Shown here: piece after piece, positions 1-64,000 of the stretch
Numbering within the stretch: the stretch's first letter is position 1
Layout of the letters: the number at the start of each line of letters is the position of its first letter
DNA from: Desulfovibrionaceae bacterium
Lineage (GTDB): Bacteria; Desulfobacterota; Desulfovibrionia; Desulfovibrionales; Desulfovibrionaceae
Length of the DNA stretch: 64,000 nucleotides
Assembly: GCA_009782775.1 (NCBI GenBank)
Contig: WRIL01000003.1
Span: 56,062-120,061 of the forward strand
Direction of reading: 5' to 3'
The notes under the pieces: generated by a model
The model's input: the letters and a program-made list of their open reading frames with translations, nothing else
Database searches by the model: none
What the model was told of the DNA's origin: nothing
Translations under genes and position numbers: made by a program

Positions 1-1
1 T

Positions 2-76
2 GCCGTCGAAGAAAAACGTCTCCTGCTGGAACAGCCTTTTTCCGGAGTCAAGACTGGGGACTTGCCATGGCGATGA
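2..76 (+). CDS. C-terminal end of an upstream gene (partial)
   Basis: A reading frame is open from the window edge and ends with TGA at 74-76, giving a 24-residue tail that ends in FSGVKTGDLPWR. The TGA overlaps an in-frame ATG at 73-75 of the next gene (ATGA), the coupling used repeatedly further along this locus, which is the main reason to think it is real. By context it would be another polysaccharide gene, but the tail is too short to name. Another frame of the first 66 bases is also open, so this call is tentative. Confidence 0.4.
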   Translation, partial: AVEEKRLLLEQPFSGVKTGDLPWR

Positions 77-1413
77 CCATGTTGCAAACAATGCGGTCAG
101 ACATAGGGCGGTTACCAGATCAAAAAACTGTTTCCGTGATTGTTCCGACTTACAATTATGCCTTTTTTCTACCCACCGCCATAGCCAGTGTCTTGGCGCA
201 AGGCTGGAAAGATGAGGAATTGGAAATCTTGATTGTGGATGATGGCTCTACGGATAATACAGAAGAGATTGCGCGACATTTTCAAAATCTTCATCTTTCC
301 GTCAGATATGTTCGACAGGATAACGCCGGGTTGTCCGCAGCCCGCAACTGCGGCATTCAAATGGCGCAGGGCGACTATATTGTCTTTTTAGATGCCGACG
401 ACATGCTTGCGCCAGGCTATCTGCGTTCACAACTTGGTTACCTTGAAGAACATCCAGAGGTGGATATCGCCGTTGCGGCCAATCAACTGGTACGTTCGCT
501 AGGGCCTGTTTCCCTGTTCAGGTCCATTGGCACGTGGCGTTTGTGCCGGGACTGGCAGGAAATTCATTTGTATTGCAGCAATATCGCTCCACCTCATGCC
601 TTCACCATGCGTAAAAAAGTCTTCAACAAAGAACGTTTTTTCGATACAAGCCTGGCGGCCTGCGAGGATTATGATTTTTGGTTCACATGTTGCCAGGATG
701 GATTGAAATTCGGCAGCAACGCCCAGGCAATGGTTCTGTATCGCAGACATCCATCCAGTATGTCCGCCAATACCGCCCGCCAGAGCCTTCATGATTGTAT
801 ATTACTTGAAAGAGTATTCCAGGCGCTATGTTCAGCACCAGATGATAACCTGACCTATGGCAAGCTGATTGCCTGCATATATGGCTGTCTGAAGGTCATA
901 CGGCGCATTCTCCCCTTTGATGTGCGGCTCGCGAAGGATATCGTCACCCAAAAGCTTGTGCCTCTACTGGACCGCACGAACGATTATCACATCGATTATG
1001 CGCAAATACAGCCATATGCTCATATTGTACAACATTATCAAAATATGTCCAGCATAGCTGCACGGTTGCCACGATTAATCAGCCCAGTAGGAAAATATCT
1101 TACATTGCTTCAAGCTGAAGGGATCAATACTTTAAAACTAATGTACCACACAAAGCAGAAAAATATACATTTTACTCAATCACAGCAGTATTGGTTTATC
1201 TTATATCATCTAATTCTGACGCTCTACACGAAACAAAAAAATGTATATTTTGTTCTAACACGACTTCAGTGTCTTGCCTTATATCGTCTGGTTTCTGAAA
1301 TTAACCGTCATAATCCCTTTTTTGTTTCGCTAGTGCGATATTGCCTGGAGCGACTAACGCGTTTCCCGCACATTTTGGAGCAAAAAATTTTCAAAATTTT
1401 TTGCTCCCGGTAG
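73..1413 (+). CDS. Glycosyltransferase family 2
   Basis: A cytoplasmic GT-A fold glycosyltransferase of about 446 residues that should add one sugar to the polysaccharide. In the first 120 residues one sees the GT2 opening VIVPTYNY, the nucleotide-binding VDDGSTDNT, GLSAARNCGI and the metal-binding FLDADD. The C-terminal half is less conserved and more AT-rich, and contains a short imperfect repeat (TKQKNIHF then TKQKNVYF). ATG codons at 67 and 73 are both possible; 73 is preferred because it overlaps the stop of the preceding frame (ATGA). The acceptor and sugar cannot be read from the sequence. A perfect 15-bp inverted repeat lies in its last codons (separate entry). Confidence 0.9.
   Translation: MTMLQTMRSDIGRLPDQKTVSVIVPTYNYAFFLPTAIASVLAQGWKDEELEILIVDDGSTDNTEEIARHFQNLHLSVRYVRQDNAGLSAARNCGIQMAQGDYIVFLDADDMLAPGYLRSQLGYLEEHPEVDIAVAANQLVRSLGPVSLFRSIGTWRLCRDWQEIHLYCSNIAPPHAFTMRKKVFNKERFFDTSLAACEDYDFWFTCCQDGLKFGSNAQAMVLYRRHPSSMSANTARQSLHDCILLERVFQALCSAPDDNLTYGKLIACIYGCLKVIRRILPFDVRLAKDIVTQKLVPLLDRTNDYHIDYAQIQPYAHIVQHYQNMSSIAARLPRLISPVGKYLTLLQAEGINTLKLMYHTKQKNIHFTQSQQYWFILYHLILTLYTKQKNVYFVLTRLQCLALYRLVSEINRHNPFFVSLVRYCLERLTRFPHILEQKIFKIFCSR
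1377..1407. repeat. Perfect 15-bp inverted repeat at end of a GT2 gene
   Basis: GGAGCAAAAAATTTT at 1377-1391 is followed after a single C by its exact reverse complement at 1393-1407. It sits in the last codons of the GT2 gene, just before its TAG at 1411-1413 and 12 bases before the next start. As RNA it would form a long hairpin ending in T6 then GCTCC; it is not a classic terminator because the T run is inside the stem. Confidence 0.8.
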
Positions 1414-1418
1414 CTGTT

Positions 1419-2912
1419 ATGCGTAAATCACAGCATATTCTGCGCAATGTGAAAAAGATTCTCCTTTGCATTCCAATACTCTCTCTTTTTATTCGGGCTT
1501 GCAGAAAACTTCTGCGCATAACGCTGAGCGCTCGCTATAACTGCCTATGGGCGGAAAAAAGCATCGCGCCGGCCCGTAGGCCAAGCATGGGCTATTTTTG
1601 GCGCTTGCAGGCCGACATACATTTCATACGGTACAGGCAGCCGGACGCCTCATCGCCAGCCATCCCCGGATTGTCGCATCCTGGAGAATTGCCGCCGATG
1701 CTCAGCAAGGGTAAACCAAAAGTGACATTATTTACCGGCACAATGGGGCCCGGGGGAGCTGAGTGGCAGGTTTGTCTGCTGGCCAGAGAATTGCAAAGAA
1801 AAGGCTGCCCTGTCCGGGTTGTGGTTATGAACAGTTATGGCTCTGGAGGGCATCGGACGCCGTGGCTGCACAAGAATGGCATACCCTGCGTTGCCATGCA
1901 TACCGACCCGCCTCTTTTTCTCCTCCCGACAAAACCTCTGCCGCATCAGGCTGACATTCTGGCCATGCTGCCCCGGCGTGCCCGCACGGATTGCATGAAT
2001 TTGTGCGCCCACCTGGCTCTGGATCCGCCGGACATTCTGCACTGCTTTCTGGATTACTCCAATATTATCGGGGCCTACGCCGGACTGCTCAGCGGCGTCC
2101 CTGCCCTGCGCCTGTCCTTACGCTCTATGAATCCTAGCTCCTATCTGTACTACGAGAACTGGTGGCGGCCAAGTTATCGTTACCTGCTGCAATACCCGCA
2201 AATACGCCTGGAGGCTAACTCGCATTTTGCCGCGCTGGATTACCAGGATTGGCTGGAGTCGTCCCCCATGCCGGAGGTCATTCCAAATGCCGTGGATACT
2301 GCTCCCTTCGATTTCCAGCCTTCCGACACTCGTGAGCAAATACGCCAAAACCTTGGCCTGGAAGTCGATACACCACTGGTGTTGACCGTGTTGCGCCTGG
2401 AAGAAGAAAAATGCCCACTGGACATGTTGCGGATCTTTGCGGAACTGCGCAAAAGCCGGATCAACGCGCGCTTGATTCATGTGGGCATCGGCTATATGCT
2501 GAAAGAGGCGACGCAGTTTGCCCGCTCTCTGAACCTTGGGGATAGCGTGCTGTTTTTAGGCGCGCGGCATGACATTCCGGCCCTGATGGCGGCGGCGGAC
2601 GCTCTTCTCCTCACTTCGCGCGTGGAAAGCTCCCCCAATGTGCTGCTGGAAGCCATGGCTGCCGGCCTACCCTTTGTCGCGCCGCGTGTGGGCGGGGTGC
2701 CGGAATTGGCCTCTAACGGTGAAAATGGCTTCCTGGAGGCTCACGGCGATATTGCGGCTATGGCGAAGCGCTTGGGCTTGCTGCTGGAAAATAAAGAACT
2801 GGCCCGAAGCATGGGGGCAAAGGGCAGGGGCAATGTTGCCGCCATGTACACACCTGAACGGCTGGTTGATAATGTTCTGGCCGCCTATGGCCGGCAATTC
2901 GCCGCCTTGTAA
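1419..2912 (+). CDS. Glycosyltransferase family 4 (GT-B)
   Basis: A GT-B glycosyltransferase of about 497 residues. The usual GT4 N-terminal start, FTGTMGPGGAEWQVCLLARE, only appears near residue 105, so the protein carries a roughly 100-residue N-terminal extension with a hydrophobic basic stretch (ILLCIPILSLFIRACRKLL) that may hold it at the membrane. The C-terminal domain has the conserved donor-binding block ESSPNVLLEAMAAGLPFVAP followed by GGVPEL. The frame also runs upstream to a TTG at 1341 inside the previous gene, but the ATG at 1419, five bases after that gene's TAG, is the more natural start. It probably adds a hexose to the O-unit; the sugar is unknown. Confidence 0.9.
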   Translation: MRKSQHILRNVKKILLCIPILSLFIRACRKLLRITLSARYNCLWAEKSIAPARRPSMGYFWRLQADIHFIRYRQPDASSPAIPGLSHPGELPPMLSKGKPKVTLFTGTMGPGGAEWQVCLLARELQRKGCPVRVVVMNSYGSGGHRTPWLHKNGIPCVAMHTDPPLFLLPTKPLPHQADILAMLPRRARTDCMNLCAHLALDPPDILHCFLDYSNIIGAYAGLLSGVPALRLSLRSMNPSSYLYYENWWRPSYRYLLQYPQIRLEANSHFAALDYQDWLESSPMPEVIPNAVDTAPFDFQPSDTREQIRQNLGLEVDTPLVLTVLRLEEEKCPLDMLRIFAELRKSRINARLIHVGIGYMLKEATQFARSLNLGDSVLFLGARHDIPALMAAADALLLTSRVESSPNVLLEAMAAGLPFVAPRVGGVPELASNGENGFLEAHGDIAAMAKRLGLLLENKELARSMGAKGRGNVAAMYTPERLVDNVLAAYGRQFAAL

Positions 2913-2953
2913 TGAAACCCGTTAATAGACAATGAGCTGCGGAAAATAAAACC

Positions 2954-4927
2954 ATGTGCGGCATAACCGGATTCTGGAATCTGCGGACGGATGAGAGCGT
3001 TGAGGTCATGCGCGGCCGCATCACGCCCATGACCAACAGCATGTTCGCACGCGGGCCGGACAGCGGCGGTCTGTGGCTGTCGCCGCAAAACGGCCTGGCG
3101 CTCGGACATCGGCGACTGGCCATACAAGACCTTTCGCCGGCCGGGCCTCAGCCCATGACCACGGCGGACGGCCGTTATGTCCTCTGCTGCAACGGCGAAA
3201 TTTACCACCACGAGCCGCTCCGAACGGAACTGGAGGCCGCCGGGGCATGCTTCCGAGGGCATACAGACACGGAAACCCTGTTATACGGTTGCGCCCTGCT
3301 GGGCGTGGAGCAAGCCATATCCCGGCTTAACGGCGTATTCGCCTTCGCCTTCTGGGATAACCGGGGAAAAATACTGACCCTGGCCCGCGACAGAATGGGG
3401 GTAAAACCTCTCTATTGGGGCAAATTCGGCGACCTCTTCCTGTTCGGGTCGGAACTCAAACCCCTGACGCTCCACAGCGGCTGGGAAAAGCGCGTCAACC
3501 TAGATGCCGTGGCCGGCCTGATGGATGTCTGCTACATACCGGCCCCGCTCTCCATTTACGAGGGCATCCAAAAACTGCGGCCCGGGCATCTGCTGGAAGT
3601 GACGGGTGATGGAAACATACGCGAGCGTTGCTGGTGGAACCCCCTGAATACCCTGCTCTCATGCCGGCAAAACCGGCTGCGCGGCGATGACAGAGAGTTG
3701 ATTGACGGCCTGGATGAACTGCTGCGCGATGCCGTTAAAACCCGCATGGCTTCGAACGTGCCTCCGGGCGCCTTTCTCTCGGGCGGGGTTGATTCCTCCG
3801 CGGTGGCAGCGCTCATGCAGGTTCAGTCCGGCAGGCCCATCAGGACCTTTTCCATCGGTTTCGATGAAAAGGACTACAATGAAGCGCCTTTTGCCAGGGC
3901 CGTAGCCGAACATCTGGGCACGGATCATACTGAAGAATACATGACGGCAGGAGAGGCTCTGGAGATTATCCCGCAACTGGCCTCTTTTTATGACGAACCC
4001 TTTGCCGACTCTTCCCAGCTGCCGACTTTTCTGCTTTCGCGCCTTGCCAAAAAGCATGTATCCGTGGCCCTTTCCGGAGACGGGGGGGACGAATTTTTTT
4101 GCGGCTATGCCCGATATGCCCATTGCGTCCACGCTTACGAGCACGGCAGCCGCCCGCGCTGGCAGCAGGCGATCATTCTTGGCCTGGCAGCCGCTTTTTC
4201 TGAAAACACCCTCAACCGTCTAGCCTACCTGTTGCCGGCCTCCGCGCGTCCGCCGCATTTTGGCAGGCGCGTCAAAAACTTCGCCGCCAAATTCGCGGAT
4301 CCGATCAGCTTCTACCGGGCAAGCTATATGCGCCATTGGCCGGACGCGGCCTCCATGGTCATAGGCGCAACATTGCCTGAACCAGAGTACGCCGACGCGT
4401 CCCTGACCAAACGCATTCCCGATATGTACGGCCTCATGCAGTTTTTGGACATAGTGAGCTACCTGCCCGATGACTGCCTGGTCAAGGTGGATCGTGCCGG
4501 CATGGCTGTATCGCTGGAAACCAGAGCGCCGCTTCTGGATAGTCGGGTCTATGATTTTGTATGGAGCCTGCCGGAGGGGGCATTGACCCGCGGCGGGCAA
4601 AGCAAATGGCCGTTACGTGAGGTTCTGTACCGCTATGTGCCCAAAGAACTGATTGAAAGACCCAAAATGGGGTTTGGCGTGCCTATTGAACACTGGCTGC
4701 GCGGCCCCCTGCGGGAGTGGTGTTCCGATCTGCTGGATCCGGCGCGGCTGAAGAAAGATGGATTTCTGCGTCCCGAAACTATTCAGCCCGTGTGGCAAAA
4801 GCATCTGGCCGGAAAAAATTACCACTACTGGCTGTGGAATGTGCTGATGTTCCAGGCTTGGCTGGAAGAGCGGAGCAAGATGCCGGCTATTCGTGAGGCG
4901 CCCCTTGCGGAGGTGGCAGTTGCATAA
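2954..4927 (+). CDS. asnB: Asparagine synthase (glutamine-hydrolysing) type amidotransferase
   Basis: 657 residues, the size of a full AsnB. The protein begins MCGITGFW, so Cys2 is exposed as the glutaminase nucleophile after Met removal. The class II glutaminase domain covers about 1-230, and the synthetase domain follows with the PP-loop FLSGGVDSSAV near 273 and LSGDGGDEFFCGY further on. AsnB-type enzymes make asparagine from aspartate, glutamine and ATP; members in polysaccharide loci may instead amidate uronic acids, and this position between glycosyltransferases and the exporter favours that as an inference. The end overlaps the permease gene start, so the two are translationally coupled. 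Confidence 0.9.
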   Translation: MCGITGFWNLRTDESVEVMRGRITPMTNSMFARGPDSGGLWLSPQNGLALGHRRLAIQDLSPAGPQPMTTADGRYVLCCNGEIYHHEPLRTELEAAGACFRGHTDTETLLYGCALLGVEQAISRLNGVFAFAFWDNRGKILTLARDRMGVKPLYWGKFGDLFLFGSELKPLTLHSGWEKRVNLDAVAGLMDVCYIPAPLSIYEGIQKLRPGHLLEVTGDGNIRERCWWNPLNTLLSCRQNRLRGDDRELIDGLDELLRDAVKTRMASNVPPGAFLSGGVDSSAVAALMQVQSGRPIRTFSIGFDEKDYNEAPFARAVAEHLGTDHTEEYMTAGEALEIIPQLASFYDEPFADSSQLPTFLLSRLAKKHVSVALSGDGGDEFFCGYARYAHCVHAYEHGSRPRWQQAIILGLAAAFSENTLNRLAYLLPASARPPHFGRRVKNFAAKFADPISFYRASYMRHWPDAASMVIGATLPEPEYADASLTKRIPDMYGLMQFLDIVSYLPDDCLVKVDRAGMAVSLETRAPLLDSRVYDFVWSLPEGALTRGGQSKWPLREVLYRYVPKELIERPKMGFGVPIEHWLRGPLREWCSDLLDPARLKKDGFLRPETIQPVWQKHLAGKNYHYWLWNVLMFQAWLEERSKMPAIREAPLAEVAVA

Positions 4928-5756
4928 CTCCGGCCCTGTGAAAAAAAATATTATCACCCCCGACAAAGCGTGGTGGATGCCCCCGTTAACTGAAGTGTGG
5001 GAGAAGCGCGAACTTTTCAGCATGTTCGTCCGGCGACAGTTTCTTGTCCGCTACAAGCAGTCGATTCTCGGCGTACTGTGGTCCGTGCTCACGCCCCTGG
5101 GGACGCTCTTCGTATTCTGGCTGCTCTTCGGCCTTGTGCTGAAGGTGCCTTCCGATGGCTATCCTTATGTACTCTTCGCCTTTGCGGGGCTGACGCCTTG
5201 GAACATTTTCAATTCCTCCGCCATGAGCACCGCGAGTTCTCTGCAGGAGCAAATGGGCATTGTCTCCAAGGTGTATTTTCCGCGCATTATGCTGCCCTTT
5301 GTAACATTGACGCGCGAATTTCTGGACGCGTCCATTGCCATGCTGCTGGTGATTATGTTCTTCGCGTTACACGGCTATTTGCCCACCTGGCGTTTTTTGC
5401 TGCTGCCGGTTGTTCTGGGGGCGGCGCTTTTCAGCGGGCTTGCCGTTGGTCTCGCCTTTGCCGGCCCCATCGTGCGCTTCCGTGACCTGCGCGTTCCTTT
5501 GAACTACGTGTTGCAGCTTGCCATGTATATCACCCCTGTCATCTATCCCCCGACGGTGATTCCCGAAGCCTACCGCTGGATTATCGAGCTGAACCCCATG
5601 TATTGGGTCATTCAGGTCTCGCGCTGGTGCCTTTTGGGGCAAAGTTTCGCGGTAAGCGGCCTGCTCTATGGCTGCCTGTGCTTCATGGTCTTTATGCTGC
5701 TGATCGGCTGGCTGCTCTTTGCCTACACGGAACGGAGAATCGTGGATGTCCAGTGA
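4920..5756 (+). CDS. wzm: O-antigen/polysaccharide ABC transporter permease (Wzm-like)
   Basis: Membrane half of an ABC-2 exporter, about 278 residues with six predicted hydrophobic segments and the cytoplasmic N-terminal amphipathic part typical of Wzm/TagG (ELFSMFVRRQFLVRYKQSILG). It would form the channel through which the lipid-linked glycan crosses the inner membrane, driven by the ATPase encoded next. The frame is open from GTG 4893, but TTG 4920 has a GGAGG six bases upstream and overlaps the asnB stop; a GTG at 4938 is another option. Eleven bases overlap with the following gene confirm a pair. Confidence 0.92.
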   Translation: MHNSGPVKKNIITPDKAWWMPPLTEVWEKRELFSMFVRRQFLVRYKQSILGVLWSVLTPLGTLFVFWLLFGLVLKVPSDGYPYVLFAFAGLTPWNIFNSSAMSTASSLQEQMGIVSKVYFPRIMLPFVTLTREFLDASIAMLLVIMFFALHGYLPTWRFLLLPVVLGAALFSGLAVGLAFAGPIVRFRDLRVPLNYVLQLAMYITPVIYPPTVIPEAYRWIIELNPMYWVIQVSRWCLLGQSFAVSGLLYGCLCFMVFMLLIGWLLFAYTERRIVDVQ

Positions 5757-7008
5757 TCTTGCCATTCGCGTGGAACAGCTTGGAAAACGCTATTACACGC
5801 CGCAGCGCAGCGCCGCCCGGGAGGGTATTGTCAAGCGCCACCTGAAAAGCCTGGGATTGTGGAGACGTTCCGAGGAAGACTATTTCTGGGCGTTGCGCGA
5901 CCTCTGTTTTGAGGTCAAACAGGGTGAAATACTCGGTATCCTGGGACAGAACGGCTCCGGCAAAAGCACCCTGCTCAAGATACTCAGCGGGGTGACGCCG
6001 CCCACAACGGGACGCGCCGAAATACACGGGCGCATCGGCTCCCTGCTTGAGGTGGGAACCGGCTTTCACCCCGATATGTCCGGTCGGGAGAATGTTTACA
6101 TGAACGGCGCGCTGCTCGGTATCCCCAAGGACGAAATCCGGGCGCGCTTCGATGAAATTGTGAATTTTTCCGGCATTGAGGAGTTCATTGACGTGCCGGT
6201 CAAGCGTTACTCATCGGGCATGTACGTGCGCCTGGCCTATGCCGTGGCCAGCATGCTGCGCTCGGACATACTGATTCTGGACGAGGTGCTGGCGGTGGGG
6301 GATGTGGCATTTCAAGAGAAGGCCAGAGAGAATATGCGTCAAGCTGTAAACGCCGGAAGAACAATTTTATTTGTCAGCCATAACTGGCATCAGATTACAA
6401 ATATTTGTACACAAGCAATCGCGTTGAACCATGGTCGTATTATTGCACAAGGTGGTGTTCGTGAAGTAACGATGCATTTATTGCGTAATGTTTTTCGTAT
6501 AGACAAGAATAAAGATAATTGTTTTTGTACTTCTGCTGATTTACGCACGGTGAGTAGAGAATTTGGATGTAATGCTGGTGTATTGACAAAGATAAAAGTT
6601 TTTGATGGGAATATGAAACCAACAACTTTCTTTAAGACAGGGAAACCATTTGTTGTGCAATTATACTATAGTAATGCACATTGTAATATGCCATATTTTA
6701 TGCTGACTATCGTTAATCAATATGGTAATTATATGACGACTTTATTTTCAACACATAATTCTCTTGATTTGATTTACCCATCAAATGGAGTTATTGAATG
6801 TCGTGTTGAATCACTTCAAATTCCTGAAGGTGACTATGTAATTACAGCATGTTATGGATGTTGGTCTGGATATGAAGGATCACATAGACACTTGGATTAT
6901 ATTCCAAATGCATTAAAAATAAAAATTGATACTGATGGATATGTACGATATCCTGCTACGCGAGATATTGATGGCACTGTACATAAATCAACATGGGCGA
7001 TAAAATGA
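5746..7008 (+). CDS. wzt: O-antigen ABC transporter ATPase with C-terminal glycan-binding domain (Wzt-like)
   Basis: ATPase subunit of the Wzm/Wzt exporter, about 420 residues. The nucleotide-binding domain shows Walker A GQNGSGKST (about 67-75), the signature SSGMYVRLAYA near 156, Walker B LILDEVLAVGD near 177 and the H-loop SHNW near 210. Residues from about 255 to 420 form an extra beta-rich domain like the Wzt C-terminal domain, which in this family binds the modified glycan end. Base composition changes abruptly at about 6305-6360, within the ATPase domain between the Walker B/D-loop and the H-loop: 6001-6060 is 40/60 GC, 6541-6600 is 22/60 and 6721-6780 is 16/60. This implies that the back half was exchanged. 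ATG 5746 is chosen over TTG 5719. Confidence 0.93.
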   Translation: MSSDLAIRVEQLGKRYYTPQRSAAREGIVKRHLKSLGLWRRSEEDYFWALRDLCFEVKQGEILGILGQNGSGKSTLLKILSGVTPPTTGRAEIHGRIGSLLEVGTGFHPDMSGRENVYMNGALLGIPKDEIRARFDEIVNFSGIEEFIDVPVKRYSSGMYVRLAYAVASMLRSDILILDEVLAVGDVAFQEKARENMRQAVNAGRTILFVSHNWHQITNICTQAIALNHGRIIAQGGVREVTMHLLRNVFRIDKNKDNCFCTSADLRTVSREFGCNAGVLTKIKVFDGNMKPTTFFKTGKPFVVQLYYSNAHCNMPYFMLTIVNQYGNYMTTLFSTHNSLDLIYPSNGVIECRVESLQIPEGDYVITACYGCWSGYEGSHRHLDYIPNALKIKIDTDGYVRYPATRDIDGTVHKSTWAIK

Positions 7009-7763
7009 TTAGATTGCGTGAAATAAAGAATAAAATGCAATATAGAAAAAGCAAAACCTATAAACTTAGTGCTTCTTTTATTTTAAATAAATACGTTTCT
7101 TTTTTAAAAAATTGCCATTTATTATTGCCGCTCAATGATAAAATTTTGCTGTATTATAACCTAAAGATGAATATAGAATTTCATATTAACTCTCTTATTC
7201 AAAATTATAAATTAAAACAAGAATTTGAATTTTCATTTTCAAATTTTATACTTGAGCAGTTATGTAATTATAAAAGTGATAGCATAAAAATCTGTGACCT
7301 TGGGAGCGGTAAAACGATTCTTCCAGATTTGATATTGAAGACTTTTCCTAATATAGCACAGTATGTTTGTGTTGATACAATATTATCTAATTCAAATAAT
7401 GGCAAATTACAGTATGTTAATTCGATGATTCAAGATTTTATTGATATACATAGAACCTATAATTTTGATGTAATAATACTGGGAGCAACACTATCTCTTC
7501 TAAATAAAAATGACCGTGATACAGTTATCAAATGGTGTAGCGATATTGGTGCAAATATTTTTGTAAGAGAAGTTCCTAGAATCACTTGTTTAGTAGATCA
7601 TTACGCCGAAATGCAAAAAATACCTAGACAATATGATAATTTTACTCAATCAGAATTACACTCTTTGCTAGAAAAATATAGATATGCTATTGTGAAATTT
7701 GAGCGTGAATATGACATATATATCCACGCTACAATTAATAATGATTTGTTACTGAATACATGA
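7005..7763 (+). CDS. Class I SAM-dependent methyltransferase-like protein (AT-rich)
   Basis: 252 residues. ICDLGSGKTILPDLIL resembles motif I of class I methyltransferases, and a later FDVIILGATLSLL resembles motif IV, so a SAM-binding Rossmann fold is likely; no substrate can be named. It starts at the ATG overlapping the wzt stop (ATGA); ATG 6993 is an alternative 12 bases upstream. The gene is far more AT-rich than the chromosome (10/60 GC at 7201-7260) and continues the AT-rich block that starts inside wzt, so the two were probably acquired together. In other ABC-exported O-antigens a terminal methyl group is recognised by the Wzt C-terminal domain; a similar partnership is possible here but not shown. 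Confidence 0.65.
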   Translation: MIRLREIKNKMQYRKSKTYKLSASFILNKYVSFLKNCHLLLPLNDKILLYYNLKMNIEFHINSLIQNYKLKQEFEFSFSNFILEQLCNYKSDSIKICDLGSGKTILPDLILKTFPNIAQYVCVDTILSNSNNGKLQYVNSMIQDFIDIHRTYNFDVIILGATLSLLNKNDRDTVIKWCSDIGANIFVREVPRITCLVDHYAEMQKIPRQYDNFTQSELHSLLEKYRYAIVKFEREYDIYIHATINNDLLLNT

Positions 7764-8231
7764 ATATTATATAGTACGTTTTTAAAAACTGAATGCCTAT
7801 ATCGTTCCGTATTATTAATTGACCTTTATGGCAATTATGAAACAGCTTGTAGTTTTTTTGCGGAAATAAACGGCAAGGTAATCGCTGCAGATAATGAGGC
7901 CTGGTATAAGAAAATCATGTCAGGATGGACTGCAGCCGGCCTTCCTAGAGCTGCTCAAATAGGGGCAAATAATCTACTGCACTGGAAAGCTATCCAATAT
8001 GCCCACTCTCATGGCGGCCTATTTTATGAAAGTGGCGAAGCATTTCCAGGAGCAAAAGATGGGAAAGAAAAAGGATTGAATGATTTTAAAAAAAGTTTCG
8101 GCGGAGAGCTGTATCCCTATTATCGCGGTGAAAAAATATTTCCGTCTCCTGTAGCAACGCAAATTCCTTCCTTATTTGCAAGAGGATTACAGAAAGTTGC
8201 ACGAAAATTCAAAAGCTTTCTTCGGATGTAA
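7764..8231 (+). pseudogene. C-terminal fragment of a FemAB-like GNAT acyltransferase
   Basis: The frame is open from just after the methyltransferase stop (same frame) to TAA at 8229-8231, and a second TAA follows directly. The translation has ANNLLHWKAIQYAHSHGG and then KEKGLNDFKKSFGGEL, the typical C-terminal half of FemAB/BioF2-like GNAT acyltransferases. The N-terminal GNAT domain is missing, and upstream of ATG 7917 there is no good start or ribosome site, so this is a truncated remnant. The stretch joins AT-rich DNA on its left and ordinary DNA on its right, consistent with a deletion junction near 7800-7870. Confidence 0.65.
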
Positions 8232-8234
8232 TAA

Positions 8235-8744
8235 TGGCAAGAGGAACTATATGACCCATCTCTACTGGCTCTTCCCCAGGGAAGATGGCGGATGTACCTC
8301 TCTGTGGAATTGGACGCTCATCACATCCAGGAAATCATGAGCGCGACTTCTGAGGACGGGGTGAACTGGATTCCTGATGCGGGCGTACGCATTCAAAACA
8401 GGGTGCCGGGGATGCTGGAGGTCGCCAATAACCCATCGGCGCTGCATCATAATGGTGAAGTCTGGTTATGGTTCAGGGGCAGCGACTGTATGCCGTTGGA
8501 CAGTAATATTTATGTTGCTCAATCAAAAGACGGTTTGGTTTTTTCCGGTATCCAAAAAGTTCTTGCTTATTCCAAATGGCGTCACCATGAACGACATGGA
8601 ATTGCCTTTCCCCATGTTGCCGCCACTGAAGAAGGTTTTCGCATGTATTATGCAGGCTATTGGGGCAACTGGAATTGTGGGAAAACAGTAAACTATTATC
8701 GGAAGATAAAAAAATGTCGAAACGCGTTCGTGCCACAGTCATGA
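8235..8744 (+). pseudogene. Fragment of a GH43/GH32-like five-bladed propeller protein
   Basis: After tandem stops at 8229-8234 a frame reads EELYDPSLLALPQGRWRMYLS, then SATSEDGVNWIPDAG and NPSALHHNGEVWLWFRGSD, which are successive propeller blades of the kind seen in GH43/62/32-like proteins. The protein is N-terminally truncated, because the frame has no start before ATG 8292, which is in the middle of a blade. It also loses family likeness after MYYAGYWG near 8670. Together with the FemAB-like fragment just upstream this marks a decayed segment. A 150-residue product from ATG 8292 could still be made but would not fold as a full propeller. Confidence 0.55.
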
Positions 8745-9217
8745 TTATATTGTTGATGCTTGGTCTTGGCGGCTCTTTTGTGCAATGGATTATACCGCCC
8801 CCACAAGTCCTTCTGCCCTTGCCGCCACCCACAGCTGATGGCGGCTATGGCTGGAGTGTTTCGTTGCCCAAGTCCAAGTCTTTCCTTTCGCTTGGACAAC
8901 AGGCGCTCTACACGGTCTATCGCGGCGACAATTCCAGCAGCCACGTGATATTGATTGAAGATGGACGGCCTTTGCCTCGTCCCGGATGTATCCACCAGGA
9001 CATCCGCGACCTCGGTGCAGGCCGATATTCCCACTCGGGAAACGGTCTATGGTTTTCTACACTCCAAAATGACGACCCGACAACCAATGGCCGTATTTAC
9101 GAAATTGAAATCCGCGTTCAGCCGAGAATATGGATTCTAGCTGCAATTGCCCTGATCTGCTCGGCTATGGTGTTGGTTAATGACTATAAAGCCATTACAA
9201 AAGAAAACATAATATGA
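8714..9217 (+). CDS. Small membrane protein of unknown function
   Basis: 167 residues with an N-terminal membrane segment (about 8-26), a soluble middle of about 100 residues, and a C-terminal membrane segment (about 139-157, ILAAIALICSAMVLVN). Two segments around a soluble domain suggest the middle lies in the periplasm. I do not recognise the family. ATG 8714 is chosen over an upstream start at 8660 inside the decayed propeller gene. The stop overlaps the next gene's ATG (ATGA at 9214), so it is probably made together with the large membrane protein that follows and may be its partner. Confidence 0.6.
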   Translation: MSKRVRATVMIILLMLGLGGSFVQWIIPPPQVLLPLPPPTADGGYGWSVSLPKSKSFLSLGQQALYTVYRGDNSSSHVILIEDGRPLPRPGCIHQDIRDLGAGRYSHSGNGLWFSTLQNDDPTTNGRIYEIEIRVQPRIWILAAIALICSAMVLVNDYKAITKENII

Positions 9218-11280
9218 CCAAATATATAATATTTTCAATCAGCTGGTGCGTGCTGATAGCTTTTTCTTTTGGCTTAAGCCGCGGAGAGTTTGTTGAGAAC
9301 GCATATCAAGCCGCCCTGGATCGTCAAACCGACTTTCAAGCCCCAGTATTACTTAATAATAATGAAACATTACACACGCAACATCCCGTATATGTCGCAT
9401 TTGCAGAAGTGGCAGGCCATACTTTCCCGGCATATTTTTTCAGAGCGCTACTGGCGCTGGGAATGGATTATTATATCACGCTTGCTGTCAGCATGATTTT
9501 TTTTCGAGCTTTAGCCTTGCTGGCTGTATTCCTCTGGTTACGCTGGGTTGGTGCTCAATATTGGTGCGCATTTCTGATAACGCCGCTTTTATTGGGCATA
9601 TCTTGGGGGACAATTTACAGTTATCTGCCTTGGGCGGCGAACAATGGCCAGATCGCAATCAGTCTTTTTTTGATTGCCTGTGCAGTGCTGCTGTTTAGAT
9701 GGCACAAGATTTCTCTTATGATTTTGCTGTTGCTGGCCTGGTCCCATCCATCCTCCTTTCTAGCTTGGTCGCCGCTATATGGCGCCTTATGGTTATATGC
9801 CACAGGCTTGCTGGACAATGAAGCAATGTTGAAACGCATATCTTCCAGGTTGACCCCGGTGAAAGCCAGAAATCTCATCTATGGAGCCTTGGTGGCGATT
9901 CCGTTGATAGTCGGAACAGGCGTCGCTTTTCTGGAATTCGCGGGTGCGATTGATTTGAATGCTGATGACTATTATTGGGACTTTGTGGTATCACGCTTCG
10001 TGCATTCTCTTTGGGGAGGAGTACGGGATGCGGCCCATATCCCCATGCGCTATCTGCTTTTGGTTGCGGGGTTGTTTATTTTATCTGAGGCGGCAGCCCC
10101 CGTGCCCCAACGGTTGCATTTTATCAATCGCTGTGCGTCAAGCATAGGGTTCTCTTTATTTTGTATCTATATTTTGTATGTGGAAACGCGTTTTTCTATT
10201 GCTGTCAATATGATAATTCCATTACGTTTTGAAACCATACTGCTTCCTCTTCTTCTGTTTAATATTTTTTCAATTATTTTTGCCAAAAAAGAAGAATGTG
10301 ATTATGAAGCATCGTATGCAACTGAACCGTGGATATTTTGTTTAGTATGCGGATTTATGATTAATTTACTTTTATTCAATGAGCATTTCGGGCTATATTT
10401 TTTACCATTTTATATTTATACAGGTGTTCTTTTTACAAAACTTATAAACAAAGATAAGACTAATTTTTTTAAAAAACAAACTATTGTATTTTCAACGGCA
10501 TTTTTGATAATTTTTCTTACAAGCTTTTATTTTCTGGCGCCAAATTTACCGAGATTATCAGAAGGCATACGTTTGCTGGCCATACCTTCAGATTGGAGTT
10601 TATCTATTTTTATTTTCGCTGCTCTATTATGGATGATTACGAGAATATGCATAAAAACAAATACATACACGATTGTCCAAACTTCCATGCCCAAAATTTA
10701 CATGGTGGTTATTCTTGTTTTTATTGTAGATATTTATATTAAGCGATTACCTCAGATTTATGACCTCCAAAAAGCACGCACCGAAGTTGCGCTCCTTGCG
10801 CAAGGAGCGCGTGCCGGGACTCTTGATTCACCGTGGAATCATTTTCTCGAATGGCAAAGAAAGACTATCGCCCCTAGCGATAAAATTTTAGTCCATCCAT
10901 ATCTTTATTTGAACTTCTTAGCTATTCCATGGATCAGCATACAATATGAATCGGTTGTTTACACTTTTTACGCCCCAAAAGAAGCAGCGCTTTCCGCTGA
11001 ACATTTATTGCATATTTATAATATTGATATTGCCGCCTACGCTAAAAAAAACACGCGTATATCTTCCACGATGGGTGGAGAAGGCTGGAATTACGCCAAA
11101 AACACCTATCTTGGAGCCGGTAATGGCAGTAAAGCTTGCCAGGCAAAAAACCCAGGAAAACCGTGTTTTCAATGGGTTGCCGAACCCATATTTGACACTG
11201 GCGCAACAGTCCAAGTTTCATATCCAGAAAGTGTGGTCTTTGCAAATTCGGTGATTCGCGTATACGCTGTGCCCCGCTGA
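9214..11280 (+). CDS. Large polytopic membrane protein, possible GT-C type glycosyltransferase
   Basis: 688 residues with roughly ten or more hydrophobic segments over the first 510 residues, followed by a soluble C-terminal domain of about 170 residues. This architecture (membrane core plus C-terminal periplasmic domain) resembles GT-C fold enzymes that use polyprenyl-phosphate sugars, and the two dolichyl-phosphate-mannose-synthase-like GT2 genes downstream would be natural donors; the link is inference and no family motif is certain. The middle of the gene (10.1-10.75 kb) is AT-rich while its ends are closer to chromosome composition. A perfect 22-bp GC-rich palindrome lies at 10789-10810. 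Confidence 0.7.
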   Translation: MTKYIIFSISWCVLIAFSFGLSRGEFVENAYQAALDRQTDFQAPVLLNNNETLHTQHPVYVAFAEVAGHTFPAYFFRALLALGMDYYITLAVSMIFFRALALLAVFLWLRWVGAQYWCAFLITPLLLGISWGTIYSYLPWAANNGQIAISLFLIACAVLLFRWHKISLMILLLLAWSHPSSFLAWSPLYGALWLYATGLLDNEAMLKRISSRLTPVKARNLIYGALVAIPLIVGTGVAFLEFAGAIDLNADDYYWDFVVSRFVHSLWGGVRDAAHIPMRYLLLVAGLFILSEAAAPVPQRLHFINRCASSIGFSLFCIYILYVETRFSIAVNMIIPLRFETILLPLLLFNIFSIIFAKKEECDYEASYATEPWIFCLVCGFMINLLLFNEHFGLYFLPFYIYTGVLFTKLINKDKTNFFKKQTIVFSTAFLIIFLTSFYFLAPNLPRLSEGIRLLAIPSDWSLSIFIFAALLWMITRICIKTNTYTIVQTSMPKIYMVVILVFIVDIYIKRLPQIYDLQKARTEVALLAQGARAGTLDSPWNHFLEWQRKTIAPSDKILVHPYLYLNFLAIPWISIQYESVVYTFYAPKEAALSAEHLLHIYNIDIAAYAKKNTRISSTMGGEGWNYAKNTYLGAGNGSKACQAKNPGKPCFQWVAEPIFDTGATVQVSYPESVVFANSVIRVYAVPR
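10789..10810. repeat. Perfect 22-bp palindrome inside a membrane-protein gene
   Basis: The half GCGCTCCTTGC (10789-10799) is followed with no spacer by its exact reverse complement (10800-10810). It is GC-rich inside an AT-rich stretch and encodes part of ALLAQGARAG. A protein-binding site, a repeat-element relic and chance are all possible. Confidence 0.75.
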
Positions 11281-11318
11281 GGGTCTTTTTGTTACAAATT
11301 ATTTCAGGCAGAAGACAG

Positions 11319-12422
11319 ATGCAGTACGACTACATAATACTCGGTGCGGGCATATACGGCCTTTACGCAGCCGTCAAGCTTGGGGCCCGGGGGCGCGTTC
11401 TTGTAATAGACGCAGAACAGGAGCCATTTTTGCGCGGTTCCTATGTAAACCAGGCCAGGGTGCATAACGGTTACCACTACCCGCGCTCATATGCCACTGC
11501 CTCCAAGTTGGCCGGATATTACAGGCGTTTCATGCGGGACTTCGGGGAATGCATTAAGAGCGACTTCACCAAAATTTATGCTATGTCCTCGGCCTTCAGC
11601 TGGACTAATGGCAAGCAGTTTCAGATTTTTTGCGACAATCTTGACTTGCGTTGCGAGGAAATTCCCAAAGAGAGACACTTCAACCCTTGGACCGTTGATA
11701 AGGCCTTTATAACTGAGGAAAGCGCCTTTGACGCCCATATGATTCGCAACAAACTCTACGGACAAGCGATTCAGACTTGCGATTTCAAGTTTGGATGCTT
11801 CATTGATGATATTAAAAATGACGGTAAATATTATTCACTCCATCTGGAGGATGGCAGTAAATTCAAAAGTAACTTCGTGCTTAATGTCACCTATGCCGGC
11901 GTCAACCAGATTCACACCCTGCTCGGCCTGCCGCTTCTGCCGATAAAATACGAACTGTGTGAGGTGATTCTCTGCCAAGTTTCAGACAAACTTAAGGATA
12001 TTGGCATCACGGTTATGGATGGCCCTTTCTTTTCCATCATGCCTTTCGGTAAGCGTGATTACCACTCTATGACCACTGTTTCCCGTACCCCACATAATAC
12101 TTCGTATGATCCGCTTCCCACTTTCCCCTGCCAGGGCCGTGGCAACCACTGTACACCCATACGCACACAGAACTGCAATACTTGCCCATCCAAGCCAACC
12201 ACCGCTTTTATTGATATGCTCTGGACGGCCAAAAAATATCTTAATGATTCAAGCGATATAAGCTTCAAGGAAACACTGTTTACACTGAAGCCCATACTGC
12301 AGACATCAGAAATAGACGATTCACGTCCGACCCTAGTGCGCCAATATTCGGAAAATCCACATTTTTATACTGTGTTCTCAGGAAAGATAAATACAATGTA
12401 TGATATGGATCTCATTTTATAG
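11319..12422 (+). CDS. FAD-dependent oxidoreductase (DAO fold)
   Basis: 367 residues. It opens with YDYIILGAGIYGLYAAVKLG, a dinucleotide-binding GxGxxG fold, and the acidic end of the second strand (VLVIDAE) suits FAD. The middle resembles glycine oxidase/D-amino-acid oxidase-type flavoenzymes, but there are several cysteines late in the protein (CQGRGNHC, CNTCPS), so the real substrate is unclear. TTG 11289 is in frame upstream, but ATG 11319 gives the usual short lead to the nucleotide fold. It begins a group with two GT2 genes, an aldo/keto reductase and a sugar isomerase, suggesting that it oxidises a sugar precursor or a linked intermediate. Confidence 0.75.
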   Translation: MQYDYIILGAGIYGLYAAVKLGARGRVLVIDAEQEPFLRGSYVNQARVHNGYHYPRSYATASKLAGYYRRFMRDFGECIKSDFTKIYAMSSAFSWTNGKQFQIFCDNLDLRCEEIPKERHFNPWTVDKAFITEESAFDAHMIRNKLYGQAIQTCDFKFGCFIDDIKNDGKYYSLHLEDGSKFKSNFVLNVTYAGVNQIHTLLGLPLLPIKYELCEVILCQVSDKLKDIGITVMDGPFFSIMPFGKRDYHSMTTVSRTPHNTSYDPLPTFPCQGRGNHCTPIRTQNCNTCPSKPTTAFIDMLWTAKKYLNDSSDISFKETLFTLKPILQTSEIDDSRPTLVRQYSENPHFYTVFSGKINTMYDMDLIL

Positions 12423-12463
12423 ATTTACCATATGACAATCATAATAATTAAAAGGGGAGCATA

Positions 12464-13375
12464 ATGCTGATTCATCTGGAAGATAATTATCTTTCTGTCG
12501 TTATGGTCGTGTGCAATGGGGAGGATTATATAATAAATTCATTGAATGAGCTGTTCGCTCACTTAAACGGTCATTTCAAAAATTTTGAAGTGATTGTAAT
12601 AGATAACGCTTCTACTGATAATACGATATCAATTCTACAACATTCAGATTTCAAAAATATGCATATTGTGGAACTTGCACGGCGCCACGGAGTACAAGAT
12701 TCTATAACTGCTGGAGTAGAGCTTTCTATCGGTGATTATGTCGTTGAAATTCCGGATGTGCGGCTGAAAGGAATCATCGGGAAGATATACGAGCTATATT
12801 GCAAATCACAGGAAGGCTTTGATTTTGTTTTCTGTACACCTGCTACAACCACTTTCGCCTCCCGCCAATTTTACAAGTTTCTGAATAATTATTTCAGGAA
12901 CAGTTTAAAAGTTGAAATCGCTTCGTCCATGATAACTTTGGCCTCGCGCAGAGGATTGAACAGGCTACTGGCTGGTCAATCCAGGGCGGCTAACCATAAC
13001 GTAGCTTATTCTTTGTCCGGCCTCCCATGCGGACGGATTAACATCGATACGGCATACAACAATAGGCGTGGCCTCGCCGACAACTGCATGTTGATGCTGG
13101 ACACGGTAATATGTTACACAGACTATGTGACAAGACTGATTACAAAGATAGCTGTTGTTTTCTTGATATTTTCTATTGCTTGTGTTGGTTATAGCACTTA
13201 CGCCTTTTTCTTTAAAATCACGATGCCAGGCTGGGTTTCTCTATTCACATTTGTTGCTCTTTCATTTACCGGAATTTTTCTTATATTTTTAATATTGGCT
13301 AGACAAATGACCCATATTTTGTCTGATTCATCAAAAAAACAAACCTATACTTACAGATCAATAACCAAGAAATAA
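12464..13375 (+). CDS. DPM/GtrB-like GT2 protein lacking the catalytic DxD
   Basis: 303 residues laid out like dolichyl-phosphate-mannose synthase/GtrB proteins: a GT-A domain and two C-terminal membrane segments (about 225-245 and 255-280). IDNASTDNT near 47 is a normal nucleotide-binding motif, but where active relatives have DADLQDPP this protein reads VEIPDVRLKG, so the metal-binding aspartates look lost. The start has a good GGGGAG site eight bases upstream. Six bases downstream follows a second GT2 gene with an intact motif. A catalytically weak partner, scaffold, or enzyme using another chemistry are all possible. Confidence 0.75.
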   Translation: MLIHLEDNYLSVVMVVCNGEDYIINSLNELFAHLNGHFKNFEVIVIDNASTDNTISILQHSDFKNMHIVELARRHGVQDSITAGVELSIGDYVVEIPDVRLKGIIGKIYELYCKSQEGFDFVFCTPATTTFASRQFYKFLNNYFRNSLKVEIASSMITLASRRGLNRLLAGQSRAANHNVAYSLSGLPCGRINIDTAYNNRRGLADNCMLMLDTVICYTDYVTRLITKIAVVFLIFSIACVGYSTYAFFFKITMPGWVSLFTFVALSFTGIFLIFLILARQMTHILSDSSKKQTYTYRSITKK

Positions 13376-13380
13376 TACTT

Positions 13381-14340
13381 ATGAAAAAACTAATTTCGAT
13401 AGTCGGTCCGATGTATAACGAAGAGAGCCTGGTAAAAGAATTTTGCACCCGTATTGCCGCAGTTTTTGAAAGTCTGCAAAGCAACTACGAATATGAAATC
13501 CTGCTTGTGAATGACGGTTCAATAGATTCCACCCTCGAAAAGATGATTGAGGAAGTGAAGCGCAGGCCCGGCATTGTCACAATAGTAAATTTGTCGCGCA
13601 ATTTCGGCCTTGAAGGAGCCGTCCATGCGGGACTTAGGAGCGCCTCCGGCGATGCGGTTGTTATAATGGATGCTGATCTGCAAGATCCGCCGCACGTTTT
13701 ACCCGCGATGATTGAAAAGTGGGAGAATGGCGCCGATATAGTTAACGGGAGACGTGATAAAAGATTGTACGACAGCGTTTTCAAACGCCTGGCTTCAAAG
13801 ATGTTTTACAAATTGCTTGGACTCCTGGCCGGCAAGCTCGCCATATCAGGCGATATTGCTAACTTTCGCCTTCTCGGAAGAAAAGCTGTCGATTTGCTTC
13901 TTTCTCTTCCCGAAGCGACCCCTGTTTTTCGTGTGCAGGTGCCCTTCATCGGTATGAAAACAGATGAGGTTTCCTACAGCCGGGATAAACGGCATGACGG
14001 GCAGACCAACTACAATTTGAAAAAGATGATCCCATATGCGCTGGACAGTATCACCGGGTTGTCAACTGCCCCGCTCAGAAAAATCGCCTACGGTTGCCCT
14101 ATTTTTCTGCTATTAGCATTTATTTTTGTTTTGATATCCATTTTTTTCAGCGATGGTTACTGGAGCGCCGCTTTCTTGATATGTGCTATTACGTGCCTGT
14201 TTTTCAGCGCGCTTTTCGCGGCATTCGCCGTCATGTCCGAATACATCGGCCAGATATTGACCGAGGTCAAAAGACGGCCGGCTTCTATAATCTATGAAAT
14301 AATAAAACATGACAATTTTACCATGACGAAAAGGCAATAG
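13381..14340 (+). CDS. GtrB/DPM1-like GT2, polyprenyl-phosphate sugar synthase
   Basis: 319 residues. Motifs are intact: ISIVGPMYNEE at the start, LVNDGSIDST near 40, VIMDADLQDPPHV near 96, and the RRDKRLYDSVFKRLASKMFYK block. Two C-terminal membrane helices (about 238-258 and 267-290) match GtrB/ArnC/DPM1 proteins, which move a sugar from a nucleotide donor to undecaprenyl phosphate at the cytoplasmic face. The lipid-linked sugar could then serve GT-C enzymes on the other side; two large membrane proteins in this locus are candidates. Sugar identity is not readable. Confidence 0.88.
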   Translation: MKKLISIVGPMYNEESLVKEFCTRIAAVFESLQSNYEYEILLVNDGSIDSTLEKMIEEVKRRPGIVTIVNLSRNFGLEGAVHAGLRSASGDAVVIMDADLQDPPHVLPAMIEKWENGADIVNGRRDKRLYDSVFKRLASKMFYKLLGLLAGKLAISGDIANFRLLGRKAVDLLLSLPEATPVFRVQVPFIGMKTDEVSYSRDKRHDGQTNYNLKKMIPYALDSITGLSTAPLRKIAYGCPIFLLLAFIFVLISIFFSDGYWSAAFLICAITCLFFSALFAAFAVMSEYIGQILTEVKRRPASIIYEIIKHDNFTMTKRQ

Positions 14341-14342
14341 GC

Positions 14343-15287
14343 ATGAAATTCACACGTTTGGGCACTTCCTGTTTGGAAATTTCTGAAGTTACCTTTGGCA
14401 CAGCCCTGACAATCGGCACCGAGATCTTGGATATACATCACACGGAACAGCTTATTGATTGCGCTTGGCGGTTGGGTATTCGAGCTTTCGATACTTCAAA
14501 TAACTACGGCATGGGACAAGCCGAAATCCTGCTTGGTCGCGCTCTGAAAAAGTATTCGCGCGAGGAATACGTTGTGTGTAGCAAAGGATCGTGGCCGATT
14601 GGCGAAAGCTGTTACCACATGGGACTTTCCAGAAAACACATCCTCTGGGCTTTCGAACAGTCCCTTGAGCGGTTGAATACGGAATATATAGATATTTACT
14701 ACGCGCACAGGTACACCCCAGGTACATCCATGCCAGAAGTTGTAAGAACCTTCAACAATCTGATCGCGCAGAACAAGATCAGGTACTGGGCCACTTCTGA
14801 GTGGCCGGTCTCTGCGTTGGAGGAGTGCTTCGCAACCTGCCGCGAACTTGGCCTTGAAGGCCCGATAGCTGAGCAGTTCATGTACTCTTACGCCGTCCGT
14901 AAGGCCGAGACTAACGGTGTTTCCGAGTTTTGCGTGAAAAACGGCTTGGGCAGGATGGCCTTCGGCTCTTTGGCTCAAGGTTTGCTCACAGGAAAGTACA
15001 AATCCGGCATACCGCCCGATTCCCGCATTGCCAAGAGCACACTGATAAACTACGACAAAACCATTAACATCTATAACCAAAACAAGGAACGTATCGGCTT
15101 CTTCATTGGAATATGCGAAAGATATGGCATAACAGGCGGCCACGCGGCGATACAATGGTGCCTGCGCAGAGGTATTCTGCCAATCCTGGGAGCCTCGAAG
15201 ACAGCGCAACTTGAAGAGAATATATCCGCGCTTGACGCCGAAATACCTGAAGAATTTTGGAGAGAACTTGAGGAGAGCAAGTTGTAA
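14343..15287 (+). CDS. Aldo/keto reductase
   Basis: 314 residues with an (alpha/beta)8 aldo/keto reductase fold. The catalytic tetrad can be assigned: Asp and Tyr in FDTSNNYGMGQAE (about residues 49-56), Lys in VVCSKGSW near 80 and His in YYAHRY near 120. The late GASKTAQLEENISAL is the NADP-phosphate/adenine binding region. It starts two bases after the preceding GT2 and its stop overlaps the next start (TAATG), so it belongs to the group. It resembles the Kv-beta/YghZ branch; in a polysaccharide locus reduction of a keto-sugar is a reasonable guess. Confidence 0.88.
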   Translation: MKFTRLGTSCLEISEVTFGTALTIGTEILDIHHTEQLIDCAWRLGIRAFDTSNNYGMGQAEILLGRALKKYSREEYVVCSKGSWPIGESCYHMGLSRKHILWAFEQSLERLNTEYIDIYYAHRYTPGTSMPEVVRTFNNLIAQNKIRYWATSEWPVSALEECFATCRELGLEGPIAEQFMYSYAVRKAETNGVSEFCVKNGLGRMAFGSLAQGLLTGKYKSGIPPDSRIAKSTLINYDKTINIYNQNKERIGFFIGICERYGITGGHAAIQWCLRRGILPILGASKTAQLEENISALDAEIPEEFWRELEESKL

Positions 15288-16102
15288 TGCGGCTGGCCAT
15301 TTCTAATATTGCCTGGGATACTGAGTATGATAACGCGATTTATAGACACATGCGCTCACGAGGTTTCACCGGCCTTGAGATAGCGCCCACCAGGCTGTGC
15401 CGGACAAAAACCCCCTATGCCGCCTGGGAAAGCGAACAAGTCCTGTGCATTGTCAAGAATATTAAAAAAAATTACGGGCTAGAGCCATGTTCTATGCAAT
15501 CCATTCTTTACGGGGTCACTGATAATATTTTCCAAGGCAAGGAACAACGCCTCCGTCTGATTGACCATTTGGGCAAGGCCTGCGCTTATGCCGCCTTGAC
15601 GGGTTTCAGAAACTTGGTTTTTGGTTGTCCTGCGAACAGGAATATGGCTGACCCGGAACATGACTATGCCACTGGAATATCCTTTTTCAGGCAGCTGGCG
15701 CTGGTTGCGGCAACCCACGGGGTTATCATTGCGGTTGAACCTGTTTCGCCGGAGTACGGCACTAATTTTCTGAATACCATGGAGCAGACCGTAAAATTTG
15801 TGTTGGAAGTGGACAAGTCCGCCGTAAGAATTAACCTGGATCTCGGCGCATTAATTACAGGCGGGGAATCATTAGCGCAGGCAAGACCTTACTTGGGGCT
15901 TGTAAACCACATTCATATCAGCGAACCGGGGCTCGCCCGGATACGCCGGCGCCTGCTGCACGTTGAGTTGGCTGAAATGCTTGTGCAAGAGAATTATGAC
16001 AGATGGATTTCAATCGAGATGAAGTCATGTGAATCCATCAGTCAGGTGATGGAAACAATTGACTACATAGCGGATGTTTTTAGCCTAGCTTTTAGCTCCT
16101 GA
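15287..16102 (+). CDS. Sugar phosphate isomerase/epimerase (AP endonuclease 2 TIM barrel)
   Basis: 271 residues of the xylose-isomerase-like TIM barrel family. Visible marks are AVEPVSPEYGTNFLNT in mid protein, the metal-site stretch INLDLGALITGGES, VNHIHISEPG and, near the C-terminus, SIEMKSCES. These Glu, Asp and His residues are arranged as in the sugar phosphate isomerase/epimerase family. Its ATG shares bases with the stop of the aldo/keto reductase. Together they could convert an activated sugar in two steps, which is inference from pairing. Confidence 0.82.
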   Translation: MRLAISNIAWDTEYDNAIYRHMRSRGFTGLEIAPTRLCRTKTPYAAWESEQVLCIVKNIKKNYGLEPCSMQSILYGVTDNIFQGKEQRLRLIDHLGKACAYAALTGFRNLVFGCPANRNMADPEHDYATGISFFRQLALVAATHGVIIAVEPVSPEYGTNFLNTMEQTVKFVLEVDKSAVRINLDLGALITGGESLAQARPYLGLVNHIHISEPGLARIRRRLLHVELAEMLVQENYDRWISIEMKSCESISQVMETIDYIADVFSLAFSS

Positions 16103-16131
16103 AAAATATGCCAATGGAGTAGAGATAATTC

Positions 16132-16947
16132 ATGGTCGACAGTTTGCTGGATACTTTTTCCGATGACGAAAAACGGCAAATCGTTGCTTATCTTGAACGC
16201 ACCTATGTGGGCGTCTTTTCTGAAGAAGCCGTGCAATCCCACCTGGAAAATTATGTGGGCGAAAATTCCCAGCTCTGGCCGCTGGCGGTTCTTGAGCAGC
16301 ACATACCCCCCGGCGCTTCAGTCATGGATATCGGCTGCGGTTTCGGTTCCTTTGTCCTGATGGCCAGGATGCGCGGCTATATGTGCTGCGGCATTGAACC
16401 GTCTGGGTTTGAAACGACAATGGCCCGCTTGCGGCTTGCGCGGCTGCTGCCCCAAGATGATCCCGAGCAGGTATATCATGTGGGCACGGCTGAAGACTTG
16501 CGAAACAGCCGGGAACAATATAATGCCGTCACCCTGTGGAATGTCCTGGAACACATTCCCGATACGGCGCGGACCATACAGCTTTGCCGCGATCTTCTAT
16601 TGCCGGGCGGCAAGCTGTTTATCGTATGCCCCAATTATTTTGCCTGGAGGGATGAGGCGCACTACCATCTGCCGTGGTCGCCTCTGGATTTCTGTTGCCC
16701 GTCCCGGTTCACCAAACGCCTGTCGGCCGCCGGCAGAAACCCCGATTACTTTATCAACGGCATTGTGCCGGTTGCCAACTGGACGATATTGGCCTATCTC
16801 TGGCGCGCGGAGTTCACAGTGTATACCTTTTCCGGCCTGCGCCTGACACTCGGGCCGTCCCGCTCCTTGCGGGAGACATGGGAACGCTTGTCAGCGCTAT
16901 CTCCCTTTGTTCATTCCACCTGCCTTGTTGCAATAAAGGACCACTAG
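16132..16947 (+). CDS. Class I SAM-dependent methyltransferase
   Basis: 271 residues. Motif I is VMDIGCGFGSFVLMARMRGY near 65-84; LWNVLEHIPDTARTI near 135 is motif IV with the usual post-motif; LLPGGKLFIVCPNYF is the next strand. This order is that of ubiE/Coq-like methyltransferases acting on sugars or lipids. A GGAGTAGAG ribosome site precedes ATG 16132. The next gene begins immediately after its stop, so the two are co-translated. The methylated position is unknown. Confidence 0.88.
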   Translation: MVDSLLDTFSDDEKRQIVAYLERTYVGVFSEEAVQSHLENYVGENSQLWPLAVLEQHIPPGASVMDIGCGFGSFVLMARMRGYMCCGIEPSGFETTMARLRLARLLPQDDPEQVYHVGTAEDLRNSREQYNAVTLWNVLEHIPDTARTIQLCRDLLLPGGKLFIVCPNYFAWRDEAHYHLPWSPLDFCCPSRFTKRLSAAGRNPDYFINGIVPVANWTILAYLWRAEFTVYTFSGLRLTLGPSRSLRETWERLSALSPFVHSTCLVAIKDH

Positions 16948-18129
16948 ATGCGCCTTCTGGTTATTGTTCCTGACCGCCTATCCAGCATCCTGGACAAAGG
17001 CGAATTTCAGCCGGATTACTACAATCCCGGCAATCTGGCGGATGAGGCGCATCTCCTCATGACCAACGACGACAAGCCGGACCCAGCGCCCTTGCAATAT
17101 ACGGTCGGCACGGCAAAGCTTTTTTTACACAACTACCCGGATGATCTCACCTTGCCGCAAAAGCCCTTTCCCTTTCTTGACCGCTGGCGGCTTAATCGCT
17201 GGGCGCGGGATGGAGTCAAACTCATCGCTTCCATCGCGCCGGACATGATCCGCTGCCACGGCGCGGACTGGAACGCGTATCTCGCATCGCGGGCCAAGGC
17301 CGCGCTGGGCATTCCCTATTGTGTTTCCCTGCATACACAGCCGGATACTGATATCGGAAGCCGCATGCACATCGCCCCAACAAGCACTTGGCAAAAAAGG
17401 AGCAACGCCTTTTATGACACGGTGGCTTGCGCGGGTTTGCGGCAAGCCGACTTTGTGTTGCCCGTTTATCAAAATATCCTCCCGTATTGCAGGCGGCTGG
17501 GAATACCCGAAGAACGGATCCGTGTGTGCTATAACGTCTTGAACAAGTTCCACCTTGTCCAGAAAACCGACTATGCCCTGCATAATCCGGCGCGCATACT
17601 GTATGTGGGGAGACTTGTCGAATCAAAAAATCCGGAGAACATCATCCGCGCGATCGCAGGCATAGCTAATTGCCGCCTGACGATAATCGGGCACGGCCCG
17701 GAAGGCGACTCCCTGAAAAAACTTGTGAAAAGTCTCACCCTTACAAAGAAGGTGTCCTTTATCGACAGCCTGCCTAATGACGAATTGTGTCAATTTTTGC
17801 CGCAACATGACCTTTTTGTGATCCACAATGAGTATTGGGGAATAAGTAAAACCACCCTGGAGGCCATGCTCACAGGTCTGCCTGTGATCATCAACCATAG
17901 AGCCGGTGAACCTGTCGCGGAATTGCAAGGCGGCAGCGTCCGATTGGTGGAAAATACCCCCGAAGCGTATCGGAATGCCATTATTGAATTGCTTACGGAT
18001 GTAAATACGCGGGAATCTCTGGGGAAGCGCGCTTTTTTGTATTCGCGTGCGAATTACGACCCCGCTTTGACTGAAGAAAAGTATGTGCGTATTTATCAGC
18101 AGATGATTGAAAATCGGCCTGACCGATGA
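16948..18129 (+). CDS. Glycosyltransferase family 4 (GT-B)
   Basis: 393 residues with a GT-B fold. The C-terminal domain shows ILYVGRLVESKNPENIIRA near 215, LTIIGHGPEGDSLKKLV and SKTTLEAMLTGLPVI, with the conserved Glu of the EX7E-like motif. It follows the methyltransferase with no gap. It is a probable retaining hexosyl transferase; the donor is unknown. Confidence 0.9.
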   Translation: MRLLVIVPDRLSSILDKGEFQPDYYNPGNLADEAHLLMTNDDKPDPAPLQYTVGTAKLFLHNYPDDLTLPQKPFPFLDRWRLNRWARDGVKLIASIAPDMIRCHGADWNAYLASRAKAALGIPYCVSLHTQPDTDIGSRMHIAPTSTWQKRSNAFYDTVACAGLRQADFVLPVYQNILPYCRRLGIPEERIRVCYNVLNKFHLVQKTDYALHNPARILYVGRLVESKNPENIIRAIAGIANCRLTIIGHGPEGDSLKKLVKSLTLTKKVSFIDSLPNDELCQFLPQHDLFVIHNEYWGISKTTLEAMLTGLPVIINHRAGEPVAELQGGSVRLVENTPEAYRNAIIELLTDVNTRESLGKRAFLYSRANYDPALTEEKYVRIYQQMIENRPDR

Positions 18130-18156
18130 TTACTAAAAAATAAATTGAGGCTTATT

Positions 18157-19221
18157 ATGACAGGTTTCGCCCTTGTCGGTTGCGGACGGATTTCAAAACG
18201 GCATGCGGAATTGTTGGGGCATGGAGCTATTACAGGCGCTCATCTTGCTGCGGTGTGCGATGTCATGGAAGAACGTGCCCGAGACCTTGGTGAACAATAC
18301 AATGTGCCTTGGTATACGGATATGCACGGTATGATGCGCGAACAGGCAGACGCTGTTCAGGCTGTCAGCATACTGACCGAAAGCGGCAGGCACGCGCGAC
18401 ATACTCTGGCATTAGCTCCCTACAGAAAGCATATCATTGTTGAAAAACCCATGGCCTTATCGCTGGATGACGCTGACGCAATGATCAAAGCCTGTGACGC
18501 CAACGGAATCCATCTTTTTGTCGTCCAGCAAAACAGATTCAATGTGCCGGTCATAAAGTTGCGGGAGGCGCTTGAAGCAAATCGTTTCGGACGCCTGGTC
18601 TTGGGAACGGTACGCGTTCGCTGGTGTCGCACTCAAGATTACTATGACCAAGACAGTTGGCGCGGAACTTGGGCGTTTGACGGAGGAGTGCTCGCTAACC
18701 AAGCGAGTCATCATGTGGATTTGCTGGAATGGATGATGGGGGATGTTGAAAGTGTTTTCGCCAAGAGTATTACGGCCCTGGTTGATATTGAAGCGGAAGA
18801 TACGGCGGTTGTTGTGCTGAAGTTCAAAAATGGCGCGTTAGGGATTATTGAAGCCACAACTGCCACGCGACCGAAAGATCTCGAAGGTTCGATTTCCATT
18901 CTTGGAGAACTGGGCAGTGTGGAAATTGGGGGGTTCGCTGTAAATTCGTTGAAAACATGGAGTTTTTCAGATGTTGCTGAGGAGGATCTCAATATTTTCG
19001 AAAAATACTCAGTGAATCCTCCCAATGTCTACGGGTTCGGACACCAAGCCTATTATGAAAATGTTGTGCAAACCATTGAAACGGGAAAACATCAACTTGT
19101 TGACGGATTGGAGGGAAGAAAAAGTCTGGAGTTGATCATGGCGATATATGAATCAATAGAAACGGGGCGCGAAGTTTTTTTGCGTTTTGTTCCGCAACAG
19201 TGCAGGCTTGGCTGTTTATGA
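18157..19221 (+). CDS. Gfo/Idh/MocA family NAD(P)-dependent oxidoreductase
   Basis: 354 residues. The N-terminal Rossmann fold begins FALVGCGRISKRHAELLG and contains the EKPMALSLDDA block that carries the catalytic lysine in this family; the second domain includes GGVLANQASHHVDLLEWMMG, where the conserved His sits. ATG 18157 is preferred to TTG 18145 because GAGG lies six bases upstream of it. Its stop overlaps the formyltransferase start (ATGA), and a DegT aminotransferase follows. This order recalls GnnA/GnnB and WlbA/WlbC systems that oxidise C3 of a UDP-sugar and then aminate it; the exact substrate is inference. Confidence 0.88.
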   Translation: MTGFALVGCGRISKRHAELLGHGAITGAHLAAVCDVMEERARDLGEQYNVPWYTDMHGMMREQADAVQAVSILTESGRHARHTLALAPYRKHIIVEKPMALSLDDADAMIKACDANGIHLFVVQQNRFNVPVIKLREALEANRFGRLVLGTVRVRWCRTQDYYDQDSWRGTWAFDGGVLANQASHHVDLLEWMMGDVESVFAKSITALVDIEAEDTAVVVLKFKNGALGIIEATTATRPKDLEGSISILGELGSVEIGGFAVNSLKTWSFSDVAEEDLNIFEKYSVNPPNVYGFGHQAYYENVVQTIETGKHQLVDGLEGRKSLELIMAIYESIETGREVFLRFVPQQCRLGCL

Positions 19222-19898
19222 TTGGTGTTTTTACATATGATGCCATACACAGAAAAACCTATGATGTCCTGTGCCTGCTGAAAGTAAGGGGATATAGCAA
19301 GGTTGCTGTTTTCGCTGAGTCGTTCCATTATCAAAAAAAATTTAAGCCGCTTATTGAGCATAGACCTGCTGCCGGCAATATCCCAACTGTGGAAATTATT
19401 TGCAGAAACCTCAATTTCGATTTTTACAAAGGTTTTTCAGAGGATCGTCTTCAACCAGGAAGGAAAATTCTTATTTGTGGTTCCCGTTTAATAGATCGGA
19501 GTTTTATCCAAAATTATACGATCATTAATGCTCATCCTGGCTATCTGCCTATTGTTAGAGGCCTCGATGCGTTGAAATGGGCGATATATGAAGGGAATCC
19601 TATTGGTGTTACCTCTCATGTCTTGGGTGATGATGTAGATGCTGGACTTCTGATCGACAGAAAGCTTGTCCCCATATGGCGCAACGATACATTTCACGCA
19701 GTAGCGCAAAGGCAATATGATATGGAAGTAGAAATGCTTGTGGATGCAATTGAAAAAGCAGAAACATCAACAACGGTTCTTACAGATGAAGCTCCACTGC
19801 ATCGGAGAATGCCGCATGCTTTTGAAACGCACCTGTTGGCCCGTTTTCAGGCGTTGGCGGATCAAGCTCCCCTTGATGCACGGTGCTATGATGATTAA
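19218..19898 (+). CDS. Formyltransferase family protein, probable sugar N-formyltransferase
   Basis: 226 residues, smaller than methionyl-tRNA formyltransferase and lacking its C-terminal domain. The N10-formyl-THF catalytic set is visible: Asn and His in INAHPGYLPIVRGLDA near 110, and Asp in VLGDDVDAGLLID near 140. ATG 19218 overlaps the previous stop (ATGA); an upstream GTG at 19200 is less likely. Lying between an oxidoreductase and an aminotransferase, it would most simply formylate an amino-sugar to give a formamido-sugar, as in known O-antigen N-formyltransferases. The early residues do not show a purine-nucleotide type motif. Confidence 0.8.
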   Translation: MIGVFTYDAIHRKTYDVLCLLKVRGYSKVAVFAESFHYQKKFKPLIEHRPAAGNIPTVEIICRNLNFDFYKGFSEDRLQPGRKILICGSRLIDRSFIQNYTIINAHPGYLPIVRGLDALKWAIYEGNPIGVTSHVLGDDVDAGLLIDRKLVPIWRNDTFHAVAQRQYDMEVEMLVDAIEKAETSTTVLTDEAPLHRRMPHAFETHLLARFQALADQAPLDARCYDD

Positions 19899-20988
19899 TT
19901 TTCTCAGCCTTGATGTAATGCATCAATCAATAAAGCGGGAACTTGCCGATGCAATTGAGGGTGTCATCCGCGAGTCTGCTTTTGTAGGTGGGAGATTCGT
20001 TGCCGAATTTGAAAAGCGATTTGCCGTAACTCATGCGACCAGGCACTGTGTGGGCGTGGGCAATGGAACCGATGCCCTGGAAATAGCGCTGACAGCGTTG
20101 AGTCTGCCCGCAAAGAGTGAAGTTATTGTTCCGGCGCTCTCATTTGTCGCCAGCGGCGAAGCTGTCACAGCCGCCGGTTGCCGGGTGGTCTTTTGTGATA
20201 TTGACCTCAATACGCAAACCCTTGATGTCGCGGATGCCGCAAGGCGTATAACTGCTGATACCGCCGCCATCATGCCGGTTCATCTTTACGGGGGACCGGC
20301 GGATATGGACGCCGTCCTCGCTTTGGCTGAGAAGCGTGGTTTGAAGGTCATTGAGGACTGTGCCCAAGCTCACGGGGCACGATACAAAGGCAGTCCGGTC
20401 GGATCTATGGGGACGTTCGGCTGTTTCAGCTTTTATCCTGGTAAAAATTTGGGGGCTTTCGGCGATGCCGGGTGCTTACTGTGCAACGATGATGCTTTGG
20501 CCCGGCATAGCCGTATGATCGCGAATCATGGCAGAACCGGCAAATATGACCATGAGTTTGAAGGGCGGAGTTCCAGGCTTGATGGACTTCAGGCCGCGAT
20601 ACTTGCCGTGAAACTGTCTTGCCTTGACGCCTGGAATGCACAACGCAAACATATTGCGGCAATTTATGAGTCGGGTCTTTCGGGCATATCTTCTCTTGTA
20701 TTGCCTCAAAACGTGACGGGAGGTGAGCATGTATATCACCTGTATGTCATTCGCGTTCCACAGCGAGACGCCTTGGTGACATTTCTTGCCCAAAAAGATA
20801 TCCAGACAGGCATCCATTATCCTATTGCACTCAACAGATTGGCGGCGTATCGCTATCTTGGCCAGGAACAGGATTGCCCCATCGCGCATAGTGTGGCATC
20901 CTCCTGTCTCAGTCTTCCTATGGGGCCGCATATGAATGATGCTATGGCGGAACAGGTTGTTCAGGCTGTAAAAGAATTTTTTGGATGA
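19891..20988 (+). CDS. DegT/DnrJ/EryC1 family sugar aminotransferase
   Basis: About 365 residues. PLP-dependent, using glutamate as likely amino donor to turn a keto-sugar nucleotide into an amino-sugar. The fold is recognised by VGVGNGTDALEIALTAL, VPALSFVASGEA, VIEDCAQAHGARYKG (PLP-contacting Asp) and CFSFYPGKNLGAFGDAG, with the Schiff-base Lys near 185. ATG 19888 and 19891 are both possible and overlap the formyltransferase stop. It forms one unit with the two preceding genes. A remnant of wecB lies directly downstream. Confidence 0.9.
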   Translation: MINFLSLDVMHQSIKRELADAIEGVIRESAFVGGRFVAEFEKRFAVTHATRHCVGVGNGTDALEIALTALSLPAKSEVIVPALSFVASGEAVTAAGCRVVFCDIDLNTQTLDVADAARRITADTAAIMPVHLYGGPADMDAVLALAEKRGLKVIEDCAQAHGARYKGSPVGSMGTFGCFSFYPGKNLGAFGDAGCLLCNDDALARHSRMIANHGRTGKYDHEFEGRSSRLDGLQAAILAVKLSCLDAWNAQRKHIAAIYESGLSGISSLVLPQNVTGGEHVYHLYVIRVPQRDALVTFLAQKDIQTGIHYPIALNRLAAYRYLGQEQDCPIAHSVASSCLSLPMGPHMNDAMAEQVVQAVKEFFG

Positions 20989-21030
20989 ACTATCCAGTGA
21001 CTGTATGGCGCTAGTTTAAACTGGAGTACT

Positions 21031-21129
21031 GTGAAGGTCTTCATTGTGTTCATTCACCTCGTCGCCGCCGCGCGCCCCAATTTCATGAAGATCGCGCCCC
21101 TGTGGCATGCACTCTCCAGAGATGACTAG
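21031..21129 (+). pseudogene. wecB: wecB (UDP-GlcNAc 2-epimerase) N-terminal remnant
   Basis: A GTG-initiated 32-codon frame ends at TAG 21127-21129. Its translation contains ARPNFMKIAPLWHALSRD, which matches the strongly conserved opening of WecB/UDP-N-acetylglucosamine 2-epimerases (MKV...GxRPNFMKIAPL). The rest of the roughly 370-residue enzyme is absent, and the few residues before ARPNF are disturbed relative to the family, so this is a dead fragment left by a deletion. The next gene's start lies just behind it. Confidence 0.75.
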
Positions 21130-21142
21130 GAGATGCCCGTCA

Positions 21143-22006
21143 ATGACGCAACAGCAAAAACATACGCCCATTCACGGCTTTCATCTCCTCTTCATACGGC
21201 TGTGCAGAGTGGGAGCGGTCGTTGGCCTATTTTTACTCGGCGTAAATATCGCGGGGTGCCTTCTGGGCAACAGAATTTATTTTTCACCTGACCAGAGCCC
21301 CAACCGCCCCGTCATTGCGCTGCAAGACTACAGTTTGCTGCAAATGAAGGCGGATGAAAGCCCTTATGACTACGCGTCCAGGATGAATTCCCTGATTTTT
21401 TTCAGCATGCATCACTATTTTACAATAGGCATGGACTTTGACGATATACATAAAAAGGCCGTCCCTTTTCTGTATAACTGGGCGCTATGGGCAAGGGCAT
21501 TTGGGAGTTATGCGCTGGGCGGGAATTACTCCATTGAATTCGCATCGGCGGAAAGCGCGCTGGCAAGAGGGTATGGGTATTGTTCGCAGCAGGCTCAGGC
21601 TCTGGAAAATCTTCTCAACCGTAACGGTATAAACGCGAAAGCCACCAACATAAACGGGCATGTTATTACTCGGGTTACGCTTGACGGCAAAGAAATAATT
21701 TTTGATCCCGATTTCAACATCATCATGCCGTTTTCTTTAGAGCATGCGGCGGCGCATCCTGCTCTTGTTACGCAAGCGTACAGTAATTCGCCAGTATCAT
21801 CACCAAAACTTGATAATCGCCTTGCAGATATTTATGGTCAAAATTTTTCAGAAGATAATCATGCTTCTCTCTCCATCAGCAAGGAACGGGAATACCACAT
21901 CATTAAATGGGCTTTCCCCATCACCTTATTACTGTTTTGGGGGATCATGGAAGTTCTGAGACGGAAACACCGCCGGGCGTATTGTGGATTTCTTAAACGC
22001 TTGTAG
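21143..22006 (+). CDS. Membrane-anchored transglutaminase-like protein
   Basis: About 287 residues. One membrane segment near 22-42 and another near 255-272 bracket a soluble domain. GYGYCSQQAQALENLLNRNG supplies a Cys at the start of a helix, NGHVITRVTLDG a His and DPDFNIIMPF an Asp, the Cys-His-Asp order of the transglutaminase-like superfamily. It could cut or form amide bonds in the periplasm, or be a binding relic. ATG 21143 has AGGAG ten bases upstream; ATG 21107 lies inside the wecB remnant. Such proteins do occur in polysaccharide loci, but its role is unknown to me. Confidence 0.72.
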   Translation: MTQQQKHTPIHGFHLLFIRLCRVGAVVGLFLLGVNIAGCLLGNRIYFSPDQSPNRPVIALQDYSLLQMKADESPYDYASRMNSLIFFSMHHYFTIGMDFDDIHKKAVPFLYNWALWARAFGSYALGGNYSIEFASAESALARGYGYCSQQAQALENLLNRNGINAKATNINGHVITRVTLDGKEIIFDPDFNIIMPFSLEHAAAHPALVTQAYSNSPVSSPKLDNRLADIYGQNFSEDNHASLSISKEREYHIIKWAFPITLLLFWGIMEVLRRKHRRAYCGFLKRL

Positions 22007-22032
22007 AACTCGTAGCATCCGGGACAGTTTCC

Positions 22033-22932
22033 ATGCGACATTTAGTTAAATCTATAGCTCGCAAGATTTTTCCGCGATTTCAGCCGCAGCCTGAGCATCC
22101 CTGGCCTGGCCTGGCCCAAAGCGCATGGAGAGCAGAGCCGCCGGAACCGCTACTGTTTCTCTCCTTTGACTGTGATAGCGACCTGGATATCCCCGCGGCG
22201 GACGCCCTGGCCTATCGGCTGCGCGATCGCGGCATCCGGAGCACCTTTGCCGTTCCGGGCGCGCAACTGATCAAAGGGGCGGAAGTTTTCCGGCGCATGG
22301 CGGACGACGGCTTTGAATTCATAAATCACGGCGCATCGCCGCATACGGAATGGGACGGACACAAATATATTCCCATCACCTTTTACGACCGGATGCCCCT
22401 TGCGGAAGTCGCCGCCGACATCCGTGAAGGCGACCGCCTTGCGCGCGAGGTGACGGGCAAAGCCCCCAGGGGTTTTCGCGCGCCGCATTTCGGCAGCTTC
22501 CAGTCCTTGGAACAGATAGATTTTATGCACGGCCTGTGCAAGGAGCTTGGTTACATCTACGCTTCCACCACCATGCCCGCCATAGGCATGGAGCGCGGCG
22601 CCGCCTTTATGAACAGCGGGATTGTGGAGCTGCCGTTGACGGGATCATGGCGTGAACCGCTCAATATTCCAGATTCCTGGAGCAAACTGACGGACAGGGT
22701 GAACTTCACGCTGGGCGACGATTTCAGCCTATTATGGGAGGAAAGCCTGGAAGCGGCACGGGCCGGCAATTTGCCCATGCTTTTCTGCTGGTATGTGGAC
22801 CCGGCCCATGTTATTGACCAGCAGCCCTTTAAACGGGCAATCGACGCCATTGCGCGATCCGGCATACGCTCCGTTACCGGGACGGAATGCGCGAAACTGT
22901 TCTGCGAAAATGCTGTTGAGGGAGTAATGTGA
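22033..22932 (+). CDS. Polysaccharide deacetylase family protein
   Basis: 299 residues, NodB-type fold. LFLSFDCDSDLDIPAADAL carries the catalytic/metal Asp pair and GFEFINHGASPHTEWDGH the metal-binding His residues; RGFRAPHFGSF is the following conserved motif with Arg and Pro. It would remove N-acetyl (or similar) groups from a sugar or lipid-linked intermediate. No clear signal peptide is seen, so it may act in the cytoplasm. The stop overlaps the next gene. Confidence 0.85.
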   Translation: MRHLVKSIARKIFPRFQPQPEHPWPGLAQSAWRAEPPEPLLFLSFDCDSDLDIPAADALAYRLRDRGIRSTFAVPGAQLIKGAEVFRRMADDGFEFINHGASPHTEWDGHKYIPITFYDRMPLAEVAADIREGDRLAREVTGKAPRGFRAPHFGSFQSLEQIDFMHGLCKELGYIYASTTMPAIGMERGAAFMNSGIVELPLTGSWREPLNIPDSWSKLTDRVNFTLGDDFSLLWEESLEAARAGNLPMLFCWYVDPAHVIDQQPFKRAIDAIARSGIRSVTGTECAKLFCENAVEGVM

Positions 22933-23837
22933 TGAATCCGTTACAAATACTGAAACGCGTTTTACGACAAAAAATCCATGAAGAAATTGATGGAAAGCTG
23001 CTTGCCTTGAAACATGAGTCACTCTATTTGCAGACCGAAGTCAGCCGTTTGCGCTCCCTTGTCCGCTATCTCGTGGCTGACAAGATCCGCGATTTTCCGA
23101 TGATGTATCAAACTCGCGGCAGCTTCGATTTTCAATGGGGCGATACACTGGAAGAAACGCGTGACCCCAGTTCCCTCAATGAATTGTGCCGTAGTGTTTG
23201 CGAATACAGCCAATTGGAAAAAGGTTGGTTCGCGGGCAAAAAGGCGCTGGACGCCGGTTGTGGTTCAGGACGTTTTTCTTTGGCAATGCTCTCCATGGGA
23301 GCGGAGGTCGTTGCTATAGACCAATCCGCTAATGCCGTAAATCAGACGAAAAAATCATGCGCCGCTTATGAAGGCCAGATTCGTGTGCAGCAGCACGACC
23401 TGCTACAGCCGCTGCCTTTTGACGAAACCTTTGACCTTGTCTGGTCATACGGGGTTCTTCACCATACGGGCAATACCCACGGCGCCTTAAAAAATATAGT
23501 TTCCAAGCTATCTTCAGGGGGAAGGCTTTTTTTGATGCTGTATGGCGAACCTCCCATACAGATTACGGAAGGCGATACCGGTTCCTTGGCGTATTATGCG
23601 GAAACAGAAAGAATACGGCGCGAAACATGCATAATGTCCTATCAGGAACGTTTCGATTATTTGAAATCACGCTTTTCCAAGGAGGAGCTCGGCGGATGGT
23701 TTGACGCCATTTCTCCTGAAATCAACGACACTTACGCCTTCTATGAAATTCAAATGTGGCTGCATAATCTGGGTTTTGTAAACATCAGGCGCACCCAGGA
23801 TCACCCTAACCACCATGTGGCAGCAAGCAGGATTTAA
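22929..23837 (+). CDS. Class I SAM-dependent methyltransferase
   Basis: 302 residues. An N-terminal region of about 95 residues with coiled-coil character (KIHEEIDGKLLALKHESLYL) precedes the Rossmann domain: ALDAGCGSGRFSLAMLSMGA is motif I, VVAIDQSANAV motif II and FDLVWSYGVLHHTGN motif IV. The start is GTG 22929 or ATG 22932, the latter making an ATGA overlap with the deacetylase stop. The C-terminal part has MWLHNLGFVNIRRTQDHPN, seen in methyltransferases of surface-glycan loci. Target unknown. Confidence 0.88.
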   Translation: MMNPLQILKRVLRQKIHEEIDGKLLALKHESLYLQTEVSRLRSLVRYLVADKIRDFPMMYQTRGSFDFQWGDTLEETRDPSSLNELCRSVCEYSQLEKGWFAGKKALDAGCGSGRFSLAMLSMGAEVVAIDQSANAVNQTKKSCAAYEGQIRVQQHDLLQPLPFDETFDLVWSYGVLHHTGNTHGALKNIVSKLSSGGRLFLMLYGEPPIQITEGDTGSLAYYAETERIRRETCIMSYQERFDYLKSRFSKEELGGWFDAISPEINDTYAFYEIQMWLHNLGFVNIRRTQDHPNHHVAASRI

Positions 23838-23886
23838 GGCCGCCTGAACTATGGCATTTGCTTGTTCTAGAAACCTGGATGCGCGC

Positions 23887-25122
23887 ATGGAACCAGTAAC
23901 ACAATCAATTTTGGCCGTTTCCTGGTCCATGCCCCCGGCGGTTCTGCCCCAATCCATACAGATATCCCGCCTTCTGGGGGCCATGAGCGGACAGGGCTGC
24001 GAAATACATGTTCTCACTTCCCTGATTGACAAGAAGCAATACCCAACCTTCATCTCTGATGACGCCCTGGCCGCGCGGTACGCGGACAAGTTCAGAACCT
24101 CCATAGTGATCCCGGATTATGGAGCAAAAATCAGGCGGAAACTGCGACGATCAAAAGCGCCACTGTGGGAAGAGGCTGTCTGTAAACACGCGGCCAGCCT
24201 GCTGAAAAAAACGCCGCATACCGCGCTGATCACCTTTGCGCAGCCATTTTCCGATCATCTTATCGGGCTGCGGCTCAAACGCGATTTCCCGAGGTTGCCG
24301 TGGATCGCCCATTTCAGCGACCCTTGGGCGGACAATCCTTACGCAACACCCACAGCGGACGACCATAAGCATGAGCGCGAAACAATCGAGCTGGCGGATG
24401 CCCTTGTCTTTACCACCGAACGGACGAAAAAGCTTGTCATGCGGAAATACCCGGAGGCATGGGCCACCAGAGCCCATGTTCTGGCGCACTGCCTGGAACC
24501 GGATGACATTGCGCCCCCCCACGCGCTCCATGCAATTGAGGGCGATGAGCCTGATCTGCATATTCTGCACACCGGCAATCTTTATGACGCCCGCGCGCCC
24601 TATGGCCTGCTGTTCGCTCTGCTACGCCTCAAAAAAAAGGGAATGGGAGGCATCAAAGTGAGTTTTGTGGGTCATGCGCAGCCGGCCTTCCTGGCGATGC
24701 TCAAAGCTTGCGCGCTTGAAGACAGCATTTTTTGCCAGGCAAGCCTGCCGCCTGTGGAATGCAACGTTCTTTGCGCCAAGGCGGACGTTTTGCTGGTCTG
24801 CGACGCTCCGGCCCCTGAAAGCGTTTTTCTGCCCAGCAAACTGGTGGATTACCTGGCGGCAGGCCGTCCCATCCTTGCCCTTACGCCACAACAAAGCAGC
24901 ACCACGGATTTTTTGCGGGATGTCGGCGGCTTCAGCGCCCCTCCGGAAGATGTCGAAGCCATCGCCACTACGCTTGAAAATTTGCTGCGCATGAAACGGC
25001 AAGGAACGCTGGAAACGCTCTGCCCTACCCCGGTCGCGCAACACATGTATCTTGCGGAAACAGCCGCGGATCGTCTGCTCGGCATCATTGCTTCACTAAA
25101 TAACGGTGGCATGTGTACATGA
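23887..25122 (+). CDS. Glycosyltransferase (GT4-like)
   Basis: About 411 residues. The N-terminal half has SMPPAVLPQSIQISRLLGAM and later WIAHFSDPWADNPY, a pattern of GT-B enzymes of the WcaI/FNL type. The C-terminal half has ILHTGNLYDARAPYGLL and FLPSKLVDYLAAGRPILAL, which correspond to the donor-site glycine-rich turn and the EX7E region, here with Lys-Leu instead of a clear second Glu. ATG 23887 is favoured; 23851 is the alternative. The stop overlaps the next gene (ATGA). Confidence 0.82.
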   Translation: MEPVTQSILAVSWSMPPAVLPQSIQISRLLGAMSGQGCEIHVLTSLIDKKQYPTFISDDALAARYADKFRTSIVIPDYGAKIRRKLRRSKAPLWEEAVCKHAASLLKKTPHTALITFAQPFSDHLIGLRLKRDFPRLPWIAHFSDPWADNPYATPTADDHKHERETIELADALVFTTERTKKLVMRKYPEAWATRAHVLAHCLEPDDIAPPHALHAIEGDEPDLHILHTGNLYDARAPYGLLFALLRLKKKGMGGIKVSFVGHAQPAFLAMLKACALEDSIFCQASLPPVECNVLCAKADVLLVCDAPAPESVFLPSKLVDYLAAGRPILALTPQQSSTTDFLRDVGGFSAPPEDVEAIATTLENLLRMKRQGTLETLCPTPVAQHMYLAETAADRLLGIIASLNNGGMCT

Positions 25123-26141
25123 AAAAAACGAAATTTCCGGAAAACACGCCGGATGAACGGTACCCGGCGGAGCGCATGGCCCATTGGAACGGTATCGCGC
25201 GAAACAGGGACTCATTGCCGGGCCTTGGCGGATGCTACCACCGGCAATTACGCGAACAGTACCGCTTTTTGATTCCCGAAGGCTCACGGGTGCTGGAGAT
25301 CGGCTGCGCGGAGGGCGATCTGCTGGCCGCTTTGCGGCCGGCCTATGGCGTTGGCCTTGATCTTTCTCCCGAAATGCTGGTCATGGCCAGAAAGCGCCAC
25401 CCCCACCTGCTCTTCGTCCAGGCCGACATTTGCGCCCCGGAACTGGATGCCGCCTTGGATATCAGGGAAAGCGAAAGCTTTGAACAGCCTTTTGACGCCA
25501 TCATCCTCTCCGACCTAGTGAATGATATTTGGGATGCGCTGGCCATGTTCAAAAACCTGCGCCGTTTCTGCGATCAGAATACCCGGATTGTGCTCAATTT
25601 TCACAGCCACCTCTGGGAGCATCCTTTTCAAATGTTGCAGCGCTCCGGCAGGGTAACCAGCCGCCTGAAGCAGAACTGGTTTACCCCGGAAGATACGGAA
25701 AATTTACTCGGGTTGGCCGGGTTTGAGGTCATCCGCACCTTTGAGGCCGTGCTCTGGCCTTTTGCCACCCCGCTTCTGGAACGCCTGTGCAACCGCTGGC
25801 TGGTCAAGCTCTGGCCTTTCTCCATATTCGCCATGACCCATTTTCAGGTCTGCCGACCGGCTTCTCCCCCCCCCAAAAAAAGACCGGTCTGGTGTCTGTG
25901 GTTATTCCCGCGCGCAACGAAGCTGGCAACATTGAGAACGCCCTGCTCCGCACCCCGGAAATGGGCGCGGGCACGGAGATCATTTTTGTGGAAGGCAATT
26001 CCACGGACAACACCTGGGAATCCATCACCGAAGCCATTGCCCGGCACCCCGAACGCCGTTGCAAAGCGCTGCGCCAACCCGGCAAGGGCAAGGGCGATGC
26101 CGTGCGGGCAGGGTTTGCCGTTGCCGAAGGCGACATCCTGA
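25119..26141 (+). CDS. SAM-dependent methyltransferase, frame-interrupted N-terminal half of a methyltransferase-GT2 protein
   Basis: Residues 1 to about 250 are a class I methyltransferase: VLEIGCAEGDLLAALRPAYG is motif I, GLDLSPEMLVMARKR motif II and FDAIILSDLVNDIWD motif IV. The domain ends with FSIFAMTHFQVCRP, and at 25866-25881 the DNA reads C9A7. Past this tract the frame continues to 26141 but encodes an Arg/Pro-rich string with no family look, whereas the -1 frame at once gives a GT2 domain. The intended product is therefore probably a fused methyltransferase-glycosyltransferase. ATG 25119 overlaps the preceding stop. See the tract entry and findings. Confidence 0.8.
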   Translation: MKKTKFPENTPDERYPAERMAHWNGIARNRDSLPGLGGCYHRQLREQYRFLIPEGSRVLEIGCAEGDLLAALRPAYGVGLDLSPEMLVMARKRHPHLLFVQADICAPELDAALDIRESESFEQPFDAIILSDLVNDIWDALAMFKNLRRFCDQNTRIVLNFHSHLWEHPFQMLQRSGRVTSRLKQNWFTPEDTENLLGLAGFEVIRTFEAVLWPFATPLLERLCNRWLVKLWPFSIFAMTHFQVCRPASPPPKKRPVWCLWLFPRATKLATLRTPCSAPRKWARARRSFLWKAIPRTTPGNPSPKPLPGTPNAVAKRCANPARARAMPCGQGLPLPKATS

Positions 26142-26605
26142 TGATTCTGGATGCGGATCTGACCATGCCGCCGGAAACTCTGCCGCAATTTTTTGAGGCC
26201 ATTGCCTCGAATCACGGCGAGTTCATCAACGGCGTGCGCCTTGTCTACCCGCAGGAAAAAGAAGCCATGCGCTTCTTCAACCTGGTGGGCAACAAGTTTT
26301 TCAGCCTGGCCTTTTCCTGGCTGCTCGGCCGCCCGATCAAGGATACCCTGTGCGGCACCAAGGTACTCAGCCGGGCGAATTATTTGAAAATCGCCGCCAA
26401 CCGCGCCTATTTCGGCGATTTTGACCCTTTCGGCGATTTTGACCTGCTCTTTGGCGCCGCCAGACAGAATCTGAAGATTGTGGACCTGCCCGTGCGCTAC
26501 CGCGAGCGGACATACGGGGAAACCAACATCTCCCGCTGGCGGGACGGCTTCATCCTGCTGCGCATGGTGCTGTTCGCCCTGAACCGCATCAAGTTCAAAC
26601 CCTAG
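25787..26605 (+). CDS. Glycosyltransferase family 2 domain (C-terminal half of interrupted fusion)
   Basis: The GT2 domain proper begins around 25889 with LVSVVIPARNEAGNIENAL, followed by IIFVEGNSTDNTWESI, QPGKGKGDAVRAGFA, MILDADLTMPPETL and, near the end, LPVRYRERTYGETNISRWRDG. This is the DPM1-like/polyprenyl-phosphate glucosyl branch, without C-terminal membrane helices. The frame is open from a GTG at 25787, but residues before 25889 merely re-read methyltransferase codons, and no ribosome site is visible. In-frame GTG codons at 25892 or 25898 would clip the first strand. The cleanest reading is that it is made as the C-terminal half of a fusion by -1 shift at C9A7. Confidence 0.82.
   Translation: MQPLAGQALAFLHIRHDPFSGLPTGFSPPQKKTGLVSVVIPARNEAGNIENALLRTPEMGAGTEIIFVEGNSTDNTWESITEAIARHPERRCKALRQPGKGKGDAVRAGFAVAEGDILMILDADLTMPPETLPQFFEAIASNHGEFINGVRLVYPQEKEAMRFFNLVGNKFFSLAFSWLLGRPIKDTLCGTKVLSRANYLKIAANRAYFGDFDPFGDFDLLFGAARQNLKIVDLPVRYRERTYGETNISRWRDGFILLRMVLFALNRIKFKP
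25866..25881 (+). other. C9A7 homopolymer tract at a frame junction
   Basis: Nine C (25866-25874) run into seven A (25875-25881). In the upstream frame the codons are CCC CCC CCC AAA AAA AGA; stepping back one base gives AAA AAG ACC and enters the GT2 frame. Both long C runs (replication slippage, phase variation) and AAAAAAAG (a -1 ribosomal or transcriptional slip site) are known frame-switching sequences, and both are error-prone in sequencing. Confidence 0.9.
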
Positions 26606-26619
26606 GGAACTGCGCGGAA

Positions 26620-28653
26620 ATGAGCCGAATGGAGAAATTTTGTCGCAGCCTGGTCGCTCAAGCGGAACAGCGTATGCAACGCATCGGGGATGCGCTTCCC
26701 CAGCGAACGTGGACGCTGTTCGAATGGGGCATACTGCTCGGCCCCATAGTGTTCTGCGCGGCGGCCGCGCTGTACCTGGCCGCCTGCGGCTGGGCGCTCT
26801 ATAACGGGTATGCCTCTTTTGCGGGCTGGCCTTTGCGCCAAATCGAAACGCTGTTTCCCGTCTATGGGCTGGATGCCCGCTTGGCCGCCCGGCTCAGGGA
26901 CTGGGCCGTTGTGGCATGGGCGGCGCTGGCCTTGTGCTTGATCATGCGACGTCCGGCAGCGGAACAAATCTTGCGCCGCCTGGATTGGATCTATCGCTGG
27001 CCGGGACTCCCAGCCGTCATGGCCCTGTTTCTCTTTCACCTCGGCTACGCCTGGGCTGCGCCGGAACAAATCAGCGCCCACGGCTCCGTTCTCGGCGGGC
27101 ATGTACCTTTTAACGATGCTAACGGACATTATCAATATCCATTCTGGTTTACTCTGGATGGAACCTTCAATCATTGGATAATGCGCCGGCCCTTGAACTG
27201 CGTAATGCGCTTGGGGCTTGATCTGCTGGCTGGCTGGAATCCCCCGCGCATTATCGCCCTGCAGACTGCCCTGCTGGGCTTGTCCGCCTGGCTCTTGGGA
27301 CTGGCTGCGCTGCGGCGCTGGGGCTTTTGCTCCGCTGTCGTTGCCTGCGCCCTTGTCTTTCTGCTGTCCAAAACCTTCCTGCCGACCTTTCTGGCGGCGA
27401 CTCCGGGGCAGATATGGGCCTGTCTCTCCCTCATTCTCTGCCTGGACGCGCTGTATGTCAAAAGCCGCGCATCGGCTTTTTGCGCCCTGGCGGCCTTGAC
27501 CATAACCCTCCTGGTACGCATGGGAACCATGTTTCTCCTGCCCGCGATCTTGTGCTGGATCCTCGTCCGCTTCTGGAACGGCTGGCGCAGGGCCGCCCTG
27601 CATGCCTGCCTGGGCCTGGCGCTTATGGCTGCCTGCTTCGGCGCTTCGCAGGCAGTAAGCACAATGTATTCCAAGGCAGGGACGCAAGGCGCGAATTTTG
27701 CCTATACCTTGGCCGCGTTGAGCTTTGGCGGAAAGGATTGGAGCGATGCGCGAACAAAATATAAAGAACGCCTTGTGGGTAAAACCGAAAAAGAGCAGGC
27801 GCGTTTTCTCTACGCGCAAGCCTGGGAAAATATCCGGCACGATCCGAAAACAATTGCCGCCGCTCTGGCGGACCGCGCCGGAGCCTTTTGCCGGGATGCG
27901 CCGCGTTTTATGCAACAAGCCCATGCCGCTGATAAAAAAGGCTCATTCTTCTGGCTGCTGACGGCCCTTGCCTTCTGGCGTTTGTGGCGGAGCGAGCCGC
28001 AGCAGCGGATCTTCTGGCTGTCGGCTATGGCCGGGATAACGGCTTCCGCCGCTGTGGTGCATTTTGACGACGGCGATAGAATCTTGTTGCCGGGCTATCT
28101 TTTTCTGGGCCTGTTTCTGGCAGGTGGTCTCCAACTTGCCCCTTGCGCCGCACCCCGGCGGGTTTATCAACCGGCCATGATTTTGGGCGGGCTGCTGATC
28201 CTTCTTATGTTCAGCGCGCCGGCTCTGGCCTGGCGCTTTCCGCCGGAAGCCGCGCGCTTTCTGCGGGGCTATCATGCCCCGCCCCTGGCGCAGGATGAAG
28301 TCCTCGTCTGGGGCGGCGGCAGCATGGCCGGCATCCTTGTAGTGCCCGACGATGCGCCGATCCCCGCGGATGTTCCGGCCGTGCCGCTTTCATCCTTTGT
28401 CGCGAATATAAAAAAATCCAGGGTGGAACAGTACCAGCCGCTGGTCACGCCTCTTCCTCCAGAGCCGCCCTTTGCCTTCATTTCAAGCATTGCGTCTCAT
28501 GGTTTTCATGGTTGCCTCATCGCTCCTCCGGACATGCTACGCCGCGGCGATGTCCCTGTCTGGAGGGTACGCTATGCAGACTTGCATCCCCCGGGCCAAT
28601 ACTGGAAACGCGTTGTTACGGCGGAGCCGATCAGCACGGGGAAGACGCCGTGA
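26620..28653 (+). CDS. Large polytopic membrane protein, possible GT-C type glycosyltransferase
   Basis: 677 residues with about ten or more hydrophobic helices through residue 550 and a short soluble C-terminal region. The first large loop contains GHVPFNDANGHYQYPFWF, an acidic stretch like those that hold the catalytic Asp in GT-C enzymes; this is suggestive only. Its position just after a polyprenyl-sugar type GT2 supports a role in adding a lipid-linked sugar on the periplasmic side. I cannot assign it to a named family. The next gene starts within its stop (GTGA). Confidence 0.72.
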   Translation: MSRMEKFCRSLVAQAEQRMQRIGDALPQRTWTLFEWGILLGPIVFCAAAALYLAACGWALYNGYASFAGWPLRQIETLFPVYGLDARLAARLRDWAVVAWAALALCLIMRRPAAEQILRRLDWIYRWPGLPAVMALFLFHLGYAWAAPEQISAHGSVLGGHVPFNDANGHYQYPFWFTLDGTFNHWIMRRPLNCVMRLGLDLLAGWNPPRIIALQTALLGLSAWLLGLAALRRWGFCSAVVACALVFLLSKTFLPTFLAATPGQIWACLSLILCLDALYVKSRASAFCALAALTITLLVRMGTMFLLPAILCWILVRFWNGWRRAALHACLGLALMAACFGASQAVSTMYSKAGTQGANFAYTLAALSFGGKDWSDARTKYKERLVGKTEKEQARFLYAQAWENIRHDPKTIAAALADRAGAFCRDAPRFMQQAHAADKKGSFFWLLTALAFWRLWRSEPQQRIFWLSAMAGITASAAVVHFDDGDRILLPGYLFLGLFLAGGLQLAPCAAPRRVYQPAMILGGLLILLMFSAPALAWRFPPEAARFLRGYHAPPLAQDEVLVWGGGSMAGILVVPDDAPIPADVPAVPLSSFVANIKKSRVEQYQPLVTPLPPEPPFAFISSIASHGFHGCLIAPPDMLRRGDVPVWRVRYADLHPPGQYWKRVVTAEPISTGKTP

Positions 28654-30437
28654 ACAAGCCCCCCCCTTGGGCGCGGTGGGGAAAAACCATTTGTGTGGCC
28701 CTGGGCCTGGGCCTTGCCGGGTACTTCCTCGCTTCCCTGGATTTGGCGCTCTGCGCGGGGCTGTTGCGGCAACTCTCCCCGCTTCCTCTGGGCGGGGTTT
28801 TGCTCTGCATCATAGCCTCGGCATTCTTCAGGAGCTTGCGCTGGCGTCTGCTGGCCGGGAGCGCTATGGGCAAAAAACTGCCGGTGAACGCCTTTTTCCG
28901 CGCGGTCAGCGTGGGGTATCTGGGGAATATGATTCTGCCGGCCAAGGCCGGAGAGGCCCTGCGCATGGCCTATGCCTGCAAACAGATTGGCTTGCCGGCG
29001 GGCCTGGCCGTCAGCACGGGTCTCGTGGATCGCCTGCTGGACGTCATCGGGCTGCTCCTGCCCATCGGCTGCATCCTGTTTTTGCTTGAGGAAAATCCCC
29101 TGTTGCGCGGGTTGCGTTGGTTTTTTCCAGCCGTCATGGTCCTGGGGATTGCTTTTTTGGCAGCCCTGGGCCTGGTTCCAGAGCGCATGCGAAGCCTGAT
29201 CGGCCTGCCCGCGCGCTTTATGCCCAGGCTCGTCCGGGAACGGATGCACGACGCCGTGGACAAAGCGCTTCAGGTATCCGCCGCTTTTCAAAGCCCACGG
29301 GCAGTCGTGGGGCTTTGTCTCTGCACCATGGCGGCTATAATGGCGGATTGCGGCACCTGTTGGATGCTCATGCAGGCCTTTGGCTGGGATTTGCCCGCGT
29401 CCTCGGCCATCATGATGGAATTCGGCTTGGCCGTGGCCGGAAGCGTGCCTTCCGCACCCGGATACCTGGGCGCTTACCAGGCGGCCGCCGTCCTGACGCT
29501 TTCCCTATACAGAATAGAACAAAGCGCTGCCGTTCTCTATGCCTTTGCCCTGCAATTCATCCTGCTGGGCGCGTTTCTACTGCTGGGGGGCAGCGCGGTT
29601 TTGTCTTTGCGGCGTGAACGAACCCAAGATAACGAGAAAAAATCATCCTTACTGCGACAGCTTTTGGCCCATCCGCTGACCAGGGATCTGGCTGTGGATG
29701 ACCCGCGCACAAGCGCCCGGCGCAGGATGATCATTCAGGAAAAGGCATTTTTGCGCCGGCTCTACGCGGAATGGTACGACAGGATCATGGCCGCGTTGCC
29801 GATTGATGCCGCTGTGTCCGGCAAAATTTTGGAAATAGGTTCAGGCGGCGGATTTTTTAAGGACAGGTTCCCCGAGTGCATTTCTTCCGAAGTGTTTGCC
29901 CTGCCCGGCATTGACCTTGTTTGTGACGGGCAGCGCCTGCCTTTCGCCTCCGCCTCCCTGCGCGCCATTGTCATGGTGGACACGTTGCACCATATTCCGG
30001 ACTGCGGTCTTTTCTTCGCGGAAGCGCAACGCGTCCTCAAAGAACAAGGGCGCATCGTCATGCTCGAGCCGTGGAACAGCGCCTGGGGACGATGGATTTA
30101 TCAGCATCTGCATCATGAGCCCTTTGTGCCGGAAGCCGCGGATTGGACATTGACGGACATTGCCGGAAGCGGCCCTTTGAGCAGGGCCAACGGCGCCATC
30201 CCCTGGATCGTCTTTTCCAGGGAACGGGAACATTTTGAAAATTGTTTTCCGGAATTGCGCATTCTGGCAATCCAGCCGGATTACCCGTTCAGTTATCTCG
30301 CTTCCGGCGGCGTTTCCATGCGGGCGCTCGCGCCGGGCTGGAGCTTTTGCCTCTGGCGCGGCCTGGAACGGGCGCTAAGCCCTTTTATGCCCGCCTTGGG
30401 CATGTTCGCCCTGATCATCCTTGAGCGAAAGAAGTGA
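28650..30437 (+). CDS. Fusion of LPG-synthase-type membrane domain (UPF0104) with a SAM methyltransferase
   Basis: 595 residues from GTG 28650, which overlaps the previous TGA. Residues 1 to about 325 have the flippase-like membrane domain of lysylphosphatidylglycerol synthetase (SAFFRSLRWRLLAG, GYLGNMILPAKAGEALRMAY, GLVDRLLDVIGL, SVPSAPGYLGAYQAA). After a charged linker with an RERTQDNEKKSSLLRQ stretch comes a class I methyltransferase domain: ILEIGSGGGFFKDRFPE as motif I and AIVMVDTLHHIPDCGLFFAEA as motif IV. Together they suggest a protein that moves or binds a lipid and methylates a lipid or lipid-linked sugar. It is the last gene of the polysaccharide locus. Confidence 0.85.
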   Translation: MNKPPPWARWGKTICVALGLGLAGYFLASLDLALCAGLLRQLSPLPLGGVLLCIIASAFFRSLRWRLLAGSAMGKKLPVNAFFRAVSVGYLGNMILPAKAGEALRMAYACKQIGLPAGLAVSTGLVDRLLDVIGLLLPIGCILFLLEENPLLRGLRWFFPAVMVLGIAFLAALGLVPERMRSLIGLPARFMPRLVRERMHDAVDKALQVSAAFQSPRAVVGLCLCTMAAIMADCGTCWMLMQAFGWDLPASSAIMMEFGLAVAGSVPSAPGYLGAYQAAAVLTLSLYRIEQSAAVLYAFALQFILLGAFLLLGGSAVLSLRRERTQDNEKKSSLLRQLLAHPLTRDLAVDDPRTSARRRMIIQEKAFLRRLYAEWYDRIMAALPIDAAVSGKILEIGSGGGFFKDRFPECISSEVFALPGIDLVCDGQRLPFASASLRAIVMVDTLHHIPDCGLFFAEAQRVLKEQGRIVMLEPWNSAWGRWIYQHLHHEPFVPEAADWTLTDIAGSGPLSRANGAIPWIVFSREREHFENCFPELRILAIQPDYPFSYLASGGVSMRALAPGWSFCLWRGLERALSPFMPALGMFALIILERKK

Positions 30438-30531
30438 ACGACAATTTTTGCGTTACCCGCGCGCTCCATGCTTCATAAAAAATTCTCCGGCCTATTGAAC
30501 AATGCCCCGGAGTGCTTATCTCTTACAGATA

Positions 30532-30549
30532 CGGGCGTTTTCACGCCCG
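30532..30549. repeat. Short hairpin between polysaccharide locus and lon
   Basis: CGGGCG at 30532-30537 pairs with CGCCCG at 30544-30549 around the loop TTTTCA. There is no T run after it, so it is not a good terminator; it lies 44 bases before the lon start. A TTGAAC at 30495-30500 is the only -35-like word nearby and has no good partner. Nothing else is evident in the 150-base gap. Confidence 0.4.
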
Positions 30550-30592
30550 CTGAACTCCGCGTTCCGGCTCACCGCCGGGCATGAGGTATGCC

Positions 30593-33055
30593 ATGAGCGA
30601 TCAAGACCCCAAGGATAAAGATATACCCGCCGAACAGCTTCCGGCGGAAACGACTCCGGCGGAGACAGCCCCGGCCGAAGGCGCGCCCTTCCGCGAATCC
30701 TCCGGCCACAGCCTGCCCACGGACATCCCCCCGGTGCTCCCGGTGCTCCCGGTGCGCGACGTGGTCATTTTCAACTACATGATGCTGCAACTTTTCGTGG
30801 GCCGGGAATCCTCGACCCAGGCCGTGGACGCGGCCCTGAACGGCAACCGTTACCTGTTCATCCTCACCCAGAAGGATGAATCGGTGGAGAACCCCGGCCC
30901 CGAGGATCTGCACCAGATGGGCACGGTGGTAGGCATTCTGCGTATGCTGAAAATGCCCGACGGCCGCATGAAGATCGTGGTGCACGGCATCACCCGCGCC
31001 CGGGCCCTGACCGTGATGAACAACGGCGCCTACCTGGAATGCCGGGCCGAACTCACCCCGGAGCGGGCCGAACACACCGGCGGCCTGGAGGTGGAAGCCC
31101 TGATGGACGCCGCCAAGGGCATGAGCGAAAAAATTCTGAACCTGCGCGGCATAAACAGCCAGGAGATCAACCAGGCCCTGGGCTCGGTGGATCACCCCGG
31201 ACGCCTGGCGGACATCATCGCCTCCAACCTGCGCCTGAAGATTGCTGAAGCCCAGGAAATATTGGACACCCTGGACCCCGTCCGCCGCCTCAACCTGGTT
31301 TACAAATACCTGAGCAAAGAGGTGGAGCTGGCCTCCATGCAGGTGCACATCCAGGAAAGCGCCCGCGAAGGCATGGATAAAGCCCAGCGTGATTACTTCC
31401 TGCGCGAGCAGATCAAGGCCATCCGCCGCGAACTGGGGGAAGGAGGAACGGAAGGGAACGACCTGGACGACCTGCGCGAGGCCCTGACCAAGGCCAAGCT
31501 GCCACCGGAGGCCCAGAAAGAGGCGGACAGGCAATTAAACCGCCTTTCTTCCATGCACAATGATTCCATGGAATCATCGGTGTTGCGCACCTACCTGGAA
31601 TGGCTGGCGGAACTGCCCTGGAGCAAGATGTCCCGCGACACCCTGAACATCAAAAAGGCCAGGGATATCCTGCACGAGGACCATTACGGCCTGGAAAAGG
31701 TCAAGGACCGCATCCTGGAATTCCTCTCCGTCCGCAAGCTCAACCCCGGCTCCAAAGGCCCCATCCTTTGTTTTGTCGGCCCCCCCGGAGTGGGCAAAAC
31801 CTCCCTCGGCCGCTCCATCGCCAGGGCCATGGGCCGCAAGTTCAACCGCATGTCCCTTGGGGGTATGCGGGATGAAGCCGAAATCCGCGGACACCGCCGC
31901 ACCTACGTGGGGGCCATGCCCGGCCGGATCATCCAGTCCATGAAGCAGGCCGGAACCCGCAACCCGGTGATCATGCTGGACGAGGTGGACAAGATCGGCA
32001 CGGACTTCCGGGGCGACCCCTCCTCCGCCCTGCTGGAAGTGTTGGACCCGGAACAGAATTTTTCCTTCACCGACCATTATATCAATCTGCCCTTTGACCT
32101 CTCCAGGGTCATGTTCATATGCACGGCCAACACCCTGGACACCATCCCCGCCCCCCTGCGCGACCGCATGGAGGTGATCGCCCTGCCCGGCTACACCATG
32201 CAGGAAAAGGTCAGCATCGCCCGGCGCTACCTCCTGGACCGCCAGATCTCGGAAAACGGCCTGAAAAAGCAGGATCTGCGACTGGACGACGACAAGGTGC
32301 TGGAACTCATTGCCAGGGAATATACCCGCGAGGCCGGGCTGCGTAACCTGGAACGCGAGATCGGTTCCATCTGCCGCAAACTGGCCCGCAAAAAGGCTGA
32401 AGGCGACAAACCGCCCTTCGGCGTGGATGCGGAACTGGTGCATAAGCTGCTGGGCGCGCCCCGTTTTCTGGACGAAAAGCTGGAAAAAGTCCTTCAGCCG
32501 GGCGTGGCCCTGGGCCTGGCCTGGACCCCGGCCGGCGGGGAACTCTTGCACATTGAAGTCACCAGCATGCCGGGCAAGGGCGCGGTCAGCATGACCGGAC
32601 AACTGGGCGAAGTGATGAAGGAAAGCGCCCAGGCCGCCTTAAGCTACGCCCGCAGTCACGCCAAGGAGCTGGGCATCGCCCCGGACTTTGCCGGAAAGCT
32701 GGATCTGCACATCCATGTGCCGGCCGGGGCCACCCCCAAAGACGGCCCCTCCGCCGGCGTCACCATGGCGGTGGCCCTGATCTCCGCCTTAAGCGGACGC
32801 CCTGCCTCCGCCAACCTGTGCATGACCGGCGAAATCACCCTGCGCGGCAATATCCTGCCGGTGGGGGGCATTAAAGAAAAAATCCTGGCCGGCGTGGCCA
32901 GGGGCATCAAAAACGTGCTTATTCCCAAACAAAACCGTAAGGACCTGGAGGACATCCCGGAGGAATTGCGCAAGCAGATCCGCATCCATCTGGCTTCCAG
33001 CCTGCGCGAAACCCTGGACCTCGCCTTCGGCAAAAAAACCCGGCTGGGCAGGTAA
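30593..33055 (+). CDS. lon: ATP-dependent protease Lon
   Basis: 820 residues, the usual Lon size. After a 45-residue acidic/proline lead with PAE repeats comes the N-terminal substrate domain (VLPVLPVRDVVIFNYMM), the AAA+ module with Walker A GPPGVGKTSLG near 397 and Walker B VIMLDEVDKIG, and the protease domain with catalytic Ser in PKDGPSAGVT (near 720) and Lys in GGIKEKILAG (near 763). It degrades misfolded and regulatory cytosolic proteins. ATG 30593 has GAGG six bases upstream; an in-frame ATG at 30581 is less likely. The end is 13 bases from the end of the convergent fliS. Confidence 0.97.
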   Translation: MSDQDPKDKDIPAEQLPAETTPAETAPAEGAPFRESSGHSLPTDIPPVLPVLPVRDVVIFNYMMLQLFVGRESSTQAVDAALNGNRYLFILTQKDESVENPGPEDLHQMGTVVGILRMLKMPDGRMKIVVHGITRARALTVMNNGAYLECRAELTPERAEHTGGLEVEALMDAAKGMSEKILNLRGINSQEINQALGSVDHPGRLADIIASNLRLKIAEAQEILDTLDPVRRLNLVYKYLSKEVELASMQVHIQESAREGMDKAQRDYFLREQIKAIRRELGEGGTEGNDLDDLREALTKAKLPPEAQKEADRQLNRLSSMHNDSMESSVLRTYLEWLAELPWSKMSRDTLNIKKARDILHEDHYGLEKVKDRILEFLSVRKLNPGSKGPILCFVGPPGVGKTSLGRSIARAMGRKFNRMSLGGMRDEAEIRGHRRTYVGAMPGRIIQSMKQAGTRNPVIMLDEVDKIGTDFRGDPSSALLEVLDPEQNFSFTDHYINLPFDLSRVMFICTANTLDTIPAPLRDRMEVIALPGYTMQEKVSIARRYLLDRQISENGLKKQDLRLDDDKVLELIAREYTREAGLRNLEREIGSICRKLARKKAEGDKPPFGVDAELVHKLLGAPRFLDEKLEKVLQPGVALGLAWTPAGGELLHIEVTSMPGKGAVSMTGQLGEVMKESAQAALSYARSHAKELGIAPDFAGKLDLHIHVPAGATPKDGPSAGVTMAVALISALSGRPASANLCMTGEITLRGNILPVGGIKEKILAGVARGIKNVLIPKQNRKDLEDIPEELRKQIRIHLASSLRETLDLAFGKKTRLGR

Positions 33056-33068
33056 AAACCCGCCGAAA

Positions 33069-33599
33069 CTACTGCTGGGCGGCCATTTTGCCGTAGAGAT
33101 TGCGGCCGCGGGCGTTCATGCCGCCGCTGGCCGCGCCCTGCATCATGAGGGGCAGATCCACAGCCCGGATCTGGGTTGAAGAGGCCGAAACAGCCTGCTG
33201 GTCGCTGATTTGCCGCGCCGCGGCCTGGGCCTCCGGGGTATTCTGAATTTTGGCAAAGGCATCGCGCAGCCCGCTGAGCACCTTGAGCACATCGTCAATG
33301 AGCGAGATCTGCATCCGCATATTGGCCACGGCCAGTTGGGTATTGCACCAGAAATAGAGATTGCACAGGTTTTCGGCCAGAGCCCCGCCCTTTTCCCGGT
33401 TGAGGGAAGAGCTGAGTTCGTTGAGAATGGCCATGGTCTTGGAAATGAGAATGCCCTTGTTGGCGTAATCCTTGGCCATCACGCGCTCCTTGGCCTGGCT
33501 CAGAAAGGTGATGGCCCCGTCGTAAAGCGCCAGGATGGTGCGGCCCGGAGAATCGGTACTAAGGTTGGTCTGCAAATACGCGTGCGTTACCTTTTGCAT
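33069..33599 (-). CDS. fliS: Flagellar export chaperone FliS
   Basis: 176 residues, somewhat longer than the usual 125-135 because of an Ala/Gln-rich tail (from about 128). The N-terminal four-helix part has YLQTNLSTDSPGRTILALYDGAI, KGILISKTMAILNELSSSLN and NLYFWCNTQLAVANM, which are FliS hallmarks. It binds the C-terminus of flagellin in the cytosol and prevents early polymerisation. It lies directly downstream of fliD on the same strand. Confidence 0.95.
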   Translation of the reverse strand: MQKVTHAYLQTNLSTDSPGRTILALYDGAITFLSQAKERVMAKDYANKGILISKTMAILNELSSSLNREKGGALAENLCNLYFWCNTQLAVANMRMQISLIDDVLKVLSGLRDAFAKIQNTPEAQAAARQISDQQAVSASSTQIRAVDLPLMMQGAASGGMNARGRNLYGKMAAQQ

Positions 33600-33639
33600 C
33601 CATAACTCCCTTTTGAATTAATTACCTTCAGCTTGGCGA

Positions 33640-35505
33640 TTAGCTGCCGCCGCTGTTGATGCTCAAGCTCTTGACCTGGTTTTCTACCTGGGTCTGCAAA
33701 TCGGCATACCTCTTGAGCGTGGCATCCAGAATCGCGTAGCGCATATCCATTCTGCGCCGCCAGACGTTCAGCCGTTCATCTTCCCTGGCGATCTTGTCGT
33801 TGATGTTGTTTATGATATTTCTGTACTGGGTCTGCAACACCGGAATTATGCCCTTGTTCGAGCTCGCGTCGCCCCTGTCCGGATCCAGAAATTCTATATC
33901 CACCATGTTGATGAGGTCATTGAGCATGCCCTGCTTGATGCGTATGGTCCCGGTGTGCGGCTGGCCCGGGGTGGTAGGCGTATTGTCGTAGATATCCAAA
34001 AGAATGCCGTCGGCCGGGTTATTCGGGCCGTCGCCGCGCACGAGCATGATCTGGTTGGTCTCCGGGTAATACTTGGCCTTCTTGCCGTTGATGAAAATGG
34101 TATCCTCATCCAGGGAGCCGTCGGCATTGACCTCGTAGCTGACCTTGTATTCTCCGGCCTTGGACTGGCCGTCCACCATGCTGGCCAGGCCGAAACTGCT
34201 GGAATCAACCGTGGCCTTGTTCTTGGCGGCAAAAAGCGCGGCAATGCCCTCAGGATCCATATTTATGGCATCGTCAAGGGTGAACAGAGTGCCTTCGCCG
34301 TTCAGGACCGCGCGGATATTATCCTCGTAAACCAGTAGCCCGTAAGTGGCCGAACCCGGTTGATCATCGGTCTTGATCCCCAACTGGGCCAAAGAAGAAA
34401 AGACGTCGCCGCCCACCAGGTGCCCCTGGCTGTCTTTTTCCATATAGGAAAAACCCACGGGTTTGGACATGATCAGGGTTTTCATCTTACTGGATACCAG
34501 TTGCGCCCCGTAGTTGCCGGTGAGCACGCCGCCTTTCTGGGTTTCGAACTGGGACTCGGCGTAATCCGTGGACACCGTGAACTTGTTCGCATCCACCCTG
34601 GTCAGCTTGTTCATCACGGTTCGCACGGCGTTGGTGGCTTCCACAAACTTGTGGATGCTGCTCTTGATGTGTTCCACGTCCAGGCTGATGGTCAGGGTGG
34701 TTTCCCCCACGCCTTGCAGGTTAATGGTCAGGCCGGGAATGGAGTTCAGGGTGTTGCTTTTGAGTTCGATCCAGTCGTCCGCGGGATAGCCGTTCACCCG
34801 CACCTTGGCGTTCTGTCCGGCCTGGTAGAGCCAGCCGCCGTTGGCTCCCAAGGGATCTTCCTTGACCGGATCCAGGAAGGAATCGCCGGTGATGACAATA
34901 TCCGTACCCGCCCCGGTTTGGGTGCTGTAGAGTTGGAGCATGGGCTTGCCGCCATAATCAATGATCGTCGCCTTCATGCCCAGGGCATCGCCCGCGGGCG
35001 AGCCGAAACGCTGGTTGATGATATTCTTCAGCCCCTCCAGGGTGGTGCCGGGCGGCACATCCAGGCTCCGGCTCTGCCCGCCAAGGGTAAAGGTCATGGT
35101 GCCCACGGCAGTGCCGCTGTAAAGGGACTCGTTTTTGCTGCCCACGTTGAACACTATGCTGGCATAGCTGTTGTTGGCCAGTTGATCCACCTTGAGGTTG
35201 TGGGTGGTGTTGTCCGCCGTGCCCGTGGCATGGATCGACGCCAGGGAGCTGTTGGAACTGGTTACAATTTTGGCCATGAATTTGTCTTCGGTATTGATCG
35301 ATTTCAAGACGCTGCTGTATTCGGCCAAGGCCATACTCAACTGGTTGAACCCGTCCAGACGCATGTTCCAGTCGTTTTTCCAGCGGCCAAGCTGGATCAT
35401 GCGGCGCATCTCGATTTGTTCCAGCTTGTCAATCATTTCCTGCCAGTTGGTGCCGTTGCCCAGACCGGGGATTTTCAAGCTGCCCGAAGTGTAGGTTGTT
35501 GCCAT
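33640..35505 (-). CDS. fliD: Flagellar hook-associated protein 2 (filament cap) FliD
   Basis: 621 residues. The N-terminal FliD domain covers about 10-110 (SLKIPGLGNGTNWQEMIDKL, then LKVDQLANNSYASIVF), the C-terminal domain about 260-600, and the last 60 residues are the coiled-coil typical of export and capping (NDKIAREDERLNVWRRRMDM, then LKRYADLQTQVENQVKSL). It forms the pentameric cap that folds flagellin onto the filament tip. A GAGGATCGATGT site precedes ATG 35505. fliS follows at 40 bases, so they form a transcript. No convincing sigma-28 or sigma-54 promoter was seen upstream. Confidence 0.95.
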   Translation of the reverse strand: MATTYTSGSLKIPGLGNGTNWQEMIDKLEQIEMRRMIQLGRWKNDWNMRLDGFNQLSMALAEYSSVLKSINTEDKFMAKIVTSSNSSLASIHATGTADNTTHNLKVDQLANNSYASIVFNVGSKNESLYSGTAVGTMTFTLGGQSRSLDVPPGTTLEGLKNIINQRFGSPAGDALGMKATIIDYGGKPMLQLYSTQTGAGTDIVITGDSFLDPVKEDPLGANGGWLYQAGQNAKVRVNGYPADDWIELKSNTLNSIPGLTINLQGVGETTLTISLDVEHIKSSIHKFVEATNAVRTVMNKLTRVDANKFTVSTDYAESQFETQKGGVLTGNYGAQLVSSKMKTLIMSKPVGFSYMEKDSQGHLVGGDVFSSLAQLGIKTDDQPGSATYGLLVYEDNIRAVLNGEGTLFTLDDAINMDPEGIAALFAAKNKATVDSSSFGLASMVDGQSKAGEYKVSYEVNADGSLDEDTIFINGKKAKYYPETNQIMLVRGDGPNNPADGILLDIYDNTPTTPGQPHTGTIRIKQGMLNDLINMVDIEFLDPDRGDASSNKGIIPVLQTQYRNIINNINDKIAREDERLNVWRRRMDMRYAILDATLKRYADLQTQVENQVKSLSINSGGS

Positions 35506-35846
35506 ACATCGATCCTCTGTGGGAAAATTTTTCCAGTAAAAGATAATCCGGAGACTACCCCAAGTCCTGGATGCAAGGTCAATGCCAAATGACCCTTTTC
35601 CCTGAACGCGAAACCCTTCCGGCTTCGCGGCGCACTGGGCTCCGGCGGCCCCTCCGGGCGCCGGATACCAAGCATATCGTCCCGGATGCCAGATACTTTA
35701 TAGCCTCGCGCCGCCTCAACAAACGAACCCATCCCGGCTTTCCGGACAGACTTTTTTACTTGCCCTGCTTGCGGGCCTGTGCCAAGATGCTTACTTTCTA
35801 GCCGTCGTCCTGCCCTTAAAGGCGCCGGCAGAAGCGGAGGTTTGTC
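35506..35846. other. Intergenic region between divergent fliD and ftsH
   Basis: 341 bases. It carries the ribosome sites of both neighbours (GGAGG at 35836-35840 for ftsH). There is an imperfect GC hairpin with CCGGCG at 35642-35647 and CGCCGG at 35659-35664, and a near-palindrome of GGAAAA/TTTTCC type at about 35522-35534. Open frames across it look like noise. No promoter is clear enough to place. Confidence 0.5.
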
Positions 35847-37784
35847 TTGAATCAGTTTCAACGGAACATTGTAACATGGGGACTGCTCATCCTGTTGGTG
35901 GTGGTTTTGTTCAACCTGTATTCCCCTCCCAAGCCCGTCCATGACCTGATCGGCTACAGCGAACTCATGGGCCTGGTGCAACAGGGGCGCGTTTCCGAGG
36001 TAGTGATCCAGGGACAAAACATCAGCGGAACCCTGGACGGGAGCAAGAGCTTCCGTACCTATGCCCCGCGCGACTCCGGCATGGTAGAACGCCTGATGCA
36101 GTCCGAGGTGAGCATCAAGGCCGAACCCCAGGAGGAATCCCCCTGGTATATGACCCTGCTGGTATCCTGGCTGCCCATGCTGCTGCTCATCGGGGTCTGG
36201 GTTTTTTTCATGCGCCAGATGCAGGGGGGCAACGGCAAGGCCATGTCCTTCGGCCGCTCGCGGGCGCGCATGATCAACGCCGAACACGGCAAGGTCACCT
36301 TTTCCGATGTGGCCGGGGTGGATGAGGCCAAGGAAGAGCTCACCGAAGTGGTGGATTTTCTGTCCAATCCCAAAAAATTCACCCGCCTGGGCGGGCGCAT
36401 CCCCAAGGGCGTGTTGCTGGTAGGGCCTCCAGGCACGGGCAAGACCCTGCTGGCCAAGGCCGTAGCCGGCGAGGCCGGGGTGCCCTTTTTCTCCATTTCC
36501 GGCTCGGATTTTGTGGAAATGTTTGTGGGCGTGGGCGCATCGCGGGTCCGGGATCTCTTCGCCCAAGGCAAAAAAAACGCTCCCTGCCTGATTTTCATTG
36601 ACGAAATTGACGCCGTAGGCCGCCAGCGCGGGGCCGGACTGGGCGGCGGGCATGACGAACGCGAGCAGACCCTGAACCAGCTCCTGGTGGAGATGGACGG
36701 TTTCGAGGCCAACGAGGGCGTCATCCTGATCGCGGCCACCAACCGCCCGGATGTGCTGGACCCGGCCCTGCTCCGTCCCGGCCGCTTTGACCGCCAGGTG
36801 GTGGTTCCCACCCCGGATGTGCGCGGCCGCAAACGCATCCTGGAAGTGCATTCCCGGCGCACCCCCCTGGCCGCCGATGTGGATCTGGACCGCCTTTCCA
36901 AGGGCACTCCGGGCATGTCCGGAGCGGACCTGGAAAACCTGGTCAACGAAGCCGCCCTGCTCGCGGCCAAGGCCAATAAAGACGCCTTGACCATGAGCGA
37001 CTTCGAGGAGGCCAAAGACAAGCTGATCATGGGCAAGGCCCGGCGCACCATGGTCCTTTCCGATGAAGAAAAGCGCAACACCGCCTACCACGAGGCCGGA
37101 CACGCCCTGGTCTCCAAGTTCACCCCGGAAAGCAACCCGGTGCACAAAATCACCATCATTCCGCGCGGGCGGGCCTTGGGCTTTACCGCCTATCTGCCGG
37201 AAGAGGATAAATACACCATCACCCGCACCGCCCTGGAAAGCCGCATCGCCATGGCCCTGGGCGGCCGGGCCGCGGAGCTGATCATCTTCGGCAAATACAC
37301 CTCCGGGGCCATGCAGGATATCCAGGCCGCCACCAAAACCGCCCGTCAGATGGTCTGCGAGCTGGGGATGAGCGATCTCATCGGCCCCATTGCCATCGGC
37401 GAGAGCAGCAACGAAGTTTTCATCGGCCGCGAATGGGTCTCCACCAGGAACCACAGCGAGGAAACCTCCCGCCTGGTGGACGGCGAGGTCAAACGCATCA
37501 TTGAAACCGGGATGAGCACGGCCACGGAGATCCTGAATAAACACACGGACCTGCTGCACAAAACCGCGGAAGTGCTGCTGGAATACGAGACTATCAGCGG
37601 CGAGGACCTGGACGCCTTGATTCACGGTCGCCCCATGCCCATACTCCTGAAAAAGGATAACGGCGACGGGGATCCTTCCGGCAGCGCCACCGCAACCGAG
37701 GACCCGCCAAAGCCGGCCCGCCAGGCCAAGCGCCCTACCCGCAAGAAACCCGCTTCTGAGGGAGAGGACTTCAAACTGGACTAA
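35847..37784 (+). CDS. ftsH: ATP-dependent zinc metalloprotease FtsH
   Basis: 645 residues, membrane-anchored AAA+ protease that removes misfolded membrane proteins and, in relatives, controls LpxC. Two membrane helices bracket a periplasmic loop (about 7-25 and 100-122). Walker A is GPPGTGKT near 193, Walker [10 protein letters not shown], and the zinc motif HEAGH near 415. A Lys/Pro-rich tail of 35 residues ends the protein. The start is TTG 35847, six bases after GGAGG. folP begins five bases after its stop. Confidence 0.97.
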
Positions 37785-37789
37785 GCATC

Positions 37790-38680
37790 ATGGCCGCGCG
37801 GGAATGGATCATCCGCCACGGCCAGGCCGTGGATCTCTCCGCCGGTCTGGTCATGGGCATCATCAATCTCACTCCGGATTCCTTCTCCGACGGCGGCCTC
37901 TATCTTGATCCCCCCAAGGCCCTGGAACGGGCCGGGCAACTCCTGAACGAGGGGGCGGGCATACTGGATCTGGGCGGGGAATCCACCCGTCCGGGCGCGG
38001 ACTTTACCGGGGAAAAAACGGAACAAAAGCGCCTCCTGCCCGTGCTCCACGCCCTGGTCCCTCTCCAGGACAAAACGATTCTCTCCATAGACACCTGGCG
38101 CTCTTCCACCGCCCGCCTAGCCATGGAAAAAGGGGCCAGAGTCATCAACGACATCTCCGGCGGGCTTTTTGACCCGGACATGCCGGAACTGCTGGCCCAG
38201 TTCCGGCCCGGCTACATCCTGGGGCACGCCCCCGCCCCGCCGAAAACCATGCGGAAAACACCCCGCTACGCCGATGTGGTGGAGGATATTCTAGATTTTT
38301 TTCAGCGCCGCCTGACCGCCCTGACCAAGGCCGGCCTGCCGGAAGAACGCATTGTCCTTGACCCCGGCCTGGGCTTCGGCAAAACCCTGGAGCATAACCT
38401 GGACATCCTGCGCCGGATCGAGCGCTTTCAGGAATTCGGTTTGCCCCTATGCGTGGGAGCGTCGCGCAAGAGCTTCCTGGGGGAACTTCTTGGCCTGGAA
38501 CAAGGCCCGGCTCGCGACCAGGCCACCCAAACCCTGGTTGCCCTCCTGAACGCCCGCGGGGTGCGCGTCCACCGGGTGCATGAAGCCAGGGGCGCGGCCC
38601 TGGCCCTGAAACTGCAACAGGCCACGGACGCGCGGGTCAGTCCCGCGCCGCGCCTTCAGCGGAGTAATCAATTTACTTGA
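37790..38680 (+). CDS. folP: Dihydropteroate synthase
   Basis: 296 residues, TIM-barrel folate enzyme joining p-aminobenzoate to dihydropterin pyrophosphate. Signature loops are all present: MGIINLTPDSFSDGG at 21-35, LDLGGESTRPGA, SIDTWRSSTA, VINDISGG, VLDPGLGFGKTLEHN and GASRKSFLG. It is packed between ftsH and glmM, an order usual in Desulfovibrio and other proteobacteria. Confidence 0.96.
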   Translation: MAAREWIIRHGQAVDLSAGLVMGIINLTPDSFSDGGLYLDPPKALERAGQLLNEGAGILDLGGESTRPGADFTGEKTEQKRLLPVLHALVPLQDKTILSIDTWRSSTARLAMEKGARVINDISGGLFDPDMPELLAQFRPGYILGHAPAPPKTMRKTPRYADVVEDILDFFQRRLTALTKAGLPEERIVLDPGLGFGKTLEHNLDILRRIERFQEFGLPLCVGASRKSFLGELLGLEQGPARDQATQTLVALLNARGVRVHRVHEARGAALALKLQQATDARVSPAPRLQRSNQFT

Positions 38681-38725
38681 ATCTTACCTGGCTATTCTAT
38701 ATGTCAAAGGATGTTGGGAGGATTT

Positions 38726-40078
38726 ATGGGCAAGCTTTTCGGCACGGACGGCATCCGCGGGCAGGTCAACGAGTATCCCATGCTGCCGGACTTAGCCCTG
38801 CGCCTCGGCCTGGCCGCGGGAACCATCTTTCAGAAGGAGGGCGGCAGACGGCACAAGGTAGTGGTGGGCAAGGACACGCGCCTTTCCGGATACATCTTCG
38901 AAACCGCGCTGACCGCCGGTTTTTGCGCCGCCGGGCTGGACGTGTATCAGGTCGGCCCCCTGCCCACCCCGGCCATTGCCTATATCACCAGGAACATGCG
39001 GGCTGATTTGGGAGTGGTAATTTCCGCCTCGCACAACCCTTTCCAGGATAACGGCATCAAGTTTTTCGACGCTGACGGCTACAAGCTGCCGGATCAACTG
39101 GAAGACCACATCACCGAACTGGTGCTGGACAAAGACTGGAAATGCCCTTTCCCGCCTTCCGGCGCGGTGGGCAGGGCCGCCCGCATCAATGACGCTCTGG
39201 GGCGCTACATCGTCTCCATCAAAAACAGCTTTCCCGAGAATTTAGACCTGGCCGGGATGCGCGTGGCCCTGGACTGCGCCAACGGCGCGGCTTACAAGGT
39301 CGCGCCTCTGGCCCTGGAAGAGCTGGGGGCCGAAGTCTTCAGCCTGGGGGTAAATCCAGACGGCCGCAACATCAATCATCTCTGCGGCTCGCTCTGTCCT
39401 GAGGTAGTGGCCGCACAGGTCAAAACCTGCCGGGCGGACCTGGGCATAGCCCTGGACGGTGATGCGGACCGGGTCATCCTGGTGGATGAAAACGGCAAAA
39501 TTTTAAACGGCGACCAAATCCTGGCCCTATGCGCCCTGGACCTCCTGCGCCGGGACAAACTCCCCGGCAGGAAACTCGCAGGCACGGTGATGAGCAACCT
39601 TGGGCTGGAAATTTTCATGCGGGAGCAAGGCGGGGAACTCGTGCGCACCCCGGTCGGCGACCGCTATGTGGCCGAGGCCATGCGCGAACAGGACATCCGC
39701 CTGGGCGGGGAACAATCCGGCCACCTGATCTTCACGGATTACGGCACCACCGGGGACGGACTCCTGGCCGCCCTGCAGGTGCTGCGCATCATGCGGGAAA
39801 ACGGCAAGAAACTTTCCGAACTGGCCGGGCTTCTGCGTGAGTTCCCGCAGGTCATCATTAACGTGCCGGTGCGCAAACGGGTTCCCTTGAAACAATGTCC
39901 GGCCATAGCGGATGCCCTGGCCGAAACGGAAAAAATCCTGGAAGGACGGGGGCGGGTATTCCTGCGTTATTCCGGCACCGAGCCCTTGCTGCGGATCATG
40001 CTGGAAGGCGATGACGAAAACGAGGTGCGCAATCTGGCCGAAAACCTGGCCCGGACCGCGCGCGAGGAACTGCTCTGA
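38726..40078 (+). CDS. glmM: Phosphoglucosamine mutase
   Basis: 450 residues. It interconverts glucosamine-6-P and glucosamine-1-P for UDP-GlcNAc, hence peptidoglycan and lipid A. The active-site serine is in [17 protein letters not shown] near 101, the metal loop is DGDADR near 245, and the phosphate-binding loop [12 protein letters not shown] is near the end. ATG 38726 follows GGGAGG; an in-frame ATG lies at 38711. It continues the ftsH-folP transcript with a 45-base gap. Confidence 0.96.
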
Positions 40079-40127
40079 ACGGCGCGGCTTGTCATGTGCC
40101 CAGGCAACGCTTAAACAAGGAGGGCTT

Positions 40128-40994
40128 GTGAAAATAGATAAAGTGATCATTCCCGTGGCGGGTTGGGGCACGCGTTCTCTGCCGGCGACCAAGAACATCC
40201 CCAAGGAAATGCTCCCGGTCTATAACAAGCCGGTGGTGCAATATGTGGTGGAAGAGGCCATCCAGTCAGGGATCCGTAGCGTGGTTTTCATCACCAACCG
40301 CGACAAAAACGTCATCGAGGACCATTTTGACTACAATTTGCAGTTGGAAGCCACCCTGGAACGGAACGGCAAAAACGAGATGCTGGGCAAGGTGCGGGAA
40401 GTGGCTGAAATGGCCCATATTATCTCCATCCGCCAAAAGCGCGCCCTGGGATTGGGACATGCCGTGGCCTGCGCCAAGGATGTCTGCGGGAACGATGACG
40501 CCTTTGCCGTGATGGTCGGCGACGACCTGATGTTCGGCATGACCCCCGGCATCCAGCAGCTTATGGATGTGGCCCGCAGCGAGCGCAAGCCGGTCATCGG
40601 GGTCATGGAAGTCCCCCAGGACGAAGTCAGCCGCTACGGCATCATCTCCGGAGAGGAAACCAGCCCCGGCATCTACAAGATCAACCGGCTGGTTGAAAAA
40701 CCCAGGATCCACGAGGCCCCTTCCCGTCTGGCCATTGTGGGACGCTATGTGCTGACCCCGGATATCTTCGACTGCCTGGAAAAAATTCAGCCCGGCCACG
40801 GCGGAGAGATCCAGCTTACCGACGGGCTGCAAGTCCTGGCTGAAAAAAGCGGCATGCTGGCGGTAAAAATCCGGGGAACCCGCTTTGACGCGGGCAACTG
40901 GGCCGAATACCTCACCGCCAATATCTATTTCGCCTTGCAGGATGAGGAACTGCACACCGATCTGGTGCAGCGGCTGAAGGCCTATTTGCACTAA
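40128..40994 (+). CDS. galU: UTP--glucose-1-phosphate uridylyltransferase
   Basis: 288 residues. It makes UDP-glucose, a donor for the surface polysaccharides encoded at the left of the window. The nucleotide loop reads VIIPVAGWGTRSLPATKNIPKEMLP; the usual form is GLGTRFLPATK, so W and S replace common L and F. VGDDLMFGM and GRYVLTPDIFD and the C-terminal EIQLTDGL block are as expected. GTG 40128 has AGGAGG four bases upstream; the open frame extends further up only as a shadow of glmM. Confidence 0.95.
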   Translation: MKIDKVIIPVAGWGTRSLPATKNIPKEMLPVYNKPVVQYVVEEAIQSGIRSVVFITNRDKNVIEDHFDYNLQLEATLERNGKNEMLGKVREVAEMAHIISIRQKRALGLGHAVACAKDVCGNDDAFAVMVGDDLMFGMTPGIQQLMDVARSERKPVIGVMEVPQDEVSRYGIISGEETSPGIYKINRLVEKPRIHEAPSRLAIVGRYVLTPDIFDCLEKIQPGHGGEIQLTDGLQVLAEKSGMLAVKIRGTRFDAGNWAEYLTANIYFALQDEELHTDLVQRLKAYLH

Positions 40995-41002
40995 AAGCCG
41001 GC

Positions 41003-41058
41003 TCCGCCCCGCGCCTTCTTTGCCGAAAAAGCAGGGGCGGGGCGGAAATTTTTTCTTT
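41003..41058 (+). terminator. Rho-independent terminator after galU
   Basis: A 10-bp stem TCCGCCCCGC (41003-41012) and GCGGGGCGGA (41037-41046) with a 24-base loop, followed by AATTTTTTCTTT. It closes the ftsH-folP-glmM-galU unit just before the ribosomal promoter. Confidence 0.85.
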
Positions 41059-41063
41059 CCCTC

Positions 41064-41090
41064 TTGACTTCTCTTTCAGGACTATATACA
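41064..41090 (+). promoter_or_regulatory. Probable sigma-70 promoter of the S10 operon
   Basis: TTGACT at 41064-41069 is a good -35. TATACA at 41085-41090 (spacer 15) is the best -10 by sequence; TACAAA at 41087-41092 gives the standard 17-base spacer. It directly follows the galU terminator and is the only strong candidate ahead of the ribosomal genes. Confidence 0.65.
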
Positions 41091-41500
41091 AACACCCTCC
41101 GCATCATGGTCTCCTGGCCACGTTACCGATGCCGGCGGGCTTTTGCCCGCTGTCAGGCAAAACGCGCAGGATGTCCAAGCCGATTCAAGAACGGCCCTCG
41201 TCGCCCGCAAAAGGGCGGCCAAAGCAACCCGGTCCTCTGAAAAACGCGGATGCGAAATGCCCCGGGCGGAGCCAGCGCTCCTAGGGACTTCCACGGAAGC
41301 CCCCCGGTGGAGCGGCTTCCGCCGCCGGCCAGCGTCTGGCTGTACTACGCCAGCCAGGTTTGATATGCGCGTTTTGCGAAGGCTCCGGAACGATTAGGTC
41401 CGTGAAACGCGTTGTTTTTAAAGTTGAAGCCACCGCTTATGCGTGGCTTTTAACGTTGCCCGCCCAAAGCGCGGGCCGGTTTTTGATGGAGAAAACAACC
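41091..41500 (+). promoter_or_regulatory. Long structured leader before rpsJ, with terminator-like hairpins
   Basis: About 400 bases with no convincing gene. Perfect hairpins: GCGGGC/GCCCGC at 41135-41150, CGCCC/GGGCG at 41202-41217, CGGAAGCC/GGCTTCCG at 41294-41321, AAGCCAC/GTGGCTT at 41427-41449 followed by T's, and GCCCGC/GCGGGC at 41458-41476 followed by T5 at 41480-41484, just before the rpsJ ribosome site. The last two resemble an attenuator. In E. coli the S10 leader is controlled by L4; a comparable mechanism here is inference. Confidence 0.55.
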
Positions 41501-41818
41501 ATGACCACTGTCAGCAGCGATCGCATCCGTATCAAATTAAAGGCCTATGACTTCAGAATCCTGGATAAGGCGGTAGCGGAAATAGTGGATACCGCCAGGA
41601 ATACCGGCGCCGGCGTGGCCGGCCCCATTCCTCTGCCCACCCTGATCAACAAGGTGACCGTCAACCGGGGCGTGAACATTGACAAGAAATCCAGGGAGCA
41701 GTTCGAGGTGCGCATCCATAAGAGACTGATGGATATCATCGAGCCGACGCAGCAAACCGTTGACGCCCTGGGCAAACTTTCCCTGCCCGCGGGCGTGGAT
41801 GTGGCCATCAAAATCTAA
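41501..41818 (+). CDS. rpsJ: 30S ribosomal protein S10
   Basis: 105 residues: [20 protein letters not shown], then [14 protein letters not shown] and the loop region to VDVAIKI, all standard S10 (head of the 30S subunit, also NusE in antitermination). First gene of the S10 operon. ATG 41501 is preferred; ATG 41486 in frame would add five residues. Confidence 0.97.
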
Positions 41819-41828
41819 TGGGGGAGTC

Positions 41829-42458
41829 ATGGCTGAAAAACTTGGAATTTTGGGCCGCAAACTTGGCATGACCAGGATATTTGACGAGGAGGGCGGCGCC
41901 GTCCCCGTCACCGTGATTGAAGCCGGCCCATGCCCGGTCTTGCAGGTAAAAAATACGGAACATGACGGCTATAACGCCATGCAGATCGCCTTTGGGGAGA
42001 TCAAGGAAAAACATCTGAGCAAACCCATGCGCGGCCATCTGAAAAAGGCGGATAAAGGACTGTTCCGCAGCCTGCGCGAAATCCGCCTGGAAAGCCCCGC
42101 CGAGTTCAAGGTGGGCGATGACCTCACCGTGAATATTTTCAACCCGGGCGACCTGGTCAAGGTGACCGGGCAAAGCATCGGCAAAGGCACGGCCGGAGCC
42201 ATGAAACGCTGGGGGTTCAAAGGTTCCCGCTCTTCCCACGGGGCGGAAAAGGTCCACCGCACGGCTGGCAGCATTGGCAACCACACCGAACCGGCCAAGG
42301 TCTGGAAGGGCAAAAAGATGGCCGGCCACCTTGGCGACAAGCGCGTAACCACCATCAATCTCAAGGTGGTGGCCATCAGGCCGGAAGAAAATGTGCTGCT
42401 CATCAAGGGCGCCGTCCCCGGCCCCAGAAACGGCCTGGTCATGGTGCGCCAGCAGTAG
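41829..42458 (+). CDS. rplC: 50S ribosomal protein L3
   Basis: 209 residues. [18 protein letters not shown] opens and [19 protein letters not shown] marks the extended loop that reaches the peptidyl-transferase centre; the Gln usually methylated by PrmB is replaced around this loop, as HGAEKVHR shows no obvious match. Ten bases after rpsJ with a GGGGAG site. Confidence 0.97.
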
Positions 42459-42468
42459 GAGTAAGGGC

Positions 42469-43098
42469 ATGGCTGTTTTGAAAACTTACGACCAGAACAA
42501 TCTGGAGATCGGCGAAATCACCCTGGCCCCGGAGATATTTGAGGTCCCGGTGCGCCCGGAGATCCTGCACCTGGTGGTGCGCGCCCAACGCGCCTCCTGG
42601 AGGGCCGGCACCCACTCCACCTTGAGCCGTTCCATGATGAAGGGCGGAGGCGCGAAACCTTGGAAACAAAAGGGCACGGGCCGAGCCAGATCCGGTTCGG
42701 GCATCTCCCCGCTCTGGGAAGGCGGCGCGGTCATCTTCGGCCCCCAGCCCAGGGATTACTCTTTCAAGGTAAACAAGAAAGTGCGCCAGCTGGCCTTGAA
42801 AATGGCCCTGTCCGCCAGCCTTGGCGATCAAAAGATCCGGGTATTGAACAAAATTGAGCTGCCCGAGGCCAAGACCAAACACTTCGCAGCCGTGGCCGAA
42901 ACCCTCGGCCTTACCAAGGCTCTGCTGGTCCTGCCCCAGAGCGACCCTGTTCTGGAACGCTCGGCCAGGAACATCCGGGGCATCACCCTTTGTACGCCGG
43001 CGAATTTAAGTGTTTACGACATCCTGAACCATCGCCAACTGATCCTAATGGAGCAGGCGGTGGAGGGCGTGACCAGCCGCCTGGCCCAGGCAAACTGA
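42469..43098 (+). CDS. rplD: 50S ribosomal protein L4
   Basis: 209 residues. HLVVRAQRASWRAGTHSTLSRS and GGGAKPWKQKGTGRARSGS form the long loop lining the exit tunnel. In enterobacteria L4 also represses this operon through the leader; whether that holds here is not known. ATG 42469 after GGAGTAAGGGC. Confidence 0.97.
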   Translation: MAVLKTYDQNNLEIGEITLAPEIFEVPVRPEILHLVVRAQRASWRAGTHSTLSRSMMKGGGAKPWKQKGTGRARSGSGISPLWEGGAVIFGPQPRDYSFKVNKKVRQLALKMALSASLGDQKIRVLNKIELPEAKTKHFAAVAETLGLTKALLVLPQSDPVLERSARNIRGITLCTPANLSVYDILNHRQLILMEQAVEGVTSRLAQAN

Positions 43099-43108
43099 GG
43101 GAGAGAAC

Positions 43109-43399
43109 ATGGATTATACCCAGGTTATTCTGAAGCCGGTGGTCACGGAAAAAGCCACGCTGATCAAGGACGCGTTCAACCAGATCACTTTTCTGGTCGC
43201 GCAACGGGCGGGCAAGATCGAGGTCAAAAAAGCCGTACAAGAAGCCTTTAAGGTCAAAGTGCTCCAGGTGCGCATGGTGGTGCGCAAACCTGGCCGCAAA
43301 ACCCGTCACGGCCGCGTGGTCGGGCGCGTTCCCGGCTGGAAAAAAGCCTATGTGACCCTGGCCCCGGGCGAAAAGATTGAAATTTACGAGGGAGTGTAA
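43109..43399 (+). CDS. rplW: 50S ribosomal protein L23
   Basis: 96 residues: [19 protein letters not shown], then [28 protein letters not shown]. It sits at the tunnel exit and docks trigger factor and SRP. Usual place between L4 and L2. Confidence 0.97.
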
Positions 43400-43401
43400 G
43401 C

Positions 43402-44226
43402 ATGGCCATTCGCAAGCTCAAGCCGACCTCCGCCGGACGCCGCGCCCAGACCGTCTTTACCTTTGATGAGATCACTGCGGCTAGGCCGGAGAAATCCCTG
43501 ACCGAGGGACTGAGCAAAAAATCCGGACGGAACAACAACGGCCGCATCACCAGCCGTCGGCGCGGCGGCGGGCACAAGCGCCTCTACCGCATCATTGACT
43601 TCAAACGCGACAAGACCGGGATTCCGGCCAAGGTATCCACCATTGAATATGACCCCAACCGCACAGCGCGCATCGCCCTGCTCTTTTATGCCGACGGCGA
43701 AAAACGCTACATCCTGGCCCCCGATGGCCTGCGGGTGGGGGACACGGTCATTTCCGGCGAAGGCGCGGATATCAAGCCCGGCAACGCCATGACCATCAGC
43801 CGCATACCGGTGGGCACCATTGTGCACAACATCGAGCTGCACCCCGGACGCGGCGGCCAGTTCTGCCGCGCCGCCGGAACCTATGCCCAAGTGGTGGCCA
43901 AAGAAGGAAAATATGCCCTCCTGCGCCTGCCTTCCGGGGAAGTACGCCAGGTGCTGGCCTCGGGAGCGGCCACCGTGGGGCAGGTAGGCAACCTGCAATG
44001 GGAAAACATCTCCCTTGGCAAGGCCGGAAGGAACCGCTGGAGGGGACGCCGCCCCAAGGTGCGCGGCGTGGCCATGAACCCCATTGATCACCCGTTGGGC
44101 GGCGGCGAAGGCCGGTCGTCGGGCGGACGCAACCCGGTTTCGCCATGGGGCATGCCCACTAGGGGCTACAAAACCCGCAACCGCAAAAAAGCTTCCTCCA
44201 AGCTGATTGTTACCCGCCGCAAGTAG
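43402..44226 (+). CDS. rplB: 50S ribosomal protein L2
   Basis: 274 residues, normal length. [20 protein letters not shown] near the start and [19 protein letters not shown] near the end, with the invariant His of the peptidyl-transferase region. It begins two bases after rplW. Confidence 0.98.
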
Positions 44227-44235
44227 GAGAAAGGC

Positions 44236-44520
44236 ATGCCAAGATCTTTGAAAAAGGGTCCCTTTGTGGACGCCTCTCTGCTGAAAAAGGTTGAAACCGC
44301 CCAGGCCAACAAGGACCGCCGGGTGATCAAAACTTGGTCCCGCCGTTCCACCGTGTTGCCGGAAATGGTCGGGCTGACCTTCGCCGTGCATAACGGCAAA
44401 AAATTCATCCCGGTCTTTGTGACGGAAAACATGGTCGGGCACAAACTGGGCGAGTTCTCCCTCACCCGCATCTACCACGGACATTCCGGGGGCGATAAGA
44501 AAAGCAAGGTCAAAAAATAA
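44236..44520 (+). CDS. rpsS: 30S ribosomal protein S19
   Basis: 94 residues: [18 protein letters not shown], then [24 protein letters not shown] and [11 protein letters not shown]. Binds the 30S head next to S13. Confidence 0.97.
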
Positions 44521-44534
44521 CGGGTGGAAAGGAC

Positions 44535-44864
44535 ATGGAAGCAAAAGCGATTGCCAGATATATCCGCATTTCGCCCCGCAAGGCGCAGTTGGTGGCTCGC
44601 AACGTCAACGGACGAACGGTGGAAGAAGCGATGAATATCCTGAAATTCACCCCCAACAAGGCCGCCGGCATAATTTACAAAGTGATGCGCTCCGCCCTGG
44701 CCAACGCCGAGCAGGCCGGTTCGGACGTGGATGCCCTGGTGGTCAGGGAGGTGACGGTCAACAAGGGCCCCACCCTGAAACGCTTCATGCCCCGCTCCCA
44801 GGGACGGGCCAATACCATTTTGAAGCGTACCAGTCATATAACTGTAATTCTTGCCGCAAACTAG
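44535..44864 (+). CDS. rplV: 50S ribosomal protein L22
   Basis: 109 residues: [19 protein letters not shown] at the start and [20 protein letters not shown] near the end, the beta-hairpin that lines the exit tunnel. Normal operon place. Confidence 0.97.
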
Positions 44865-44874
44865 GAAGAGGACA

Positions 44875-45528
44875 ATGGGTCAGAAAGTAAATCCTTACGG
44901 CTTCAGGCTTGGGTACAACAAGAACTGGCAGTCTCGCTGGTACAGCACCCGGGAGTATCCGGCCTTTGTGTTCGAGGACCACAATATCCGCGATTATGTG
45001 AAAAAACTCCTCTTCAGCGCCGGTCTTTCCAAGATTGAAATTGAGCGTGCCAGCGGCAAGGTGCGCCTGATTCTGCACACCGCCCGCCCCGGCATCGTCA
45101 TCGGCCGCAAGGGAGTGGAAATTGAAAAACTGCGTGCGGATCTGAAGAAACGCTTCTCCCGCGAATTTTCCATTGAAGTCAATGAAATCCGCCGCCCGGA
45201 GGTGGAAGCCCAACTGGTGGCCGAAAATATCGCCCAGCAGCTTGAACGCCGGGTGGCCTTCCGCCGGGCCATGAAGCGCACCGTGGCCATGAGCCGCAAA
45301 TTCGGAGCCGAAGGCATCAAGGTCAACTGCGCCGGACGCCTGGCCGGAGCGGAAATCGCCCGCACCGAATGGTACCGCGATGGAAGGGTGCCTCTGCAAA
45401 CCCTGCGCGCGGACATTGAGTTCGGTTTTGCCGAGGCCCACACGACTTACGGGCTGATCGGGATCAAGGTCTGGGTGTTCAAGGGCGAACTCCTGGACAG
45501 CGAGGTGAACAGCAATGCTCAATCCTAA
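44875..45528 (+). CDS. rpsC: 30S ribosomal protein S3
   Basis: 217 residues: [20 protein letters not shown] motif [13 protein letters not shown], and [21 protein letters not shown]. It forms the mRNA entry with S4 and S5. ATG 44875 is chosen; the frame extends 24 bases upstream over the rplV stop. Its end overlaps rplP by 14 bases. Confidence 0.97.
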
Positions 45529-45928
45529 AAAGGAAAAATTCCGCAAGCGCCAAAAAGGACGCCTCAAAGGCCCGGCCACGACCTGCAACGCGGTGGCCTT
45601 CGGCGAGTTCGGCCTGAAGACCCTGGAGCACGGCAAGGTAACCAGCCAACAGATTGAGGCGGCTCGCGTCGCCCTGATGCGGCATATCAAACGCGGAGGC
45701 CGGGTGTGGATTCGCATCTTTCCGGATCATCCCTATACCTCCAAACCCCTGGAAGTGCGCATGGGCAGCGGCAAAGGCTCTCCCGCCGGCTGGTACGCCC
45801 CGGTGAAGCCGGGCCGCATCCTGTATGAAATCGGCGGGGTGCCCACGGATCTGGCCCTGGAGGCCCTGAGGCTGGCTGCGCACAAGCTCCCGGTAAAAAC
45901 AAGGATCGTCCCTCGGGAGGAACTCTAA
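45515..45928 (+). CDS. rplP: 50S ribosomal protein L16
   Basis: 137 residues: [19 protein letters not shown] and [25 protein letters not shown]. It binds near the A site, and the overlap with rpsC implies coupled translation. Confidence 0.97.
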
Positions 45929-45929
45929 A

Positions 45930-46118
45930 ATGACGGCCAAAGAATTGCGGAACATGACGGTGGAGGAACTGCGCAAGGCCCTGAAAGAAGCCAGGGAGAA
46001 TCTCTTTACCCTGCGCTTCAAGCATGCCGCCGCCCAACTGGAAAAGGTCTCCGCCCTGCCGGCGGCCAAGCATGATATCGCCAGAATTCTGACCATCCTG
46101 AAGGAAAAGGAGGCTTAG
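45930..46118 (+). CDS. rpmC: 50S ribosomal protein L29
   Basis: 62 residues: TAKELRNMTVEELRKALKEA, then ENLFTLRFKHAAAQLEK and ARILTILKEKEA. Small helical protein at the tunnel exit; one base after the rplP stop. Confidence 0.96.
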   Translation: MTAKELRNMTVEELRKALKEARENLFTLRFKHAAAQLEKVSALPAAKHDIARILTILKEKEA

Positions 46119-46122
46119 ACCA

Positions 46123-46392
46123 ATGAACGGGAACAATCCGCGGTCGGCCAAGGGCAGAACCCTGGAAGGCATTGTGGTCAGCAATAAAAATGACAAAACC
46201 ATCATTGTGAGCGTGAAGACCGAAGTACGGCACCCCCTGGTGAAAAAATACATCCGGCGGCACAAGAAATTTTCCGCCCACGATCCCAATAACGAGTGCG
46301 GCATGGGCGACAAGGTGCGCATTATTGAATTCCGTCCCATGAGCCGCACGAAACGCTGGCATTTAGTTTCCATTCTGGAAAAAGCCGTTTAG
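46123..46392 (+). CDS. rpsQ: 30S ribosomal protein S17
   Basis: 89 residues: [21 protein letters not shown], then [20 protein letters not shown] and [17 protein letters not shown]. Oligonucleotide-binding fold on the 30S body. Confidence 0.97.
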
Positions 46393-46402
46393 GAGCAGCG
46401 CG

Positions 46403-46771
46403 ATGATCCAGGTTGAATCAAAACTGGAGGTGGCGGATAATTCCGGCGCCAAGGAAGTGGCCTGCATCAAGGTGCCTGGAGGGTCCAAACGCCGCTATGC
46501 CACCTTGGGCGATACCATTATCGTATCCATCAAGGATGCCATACCCCACAGCAAGGTGAAAAAAGGCGAAGTGCTGCAGGCGGTGATCGTGCGCACTAAA
46601 AAAGAAGTCCGCCGGGCCGACGGATCTTACATCCGCTTTGACAACAACGCCGCCGTGCTGATCACCAAACAGGGCGAACCGGTGGGTACCCGCATTTTCG
46701 GGCCGGTGGCCCGGGAACTCCGGGCAAAAAACTTTCTGAAAATCCTCTCTCTGGCCCCAGAGGTTCTTTAG
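46403..46771 (+). CDS. rplN: 50S ribosomal protein L14
   Basis: 122 residues: [19 protein letters not shown], then [19 protein letters not shown], standard for L14. First gene of the part that corresponds to the spc operon in E. coli; no separate promoter is visible in the ten-base gap. Confidence 0.97.
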
Positions 46772-46781
46772 GAGTAAGGCC

Positions 46782-47105
46782 ATGCAGCAGTATCGCGTAC
46801 GCAAAAACGACAAGGTCATGGTCACCGTGGGCAAGGACAAGGGCAAGATCGGCAAAATCCTGAAAGTCCTGCGCAAACATGACCGGGTGCTGGTGGAAAA
46901 AGTGAACATGGGCAAACGGCACACCCGCGGCAACCCCTATGCCGGAAAGCTGGGCGGCATTATCGAAAAAGAGATGCCCTTGCACATTTCCAACGTCATG
47001 GTCATGTGCGAGGCCTGTGCCAGTCCCGTGCGCGTAGGCTACCGCCTGGACGAGGAAGGCAAGAAGGTCCGCTTCTGCAAAAAGTGCAACAAAAATATGA
47101 AATAG
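46782..47105 (+). CDS. rplX: 50S ribosomal protein L24
   Basis: 107 residues: the KOW motif lies in [20 protein letters not shown]; the C-terminal part has [19 protein letters not shown] and FCKKCNKN, four cysteines that look like a zinc ribbon. Confidence 0.96.
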
Positions 47106-47115
47106 GTGAGCGCAG

Positions 47116-47655
47116 ATGACTCGTCTTGAAAAAATATACCGGGAAAAAGTAGCTCCGCAACTGCGTAAGGAGTTTGATTACCAATCACCCATGCAGATTC
47201 CGGGTCTGGTCAAGGTATCGCTCAACATAGGGCTGGGCGCGGCCTCCCAGAACAACAAAATCATGGAAGAGGCCGTAAACGAGCTTACGGCCATCGCCGG
47301 GCAGAAAGCCACCATCACCAAGGCGAAAAAATCCATCGCCGCCTTCAAGGTGCGTGAAGGGATGTCTATAGGCTGCCGGGTGACCCTGCGGGGCAGCAGG
47401 ATGTGGGACTTCCTGGACAAGCTGTTCAATTTCGCCCTGCCGCGCGTGCGCGACTTCAGGGGCATCCAGGATCGCGGCTTTGACGGCAGGGGCAACTTCA
47501 CCTTGGGCATCAAGGAACATTCCATCTTCCCTGAGCTGGAAGCCGACCGGGTGGATAACCCCAAGGGTATGAACATCACCATCGTGACCACGGCCGCCAC
47601 GGATAAAGAGGGCAAAATGCTGCTGGAGCAGCTGGGCCTGCCCTTCAGAAAATAA
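47116..47655 (+). CDS. rplE: 50S ribosomal protein L5
   Basis: 179 residues: [20 protein letters not shown], then [20 protein letters not shown] and [17 protein letters not shown]. It binds 5S rRNA in the central protuberance. Confidence 0.97.
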
Positions 47656-47667
47656 GGAGAGAACACC

Positions 47668-47853
47668 TTGTCCCGCACAGCCCTTGAAATTAAGGCCACC
47701 CGCAAGCCAAAGTTCAGTAGCCGGGCCTATAACCGTTGTCCCATTTGCGGACGCCCCCGTTCATACCTGCGTAAATTCGGCCTCTGCCGCATCTGTTTCC
47801 GCAAAATGGCCCTGAACGGCGAACTCCCCGGCGTGCGCAAGTCCAGCTGGTAG
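47668..47853 (+). CDS. rpsN: 30S ribosomal protein S14, zinc-binding type Z
   Basis: 61 residues, the short zinc-containing form (also called rpsZ). [20 protein letters not shown] gives the four cysteine ligands. TTG 47668 is the start, after AAGGAGAGAACACC. A zinc-free paralogue would be expected elsewhere if zinc limitation is met. Confidence 0.96.
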
Positions 47854-47869
47854 CTGAAAAGGAGAAAAC

Positions 47870-48247
47870 ATGACTGATCCTATTGCCGATATGCTCACGC
47901 GTATCCGCAACGCACACATGGCCCTGCACAAGGAAGTACGTGTGCCGCGCTCGAAGATGAAGGAATCCATCGCCGGCATCCTCCTGCAGGAAGGGTATGT
48001 GGACAGTGTTGACCTGGATGAGGCTTATATCCGCATCGGCCTGAAATATCACAAAGGCCGCCCGGCCGTGGCCGGCCTGAAGCGCGTGAGCAGCCCCGGA
48101 CGCCGGGTTTATGTTGGTTCTCAGGATATCCCAAGGGTGCAAAATGGCCTGGGCATATGTATCCTCTCCACCTCCCGGGGCATCCTGGGGGGCGACTCCG
48201 CCCGCGAAAGCAAGGTGGGCGGCGAACTCTTGTGTGAAATCTGGTAG
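47870..48247 (+). CDS. rpsH: 30S ribosomal protein S8
   Basis: 125 residues: [18 protein letters not shown] and then [19 protein letters not shown]. In E. coli S8 represses the spc genes through rplE mRNA; no test of that is possible here. Confidence 0.97.
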
Positions 48248-48256
48248 GGGGAGGCC

Positions 48257-48796
48257 ATGTCGAGAATAGGCAAACTTCCGGTGTCCATCCCTGCGGGGGT
48301 GGAGGTGAAGATCGGGCAGGACAGCATTATGGTCAAAGGCCCCAAGGGGCAGCTTTCCACCCCGCTCTGCCCGGCCCTGGATTACAACCTTGATAAAGGC
48401 GCGATCACTATCACCCGCAGGAATGAAGAACAGTTCGCCAAGGCGCAGCACGGGCTGCGGCGCACCCTGCTGAACAACTGCGTCGTCGGCGTAACCCAGG
48501 GTTTCAGCAAAACCCTGGAAATCATCGGCGTGGGATACAGGGTGGCGGTAAAGGGAAACAGCCTGGAACTTTCCTTGGGCTTTTCACACCCCGTGCTGGT
48601 GGATCTGCCAGAAGGCATCAGCGCCAAGGCCGAAGGCAACAAGCTCACCCTGAGCGGCTCTGATAAAGAGCTGGTGGGGGAAACTGCCGCCCGCATCCGC
48701 CGTCTGCGCAAGCCCGAACCTTACAAGGGCAAGGGCATCAAGTATGAAACCGAAACCGTGCGCCGCAAGGTCGGCAAGTCCGGCGGCAAGAAATAG
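48257..48796 (+). CDS. rplF: 50S ribosomal protein L6
   Basis: 179 residues: [17 protein letters not shown], then [20 protein letters not shown] and the C-terminal [16 protein letters not shown]. Near the factor-binding region of 50S. Confidence 0.97.
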
Positions 48797-48807
48797 GCAG
48801 GCAAGCT

Positions 48808-49173
48808 ATGACTGGCAGAATCAGCAAAGATGAAGCGAGACAACGCCGCAAAGTCCGCATCAAAAAGAAGATCTCCGGCACCCCCGAACGTCCGCGGCTG
48901 GTGGTATTCAGGTCCAACCTGCACATCTACGCCCAGATTGTGGACGATGAAAGCGGCCGCACCTTGGCCGCCGCCTCCACCCTGACTCTGAAAAAGAACC
49001 GGGTGGAAGCGAAATCCGATAAAAACGGCGCGGATTTGGTGGGCAAGGAGATCGCCCGTCTGGCCAAGGACAAGAATATCCTGAAGGTGGTCTTCGACCG
49101 CAACGGCTATCTCTATCATGGCCGGATCAAGGCGGTGGCCGACGGCGCCCGGGCGGGCGGCCTGGAATTTTAA
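48808..49173 (+). CDS. rplR: 50S ribosomal protein L18
   Basis: 121 residues: [20 protein letters not shown], then [15 protein letters not shown] and [20 protein letters not shown]. 5S rRNA binding. Confidence 0.97.
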
Positions 49174-49229
49174 GACTCGGGGCAAAGAAGCACACTTAAA
49201 AAGCTCTAATGTTGCAAGCAGGTAAAGGC

Positions 49230-49721
49230 ATGGAACAGAATGATCTCGGCCTGATGGAAAAGGTAGTCTCCCTCAACCGGGTGGCCAAGGTGGTCAAAGG
49301 CGGACGGCGCTTCAGCTTTTCCGCCCTGGTGGTGGTGGGGGACGGCAAAGGCAGTGTGGGCTATGGCCTGGGCAAGGCCCAGGAGGTCCCGGAAGCCCTG
49401 CGCAAGGCCACGGAAAGGGCAAAGAGAAACATGCTCCGGGTGCCCCTGCTGGACGGCACTCTGCCCTACGCCATCCAGGGACGCTTCGGCGCGGGCAAGG
49501 TGATGCTCAAACCGGCCTCGCGCGGAACCGGCATCATTGCCGGGGGTGCGGTGCGCGCGGTTATGGAGGCCGTAGGGGTGCAGGATGTGCTGGCCAAGGC
49601 CATCGGCACCAATAACCCGCACAATGTTCTGCGCGCCACGGTCAACGGTCTGTCGTCCCTGCGCAGTTCTGACAATGTGGGCGAAATACGCGGTAAAGAG
49701 CTGGAAACGCCAAGGAAGTAA
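49230..49721 (+). CDS. rpsE: 30S ribosomal protein S5
   Basis: 163 residues from ATG 49230 ([20 protein letters not shown]); ATG 49209 would add seven residues. [20 protein letters not shown] and [17 protein letters not shown] are the dsRNA-binding and accuracy regions. Confidence 0.96.
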
Positions 49722-49730
49722 GGTGGCGCC

Positions 49731-49898
49731 ATGATCAAGATCAGACTGACCCGCAGCTGGATCGGCTGCTCGCCCAAACAGCGCCGTGTTCTGGCGGCTC
49801 TGGGGCTGAAAAGACCCGGCAAGGTAAAAGAAGTGCCGGACAATGCCGCCATGCGCGGCATGCTGGCCTGTATTCCGCACATGGTGGAGGTGCTCTGA
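49731..49898 (+). CDS. rpmD: 50S ribosomal protein L30
   Basis: 55 residues: [20 protein letters not shown], then [20 protein letters not shown] and [13 protein letters not shown] short gene between rpsE and rplO in the normal order; its TGA shares an A with the rplO start (TGATG). Confidence 0.96.
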
Positions 49899-50344
49899 TG
49901 CGGCTGCATGAATTATATCCCTTTGCGGAAGAACGCAAAGGCCGCAAACGGCTCGGACGCGGCCAGGGGAGCGGGCTTGGCTCCTCTTCCGGAAAAGGCC
50001 TGAAGGGGCAGAAACAGCGTTCCGGAGGCGGGCCCCGCCCCGGCTTTGAAGGCGGCCAGATGCCCTTGCAGCGCCGTCTGCCCAAACACGGTTTTAACAA
50101 TATTTTCAGGGTAACCTATACAATCCTTAGCCTGAAACGCCTGCAGGCCGTGTTCGCGGACAAGGCGGAAATCAGCCTGGAAGACATTTACACCAGCGGC
50201 CTGGCCCCCATGGGGCGGCCGGTAAAAATTCTCGGCGATGGCGAAGTGCAGGGGCCGCTCAAGGTGGAAGCCCATAAATTCAGCGCCTCGGCCAGGGCCA
50301 AGCTGGAGCAGGCCGGAGGCGCGGCCAACTCCCTGGAAGGTTAA
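49898..50344 (+). CDS. rplO: 50S ribosomal protein L15
   Basis: 148 residues: [39 protein letters not shown] and [17 protein letters not shown]. Translationally coupled to rpmD. Confidence 0.97.
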
Positions 50345-50349
50345 ACACC

Positions 50350-51669
50350 GTGGCTATCGGCGGAATGCGCAACCTAGCGGGAGCCTCGGACCTGACGCGG
50401 AAACTGGGCTGGACAATCTTATTCCTGATCTTTTACCGGGTGGGCGTCCATGTTCCCCTGCCCGGCATCAACACCGGCTCCTTGGCGGCTTTTTTCGCCG
50501 AGGCCCAAGCGCAAAATCCCTTTTTCGGCCTGCTGGACATCTTCTCCGGCGGCGGCCTTTCCAATGTCTCCATTTTTTCCCTGGGCGTCATGCCCTACAT
50601 TTCCTCATCCATCATCATGCAGCTCCTGCAAGTGGTAAGCCCCAACATCAAGCGCCTGGCCCGGGAAGAAGGGCAGGCCGGACGCAAGAAGATCACCCAG
50701 TACACCCGCTACGGCACGGTACTCATCGCCATGGTCCAGGGAATGGCCCTGGCCAATTACGTGCAGAGCATGAGCGCCATGGACCTGCCCATTGTGACCA
50801 ACCCCGGGCTGCTCTTCGTTTTCGTCACCACCCTGACGGTGATCACCGGCACCATCCTGACTATGTGGATCGGCGAACGCATCACGGAAAAAGGCATCGG
50901 CAACGGCATCTCGCTGATCATCTTCGCGGGCATCGTGGCGGGCATCCCCCGCACCATCTACCGCTCCTATAATGAAATCGTCAGCGGAGGCAGCCTTACC
51001 CTCTTCATGGCCCTGGTCATCCTGGCGGTCATGGCCGTGGTGCTGGTCTTCATCGTCTTCATGGAACGCGGGCAACGGCGCATTCCCATCCAATACGCCA
51101 AGCGCCAGATGGGCCGCAAAATGCTCGGCGGGCAGAGTTCGCACCTGCCCCTGCGAGTGAATACCGCCGGGGTAATCCCGCCCATTTTCGCTTCCAGTCT
51201 GCTGATGTTCCCGACCATTATCCTGCCGCAATTCGTGGACAACGAAAGCGTAAGCAGGGCGCTGAGCATGTTCCAGCCCGGAACCCCCCTGTATAATGTC
51301 TTTTTTGTGGCCATGATTGTCTTTTTCTGCTTCTTTTACACGGCCATAATTTTTGACCCCAAGGACATCGCCGAAAACTTGAAAAAACAGGGCGGCTTCA
51401 TCCCGGGCATCCGAGCCGGCGGAAAAACCCATGAATATATAGACCGGGTGCTTACCCGCATCACCCTTTGGGGGGCAATCTATATCTCGGCCATCTGCGT
51501 GCTGCCCCAACTGCTCCTCTCCAGGTACAGCATCTTTCTGGGCGGGACCAGCATCCTCATCGTGGTAGGCGTGGCCATGGATTTCATGGGCCAGGTGGAG
51601 TCTCACCTCATTTCCCATCAATATGAAGGGCTGCTTGGAAAGGCCAGGATCAAAGGGCGCACGGGGTAA
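50350..51669 (+). CDS. secY: Preprotein translocase subunit SecY
   Basis: 439 residues with ten membrane helices; channel of the Sec translocon. KLGWTILFLIFYRVGVHVPLPG is helix 1, and the plug follows in FFGLLDIFSGGGLSNVSIFS. ITQYTRYGTVLIA and GIGNGISLIIFAGIVAGIP are typical. The GTG start at 50350 has GGAAGG about ten bases upstream; ATG 50365 is an alternative. Confidence 0.97.
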   Translation: MAIGGMRNLAGASDLTRKLGWTILFLIFYRVGVHVPLPGINTGSLAAFFAEAQAQNPFFGLLDIFSGGGLSNVSIFSLGVMPYISSSIIMQLLQVVSPNIKRLAREEGQAGRKKITQYTRYGTVLIAMVQGMALANYVQSMSAMDLPIVTNPGLLFVFVTTLTVITGTILTMWIGERITEKGIGNGISLIIFAGIVAGIPRTIYRSYNEIVSGGSLTLFMALVILAVMAVVLVFIVFMERGQRRIPIQYAKRQMGRKMLGGQSSHLPLRVNTAGVIPPIFASSLLMFPTIILPQFVDNESVSRALSMFQPGTPLYNVFFVAMIVFFCFFYTAIIFDPKDIAENLKKQGGFIPGIRAGGKTHEYIDRVLTRITLWGAIYISAICVLPQLLLSRYSIFLGGTSILIVVGVAMDFMGQVESHLISHQYEGLLGKARIKGRTG

Positions 51670-51675
51670 GGCGGC

Positions 51676-52440
51676 ATGAGAAAATTCCGGGGGGTTTTTC
51701 TCAAAAACGCCAATGAAATAGCGTTGATGCGTGAAGCCAACCGTATAGTTTTGAAAATACTGCAAGGCATGGAAGAAGAAGTCCGGCCGGACACGCCCAC
51801 CATGCGCTTTGAGGAAATCGCCCAGGATCTGTGCAAATCCTTCCGGGTGAAACCGGCCTTCCAGGGCTACAACGGCTTTCCGTATGCCCTGTGTTGCTCG
51901 GTGAACGAAGAAATCGTGCATGGCTTTCCTTCTACGGATCGCCGGCTCCGGGAAGGCGATATCGTGAGCTTCGACATGGGCGTGATCGTGGAAGGCCTGC
52001 ACGGAGACGCGGCCAGAACCTACCCGGTGGGAAACATCTCCGGGGAAGCCGGGAAGCTCCTGCGGGTGACCGCCGAAGCCCTGGAGGCGGGCGTGGCCGA
52101 GGCCAGGGAAGGCAACAACCTGCGGGATATTTGCATGGCCGTGCAAAAAAAGGCGGAAGCGGCGGAACTTGGAATCATCAAGCGTTTTGTGGGACACGGC
52201 GTGGGGTTGCGTCTGCATGAAAAGCCGGAGATTCCCAATTTTGTAGGCCCGTCCACCCCGGACCTGCCTTTGCAGGCGGGCATGGTGCTGGCCATTGAAC
52301 CCATGTTCAGCCTGGGAAGCTGGGAAGTCACCATCCTGGATGACGGTTGGACGGCCATAACCAAGGACAAAAGCCTCTCTGCCCACTTTGAACACAGTGT
52401 GCTGGTGGGAACGGACGGCCCCGCGATCCTTGATTGTTGA
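51676..52440 (+). CDS. map: Methionine aminopeptidase type I
   Basis: 254 residues. Removes N-terminal Met from new proteins. Metal ligands are seen in SFDMGVIVEGLHGDAARTYP (two Asp), GHGVGLRLHEKPEIPNF (His) and AIEPMFSLG (Glu); VNEEIVHGFPS holds the substrate His. It follows secY by six bases; adk, usual between them in many bacteria, is absent. Confidence 0.96.
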   Translation: MRKFRGVFLKNANEIALMREANRIVLKILQGMEEEVRPDTPTMRFEEIAQDLCKSFRVKPAFQGYNGFPYALCCSVNEEIVHGFPSTDRRLREGDIVSFDMGVIVEGLHGDAARTYPVGNISGEAGKLLRVTAEALEAGVAEAREGNNLRDICMAVQKKAEAAELGIIKRFVGHGVGLRLHEKPEIPNFVGPSTPDLPLQAGMVLAIEPMFSLGSWEVTILDDGWTAITKDKSLSAHFEHSVLVGTDGPAILDC

Positions 52441-52464
52441 GCCGCTGTCCCCAGGACTTGTGTC

Positions 52465-52493
52465 TTGACGAAAGCTGGCGTTGGGGTTATTCT
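52465..52493 (+). promoter_or_regulatory. Probable promoter of the rpmJ-rpsM-rpsK-rpsD-rpoA-rplQ unit
   Basis: TTGACG at 52465-52470 and TATTCT at 52488-52493 are separated by exactly 17 bases, in the 98-base gap after map. It would let the alpha-operon genes be transcribed independently of the upstream ribosomal genes. Confidence 0.7.
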
Positions 52494-52538
52494 TATCAGT
52501 TCCGGGGTATGTTCCGGACGAAAGAATGAGGAATTATC

Positions 52539-52652
52539 ATGAAAGTCAGACCTTCGGTAAAACGCCTTTGTCCAAAGTGTAAAGTGATCCGTCGCAAGGG
52601 CATTTTAAGGGTGCTCTGCGAAAACCCCCGGCACAAGCAGCGCCAGGGATAA
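52539..52652 (+). CDS. rpmJ: 50S ribosomal protein L36
   Basis: 37 residues: [20 protein letters not shown], then [13 protein letters not shown]. Two Cys of CPKC with a later Cys and His give the zinc-type L36. GAGGA lies six bases before the ATG. Confidence 0.96.
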
Positions 52653-52669
52653 GAAGCCAGGAGTAAGAC

Positions 52670-53044
52670 GTGGCCAGAATCGCCGGAGTGGATTTGCCCC
52701 GTGGCAAGCGGGCCGATATAGCCCTCACCTATATTTATGGCATAGGCCGCAATACGGCCATGAAAATTTTGGATACCACCGGGGTGGATTGGACCCGGGG
52801 CATCGATGATTTGTCTGCGGAAGAAATCAATGAAATCCGTAAGGAAATCGAACAAAACCACAAAGTGGAGGGCGATTTGCGCCGGGATGTCGGCATGAGC
52901 ATCAAGCGGCTCATGGACATCGGCTGCTACCGCGGCATCCGGCATCGTCGCGGTCTGCCGGTGCGCGGGCAACGCACGCACACCAACGCCCGCACCCGCA
53001 AGGGGCCGCGCCGGGGCGCCACTCCCAAGAAAAAAACCACCTAA
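52670..53044 (+). CDS. rpsM: 30S ribosomal protein S13
   Basis: 124 residues: [19 protein letters not shown], then [20 protein letters not shown] and [10 protein letters not shown]. The start is GTG 52670 after an AGGAG site. Head of 30S, contacts P-site tRNA. Confidence 0.97.
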
Positions 53045-53062
53045 CCAGTTGCGAGTCTGAAC

Positions 53063-53452
53063 ATGGCTAAAGCCAAAAGAACGGCCAAGAAAAAAGAGAA
53101 GAAGAACGTGCCGGTGGGCCTGGTTCACATCCAGGCCTCCTTTAACAACACCATCATCACCTTCACCGACACCCGGGGCAATACCATCAGTTGGGCCAGC
53201 GCCGGGCAGGCCGGTTTCAAAGGATCGCGCAAGTCCACGCCCTTTGCGGCCCAAAACGCGGCGGAGCAGGCTGCCCGCCGGGCCCAGGACAACGGGATGC
53301 GTACTGTGGGCATATATGTCACCGGGCCGGGGTCCGGCAGGGAATCGGCCATGCGGGCGATCAACAACGCCGGCTTCAAGGTGGCCTTCATCCGCGACAT
53401 CACCCCCATCCCCCATAATGGCTGCCGGCCTCCCAAGCGGCGCCGCGTCTAG
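53063..53452 (+). CDS. rpsK: 30S ribosomal protein S11
   Basis: 129 residues: [20 protein letters not shown] and [20 protein letters not shown], the invariant C-terminus near the Shine-Dalgarno cleft. Normal place after S13. Confidence 0.97.
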
Positions 53453-53470
53453 GATAAAGAGGAGCAAGCC

Positions 53471-54097
53471 TTGGCTAAATATAATGATTCCAAATGCCGG
53501 TTGTGCAGACGGGAAGGCGGCAAGCTGTTCTTAAAAGGCGACCGCTGCTTTACGGAAAAATGCGCTTATGACCGTCGGCCTTACGCGCCTGGTCAGCATG
53601 GGCGCATACGGAAAAAAATGAGCGATTACGCCGCCCAGTTGCGGGAAAAGCAGAAGGTGCGGCGCATTTACGGGGTGTTGGAACGCCAGTTTCATACCTA
53701 TTTTGTCAAGGCTGAACAGGCCAAGGGCGTTACCGGCTCCACCCTGCTAATCATGCTGGAGCGCCGCCTGGACAATGTGGTCTATCGCCTGGGATTCGCG
53801 GCCTCCCGCCAACAGGCCCGCCAGTTGGTCCGGCACGGACTCTTCACCCTGAACGGGCGCAAGGTCAACATCCCTTCCCAACTGGTCCGAGTGGGCGATG
53901 TGCTGGAGGTTCCGGAAAAAAAACGCAAGGTGCTTGTGCTTTCGGGTTCTCAGCAGGTGGTGGCCCGACGCGGCCTCCCCGGATGGCTGGATATCGACCC
54001 CGCCGCTTTCAAAGGCACGGTCAAGACCCTGCCGCAGCGGGAAGACATCCAGACCCCCATCAACGAAAACCTGATTGTCGAATTGTATTCCAAATAA
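53471..54097 (+). CDS. rpsD: 30S ribosomal protein S4 (zinc form)
   Basis: 208 residues, TTG start after GAGGAG. Cys ligands are in [18 protein letters not shown] and [16 protein letters not shown], a zinc knuckle; the S4 RNA-binding domain covers about 98-160 ([20 protein letters not shown]). First 30S body assembly protein, and an operon regulator in E. coli. Confidence 0.96.
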
Positions 54098-54108
54098 CGG
54101 ATGTGCGC

Positions 54109-55143
54109 ATGATCAAACAAGGCGATAAACTGATCAACTTCCGCAACTGGTCTGAGCTGGTTAAGCCGGAACAAATCACCCGCGAAACCCGCGACGGCAT
54201 GTACGGGAAATTCACCTGTGAGCCGCTGGAGCGCGGATTTGGCACGACCATCGGCAACGCCCTGCGCCGGGTGCTAATCTCCTCCCTCCAGGGGGCGGCC
54301 TTTGTGGCGGTGAAAATTGATGGCGTACAGCACGAGTTCACCACCATCACCGGGGTGCTGGAAGATGTCACGGCTATTATTCTGAATCTTAAGCAGGTGC
54401 GCCTGGCTATGGATACAGACGAAAACCAGCGTCTGACCCTGGATGCCTCGGGCAAGGGGCCGGTCACCGCCGGACGCATCAAGACCAACCAGCATGTGCG
54501 GGTGTTGAACCCGGAAACGCCGCTATTCACCCTGACCGAAAACGTCACCGTGAAAATGGAACTGGAAGCCCGCATGGGCAAGGGCTATGTGTCGGCGGAC
54601 ATGCACGATGGACTGACGGAGGAGATCGGCCTGATCATCCTGGACGCCAGCTTCGCTCCGGTGCGCAATGTGGCCTTTACCGTGGAACAGGCGCGCGTGG
54701 GACAGATGACCAACTATGACCGCCTGATCCTCCAGGTCTGGACCGACGGCTCGGTAAGCCCGGATGACGCCGTGGCTTACAGCGCGAAGATCCTCAGAGA
54801 ACAGTTCGCCGTGTTCATCAACTTCGATGAACAGATCGAGGGGGAAACCCCCGGCGGCAACGGCTGCGGAGCGGATTTGAATGAAAACCTGTTCAAATCC
54901 ATTGATGAACTGGAACTCTCGGTGCGGGCCACCAACTGTCTGCGCAGCGCCAATATCTCCTATGTGGGCGAACTGGTGCAGAAGGCCGAATCCGACATGC
55001 TCAAGACCAAAAATTTCGGACGCAAATCCCTGGACGAGATCCGCCGGGTGCTCTCGGACATGGGCTTGGACTTCGGCATGAAGGTGGATAGCTGGGATAA
55101 GAAACTACAGGAATACAAGAGGAATTCGCAAAATGAGGCATAA
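54109..55143 (+). CDS. rpoA: RNA polymerase alpha subunit
   Basis: 344 residues. ATG 54109 ([20 protein letters not shown]) is used; the frame runs upstream only as an rpsD shadow. The N-terminal assembly domain has [20 protein letters not shown] and the C-terminal DNA/activator-binding domain [20 protein letters not shown] and [19 protein letters not shown]. The end overlaps rplQ by 11 bases. Confidence 0.98.
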
Positions 55144-55675
55144 AAATTCCGGCCGCAAACTGGGCCGGGACAGCGCCCACCGCAAGGCCCTGTTCCGGAA
55201 CTTGGCCATCGCCCTCCTGACCCATGGGCGGATTACCACTACCCTGGCCAAGGCCAAGGAAATCCGCGGAGTGGTGGAGCCGCTGATCCGTCGGGCCCGG
55301 CAGGACGATCTGCATGCCCGCCGCGAGGTTTACCGTGTCCTCGGCGACCATCAACTGGTCAAGCGCCTGTTCGTGGAGATCGGACCTTTGTTTAAGGATT
55401 TGGAGCATGGCGGCTATACCAGGGTGGTCAGTCTGGCTATGCCTCGCAAGGGCGACAACGCCCCCATGGCCGTGGTGGAACTGCTCAAGGGCAAACACTA
55501 TGAAGAAAGCAAGGCCGCTGAAGCCAAGCCGGAAGCCCAAAAAGAAGAAGATAAAAAGCCGGCCGCCGCCAAAAACCAGACCAAGCCCAAGCCCAAGGCC
55601 GTGAAAAGCGGCGCCAAAAGTAGCCAAGTGATGAACTCCAAGCCCAAAAGCACCCCCCGTAAGATGGAGGGGTAG
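55133..55675 (+). CDS. rplQ: 50S ribosomal protein L17 with extended C-terminal tail
   Basis: 180 residues. The first 120 are ordinary L17: [39 protein letters not shown] and [20 protein letters not shown]. The usual bacterial length is about 115-130, so the last 55 or so residues are extra, rich in Lys, Ala, Pro and Glu with no Trp or aromatic core, and likely disordered. Last gene of the ribosomal unit. Confidence 0.95.
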
Positions 55676-55689
55676 TCTGCCGACCAAAC

Positions 55690-55730
55690 ATATTTAACGG
55701 CGGCCTTTTTTTTCGGACGCCGTTAAATAT
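55690..55730. terminator. Strong inverted repeat after rplQ
   Basis: A 13-bp perfect stem ATATTTAACGGCG (55690-55702) and CGCCGTTAAATAT (55718-55730), with a 15-base loop that contains T8. It lies between rplQ and the end of a convergent gene. The T run is in the loop and not after the stem, so it may act in both directions or by a different fold. Confidence 0.6.
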
Positions 55731-55802
55731 AATCTCACCTAAAACGCCACCCACAAAGCATCCGTGTAAGCTCCGGACGCCTCGCCGCCTTGAATCCAAA
55801 CC

Positions 55803-56387
55803 TCAGAACTGCTTGCGGATGGAATCCAGAAGCTGTATGCCTGCGCCGGTGACCTTGGATTTATACTCCTCAAAGTCAAAGAACCCCTCACCCTTGCGGA
55901 AGTCGCAGATAAAAAAAAGGGTATGAAAAAACTCGTCCTGGGCGTTCATTTCAATAACCACAAAAAAATTCTCCCGGTCGCGGATCTCCCGGCTGTTGGA
56001 GCTTCTCTCCTCCAGCAGGCTGAACCTGGAAAGAATGCCGTTCTGCTGCACTTCTTCCGTTGCGCTCACATACACCTGTACGTTACGCCTGGTTGGCAAT
56101 TGCAGGTAAATGCGCTCCTTCCCCGACAGGGTATAGCCGCGGTACTCGGTCTTTTTTTCCCGCAGACAATATACCACCGCCTGGCTTAAATCCTGCTGAT
56201 TAAAAGGCTGGTTGATCATCAGAACCCGATTGTACTTGAGGGAAGAGTCTTCGTAATAACGCAGCTCAAAACCCTCGGGCAGGATGAAGCCGTATTCGCC
56301 CACCTGTCCGGGGGTTTCCGCCGGGGCCGTCTCCATCCAGATTAACAGGCACAGCAACGGAAGGACGATTTTCAAACCGCGAATCAT
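55803..56387 (-). CDS. Secreted hypothetical protein
   Basis: 194 residues from ATG at 56387, with GGAGG about eight bases upstream; an in-frame start 24 bases further up is less likely. The N-terminus is a signal peptide: RGLKIVLPLLCLLIWMETAPA with probable cleavage after APA. The mature protein begins ETPGQVGEYGFILPEGFELRYY and is a mixed alpha/beta domain with no motif I recognise. Two cysteines are far apart. Likely periplasmic. It is transcribed alone, convergent with rplQ. Confidence 0.75.
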   Translation of the reverse strand: MIRGLKIVLPLLCLLIWMETAPAETPGQVGEYGFILPEGFELRYYEDSSLKYNRVLMINQPFNQQDLSQAVVYCLREKKTEYRGYTLSGKERIYLQLPTRRNVQVYVSATEEVQQNGILSRFSLLEERSSNSREIRDRENFFVVIEMNAQDEFFHTLFFICDFRKGEGFFDFEEYKSKVTGAGIQLLDSIRKQF

Positions 56388-56496
56388 GCTCTTGCCTCCA
56401 TTGGAAGGCAATTTTAGCGAAAAAGCCGCCGCCCATAAAGAAGAATTTGACCGCCACGGCCGGAACCGGCCTAGGCTCGGGGATGGACTGGATGTA

Positions 56497-57258
56497 TCAA
56501 AGCAGGCCCACGGCCTGTTTCAGGGCCAGCACCTCTGTTTCTTTCAAAGGGCGACAGCCCCCCGCAGGAAGGCTCCCCAGGCTGAGCGGCCCCTGTCCCA
56601 CCCGGCGCAAACGCAGTACGGTCAGCCCCAAATCCCGGCACATGCGACGAATTTGCCGGTTCACCCCCTGGCGCAGGGTCAGGCGCAAAAGCTCCCCCCG
56701 CGCCTTACGGCCCACGCGCTCCACCTCCACCGGGGCCAGGGTTTCTCCTTCCGCCAGGGTCATGCCGGAGCGCATGCGGGCGAGTTCTTCATCCCCGGCT
56801 CCTTCCCGCACCAGGAGCTCATAATATTTTGGCAAATGAAAGGAGGGGTGGGTAAGACGCCTGGTCAGCTCACCGTCATCGGTCAGCAGCAACAGGCCCT
56901 CGGAAAAAAAATCCAGCCGCCCCACCGGGAAAACCCGCCTCCCCGCGTATTCTCCGGGCAGGAGCTGCAGCACTGTCCCCCGCCCCTGGGGATCGGCCAG
57001 GGTGGAAACCACCCCGGCGGGCTTATGCAGCATGAGATAAAGCGGGCCTCCGGGTACGGCGGGTAGCCCATCCTCCTCCACGCGCAATTCCCGATCTCCG
57101 GCCTGGAGCAGATCCCCAGGGCGCAAACGCTGTCCAGGAGCGGCTTTTTGCCCGTTCACCAACACCAGCCCGGCGGCGATCCATTCGTCGGCCTTGCGCC
57201 GCGAACACCATCCCGCCCCGGCCAAGGCTTTGTTGACGCGTATCCCCGAATCACTCAT
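56497..57258 (-). CDS. 16S/23S rRNA pseudouridine synthase (RsuA/RluB/RluE/RluF family)
   Basis: 253 residues. An N-terminal S4 domain (IRVNKALAGAGWCSRRKADE) precedes the catalytic domain with Asp116 in GRLDFFSEGLLLLTDDG; usually Asn-Asp is seen in LLLTNDG, so Asp-Asp is slightly unusual. RQGVNRQIRRMC and LRRVGQGPLSLG are family landmarks. It isomerises one uridine in rRNA; whether it is RluB, RluE, RluF or RsuA is not resolved. Confidence 0.93.
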   Translation of the reverse strand: MSDSGIRVNKALAGAGWCSRRKADEWIAAGLVLVNGQKAAPGQRLRPGDLLQAGDRELRVEEDGLPAVPGGPLYLMLHKPAGVVSTLADPQGRGTVLQLLPGEYAGRRVFPVGRLDFFSEGLLLLTDDGELTRRLTHPSFHLPKYYELLVREGAGDEELARMRSGMTLAEGETLAPVEVERVGRKARGELLRLTLRQGVNRQIRRMCRDLGLTVLRLRRVGQGPLSLGSLPAGGCRPLKETEVLALKQAVGLL

Positions 57259-57401
57259 TCTGAAAGCTTAACGTGAAAGCCCCTTCATGTCATCGGCGAA
57301 ATCCGGCAAACAACATCAATTTACGACAATCCAAAACTTGCCCTGAGAGGATAAAGAGCGTAAAGCGAGGCAACAAACATGCCACGTTCAAGGAGGGTTA
57401 T

Positions 57402-58784
57402 ATGGAGGCACTCATCACCCGCCTGTCGGAACTGCTGGAACAGAAGCGCTGGGGCGCTCTGAAGCAGGAGATGAACCAACTTGAGCCCTTTTATATCGCG
57501 GAGCTTCTGGAAAAATTACCCGCCTCGGAACAGGTGATTCTTTTCCGCCTGCTCTCCCGCGCCCAGGCCAAACTGGCCTTTGAATATCTCTCGTACAGCG
57601 ACAAGAAACAAATCAGTGAACAACTGGCGGAAAACCGCAACGAACTGGCCGCCCTGCTCAACGACCTGGACCCGGACGACCGGACGGCCTTCTTTGAGGA
57701 ACTGCCTGGAGAAGTAAGCCAGCGCTTGGCGCAGTTGCTCACCAAAGAAGAACGGGAAATCACCACCCGCCTCCTGGGCTACCCGGAGGAAAGCATCGGC
57801 CGCCTGATGACCCCGGAATATGTGGCCGTCAGGCCCCATTTCACTGTGCAACAGGCCCTAGGGCATATCCGCCGCTTCGGACGCGACTCGGAAACCCTCA
57901 ATGTCGTCTATGTGGTGGACAACCAGTGGAAGCTGGTGGACGATCTGCGCATCCGGGAACTCATCCTGGCCGCGCCCGAGCAGACCATTTCGGAAATCAG
58001 CGATGGCCGCTTCATTTCTCTGAACGCCCTGGACGACCAGGAAGCTGCGGTTAAAACCTTCAAGGACCATGACCGGGTGGCCCTGCCGGTGACTGACAGC
58101 GATGGGACCCTGGTGGGCATCGTGACCATTGACGACGTAATGGATGTGGCGGAAGAAGAGAATACTGAAGACTTCCATAAGTTCGGCGGCTCGGAGGATC
58201 TGGATCTTTCCTACACCCGCACCCCCCTGCTGGACCTGGTCAGAAAGCGCGCCGGCTGGCTTATTTTGCTCTTTCTCGGAGAGATGCTCACCGCCTCGGC
58301 CATGGCCTATTTTGATGGGGAGATATCCAAGGCCGTGGTCCTGGCCCTGTTCATCCCCCTGATCATCTCCAGCGGCGGCAATTCAGGCTCCCAGGCCGCC
58401 AGCCTGATCATCCGCTCCTTGGCCCTGAACGAACTGCGCCTGGGAAACTGGTTCCAGGTGATGACCAAAGAGCTTCTTTCCGGGCTGCTCCTGGGTTCCG
58501 CCCTGGCGGCCATCGGCTTTGTCCGCATCCTGATCTGGCAGAAGGCCGGCCTGTACGATTACGGCGATTACTGGATCCCGGTGGGGCTGACCGTCTCCGT
58601 GACCCTGATCTTCGTGGTCATGTGGGGGACTCTCTCCGGATCGATGATCCCCTTGGCCCTCAAACGCTGCGGGATGGATCCGGCCACAGCCTCCGCTCCC
58701 TTCGTGGCCACGCTGGTGGACGTGACCGGGCTGGTCATCTATTTCTCGGTAGCCGCGCTCTTCCTCCGCGGAACCTTGTTGTGA
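57402..58784 (+). CDS. mgtE: Magnesium transporter MgtE
   Basis: 460 residues. MgtE N-domain (about 15-120, superhelical), two CBS domains (about 140-255; DVMDVAEEENTEDFHK is the linker), then five membrane helices with GNSGSQAASLIIRSLALNE, whose residues form the ion gate. It imports Mg2+ and closes when cytosolic Mg2+ is high. ATG 57402 has AAGGAGGG upstream; the frame runs further up but without a site. No M-box riboswitch was seen in the 143 bases before it. Confidence 0.95.
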   Translation: MEALITRLSELLEQKRWGALKQEMNQLEPFYIAELLEKLPASEQVILFRLLSRAQAKLAFEYLSYSDKKQISEQLAENRNELAALLNDLDPDDRTAFFEELPGEVSQRLAQLLTKEEREITTRLLGYPEESIGRLMTPEYVAVRPHFTVQQALGHIRRFGRDSETLNVVYVVDNQWKLVDDLRIRELILAAPEQTISEISDGRFISLNALDDQEAAVKTFKDHDRVALPVTDSDGTLVGIVTIDDVMDVAEEENTEDFHKFGGSEDLDLSYTRTPLLDLVRKRAGWLILLFLGEMLTASAMAYFDGEISKAVVLALFIPLIISSGGNSGSQAASLIIRSLALNELRLGNWFQVMTKELLSGLLLGSALAAIGFVRILIWQKAGLYDYGDYWIPVGLTVSVTLIFVVMWGTLSGSMIPLALKRCGMDPATASAPFVATLVDVTGLVIYFSVAALFLRGTLL

Positions 58785-58785
58785 A

Positions 58786-59673
58786 TTATTCCCGGGTTTT
58801 CCAGCGGTGGTGCATCCAGAACCATTGCTCCGGGCATTGACGGACGAATTCTTCCACGGCCCTGGTATAAAACTCGGCGATGCTCCGGGTTTTTTCGGCA
58901 ATACTCCCTTCCAGGGCGCCGGCATCCAGAGGTTCCAGGGCCACGTATTCGTAGCCCCCATCGGCCTTGCGGCGCAAACAGGATGGATAGACCATCGCCT
59001 TGGCGCGCAGGGCCAGCAGGGCCGGCCCCAGGTTCACAGCCGCACTTTCGCCCAGGAAAGGCAAAAAGACGGCCTCGGACTGGCGGCTGGTATTGTGGTC
59101 CACAAGAAAGGCTACCGTGCCATTTTCGCGCAGTATCTGGAGCACGGCGGGAGCGGCGTTGCGGTGCCCCAAAATTTCCACCCCGCCATTGGAACGCAAA
59201 CGGCGAAACAGGACCGCGGCGGCGCTGTTCTTTTGTTCGCGCACCACAATAGCCCGCCGCCACTCGGGGCGAACGGCGCTGGAGACTCCGGCATTGAGCT
59301 CCCAGGCACCCAGGTGACAAGTTACGGCGACCACCGGCCTTTTTTCCGCCAGCATCTCCAAAAAATACCGGGGGAGAGGGGCCAGCCGCCGGTTGTTCTC
59401 TCCCAGGGTGAAATCCCGGGCCAGTGGCAATTCCAAAAAAGAGCGGAAGGTATGCTCAAAGCTGGCCTTGGCAATACGACGGGCTTCCAGAGGGCCGACA
59501 TTCAGATGGCGCCCGATGGACTCCATGGCGTAACGGCGCCGGGAAGCGGCCAAAATCCAGAGAGAACGCCCCAGAAATCCGCCCAACTTGTACACGCCCC
59601 CGAAACCCAGGGCGCGAATCAGGCGGCAGAAGAACAGATAAACGGCGAGCTGCATACGACCCCAAATGGACAT
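58786..59673 (-). CDS. lpxL: Lipid A biosynthesis lauroyl/myristoyl acyltransferase (LpxL/HtrB family)
   Basis: About 295 residues. An N-terminal hydrophobic anchor (LAVYLFFCRLIRALGFGGVY) precedes the catalytic motif VTCHLGAWELNAG, an HX4E acyltransferase dyad, and later ALDAGAL. It transfers a secondary acyl chain to Kdo-lipid A or a similar acceptor. ATG at 59673 has a TGAGG site; the frame extends upstream to 59703 over the DUF374 stop. It ends one base from mgtE and is the last of three minus-strand lipid genes. Confidence 0.9.
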   Translation of the reverse strand: MSIWGRMQLAVYLFFCRLIRALGFGGVYKLGGFLGRSLWILAASRRRYAMESIGRHLNVGPLEARRIAKASFEHTFRSFLELPLARDFTLGENNRRLAPLPRYFLEMLAEKRPVVAVTCHLGAWELNAGVSSAVRPEWRRAIVVREQKNSAAAVLFRRLRSNGGVEILGHRNAAPAVLQILRENGTVAFLVDHNTSRQSEAVFLPFLGESAAVNLGPALLALRAKAMVYPSCLRRKADGGYEYVALEPLDAGALEGSIAEKTRSIAEFYTRAVEEFVRQCPEQWFWMHHRWKTRE

Positions 59674-59681
59674 ACCCAGCC

Positions 59682-60326
59682 TCAATGCTCCGGAAAGGCG
59701 CAAATTTCCAGCGCCTCCATCTTTTCTTTAAGCCTGGTCCGTTCCCGGGCCAGGGCTTCTTCGGTCAGTTCCCCTTCCCCCAGGCGGTAAGGCTCGGCAT
59801 AAACCAGGCGTACCCGGCTGAAGGGCAGAGGCAGACAGAAACGATCCCAACTGCCGAAGCGCAGGCAGCGGGAGGCGAAAATGCGCACCGGCGTCATCCA
59901 AGCCTCACAATAATGCGCCAGAAAAACGGCCCCATCCTTGACCTGATGGTAAGGACCGCGCGGCCCGTCCAGGGCGATGCAAGGACTCTGCCGTTTTTCC
60001 CGTATGCCTTGGGCCGCCGAACGCAAGGCGGCAACCCCGCCCCGGCTGCTGGAACCCCGGACCAGCCCGAAGCCGAATTTTTCGGCCATGAGGGACAGAA
60101 ATTCCCCATCCGCGCTCCGGCTGATCATGGCCGCCAGCCTGAGCTGCCTCTTAAAGCGCCAGACGGTGAAAATCTCCCCGTGCCAGACACAGACGATCGC
60201 GCATTCCCCTCTGGCGTCCAGAGCATCCAGGGCCTCTCTCCCTATTTCCTCACAGCGCAGGCTGGAGGTCCACAGACGGTAAAGCGGCGGGAGCAGTACG
60301 CTTAAGAGTCGGTAGCGCAATTTCAT
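59682..60326 (-). CDS. DUF374 family protein (lysophospholipid acyltransferase-like)
   Basis: 214 residues. After an N-terminal hydrophobic segment comes VCVWHGEIFTVW (a WHG in place of HX4D), SRSADGEFLSLMAEKFG and the mark of the family SSSRGGVAALRS and ALDGPRGPYHQVKDGAVFLA. This family resembles glycerolphosphate/lipid acyltransferases and is often next to lpxL/msbA; activity is inferred. The ATG overlaps the msbA stop. Confidence 0.88.
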   Translation of the reverse strand: MKLRYRLLSVLLPPLYRLWTSSLRCEEIGREALDALDARGECAIVCVWHGEIFTVWRFKRQLRLAAMISRSADGEFLSLMAEKFGFGLVRGSSSRGGVAALRSAAQGIREKRQSPCIALDGPRGPYHQVKDGAVFLAHYCEAWMTPVRIFASRCLRFGSWDRFCLPLPFSRVRLVYAEPYRLGEGELTEEALARERTRLKEKMEALEICAFPEH

Positions 60327-62182
60327 GGCTGTTCGCTGAACTGCATGGCGTAAAGTTTGGCATACAGAGGGCTGCTTTCCAACAGGGAACGATGACGGCC
60401 CTCGGCCTCCACCCGGCCCTCCCGCATGACCAGAATGCGATCCGCCTCCAGCACAGTGGAAAGGCGATGGGCGATGACGATGCTGGTGCGCCCGCGCATA
60501 AGGTTTTCCAGGGCGCGCTGCACAATCTTTTCCGACTCCGAATCCAGGGCGCTGGTGGCCTCGTCCAGGATCAGGATGGGGGCATCCTTGGCGATGGCCC
60601 TGGCAATAGTCAGGCGTTGCTTCTGCCCACCGGAGAGCTTGACCCCGCGCTCGCCCACCAGGGTATCATAGCCTTCCGGCATGGACATGATGAATTCATG
60701 GGCATAGGCGGCCTCGGCGGCGGCGATGATCCGCTCCTCGCTGAAACCGGGCTGGCCGTAGGCGATATTCTCCCGGATGGACTGGTTGAAGAGAAAGTTA
60801 TCCTGGGCCACAATGGCAATACCCGCGCGCAACGAGGCCAGGGTATATTCCCGCAAATCCACGCCGTTCAGCAGGATGCACCCTGCCGTGGGGTCATAAA
60901 AACGGGGCAGCAGGCTGATGAAAGTGCTCTTGCCTGCGCCGGAAGGGCCGACCAGGGCCAGACGCTCGCCCTGGCGGACGGTCAGGTTCAGATCCCGCAG
61001 GGCCTGTATGTCTTTATCATAAGAAAAAGAAACTCCCTCAAAACGCAGTTCCATGTTCGACAGAGGCTGCTCCAGCCTGACGGTTCCTTCCTTTTCTTCC
61101 ACGTTTTCCCGCGAATCCAGGATGTCAAAAACCCGTTCCGCCCCGGCCAGAGCGCGCTGGATTTCATTGTTGGCGCTGTTCAGCCTCTTGATCGGCTCAT
61201 AGAGCAGGGCCAGAGCGGCCATGAAAGACATGAAGGTGCCGGGAGTGGACTTGCCCTCAATGACCTGCAAGCCGCCGATGAAAAGCACAAAACCTATGCC
61301 CAGGGCGCCCACCAGCTCCATTACCGCCGAAGAGGATTCCGAGGCCAGCACCTGCTTGAGGGAAATGCTGAAGAGACGCCGGTTTTCCCGCTCAAAACGC
61401 TCCCCTTCTCTCTTTTCCATGGAAAAGGCTTTGACCACCCGTATGCCGCTCAAAATCTCGTGCAGGAGCACGGAGGCGTCGGCATAGATGGCCTGCCCGT
61501 CCCGCCCCAGGCGGCGCAGCTTGCGCCCGAAATAGACAAAGGGGAAAAAGGCCAAGGGCAGGACCACAACGGCCAGCAAGGCCAGTTGAAAATTTTGATA
61601 AAAAACCACGGCCATAAGGCCGGTCATGGTCAGCACTTGGCGGACCACCACTACCACCGAGGGGAGGCTGGAACGAATCATGGCCACGTCATTGATGATG
61701 CGCGACATGAGCTGCCCCACCTGCGCCCCTTCATAATAACGCAGCGGGAGTTTGATGATCTTGCCGTACAGCTCATCGCGCAGATTTTCCAGCACCTTCA
61801 GCCCGCAGTATTGCATCAGGTATTGCTGGGAAACCCGCCCTACCCCCTTGGCTATGGTAATCAGCAAAAAGGCCAATGGGACCAGGTACAGGGCCACCCG
61901 ATCCTTGTTCAGGAAAACGTCGTCCATGGCCGGTTTGACGATATAGGCCGTACCCGCCTCGGCTAGGGCGACCAGGATCAGAGCCACCCCGGAGAGGGCT
62001 ACACGGAACTTGTAAGGGCTAAAATAGGAAAAACAGCGCCTGAGCAGGTAGCGGTTGTACCCCCTGCTTCCCGGAGCGGGAACGGGCCTGTCGGCCTGCA
62101 TCCTGGCCTCGCCGGCGGATTGGGAAAACAGAGCCTGGCTGTCCTGATGTCTATCCCGGCCGGCGCCGTGCGGCTGTTCCAT
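60323..62182 (-). CDS. msbA: Lipid A export ABC transporter MsbA
   Basis: About 619 residues from ATG 62182; ATG at 62101 (after GAGGCCAGG) is also possible, and the frame is open to 62269. The membrane domain holds six helices over about 55-350, with YNRYLLRRCFSYFSPYKFRV at its start. The nucleotide-binding domain has Walker A GPSGAGKST, signature KLSGGQKQRLTIARA and Walker B ILILDEATSALD. It flips lipid A-core from the inner to the outer leaflet of the inner membrane. First gene of the msbA-DUF374-lpxL unit. Confidence 0.93.
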   Translation of the reverse strand: MEQPHGAGRDRHQDSQALFSQSAGEARMQADRPVPAPGSRGYNRYLLRRCFSYFSPYKFRVALSGVALILVALAEAGTAYIVKPAMDDVFLNKDRVALYLVPLAFLLITIAKGVGRVSQQYLMQYCGLKVLENLRDELYGKIIKLPLRYYEGAQVGQLMSRIINDVAMIRSSLPSVVVVVRQVLTMTGLMAVVFYQNFQLALLAVVVLPLAFFPFVYFGRKLRRLGRDGQAIYADASVLLHEILSGIRVVKAFSMEKREGERFERENRRLFSISLKQVLASESSSAVMELVGALGIGFVLFIGGLQVIEGKSTPGTFMSFMAALALLYEPIKRLNSANNEIQRALAGAERVFDILDSRENVEEKEGTVRLEQPLSNMELRFEGVSFSYDKDIQALRDLNLTVRQGERLALVGPSGAGKSTFISLLPRFYDPTAGCILLNGVDLREYTLASLRAGIAIVAQDNFLFNQSIRENIAYGQPGFSEERIIAAAEAAYAHEFIMSMPEGYDTLVGERGVKLSGGQKQRLTIARAIAKDAPILILDEATSALDSESEKIVQRALENLMRGRTSIVIAHRLSTVLEADRILVMREGRVEAEGRHRSLLESSPLYAKLYAMQFSEQP

Positions 62183-62332
62183 AGTACATAGCACCCTGTC
62201 CACAAGCTCTCCCGGTCTGAAGCGTGCCGGGACGCCGGATATTATAACAAACCCCCGCGGCATCTCCAAATAAATTCTGAGCCCGTGTTTTTAAGGCAAG
62301 TCTGTCCGGCCCCGTCGCCGCCCAATTTCCCA

Positions 62333-62361
62333 TTGACTCCGGCCTGCGGATGGATTAGGTA
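62333..62361 (+). promoter_or_regulatory. Probable promoter of tRNA-Pro
   Basis: TTGACT at 62333-62338 is followed after 17 bases by TAGGTA at 62356-62361, with the tRNA beginning 11 bases later. The -10 is weak. Confidence 0.45.
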
Positions 62362-62372
62362 AACACTCGGGC

Positions 62373-62450
62373 CGGGATGTAGCGCAGTTTGGCTAGCGCA
62401 CCTGAATGGGGTTCAGGGGGTCGGAGGTTCAAGTCCTCTCATCCCGACCA
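62373..62450 (+). tRNA. tRNA-Pro (anticodon GGG)
   Basis: Acceptor stem CGGGATG pairs with CATCCCG, discriminator A, and encoded CCA (62448-62450). The anticodon arm CCTGA-ATGGGGT-TCAGG gives anticodon GGG, reading CCC/CCU proline codons. The T arm GGAGG-TTCAAGT-CCTCT is regular apart from a closing-pair wobble. tRNA 3' ends like this are common phage/island attachment sites. Confidence 0.95.
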
Positions 62451-62458
62451 GGAATTAC

Positions 62459-62493
62459 AAGGGTTTATGAGTAAAGTCGTAAACCCTTTTTTT
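62459..62493 (+). terminator. Terminator after tRNA-Pro
   Basis: Stem AAGGGTTTA (62459-62467) and TAAACCCTT (62480-62488), with T's running 62487-62493. A standard intrinsic terminator eight bases after the tRNA. Confidence 0.8.
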
Positions 62494-62497
62494 CTTC

Positions 62498-62519
62498 GGG
62501 CTAACACCGGGCTAACACC
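62498..62519. repeat. Tandem 11-bp direct repeat next to tRNA-Pro
   Basis: GGGCTAACACC occurs twice in direct tandem (62498-62508, 62509-62519). A repeated short word beside a tRNA could be integrase arm sites of an integrated element; no integrase gene is in the window, so this is only a pointer. The rest of 62520-62632 shows nothing I can name. Confidence 0.6.
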
Positions 62520-62632
62520 ACGAGGAAGATTGGATGATCGGCAGGGTAGCAGGCAAAAAAAACCAATGACTGTTGAACAAATGACAGGCAGTAAGCGCGA
62601 AACGAAAAACAAAAAAAAGGGCTGGTTATTAG

Positions 62633-63103
62633 TTATTCTTGCCTAGTGATGGGAATGGGCCGAGCGGATGCGCGCATAACAGCTTCCATGGCAGACCGCG
62701 ATAACAAGCGATGCGTTAAATCTCTCAACAGGTCTTCGGATGGGAAAAATTGATACCCACATGTCGCCAAGACGGCGTTAACAATAACCACACTCACATT
62801 GGCGTTGAAATATGCCGTTTTTGCACCTTTGGCATCCGCATCAATCTTTCCTGAAATATAAAATGGTTTTGCAATGATAAGGTGGTATAGGAGGAAAGCG
62901 CATTTTTTTTGTATGTATGGCTCATCTGAGGGGATGCGGATGCCACTATTTTTTACCTCTTCGATTATGTCCGCTTTTAATTTTTCTAGCTCAGCTTGCT
63001 TTGTAAGGGACAGACCTATAAATAGAGCGTCAAACCTCACATTGACAAGGTTGTGCACACGCTGATACCCAAATGAATCACGGCAATATCTTTCCAGAGC
63101 CAT
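62633..63103 (-). CDS. Hypothetical protein in the accessory segment
   Basis: 156 residues, mixed helical, with no motif I recognise. FDALFIGLSLTKQAELEKLK and KKCAFLLYHLIIAKPFYISG look helical; no clear signal peptide. ATG at 63103 shares bases with the preceding stop (TAATG), so it is translated with the 49-residue gene upstream. Last of a three-gene minus-strand set that points toward the tRNA. Confidence 0.55.
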   Translation of the reverse strand: MALERYCRDSFGYQRVHNLVNVRFDALFIGLSLTKQAELEKLKADIIEEVKNSGIRIPSDEPYIQKKCAFLLYHLIIAKPFYISGKIDADAKGAKTAYFNANVSVVIVNAVLATCGYQFFPSEDLLRDLTHRLLSRSAMEAVMRASARPIPITRQE

Positions 63104-63252
63104 TATAAAGATAACGTATCTACTCTTACATCCTTAGTATTAAGCCCCAAATCTACTGCACAGGCAATAGCCATTTTACAGAGATCTTCTGTTACATTTT
63201 TTACAGTTGGAGTACCGCTATTGAAAAAGTCCGTAAGTAGATAGCCAGGCAT
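63103..63252 (-). CDS. Small hypothetical protein (49 aa)
   Basis: A short frame from ATG 63252 to TAA, reading MPGYLLTDFFNSGTPTVKNV, then TEDLCKMAIACAVDLGLNTK and DVRVDTLSL. It starts four bases after the preceding gene and its stop overlaps the next start, which supports a real gene in a tight set. No function can be given. Confidence 0.5.
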   Translation of the reverse strand: MPGYLLTDFFNSGTPTVKNVTEDLCKMAIACAVDLGLNTKDVRVDTLSL

Positions 63253-63256
63253 TTAT

Positions 63257-63460
63257 CTAGCCCCAGATACATTTGTTTGTTTTTTTCAGCACTTCTGATA
63301 ATTGTTCTTTTGTTAGTTCTTTGACAGTAACAGTACGTGATTCAGAAAGATTTGGATTGTGCCTCTGAGTGTTAATAAAATCTATTTTTTCCCCAATAAT
63401 TGTAGAGCCGTCAAAAAATGCATCAATATTCTCCCTCATTTTTTTGTTAATTGATGTCAT
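63257..63460 (-). CDS. Small hypothetical protein (67 aa)
   Basis: 67 charged residues: MTSINKKMRENIDAFFDGST at the start and VTVKELTKEQLSEVLKKTNK near the end. AAAGGAGG lies about seven bases before ATG 63460. It heads the three-gene set. An inverted repeat at 63487-63502 lies just upstream and could be an operator. Not recognised. Confidence 0.6.
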   Translation of the reverse strand: MTSINKKMRENIDAFFDGSTIIGEKIDFINTQRHNPNLSESRTVTVKELTKEQLSEVLKKTNKCIWG

Positions 63461-63486
63461 ACTACTGGCCTCCTTTATGTTTCCCT

Positions 63487-63502
63487 GCTACATTAGCGTA
63501 GC
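63487..63502. promoter_or_regulatory. Inverted repeat upstream of small-gene set (possible operator)
   Basis: GCTAC-ATTAGC-GTAGC, 5-bp arms around a six-base centre, 27 bases before the start of the 67-residue gene. On the minus strand a weak TTGAGT-N18-TACGCT promoter overlaps it. The rest of the gap, 63503-63649, is AT-rich and shows no gene. Confidence 0.4.
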
Positions 63503-63649
63503 AAAATTTAGGCCAAAAACTCAAATAATGTGTCCAACCACGCGGTTACCAAGAGTGTGTTATTTTAACAGAAAGACAGATGATCGCGCAAGAAATAATG
63601 TCAAGCTAAATTTTCTATAAAATATCTATAATTATACCTCGGGCCCCAC

Positions 63650-63685
63650 GAAAAACCCCCGCCTCCAGGGTAGAAGACGGGGGCA
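63650..63685 (-). terminator. Minus-strand terminator after the right-end genes
   Basis: Read on the minus strand, CCCCCG and CGGGGG pair around a loop and are followed by TTTTT. It would end transcription coming from the genes at the right edge and separates them from the small-gene set. Confidence 0.65.
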
Positions 63686-63691
63686 TGGCCG

Positions 63692-63716
63692 AACTATTGC
63701 AAAAATTGCAATAGTT
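63692..63716. repeat. Perfect 11-bp hairpin, 3-base loop
   Basis: AACTATTGCAA (63692-63702) and TTGCAATAGTT (63706-63716) with loop AAA. It stands just downstream of the stop of the 64-residue gene and before the terminator, as a second 3' structure. Confidence 0.6.
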
Positions 63717-63726
63717 GGCGGTGGTG

Positions 63727-63921
63727 TTATGCCTGATCGCAAAACAGGATAGGACCTTTGAGCTGTTCCAATATGGCATCCAGCGTTGCTACAAAGTCAG
63801 AACAGCTATTACCTTTGTGGACAAGGGCCGCACTCAGAACGCGGACAAGCGCCTGAACGCGAAGCAGGGCAACGTAGGCATCGCTGGCGCTCGGTTCGGT
63901 GCGTGTAGTATTGGCGCTCAT
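63727..63921 (-). CDS. Small hypothetical protein (64 aa), phage-like
   Basis: 64 residues: MSANTTRTEPSASDAYVALL then RVQALVRVLSAALVHKGNSC, mainly helical, ending ILEQLKGPILFCDQA. An AGGGGGTGA site precedes the ATG, which also overlaps the upstream stop (ATGA). Small helical proteins like this, in overlapping pairs, are common in prophages; not recognised further. Confidence 0.55.
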   Translation of the reverse strand: MSANTTRTEPSASDAYVALLRVQALVRVLSAALVHKGNSCSDFVATLDAILEQLKGPILFCDQA

Positions 63922-64000
63922 GCGTCACCCCCTGCTTCCATCCAGTCTTTCAAAACAGAATATAGGCCATCCGCTTGAATATGGCGCACCGTCCCACCCA
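63918..64000 (-). CDS. C-terminal end of a gene entering from the right edge (partial)
   Basis: A minus-strand frame open from the window end finishes TGA at 63918-63920 with tail VRHIQADGLYSVLKDWMEAG. Its stop overlaps the next ATG, which supports coding. Too short to name; a phage regulator or similar is possible. Confidence 0.5.
   Translation of the reverse strand, partial: GGTVRHIQADGLYSVLKDWMEAGGDA

What the first reader, a model, noticed from the sequence alone, without database searches (positions are those of the whole stretch)
25866..25881. C9A7 tract at the frame junction of a methyltransferase-GT2 fusion
Seen: a complete methyltransferase domain runs in one frame to C9A7; exactly there the -1 frame starts a full GT2 domain with no own ribosome site, while the original frame continues into sequence without family character. 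Known: long C runs cause phase variation and A7G causes -1 slippage. Inference: the cell may switch or split expression of a bifunctional enzyme and so vary its surface polymer; a sequencing error is the dull alternative.
Basis: partly seen in the sequence, partly recalled or inferred. Interest (0 to 1): 0.75.

Follow-up and report, generated by a model that had tools for sequence, protein, structure and literature searches.

The report
Sugar-enzyme gene split at C9A7
A bacterial gene that in 94 relatives checked at the DNA level is one reading frame for a two-part enzyme (a methyltransferase joined to a sugar transferase) is out of frame here at a run of nine C and seven A in the linker between the parts, most likely an 'off' version made by copying slippage in the C run and possibly reversible, although an assembly error has not been excluded.

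Summary
A methyltransferase (MT) frame runs to C9A7 (25866-25881), where the -1 frame carries a complete GT2 domain. In 94 of 94 relatives checked at the DNA level the two are one frame: 13 of 13 other family genomes with a strong match (288 searched), one genome of the same order, and the 80 best of 571 named-genome loci (ranked by a fused query, so biased). The tract lies in a coil linker of variable sequence. Both halves look undecayed: 48 of 48 MT and 119 of 119 GT2 invariant positions are kept.

Programmed -1 slippage is not supported: the heptamer A_AAA_AAG lies in the GT2 phase, not the MT phase, A7 is short for transcriptional slippage, and no shift site is conserved. One database protein (P0057) also leaves frame in the linker, at another sequence.

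The likeliest account is slipped-strand change of tract length, an OFF state of a phase-variation-like gene. Assembly error is the main rival. Against it, 11 of the genome's other 14 C/G runs of 9-12 sit in open frames, and the identical split protein is listed on a different contig. No allele of another tract length was found. If real, it is a new member of a known kind.

The parts
25119..25865 (+). methyltransferase half (class I SAM-dependent) of the split gene
   Evidence: Pfam Methyltransf_23 etc.; 79% identical to the first half of fused protein P0002; keeps 48 of 48 invariant columns
25866..25874 (+). C9 run in the linker codons
   Evidence: sequence
25875..25881 (+). A7 run directly after the C9 run
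   Evidence: sequence; codon phases
25882..26141 (+). out-of-frame tail of the MT ORF (85 aa from 25884, then stop)
   Evidence: no Pfam match; overlaps the GT2 coding sequence in another frame
25883..26605 (+). GT2 half in the -1 frame
   Evidence: Glycos_transf_2; 94% identical to fused P0002; keeps 119 of 119 invariant columns
25892..25900 (+). two in-frame GTG codons at the very start of the GT2 domain, without a ribosome site
   Evidence: database protein P0121 begins at the start of this domain
25787..25789 (+). GTG of the GT2 frame upstream of the tract, inside the MT gene; weak GGAA in front; possible but unproven start
25852..25893 (+). inverted repeat with the C9A7 tract in its loop; significance unknown
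   Evidence: fold -14.1 kcal/mol, z -3.0, 2 of 200 shuffles as good; in the longer 81-nt stretch z is only -0.5
23851..25122 (+). upstream glycosyltransferase-like gene overlapping the MT start
   Evidence: weak Glyco_trans_1_4, below the curated cut-off
26620..28653 (+). 677-aa ORF of unknown family just downstream
   Evidence: no Pfam or NCBIfam match
28650..30437 (+). LPG_synthase_TM (flippase-like) plus methyltransferase ORF; C8 run at 28659-28666 lies 9 nt after its likely GTG start
   Evidence: Pfam; TIGR00374 flippase-like; sequence

Best explanation
A gene that is one reading frame for a methyltransferase joined to a GT2 glycosyltransferase in 94 relatives checked at the DNA level is out of frame here at C9A7 in its linker, most likely through slipped-strand replication in the C run, giving an OFF variant of a phase-variation-like gene that would be reversible. 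Shown: the split, the tract at the exact junction, one-frame homologues, and two undecayed halves. Inferred: in the OFF state the cell likely makes the methyltransferase half with an 85-residue nonsense tail and little or no GT2, which has no good ribosome site. The fused enzyme probably makes a polyprenyl-phosphate sugar (its GT2 half resembles DPM synthase, ArnC and GtrB) for a surface glycan made by neighbouring genes, so a switch would change that glycan in a fraction of cells. Untested: that tract length actually varies.
For: Frames and tract. One uninterrupted MT-GT2 frame in 13 of 13 other family genomes with a match at E <= 1e-40 (14 of 288 matched, own included), in G048 of the same order, and in the 80 named loci kept, the best of 571. 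The linker varies in sequence and length; its longest homopolymer is 6 or less in 92 of 94 relatives and 8 in two, against C9 plus A7 here. Invariant columns kept: 48 of 48 and 119 of 119. 11 of the other 14 C/G runs of 9 or more sit in open frames, including C11 in a Kdo transferase and G12 in a family-1 glycosyltransferase. An identical 340-aa split protein is listed with a contig of 9,145 bases, not the window's 120,061. The same kind of switch in a commensal is described for Bifidobacterium breve pilus genes, two ORFs separated by a G-tract (PMC9187656, passages).
Against: No copy of this species with another tract length was found: the next protein hit is another lineage at 79% identity (best 120 of 1796 hits listed). 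C9 is short for a contingency tract (12-14 C in the H. pylori futA/futB tables, PMC2583950, passages). C runs of 9 are not enriched over a Markov model, and 38 of 39 genomes searched, own included, have at least one. The genome is a draft (36 contigs, 84.6% complete) with no reads at hand. One other tract (L097, G10) also looks frame-broken and one ORF (L096) ends soon after its tract, which an error-prone assembly would also give. The open-frame control is imperfect: the Pfam domain itself spans the tract in only 2 of the 9 proteins scanned (L092, L095).
Confidence: 0.5

Rival explanations
1. Assembly or sequencing error in the length of C9A7: the gene in the cell is one intact frame like its relatives.
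For: 94 of 94 DNA-checked relatives are intact and both halves are undecayed, exactly what an error in a healthy gene would look like. The genome is a draft with no reads to check. Singleton frame breaks confirmed by BLASTp and Pfam were judged likely sequencing errors in a survey of 1106 genomes (PMC3711429, passages). Database lengths of G-tracts can differ from the cell's (PMC9187656, passages).
Against: 11 of 14 other runs of 9 or more, up to 12, lie in open frames. The identical split protein is listed with a different contig, though perhaps from the same reads.
Confidence: 0.3
2. Recent fixed loss: a one-off indel in the tract has inactivated the fusion and the gene is a young pseudogene.
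For: The gene is patchy in the family (14 of 288 genomes at E <= 1e-40) and in the genus only the window's genome of 7 has it, so it is likely dispensable.
Against: No stop or further frame break in the GT2 half and no loss of any invariant residue. The lesion lies in a slippage-prone run, where reversal is expected.
Confidence: 0.13
3. Programmed -1 frameshifting or transcriptional slippage on C9A7 makes some fusion protein from the split gene.
For: A7 followed by AGA, a fairly rare codon (2.5 per thousand in eight nearby genes), could allow low-level P-site slippage. One other database protein, P0057, also leaves frame in the linker.
Against: MT-phase codons are CCC AAA AAA AGA; A_AAA_AAG is in the GT2 phase. 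[quoted passage not shown] coli than A_AAA_AAA (PMC5009743, passages). Selection against transcriptional slippage is usually evident from runs of nine A or T, with eight productive in some IS elements (PMC1088944, passages). The stretch downstream folds worse than shuffles (z +1.3). 94 of 94 DNA-checked relatives need no shift, and the broken database proteins leave frame at different places.
Confidence: 0.04
4. Stable fission: MT and GT2 are now two separate working proteins, GT2 starting at GTG 25892 or 25898, or at GTG 25787 inside the MT gene.
For: GTG codons sit at the very start of the GT2 domain, and a gene caller started P0121 there. GTG 25787 has a weak GGAA in front.
Against: No ribosome site at 25892 or 25898. 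The MT frame runs on through the GT2 start to 26141, so coupled restart is not set up. None of the 94 DNA-checked relatives has the two parts as separate genes, though more distant stand-alone GT2 proteins at about 30% identity exist.
Confidence: 0.03

Closest known systems
Bifunctional class I SAM-dependent methyltransferase / glycosyltransferase family 2 proteins (NCBI name on P0175 and P0200)
   Same: same two domains in the same order; the window keeps the residues invariant in 18 fused proteins
   Different: one uninterrupted frame in the relatives; split at C9A7 here
Bifidobacterium breve sortase-dependent pilus genes bbr_0113 and bbr_1889 (PMC9187656, passages read)
   Same: two ORFs of one surface-related gene separated by a C/G homopolymer, second ORF without active initiation, in a commensal
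   Different: pilin genes with a G-tract of about G11-G12 at bbr_0113, length variation measured and enriched in vivo; nothing measured here
Helicobacter pylori futA/futB fucosyltransferase poly-C phase variation (PMC2583950, passages read)
   Same: poly-C in a glycosyltransferase gene sets the reading frame
   Different: 12-14 C near the 5' end, many isolates compared; here C9 sits in a linker between two domains and only one genome is known
E. coli dnaX-type -1 frameshifting at A_AAA_AAG (PMC5009743, passages read)
   Same: an A-rich run at a frame junction
   Different: the heptamer is in the wrong phase here and the site is not conserved
Polyprenyl-phosphate sugar synthases (DPM synthase 5mlz, ArnC, GtrB)
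   Same: the family's GT2 half matches by profile (5mlz, 8.7e-22) and by predicted fold (ArnC 5.5e-14)
   Different: no methyltransferase part in the matched regions of those proteins; substrate unknown here

Membership tests
Bifunctional MT-GT2 enzyme | methyltransferase and GT2 domains in this order | tested here: met
Bifunctional MT-GT2 enzyme | family-invariant residues kept | tested here: met
   48 of 48 and 119 of 119
Bifunctional MT-GT2 enzyme | both domains in one reading frame | tested here: not met
   split at C9A7; one frame in the 94 relatives
Phase-variable (contingency) gene by homopolymer slippage | homopolymer in the coding region whose length sets the frame | tested here: met
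Phase-variable (contingency) gene by homopolymer slippage | tract length varies between cells or strains | tested here: inconclusive
   no second allele of this species among the listed protein hits; no reads available
Phase-variable (contingency) gene by homopolymer slippage | gene acts on a surface structure | tested here: inconclusive
   domain content and glycan neighbours make it likely; not shown
Programmed -1 frameshift gene | slippery heptamer in the phase of the upstream frame | tested here: not met
Programmed -1 frameshift gene | shift site conserved in homologues | tested here: not met
   94 of 94 DNA-checked relatives read through in one frame; broken database proteins differ in site, one (P0057) in the linker at another sequence
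Transcriptional slippage gene | run of about nine A or T | tested here: not met
   A7; length from PMC1088944 (passages)
Polyprenyl-phosphate sugar synthase | sequence and fold similarity to DPM synthase, ArnC, GtrB | tested here: met
   profile and model of the fused relatives
Polyprenyl-phosphate sugar synthase | transfers a sugar to a polyprenyl phosphate | not testable with these tools
   needs an assay

The most novel reading that the evidence does not exclude
A C-tract in the linker of a two-domain enzyme acts as a switch between a full MT-GT2 enzyme and a free methyltransferase, so slippage changes which of two activities the cell keeps rather than turning one gene off. It belongs to a wider set of C/G tracts of 8-12 in this lineage's envelope-glycan genes (flippase-like gene C8, ABC export pair G10 and C10, Kdo transferase C11, family-1 glycosyltransferase G12) that together vary the surface.
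Probability: 0.17. Interest if true: 0.6.

Novelty: new member of a known kind. Interest (0 to 1): 0.33.

Why it matters
If the tract varies in the population, it adds a likely case of glycan phase variation in a lineage known here only from a draft genome. The twist is that the slippage site is the linker of a fusion enzyme, so one state would keep the methyltransferase alone. If it is an assembly error, it is a useful warning that homopolymers in linkers of fused genes can create false 'two-gene' annotations.

Tried and rejected
Programmed frameshifting: rejected on codon phase, A-run length and lack of conservation. Apparent conservation of the out-of-frame tail in P0070, P0079, P0086 and P0092 (coverage 89-97%) was checked: they continue past the linker into GT2 and leave its frame at different places, and such proteins rank high because the query carried the tail. 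BLAST alone does not place P0079's break (it aligns to residue 337 of P0002); that one was placed by eye. Against a clean rule: of the 120 listed hits (1796 in all) 8 lack the GT2 Pfam domain: the window's own P0001; these four; P0073, named partial by its source; P0104, which ends at the linker on a 969-base contig; and P0057 (295 aa, contig 48,560), which leaves the frame in the linker itself, at a different sequence. Its DNA was not seen.

Enrichment of long C runs: rejected as an argument. The codon count held one stretch in the wrong frame; it was redone (AGA 9 of 3609 codons). The hairpin around the tract: strong in 46 nt (z -3.0) but not in 81 nt (z -0.5) and not tested in relatives, so left unexplained. 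A homologue check of the other frame-broken tract gene (L097) matched only its own genome (1 of 58), so that case stays unverified.

Searches for a described MT/GT2 bifunctional enzyme gave 0 papers and 1 off-topic paper (listing only). Searches were used as listings to choose papers. No paper was read whole; five were read as passages (PMC3711429, PMC5009743, PMC1088944, PMC2583950, PMC9187656).

Full report
What is there. The window's + strand carries a methyltransferase ORF (25113 or 25119 to 26141) whose codons reach C9 (25866-25874) and A7 (25875-25881) as CCC CCC CCC AAA AAA AGA. In the frame one base back the same bases read TCC CCC CCC CAA AAA AAG, and that frame stays open to 26605. 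Pfam gives methyltransferase families in the first part and Glycos_transf_2 (3.7e-22) in the second, and nothing in the 85 residues that the first frame adds after the tract. GTG codons at 25892 and 25898 open the GT2 domain without a Shine-Dalgarno-like sequence. One more GTG of that frame lies before the tract, at 25787 inside the MT gene, with a weak GGAA in front. C9A7 occurs once in the 1.74 Mb draft genome.

What the relatives say. Searching 59 genomes with each half found the pair in one open frame in G048 (483 aa) and G033 (506 aa); more distant stand-alone GT2 proteins at about 30% identity are common. With the fused database protein P0002 as query, 14 of 288 family genomes matched at E <= 1e-40, own included. 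In all 13 others one stop-free frame spans both domains (12 loci plus G033, also checked there). marks one TAG inside the matched stretch in G259 and G269, but one search shows a single frame across the linker there too. Among database proteins the nearest is P0002 (79% identical over the MT half, fused), followed by more fused proteins, and the GT2 search is likewise dominated by fused proteins. Of the 120 listed hits, 8 lack the GT2 Pfam domain: the window's own protein, P0073 (named partial by its source), P0104 (ends at the linker on a 969-base contig), four that leave frame inside GT2, and P0057, which leaves frame in the linker at a different sequence. The fused gene is the rule; among DNA-checked copies the window's is the only exception.

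Why the tract matters. In 94 relatives (80 named loci, 12 family loci, L003, L004) the linker varies in sequence and length, and its longest homopolymer is 6 or less in 92 and 8 in two. In the predicted model of P0002 (18 sequences, mean pLDDT 74.5, pTM 0.57) the linker is a coil between a strand at 256-261 and a strand at 270-277. So the tract likely sits where length is tolerated and mainly the frame matters. Both halves are undecayed: the window keeps 48 of 48 and 119 of 119 columns that are invariant in 18 fused proteins. The frame break is therefore recent, reversible, or not real.

Real or error? The genome has 15 C or G runs of 9 or more (25 overlapping nine-mers). Of the other 14, 11 run through an open frame: an M24 peptidase, a Kdo transferase (C11), a pseudouridine synthase, a GGDEF protein, a 651-aa ORF ending just after its tract, a spermine-synthase-like protein, a family-1 glycosyltransferase (G12), a VgrG3-like protein, a 998-aa ORF, and an ABC permease (G10, Pfam below cut-off) with its ATPase (C10 directly after GTG). 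Nine of these were scanned with Pfam; the domain itself spans the tract in two (M24, GGDEF), and elsewhere the tract lies outside the best-scoring domain stretch, so the control is good but not perfect. One tract is outside a gene, one ORF ends 19 codons after its tract (L096), and one gene-like stretch seems to change frame at G10 (L097; only its own genome matched). The assembly thus mostly carries such runs in frame, which favours a real difference, but two or three exceptions in 15 keep error alive. An identical 340-aa protein is listed with a contig of 9,145 bases rather than 120,061, so a second assembly seems to show the same frame, perhaps from the same reads. No allele of this species with another tract length turned up.

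Mechanism. Slipped-strand replication in the C run is the likeliest cause (inferred; described for poly-C and poly-G genes in PMC2583950 and PMC9187656, passages read). In the state seen here the cell likely makes the methyltransferase with a nonsense tail and little GT2. Ribosomal -1 slippage is unlikely: the MT phase offers C_AAA_AAA and A_AAA_AGA, while A_AAA_AAG is in the GT2 phase, and A_AAA_AAG is the strongly shift-prone site in E. coli (PMC5009743, passages). Selection against transcriptional slippage is usually evident from nine A or T (PMC1088944, passages), longer than A7. No shift site is conserved in the homologues looked at.

Function. The family's GT2 half matches DPM synthase, ArnC and GtrB by profile and predicted fold, so a polyprenyl-phosphate sugar synthase is likely. 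Neighbours include a weakly matching glycosyltransferase, a polysaccharide deacetylase, more methyltransferases, a 677-aa protein of no family and a flippase-like protein. That this is a surface-glycan locus is inference from domains.

Verdict. If real, it is a phase-variation-like OFF state at the linker of a fusion enzyme, a new member of a known kind; an assembly error remains the chief rival.

Noticed in passing
28659-28666: C8 run 9 nt after the likely GTG start (28650) of the flippase-like/methyltransferase gene in the same cluster; 3 of the window's 5 C/G runs of 7 or more lie in the cluster at about 19.7-30.4 kb.
   Followed up: partly
L103:2513-2522 and 3138-3147: G10 inside an ABC-2-like permease and C10 directly after the GTG start of the adjoining ABC ATPase, both in open frames; candidates for on/off switching of polysaccharide export.
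   Followed up: partly
L097:2535-2544: A gene-like stretch on the minus strand seems to change frame at a G10 run; only its own genome matched among 58.
   Followed up: partly
L096:2541-2550: A permease-like ORF (by eye) on the minus strand ends 19 codons after a G10 run, with a different gene starting close behind; looks truncated.
   Followed up: no
L100:2530-2541 and L093:2526-2536: G12 in a family-1 glycosyltransferase and C11 in a Kdo transferase, both in open frames.
   Followed up: no
28650-30437: A flippase-like LPG_synthase_TM domain and a methyltransferase domain share one ORF; in G048 and G033 a similar methyltransferase follows the MT-GT2 gene as a separate gene (likeness judged by eye).
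   Followed up: no
25852-25893: Inverted repeat enclosing the C9A7 tract (z -3.0 in 46 nt, -0.5 in 81 nt); not tested in relatives.
   Followed up: partly
P0057: A database protein on a 48,560-base contig has the same kind of methyltransferase half and leaves the reading frame in the linker, at a different sequence; its DNA was not seen.
   Followed up: partly
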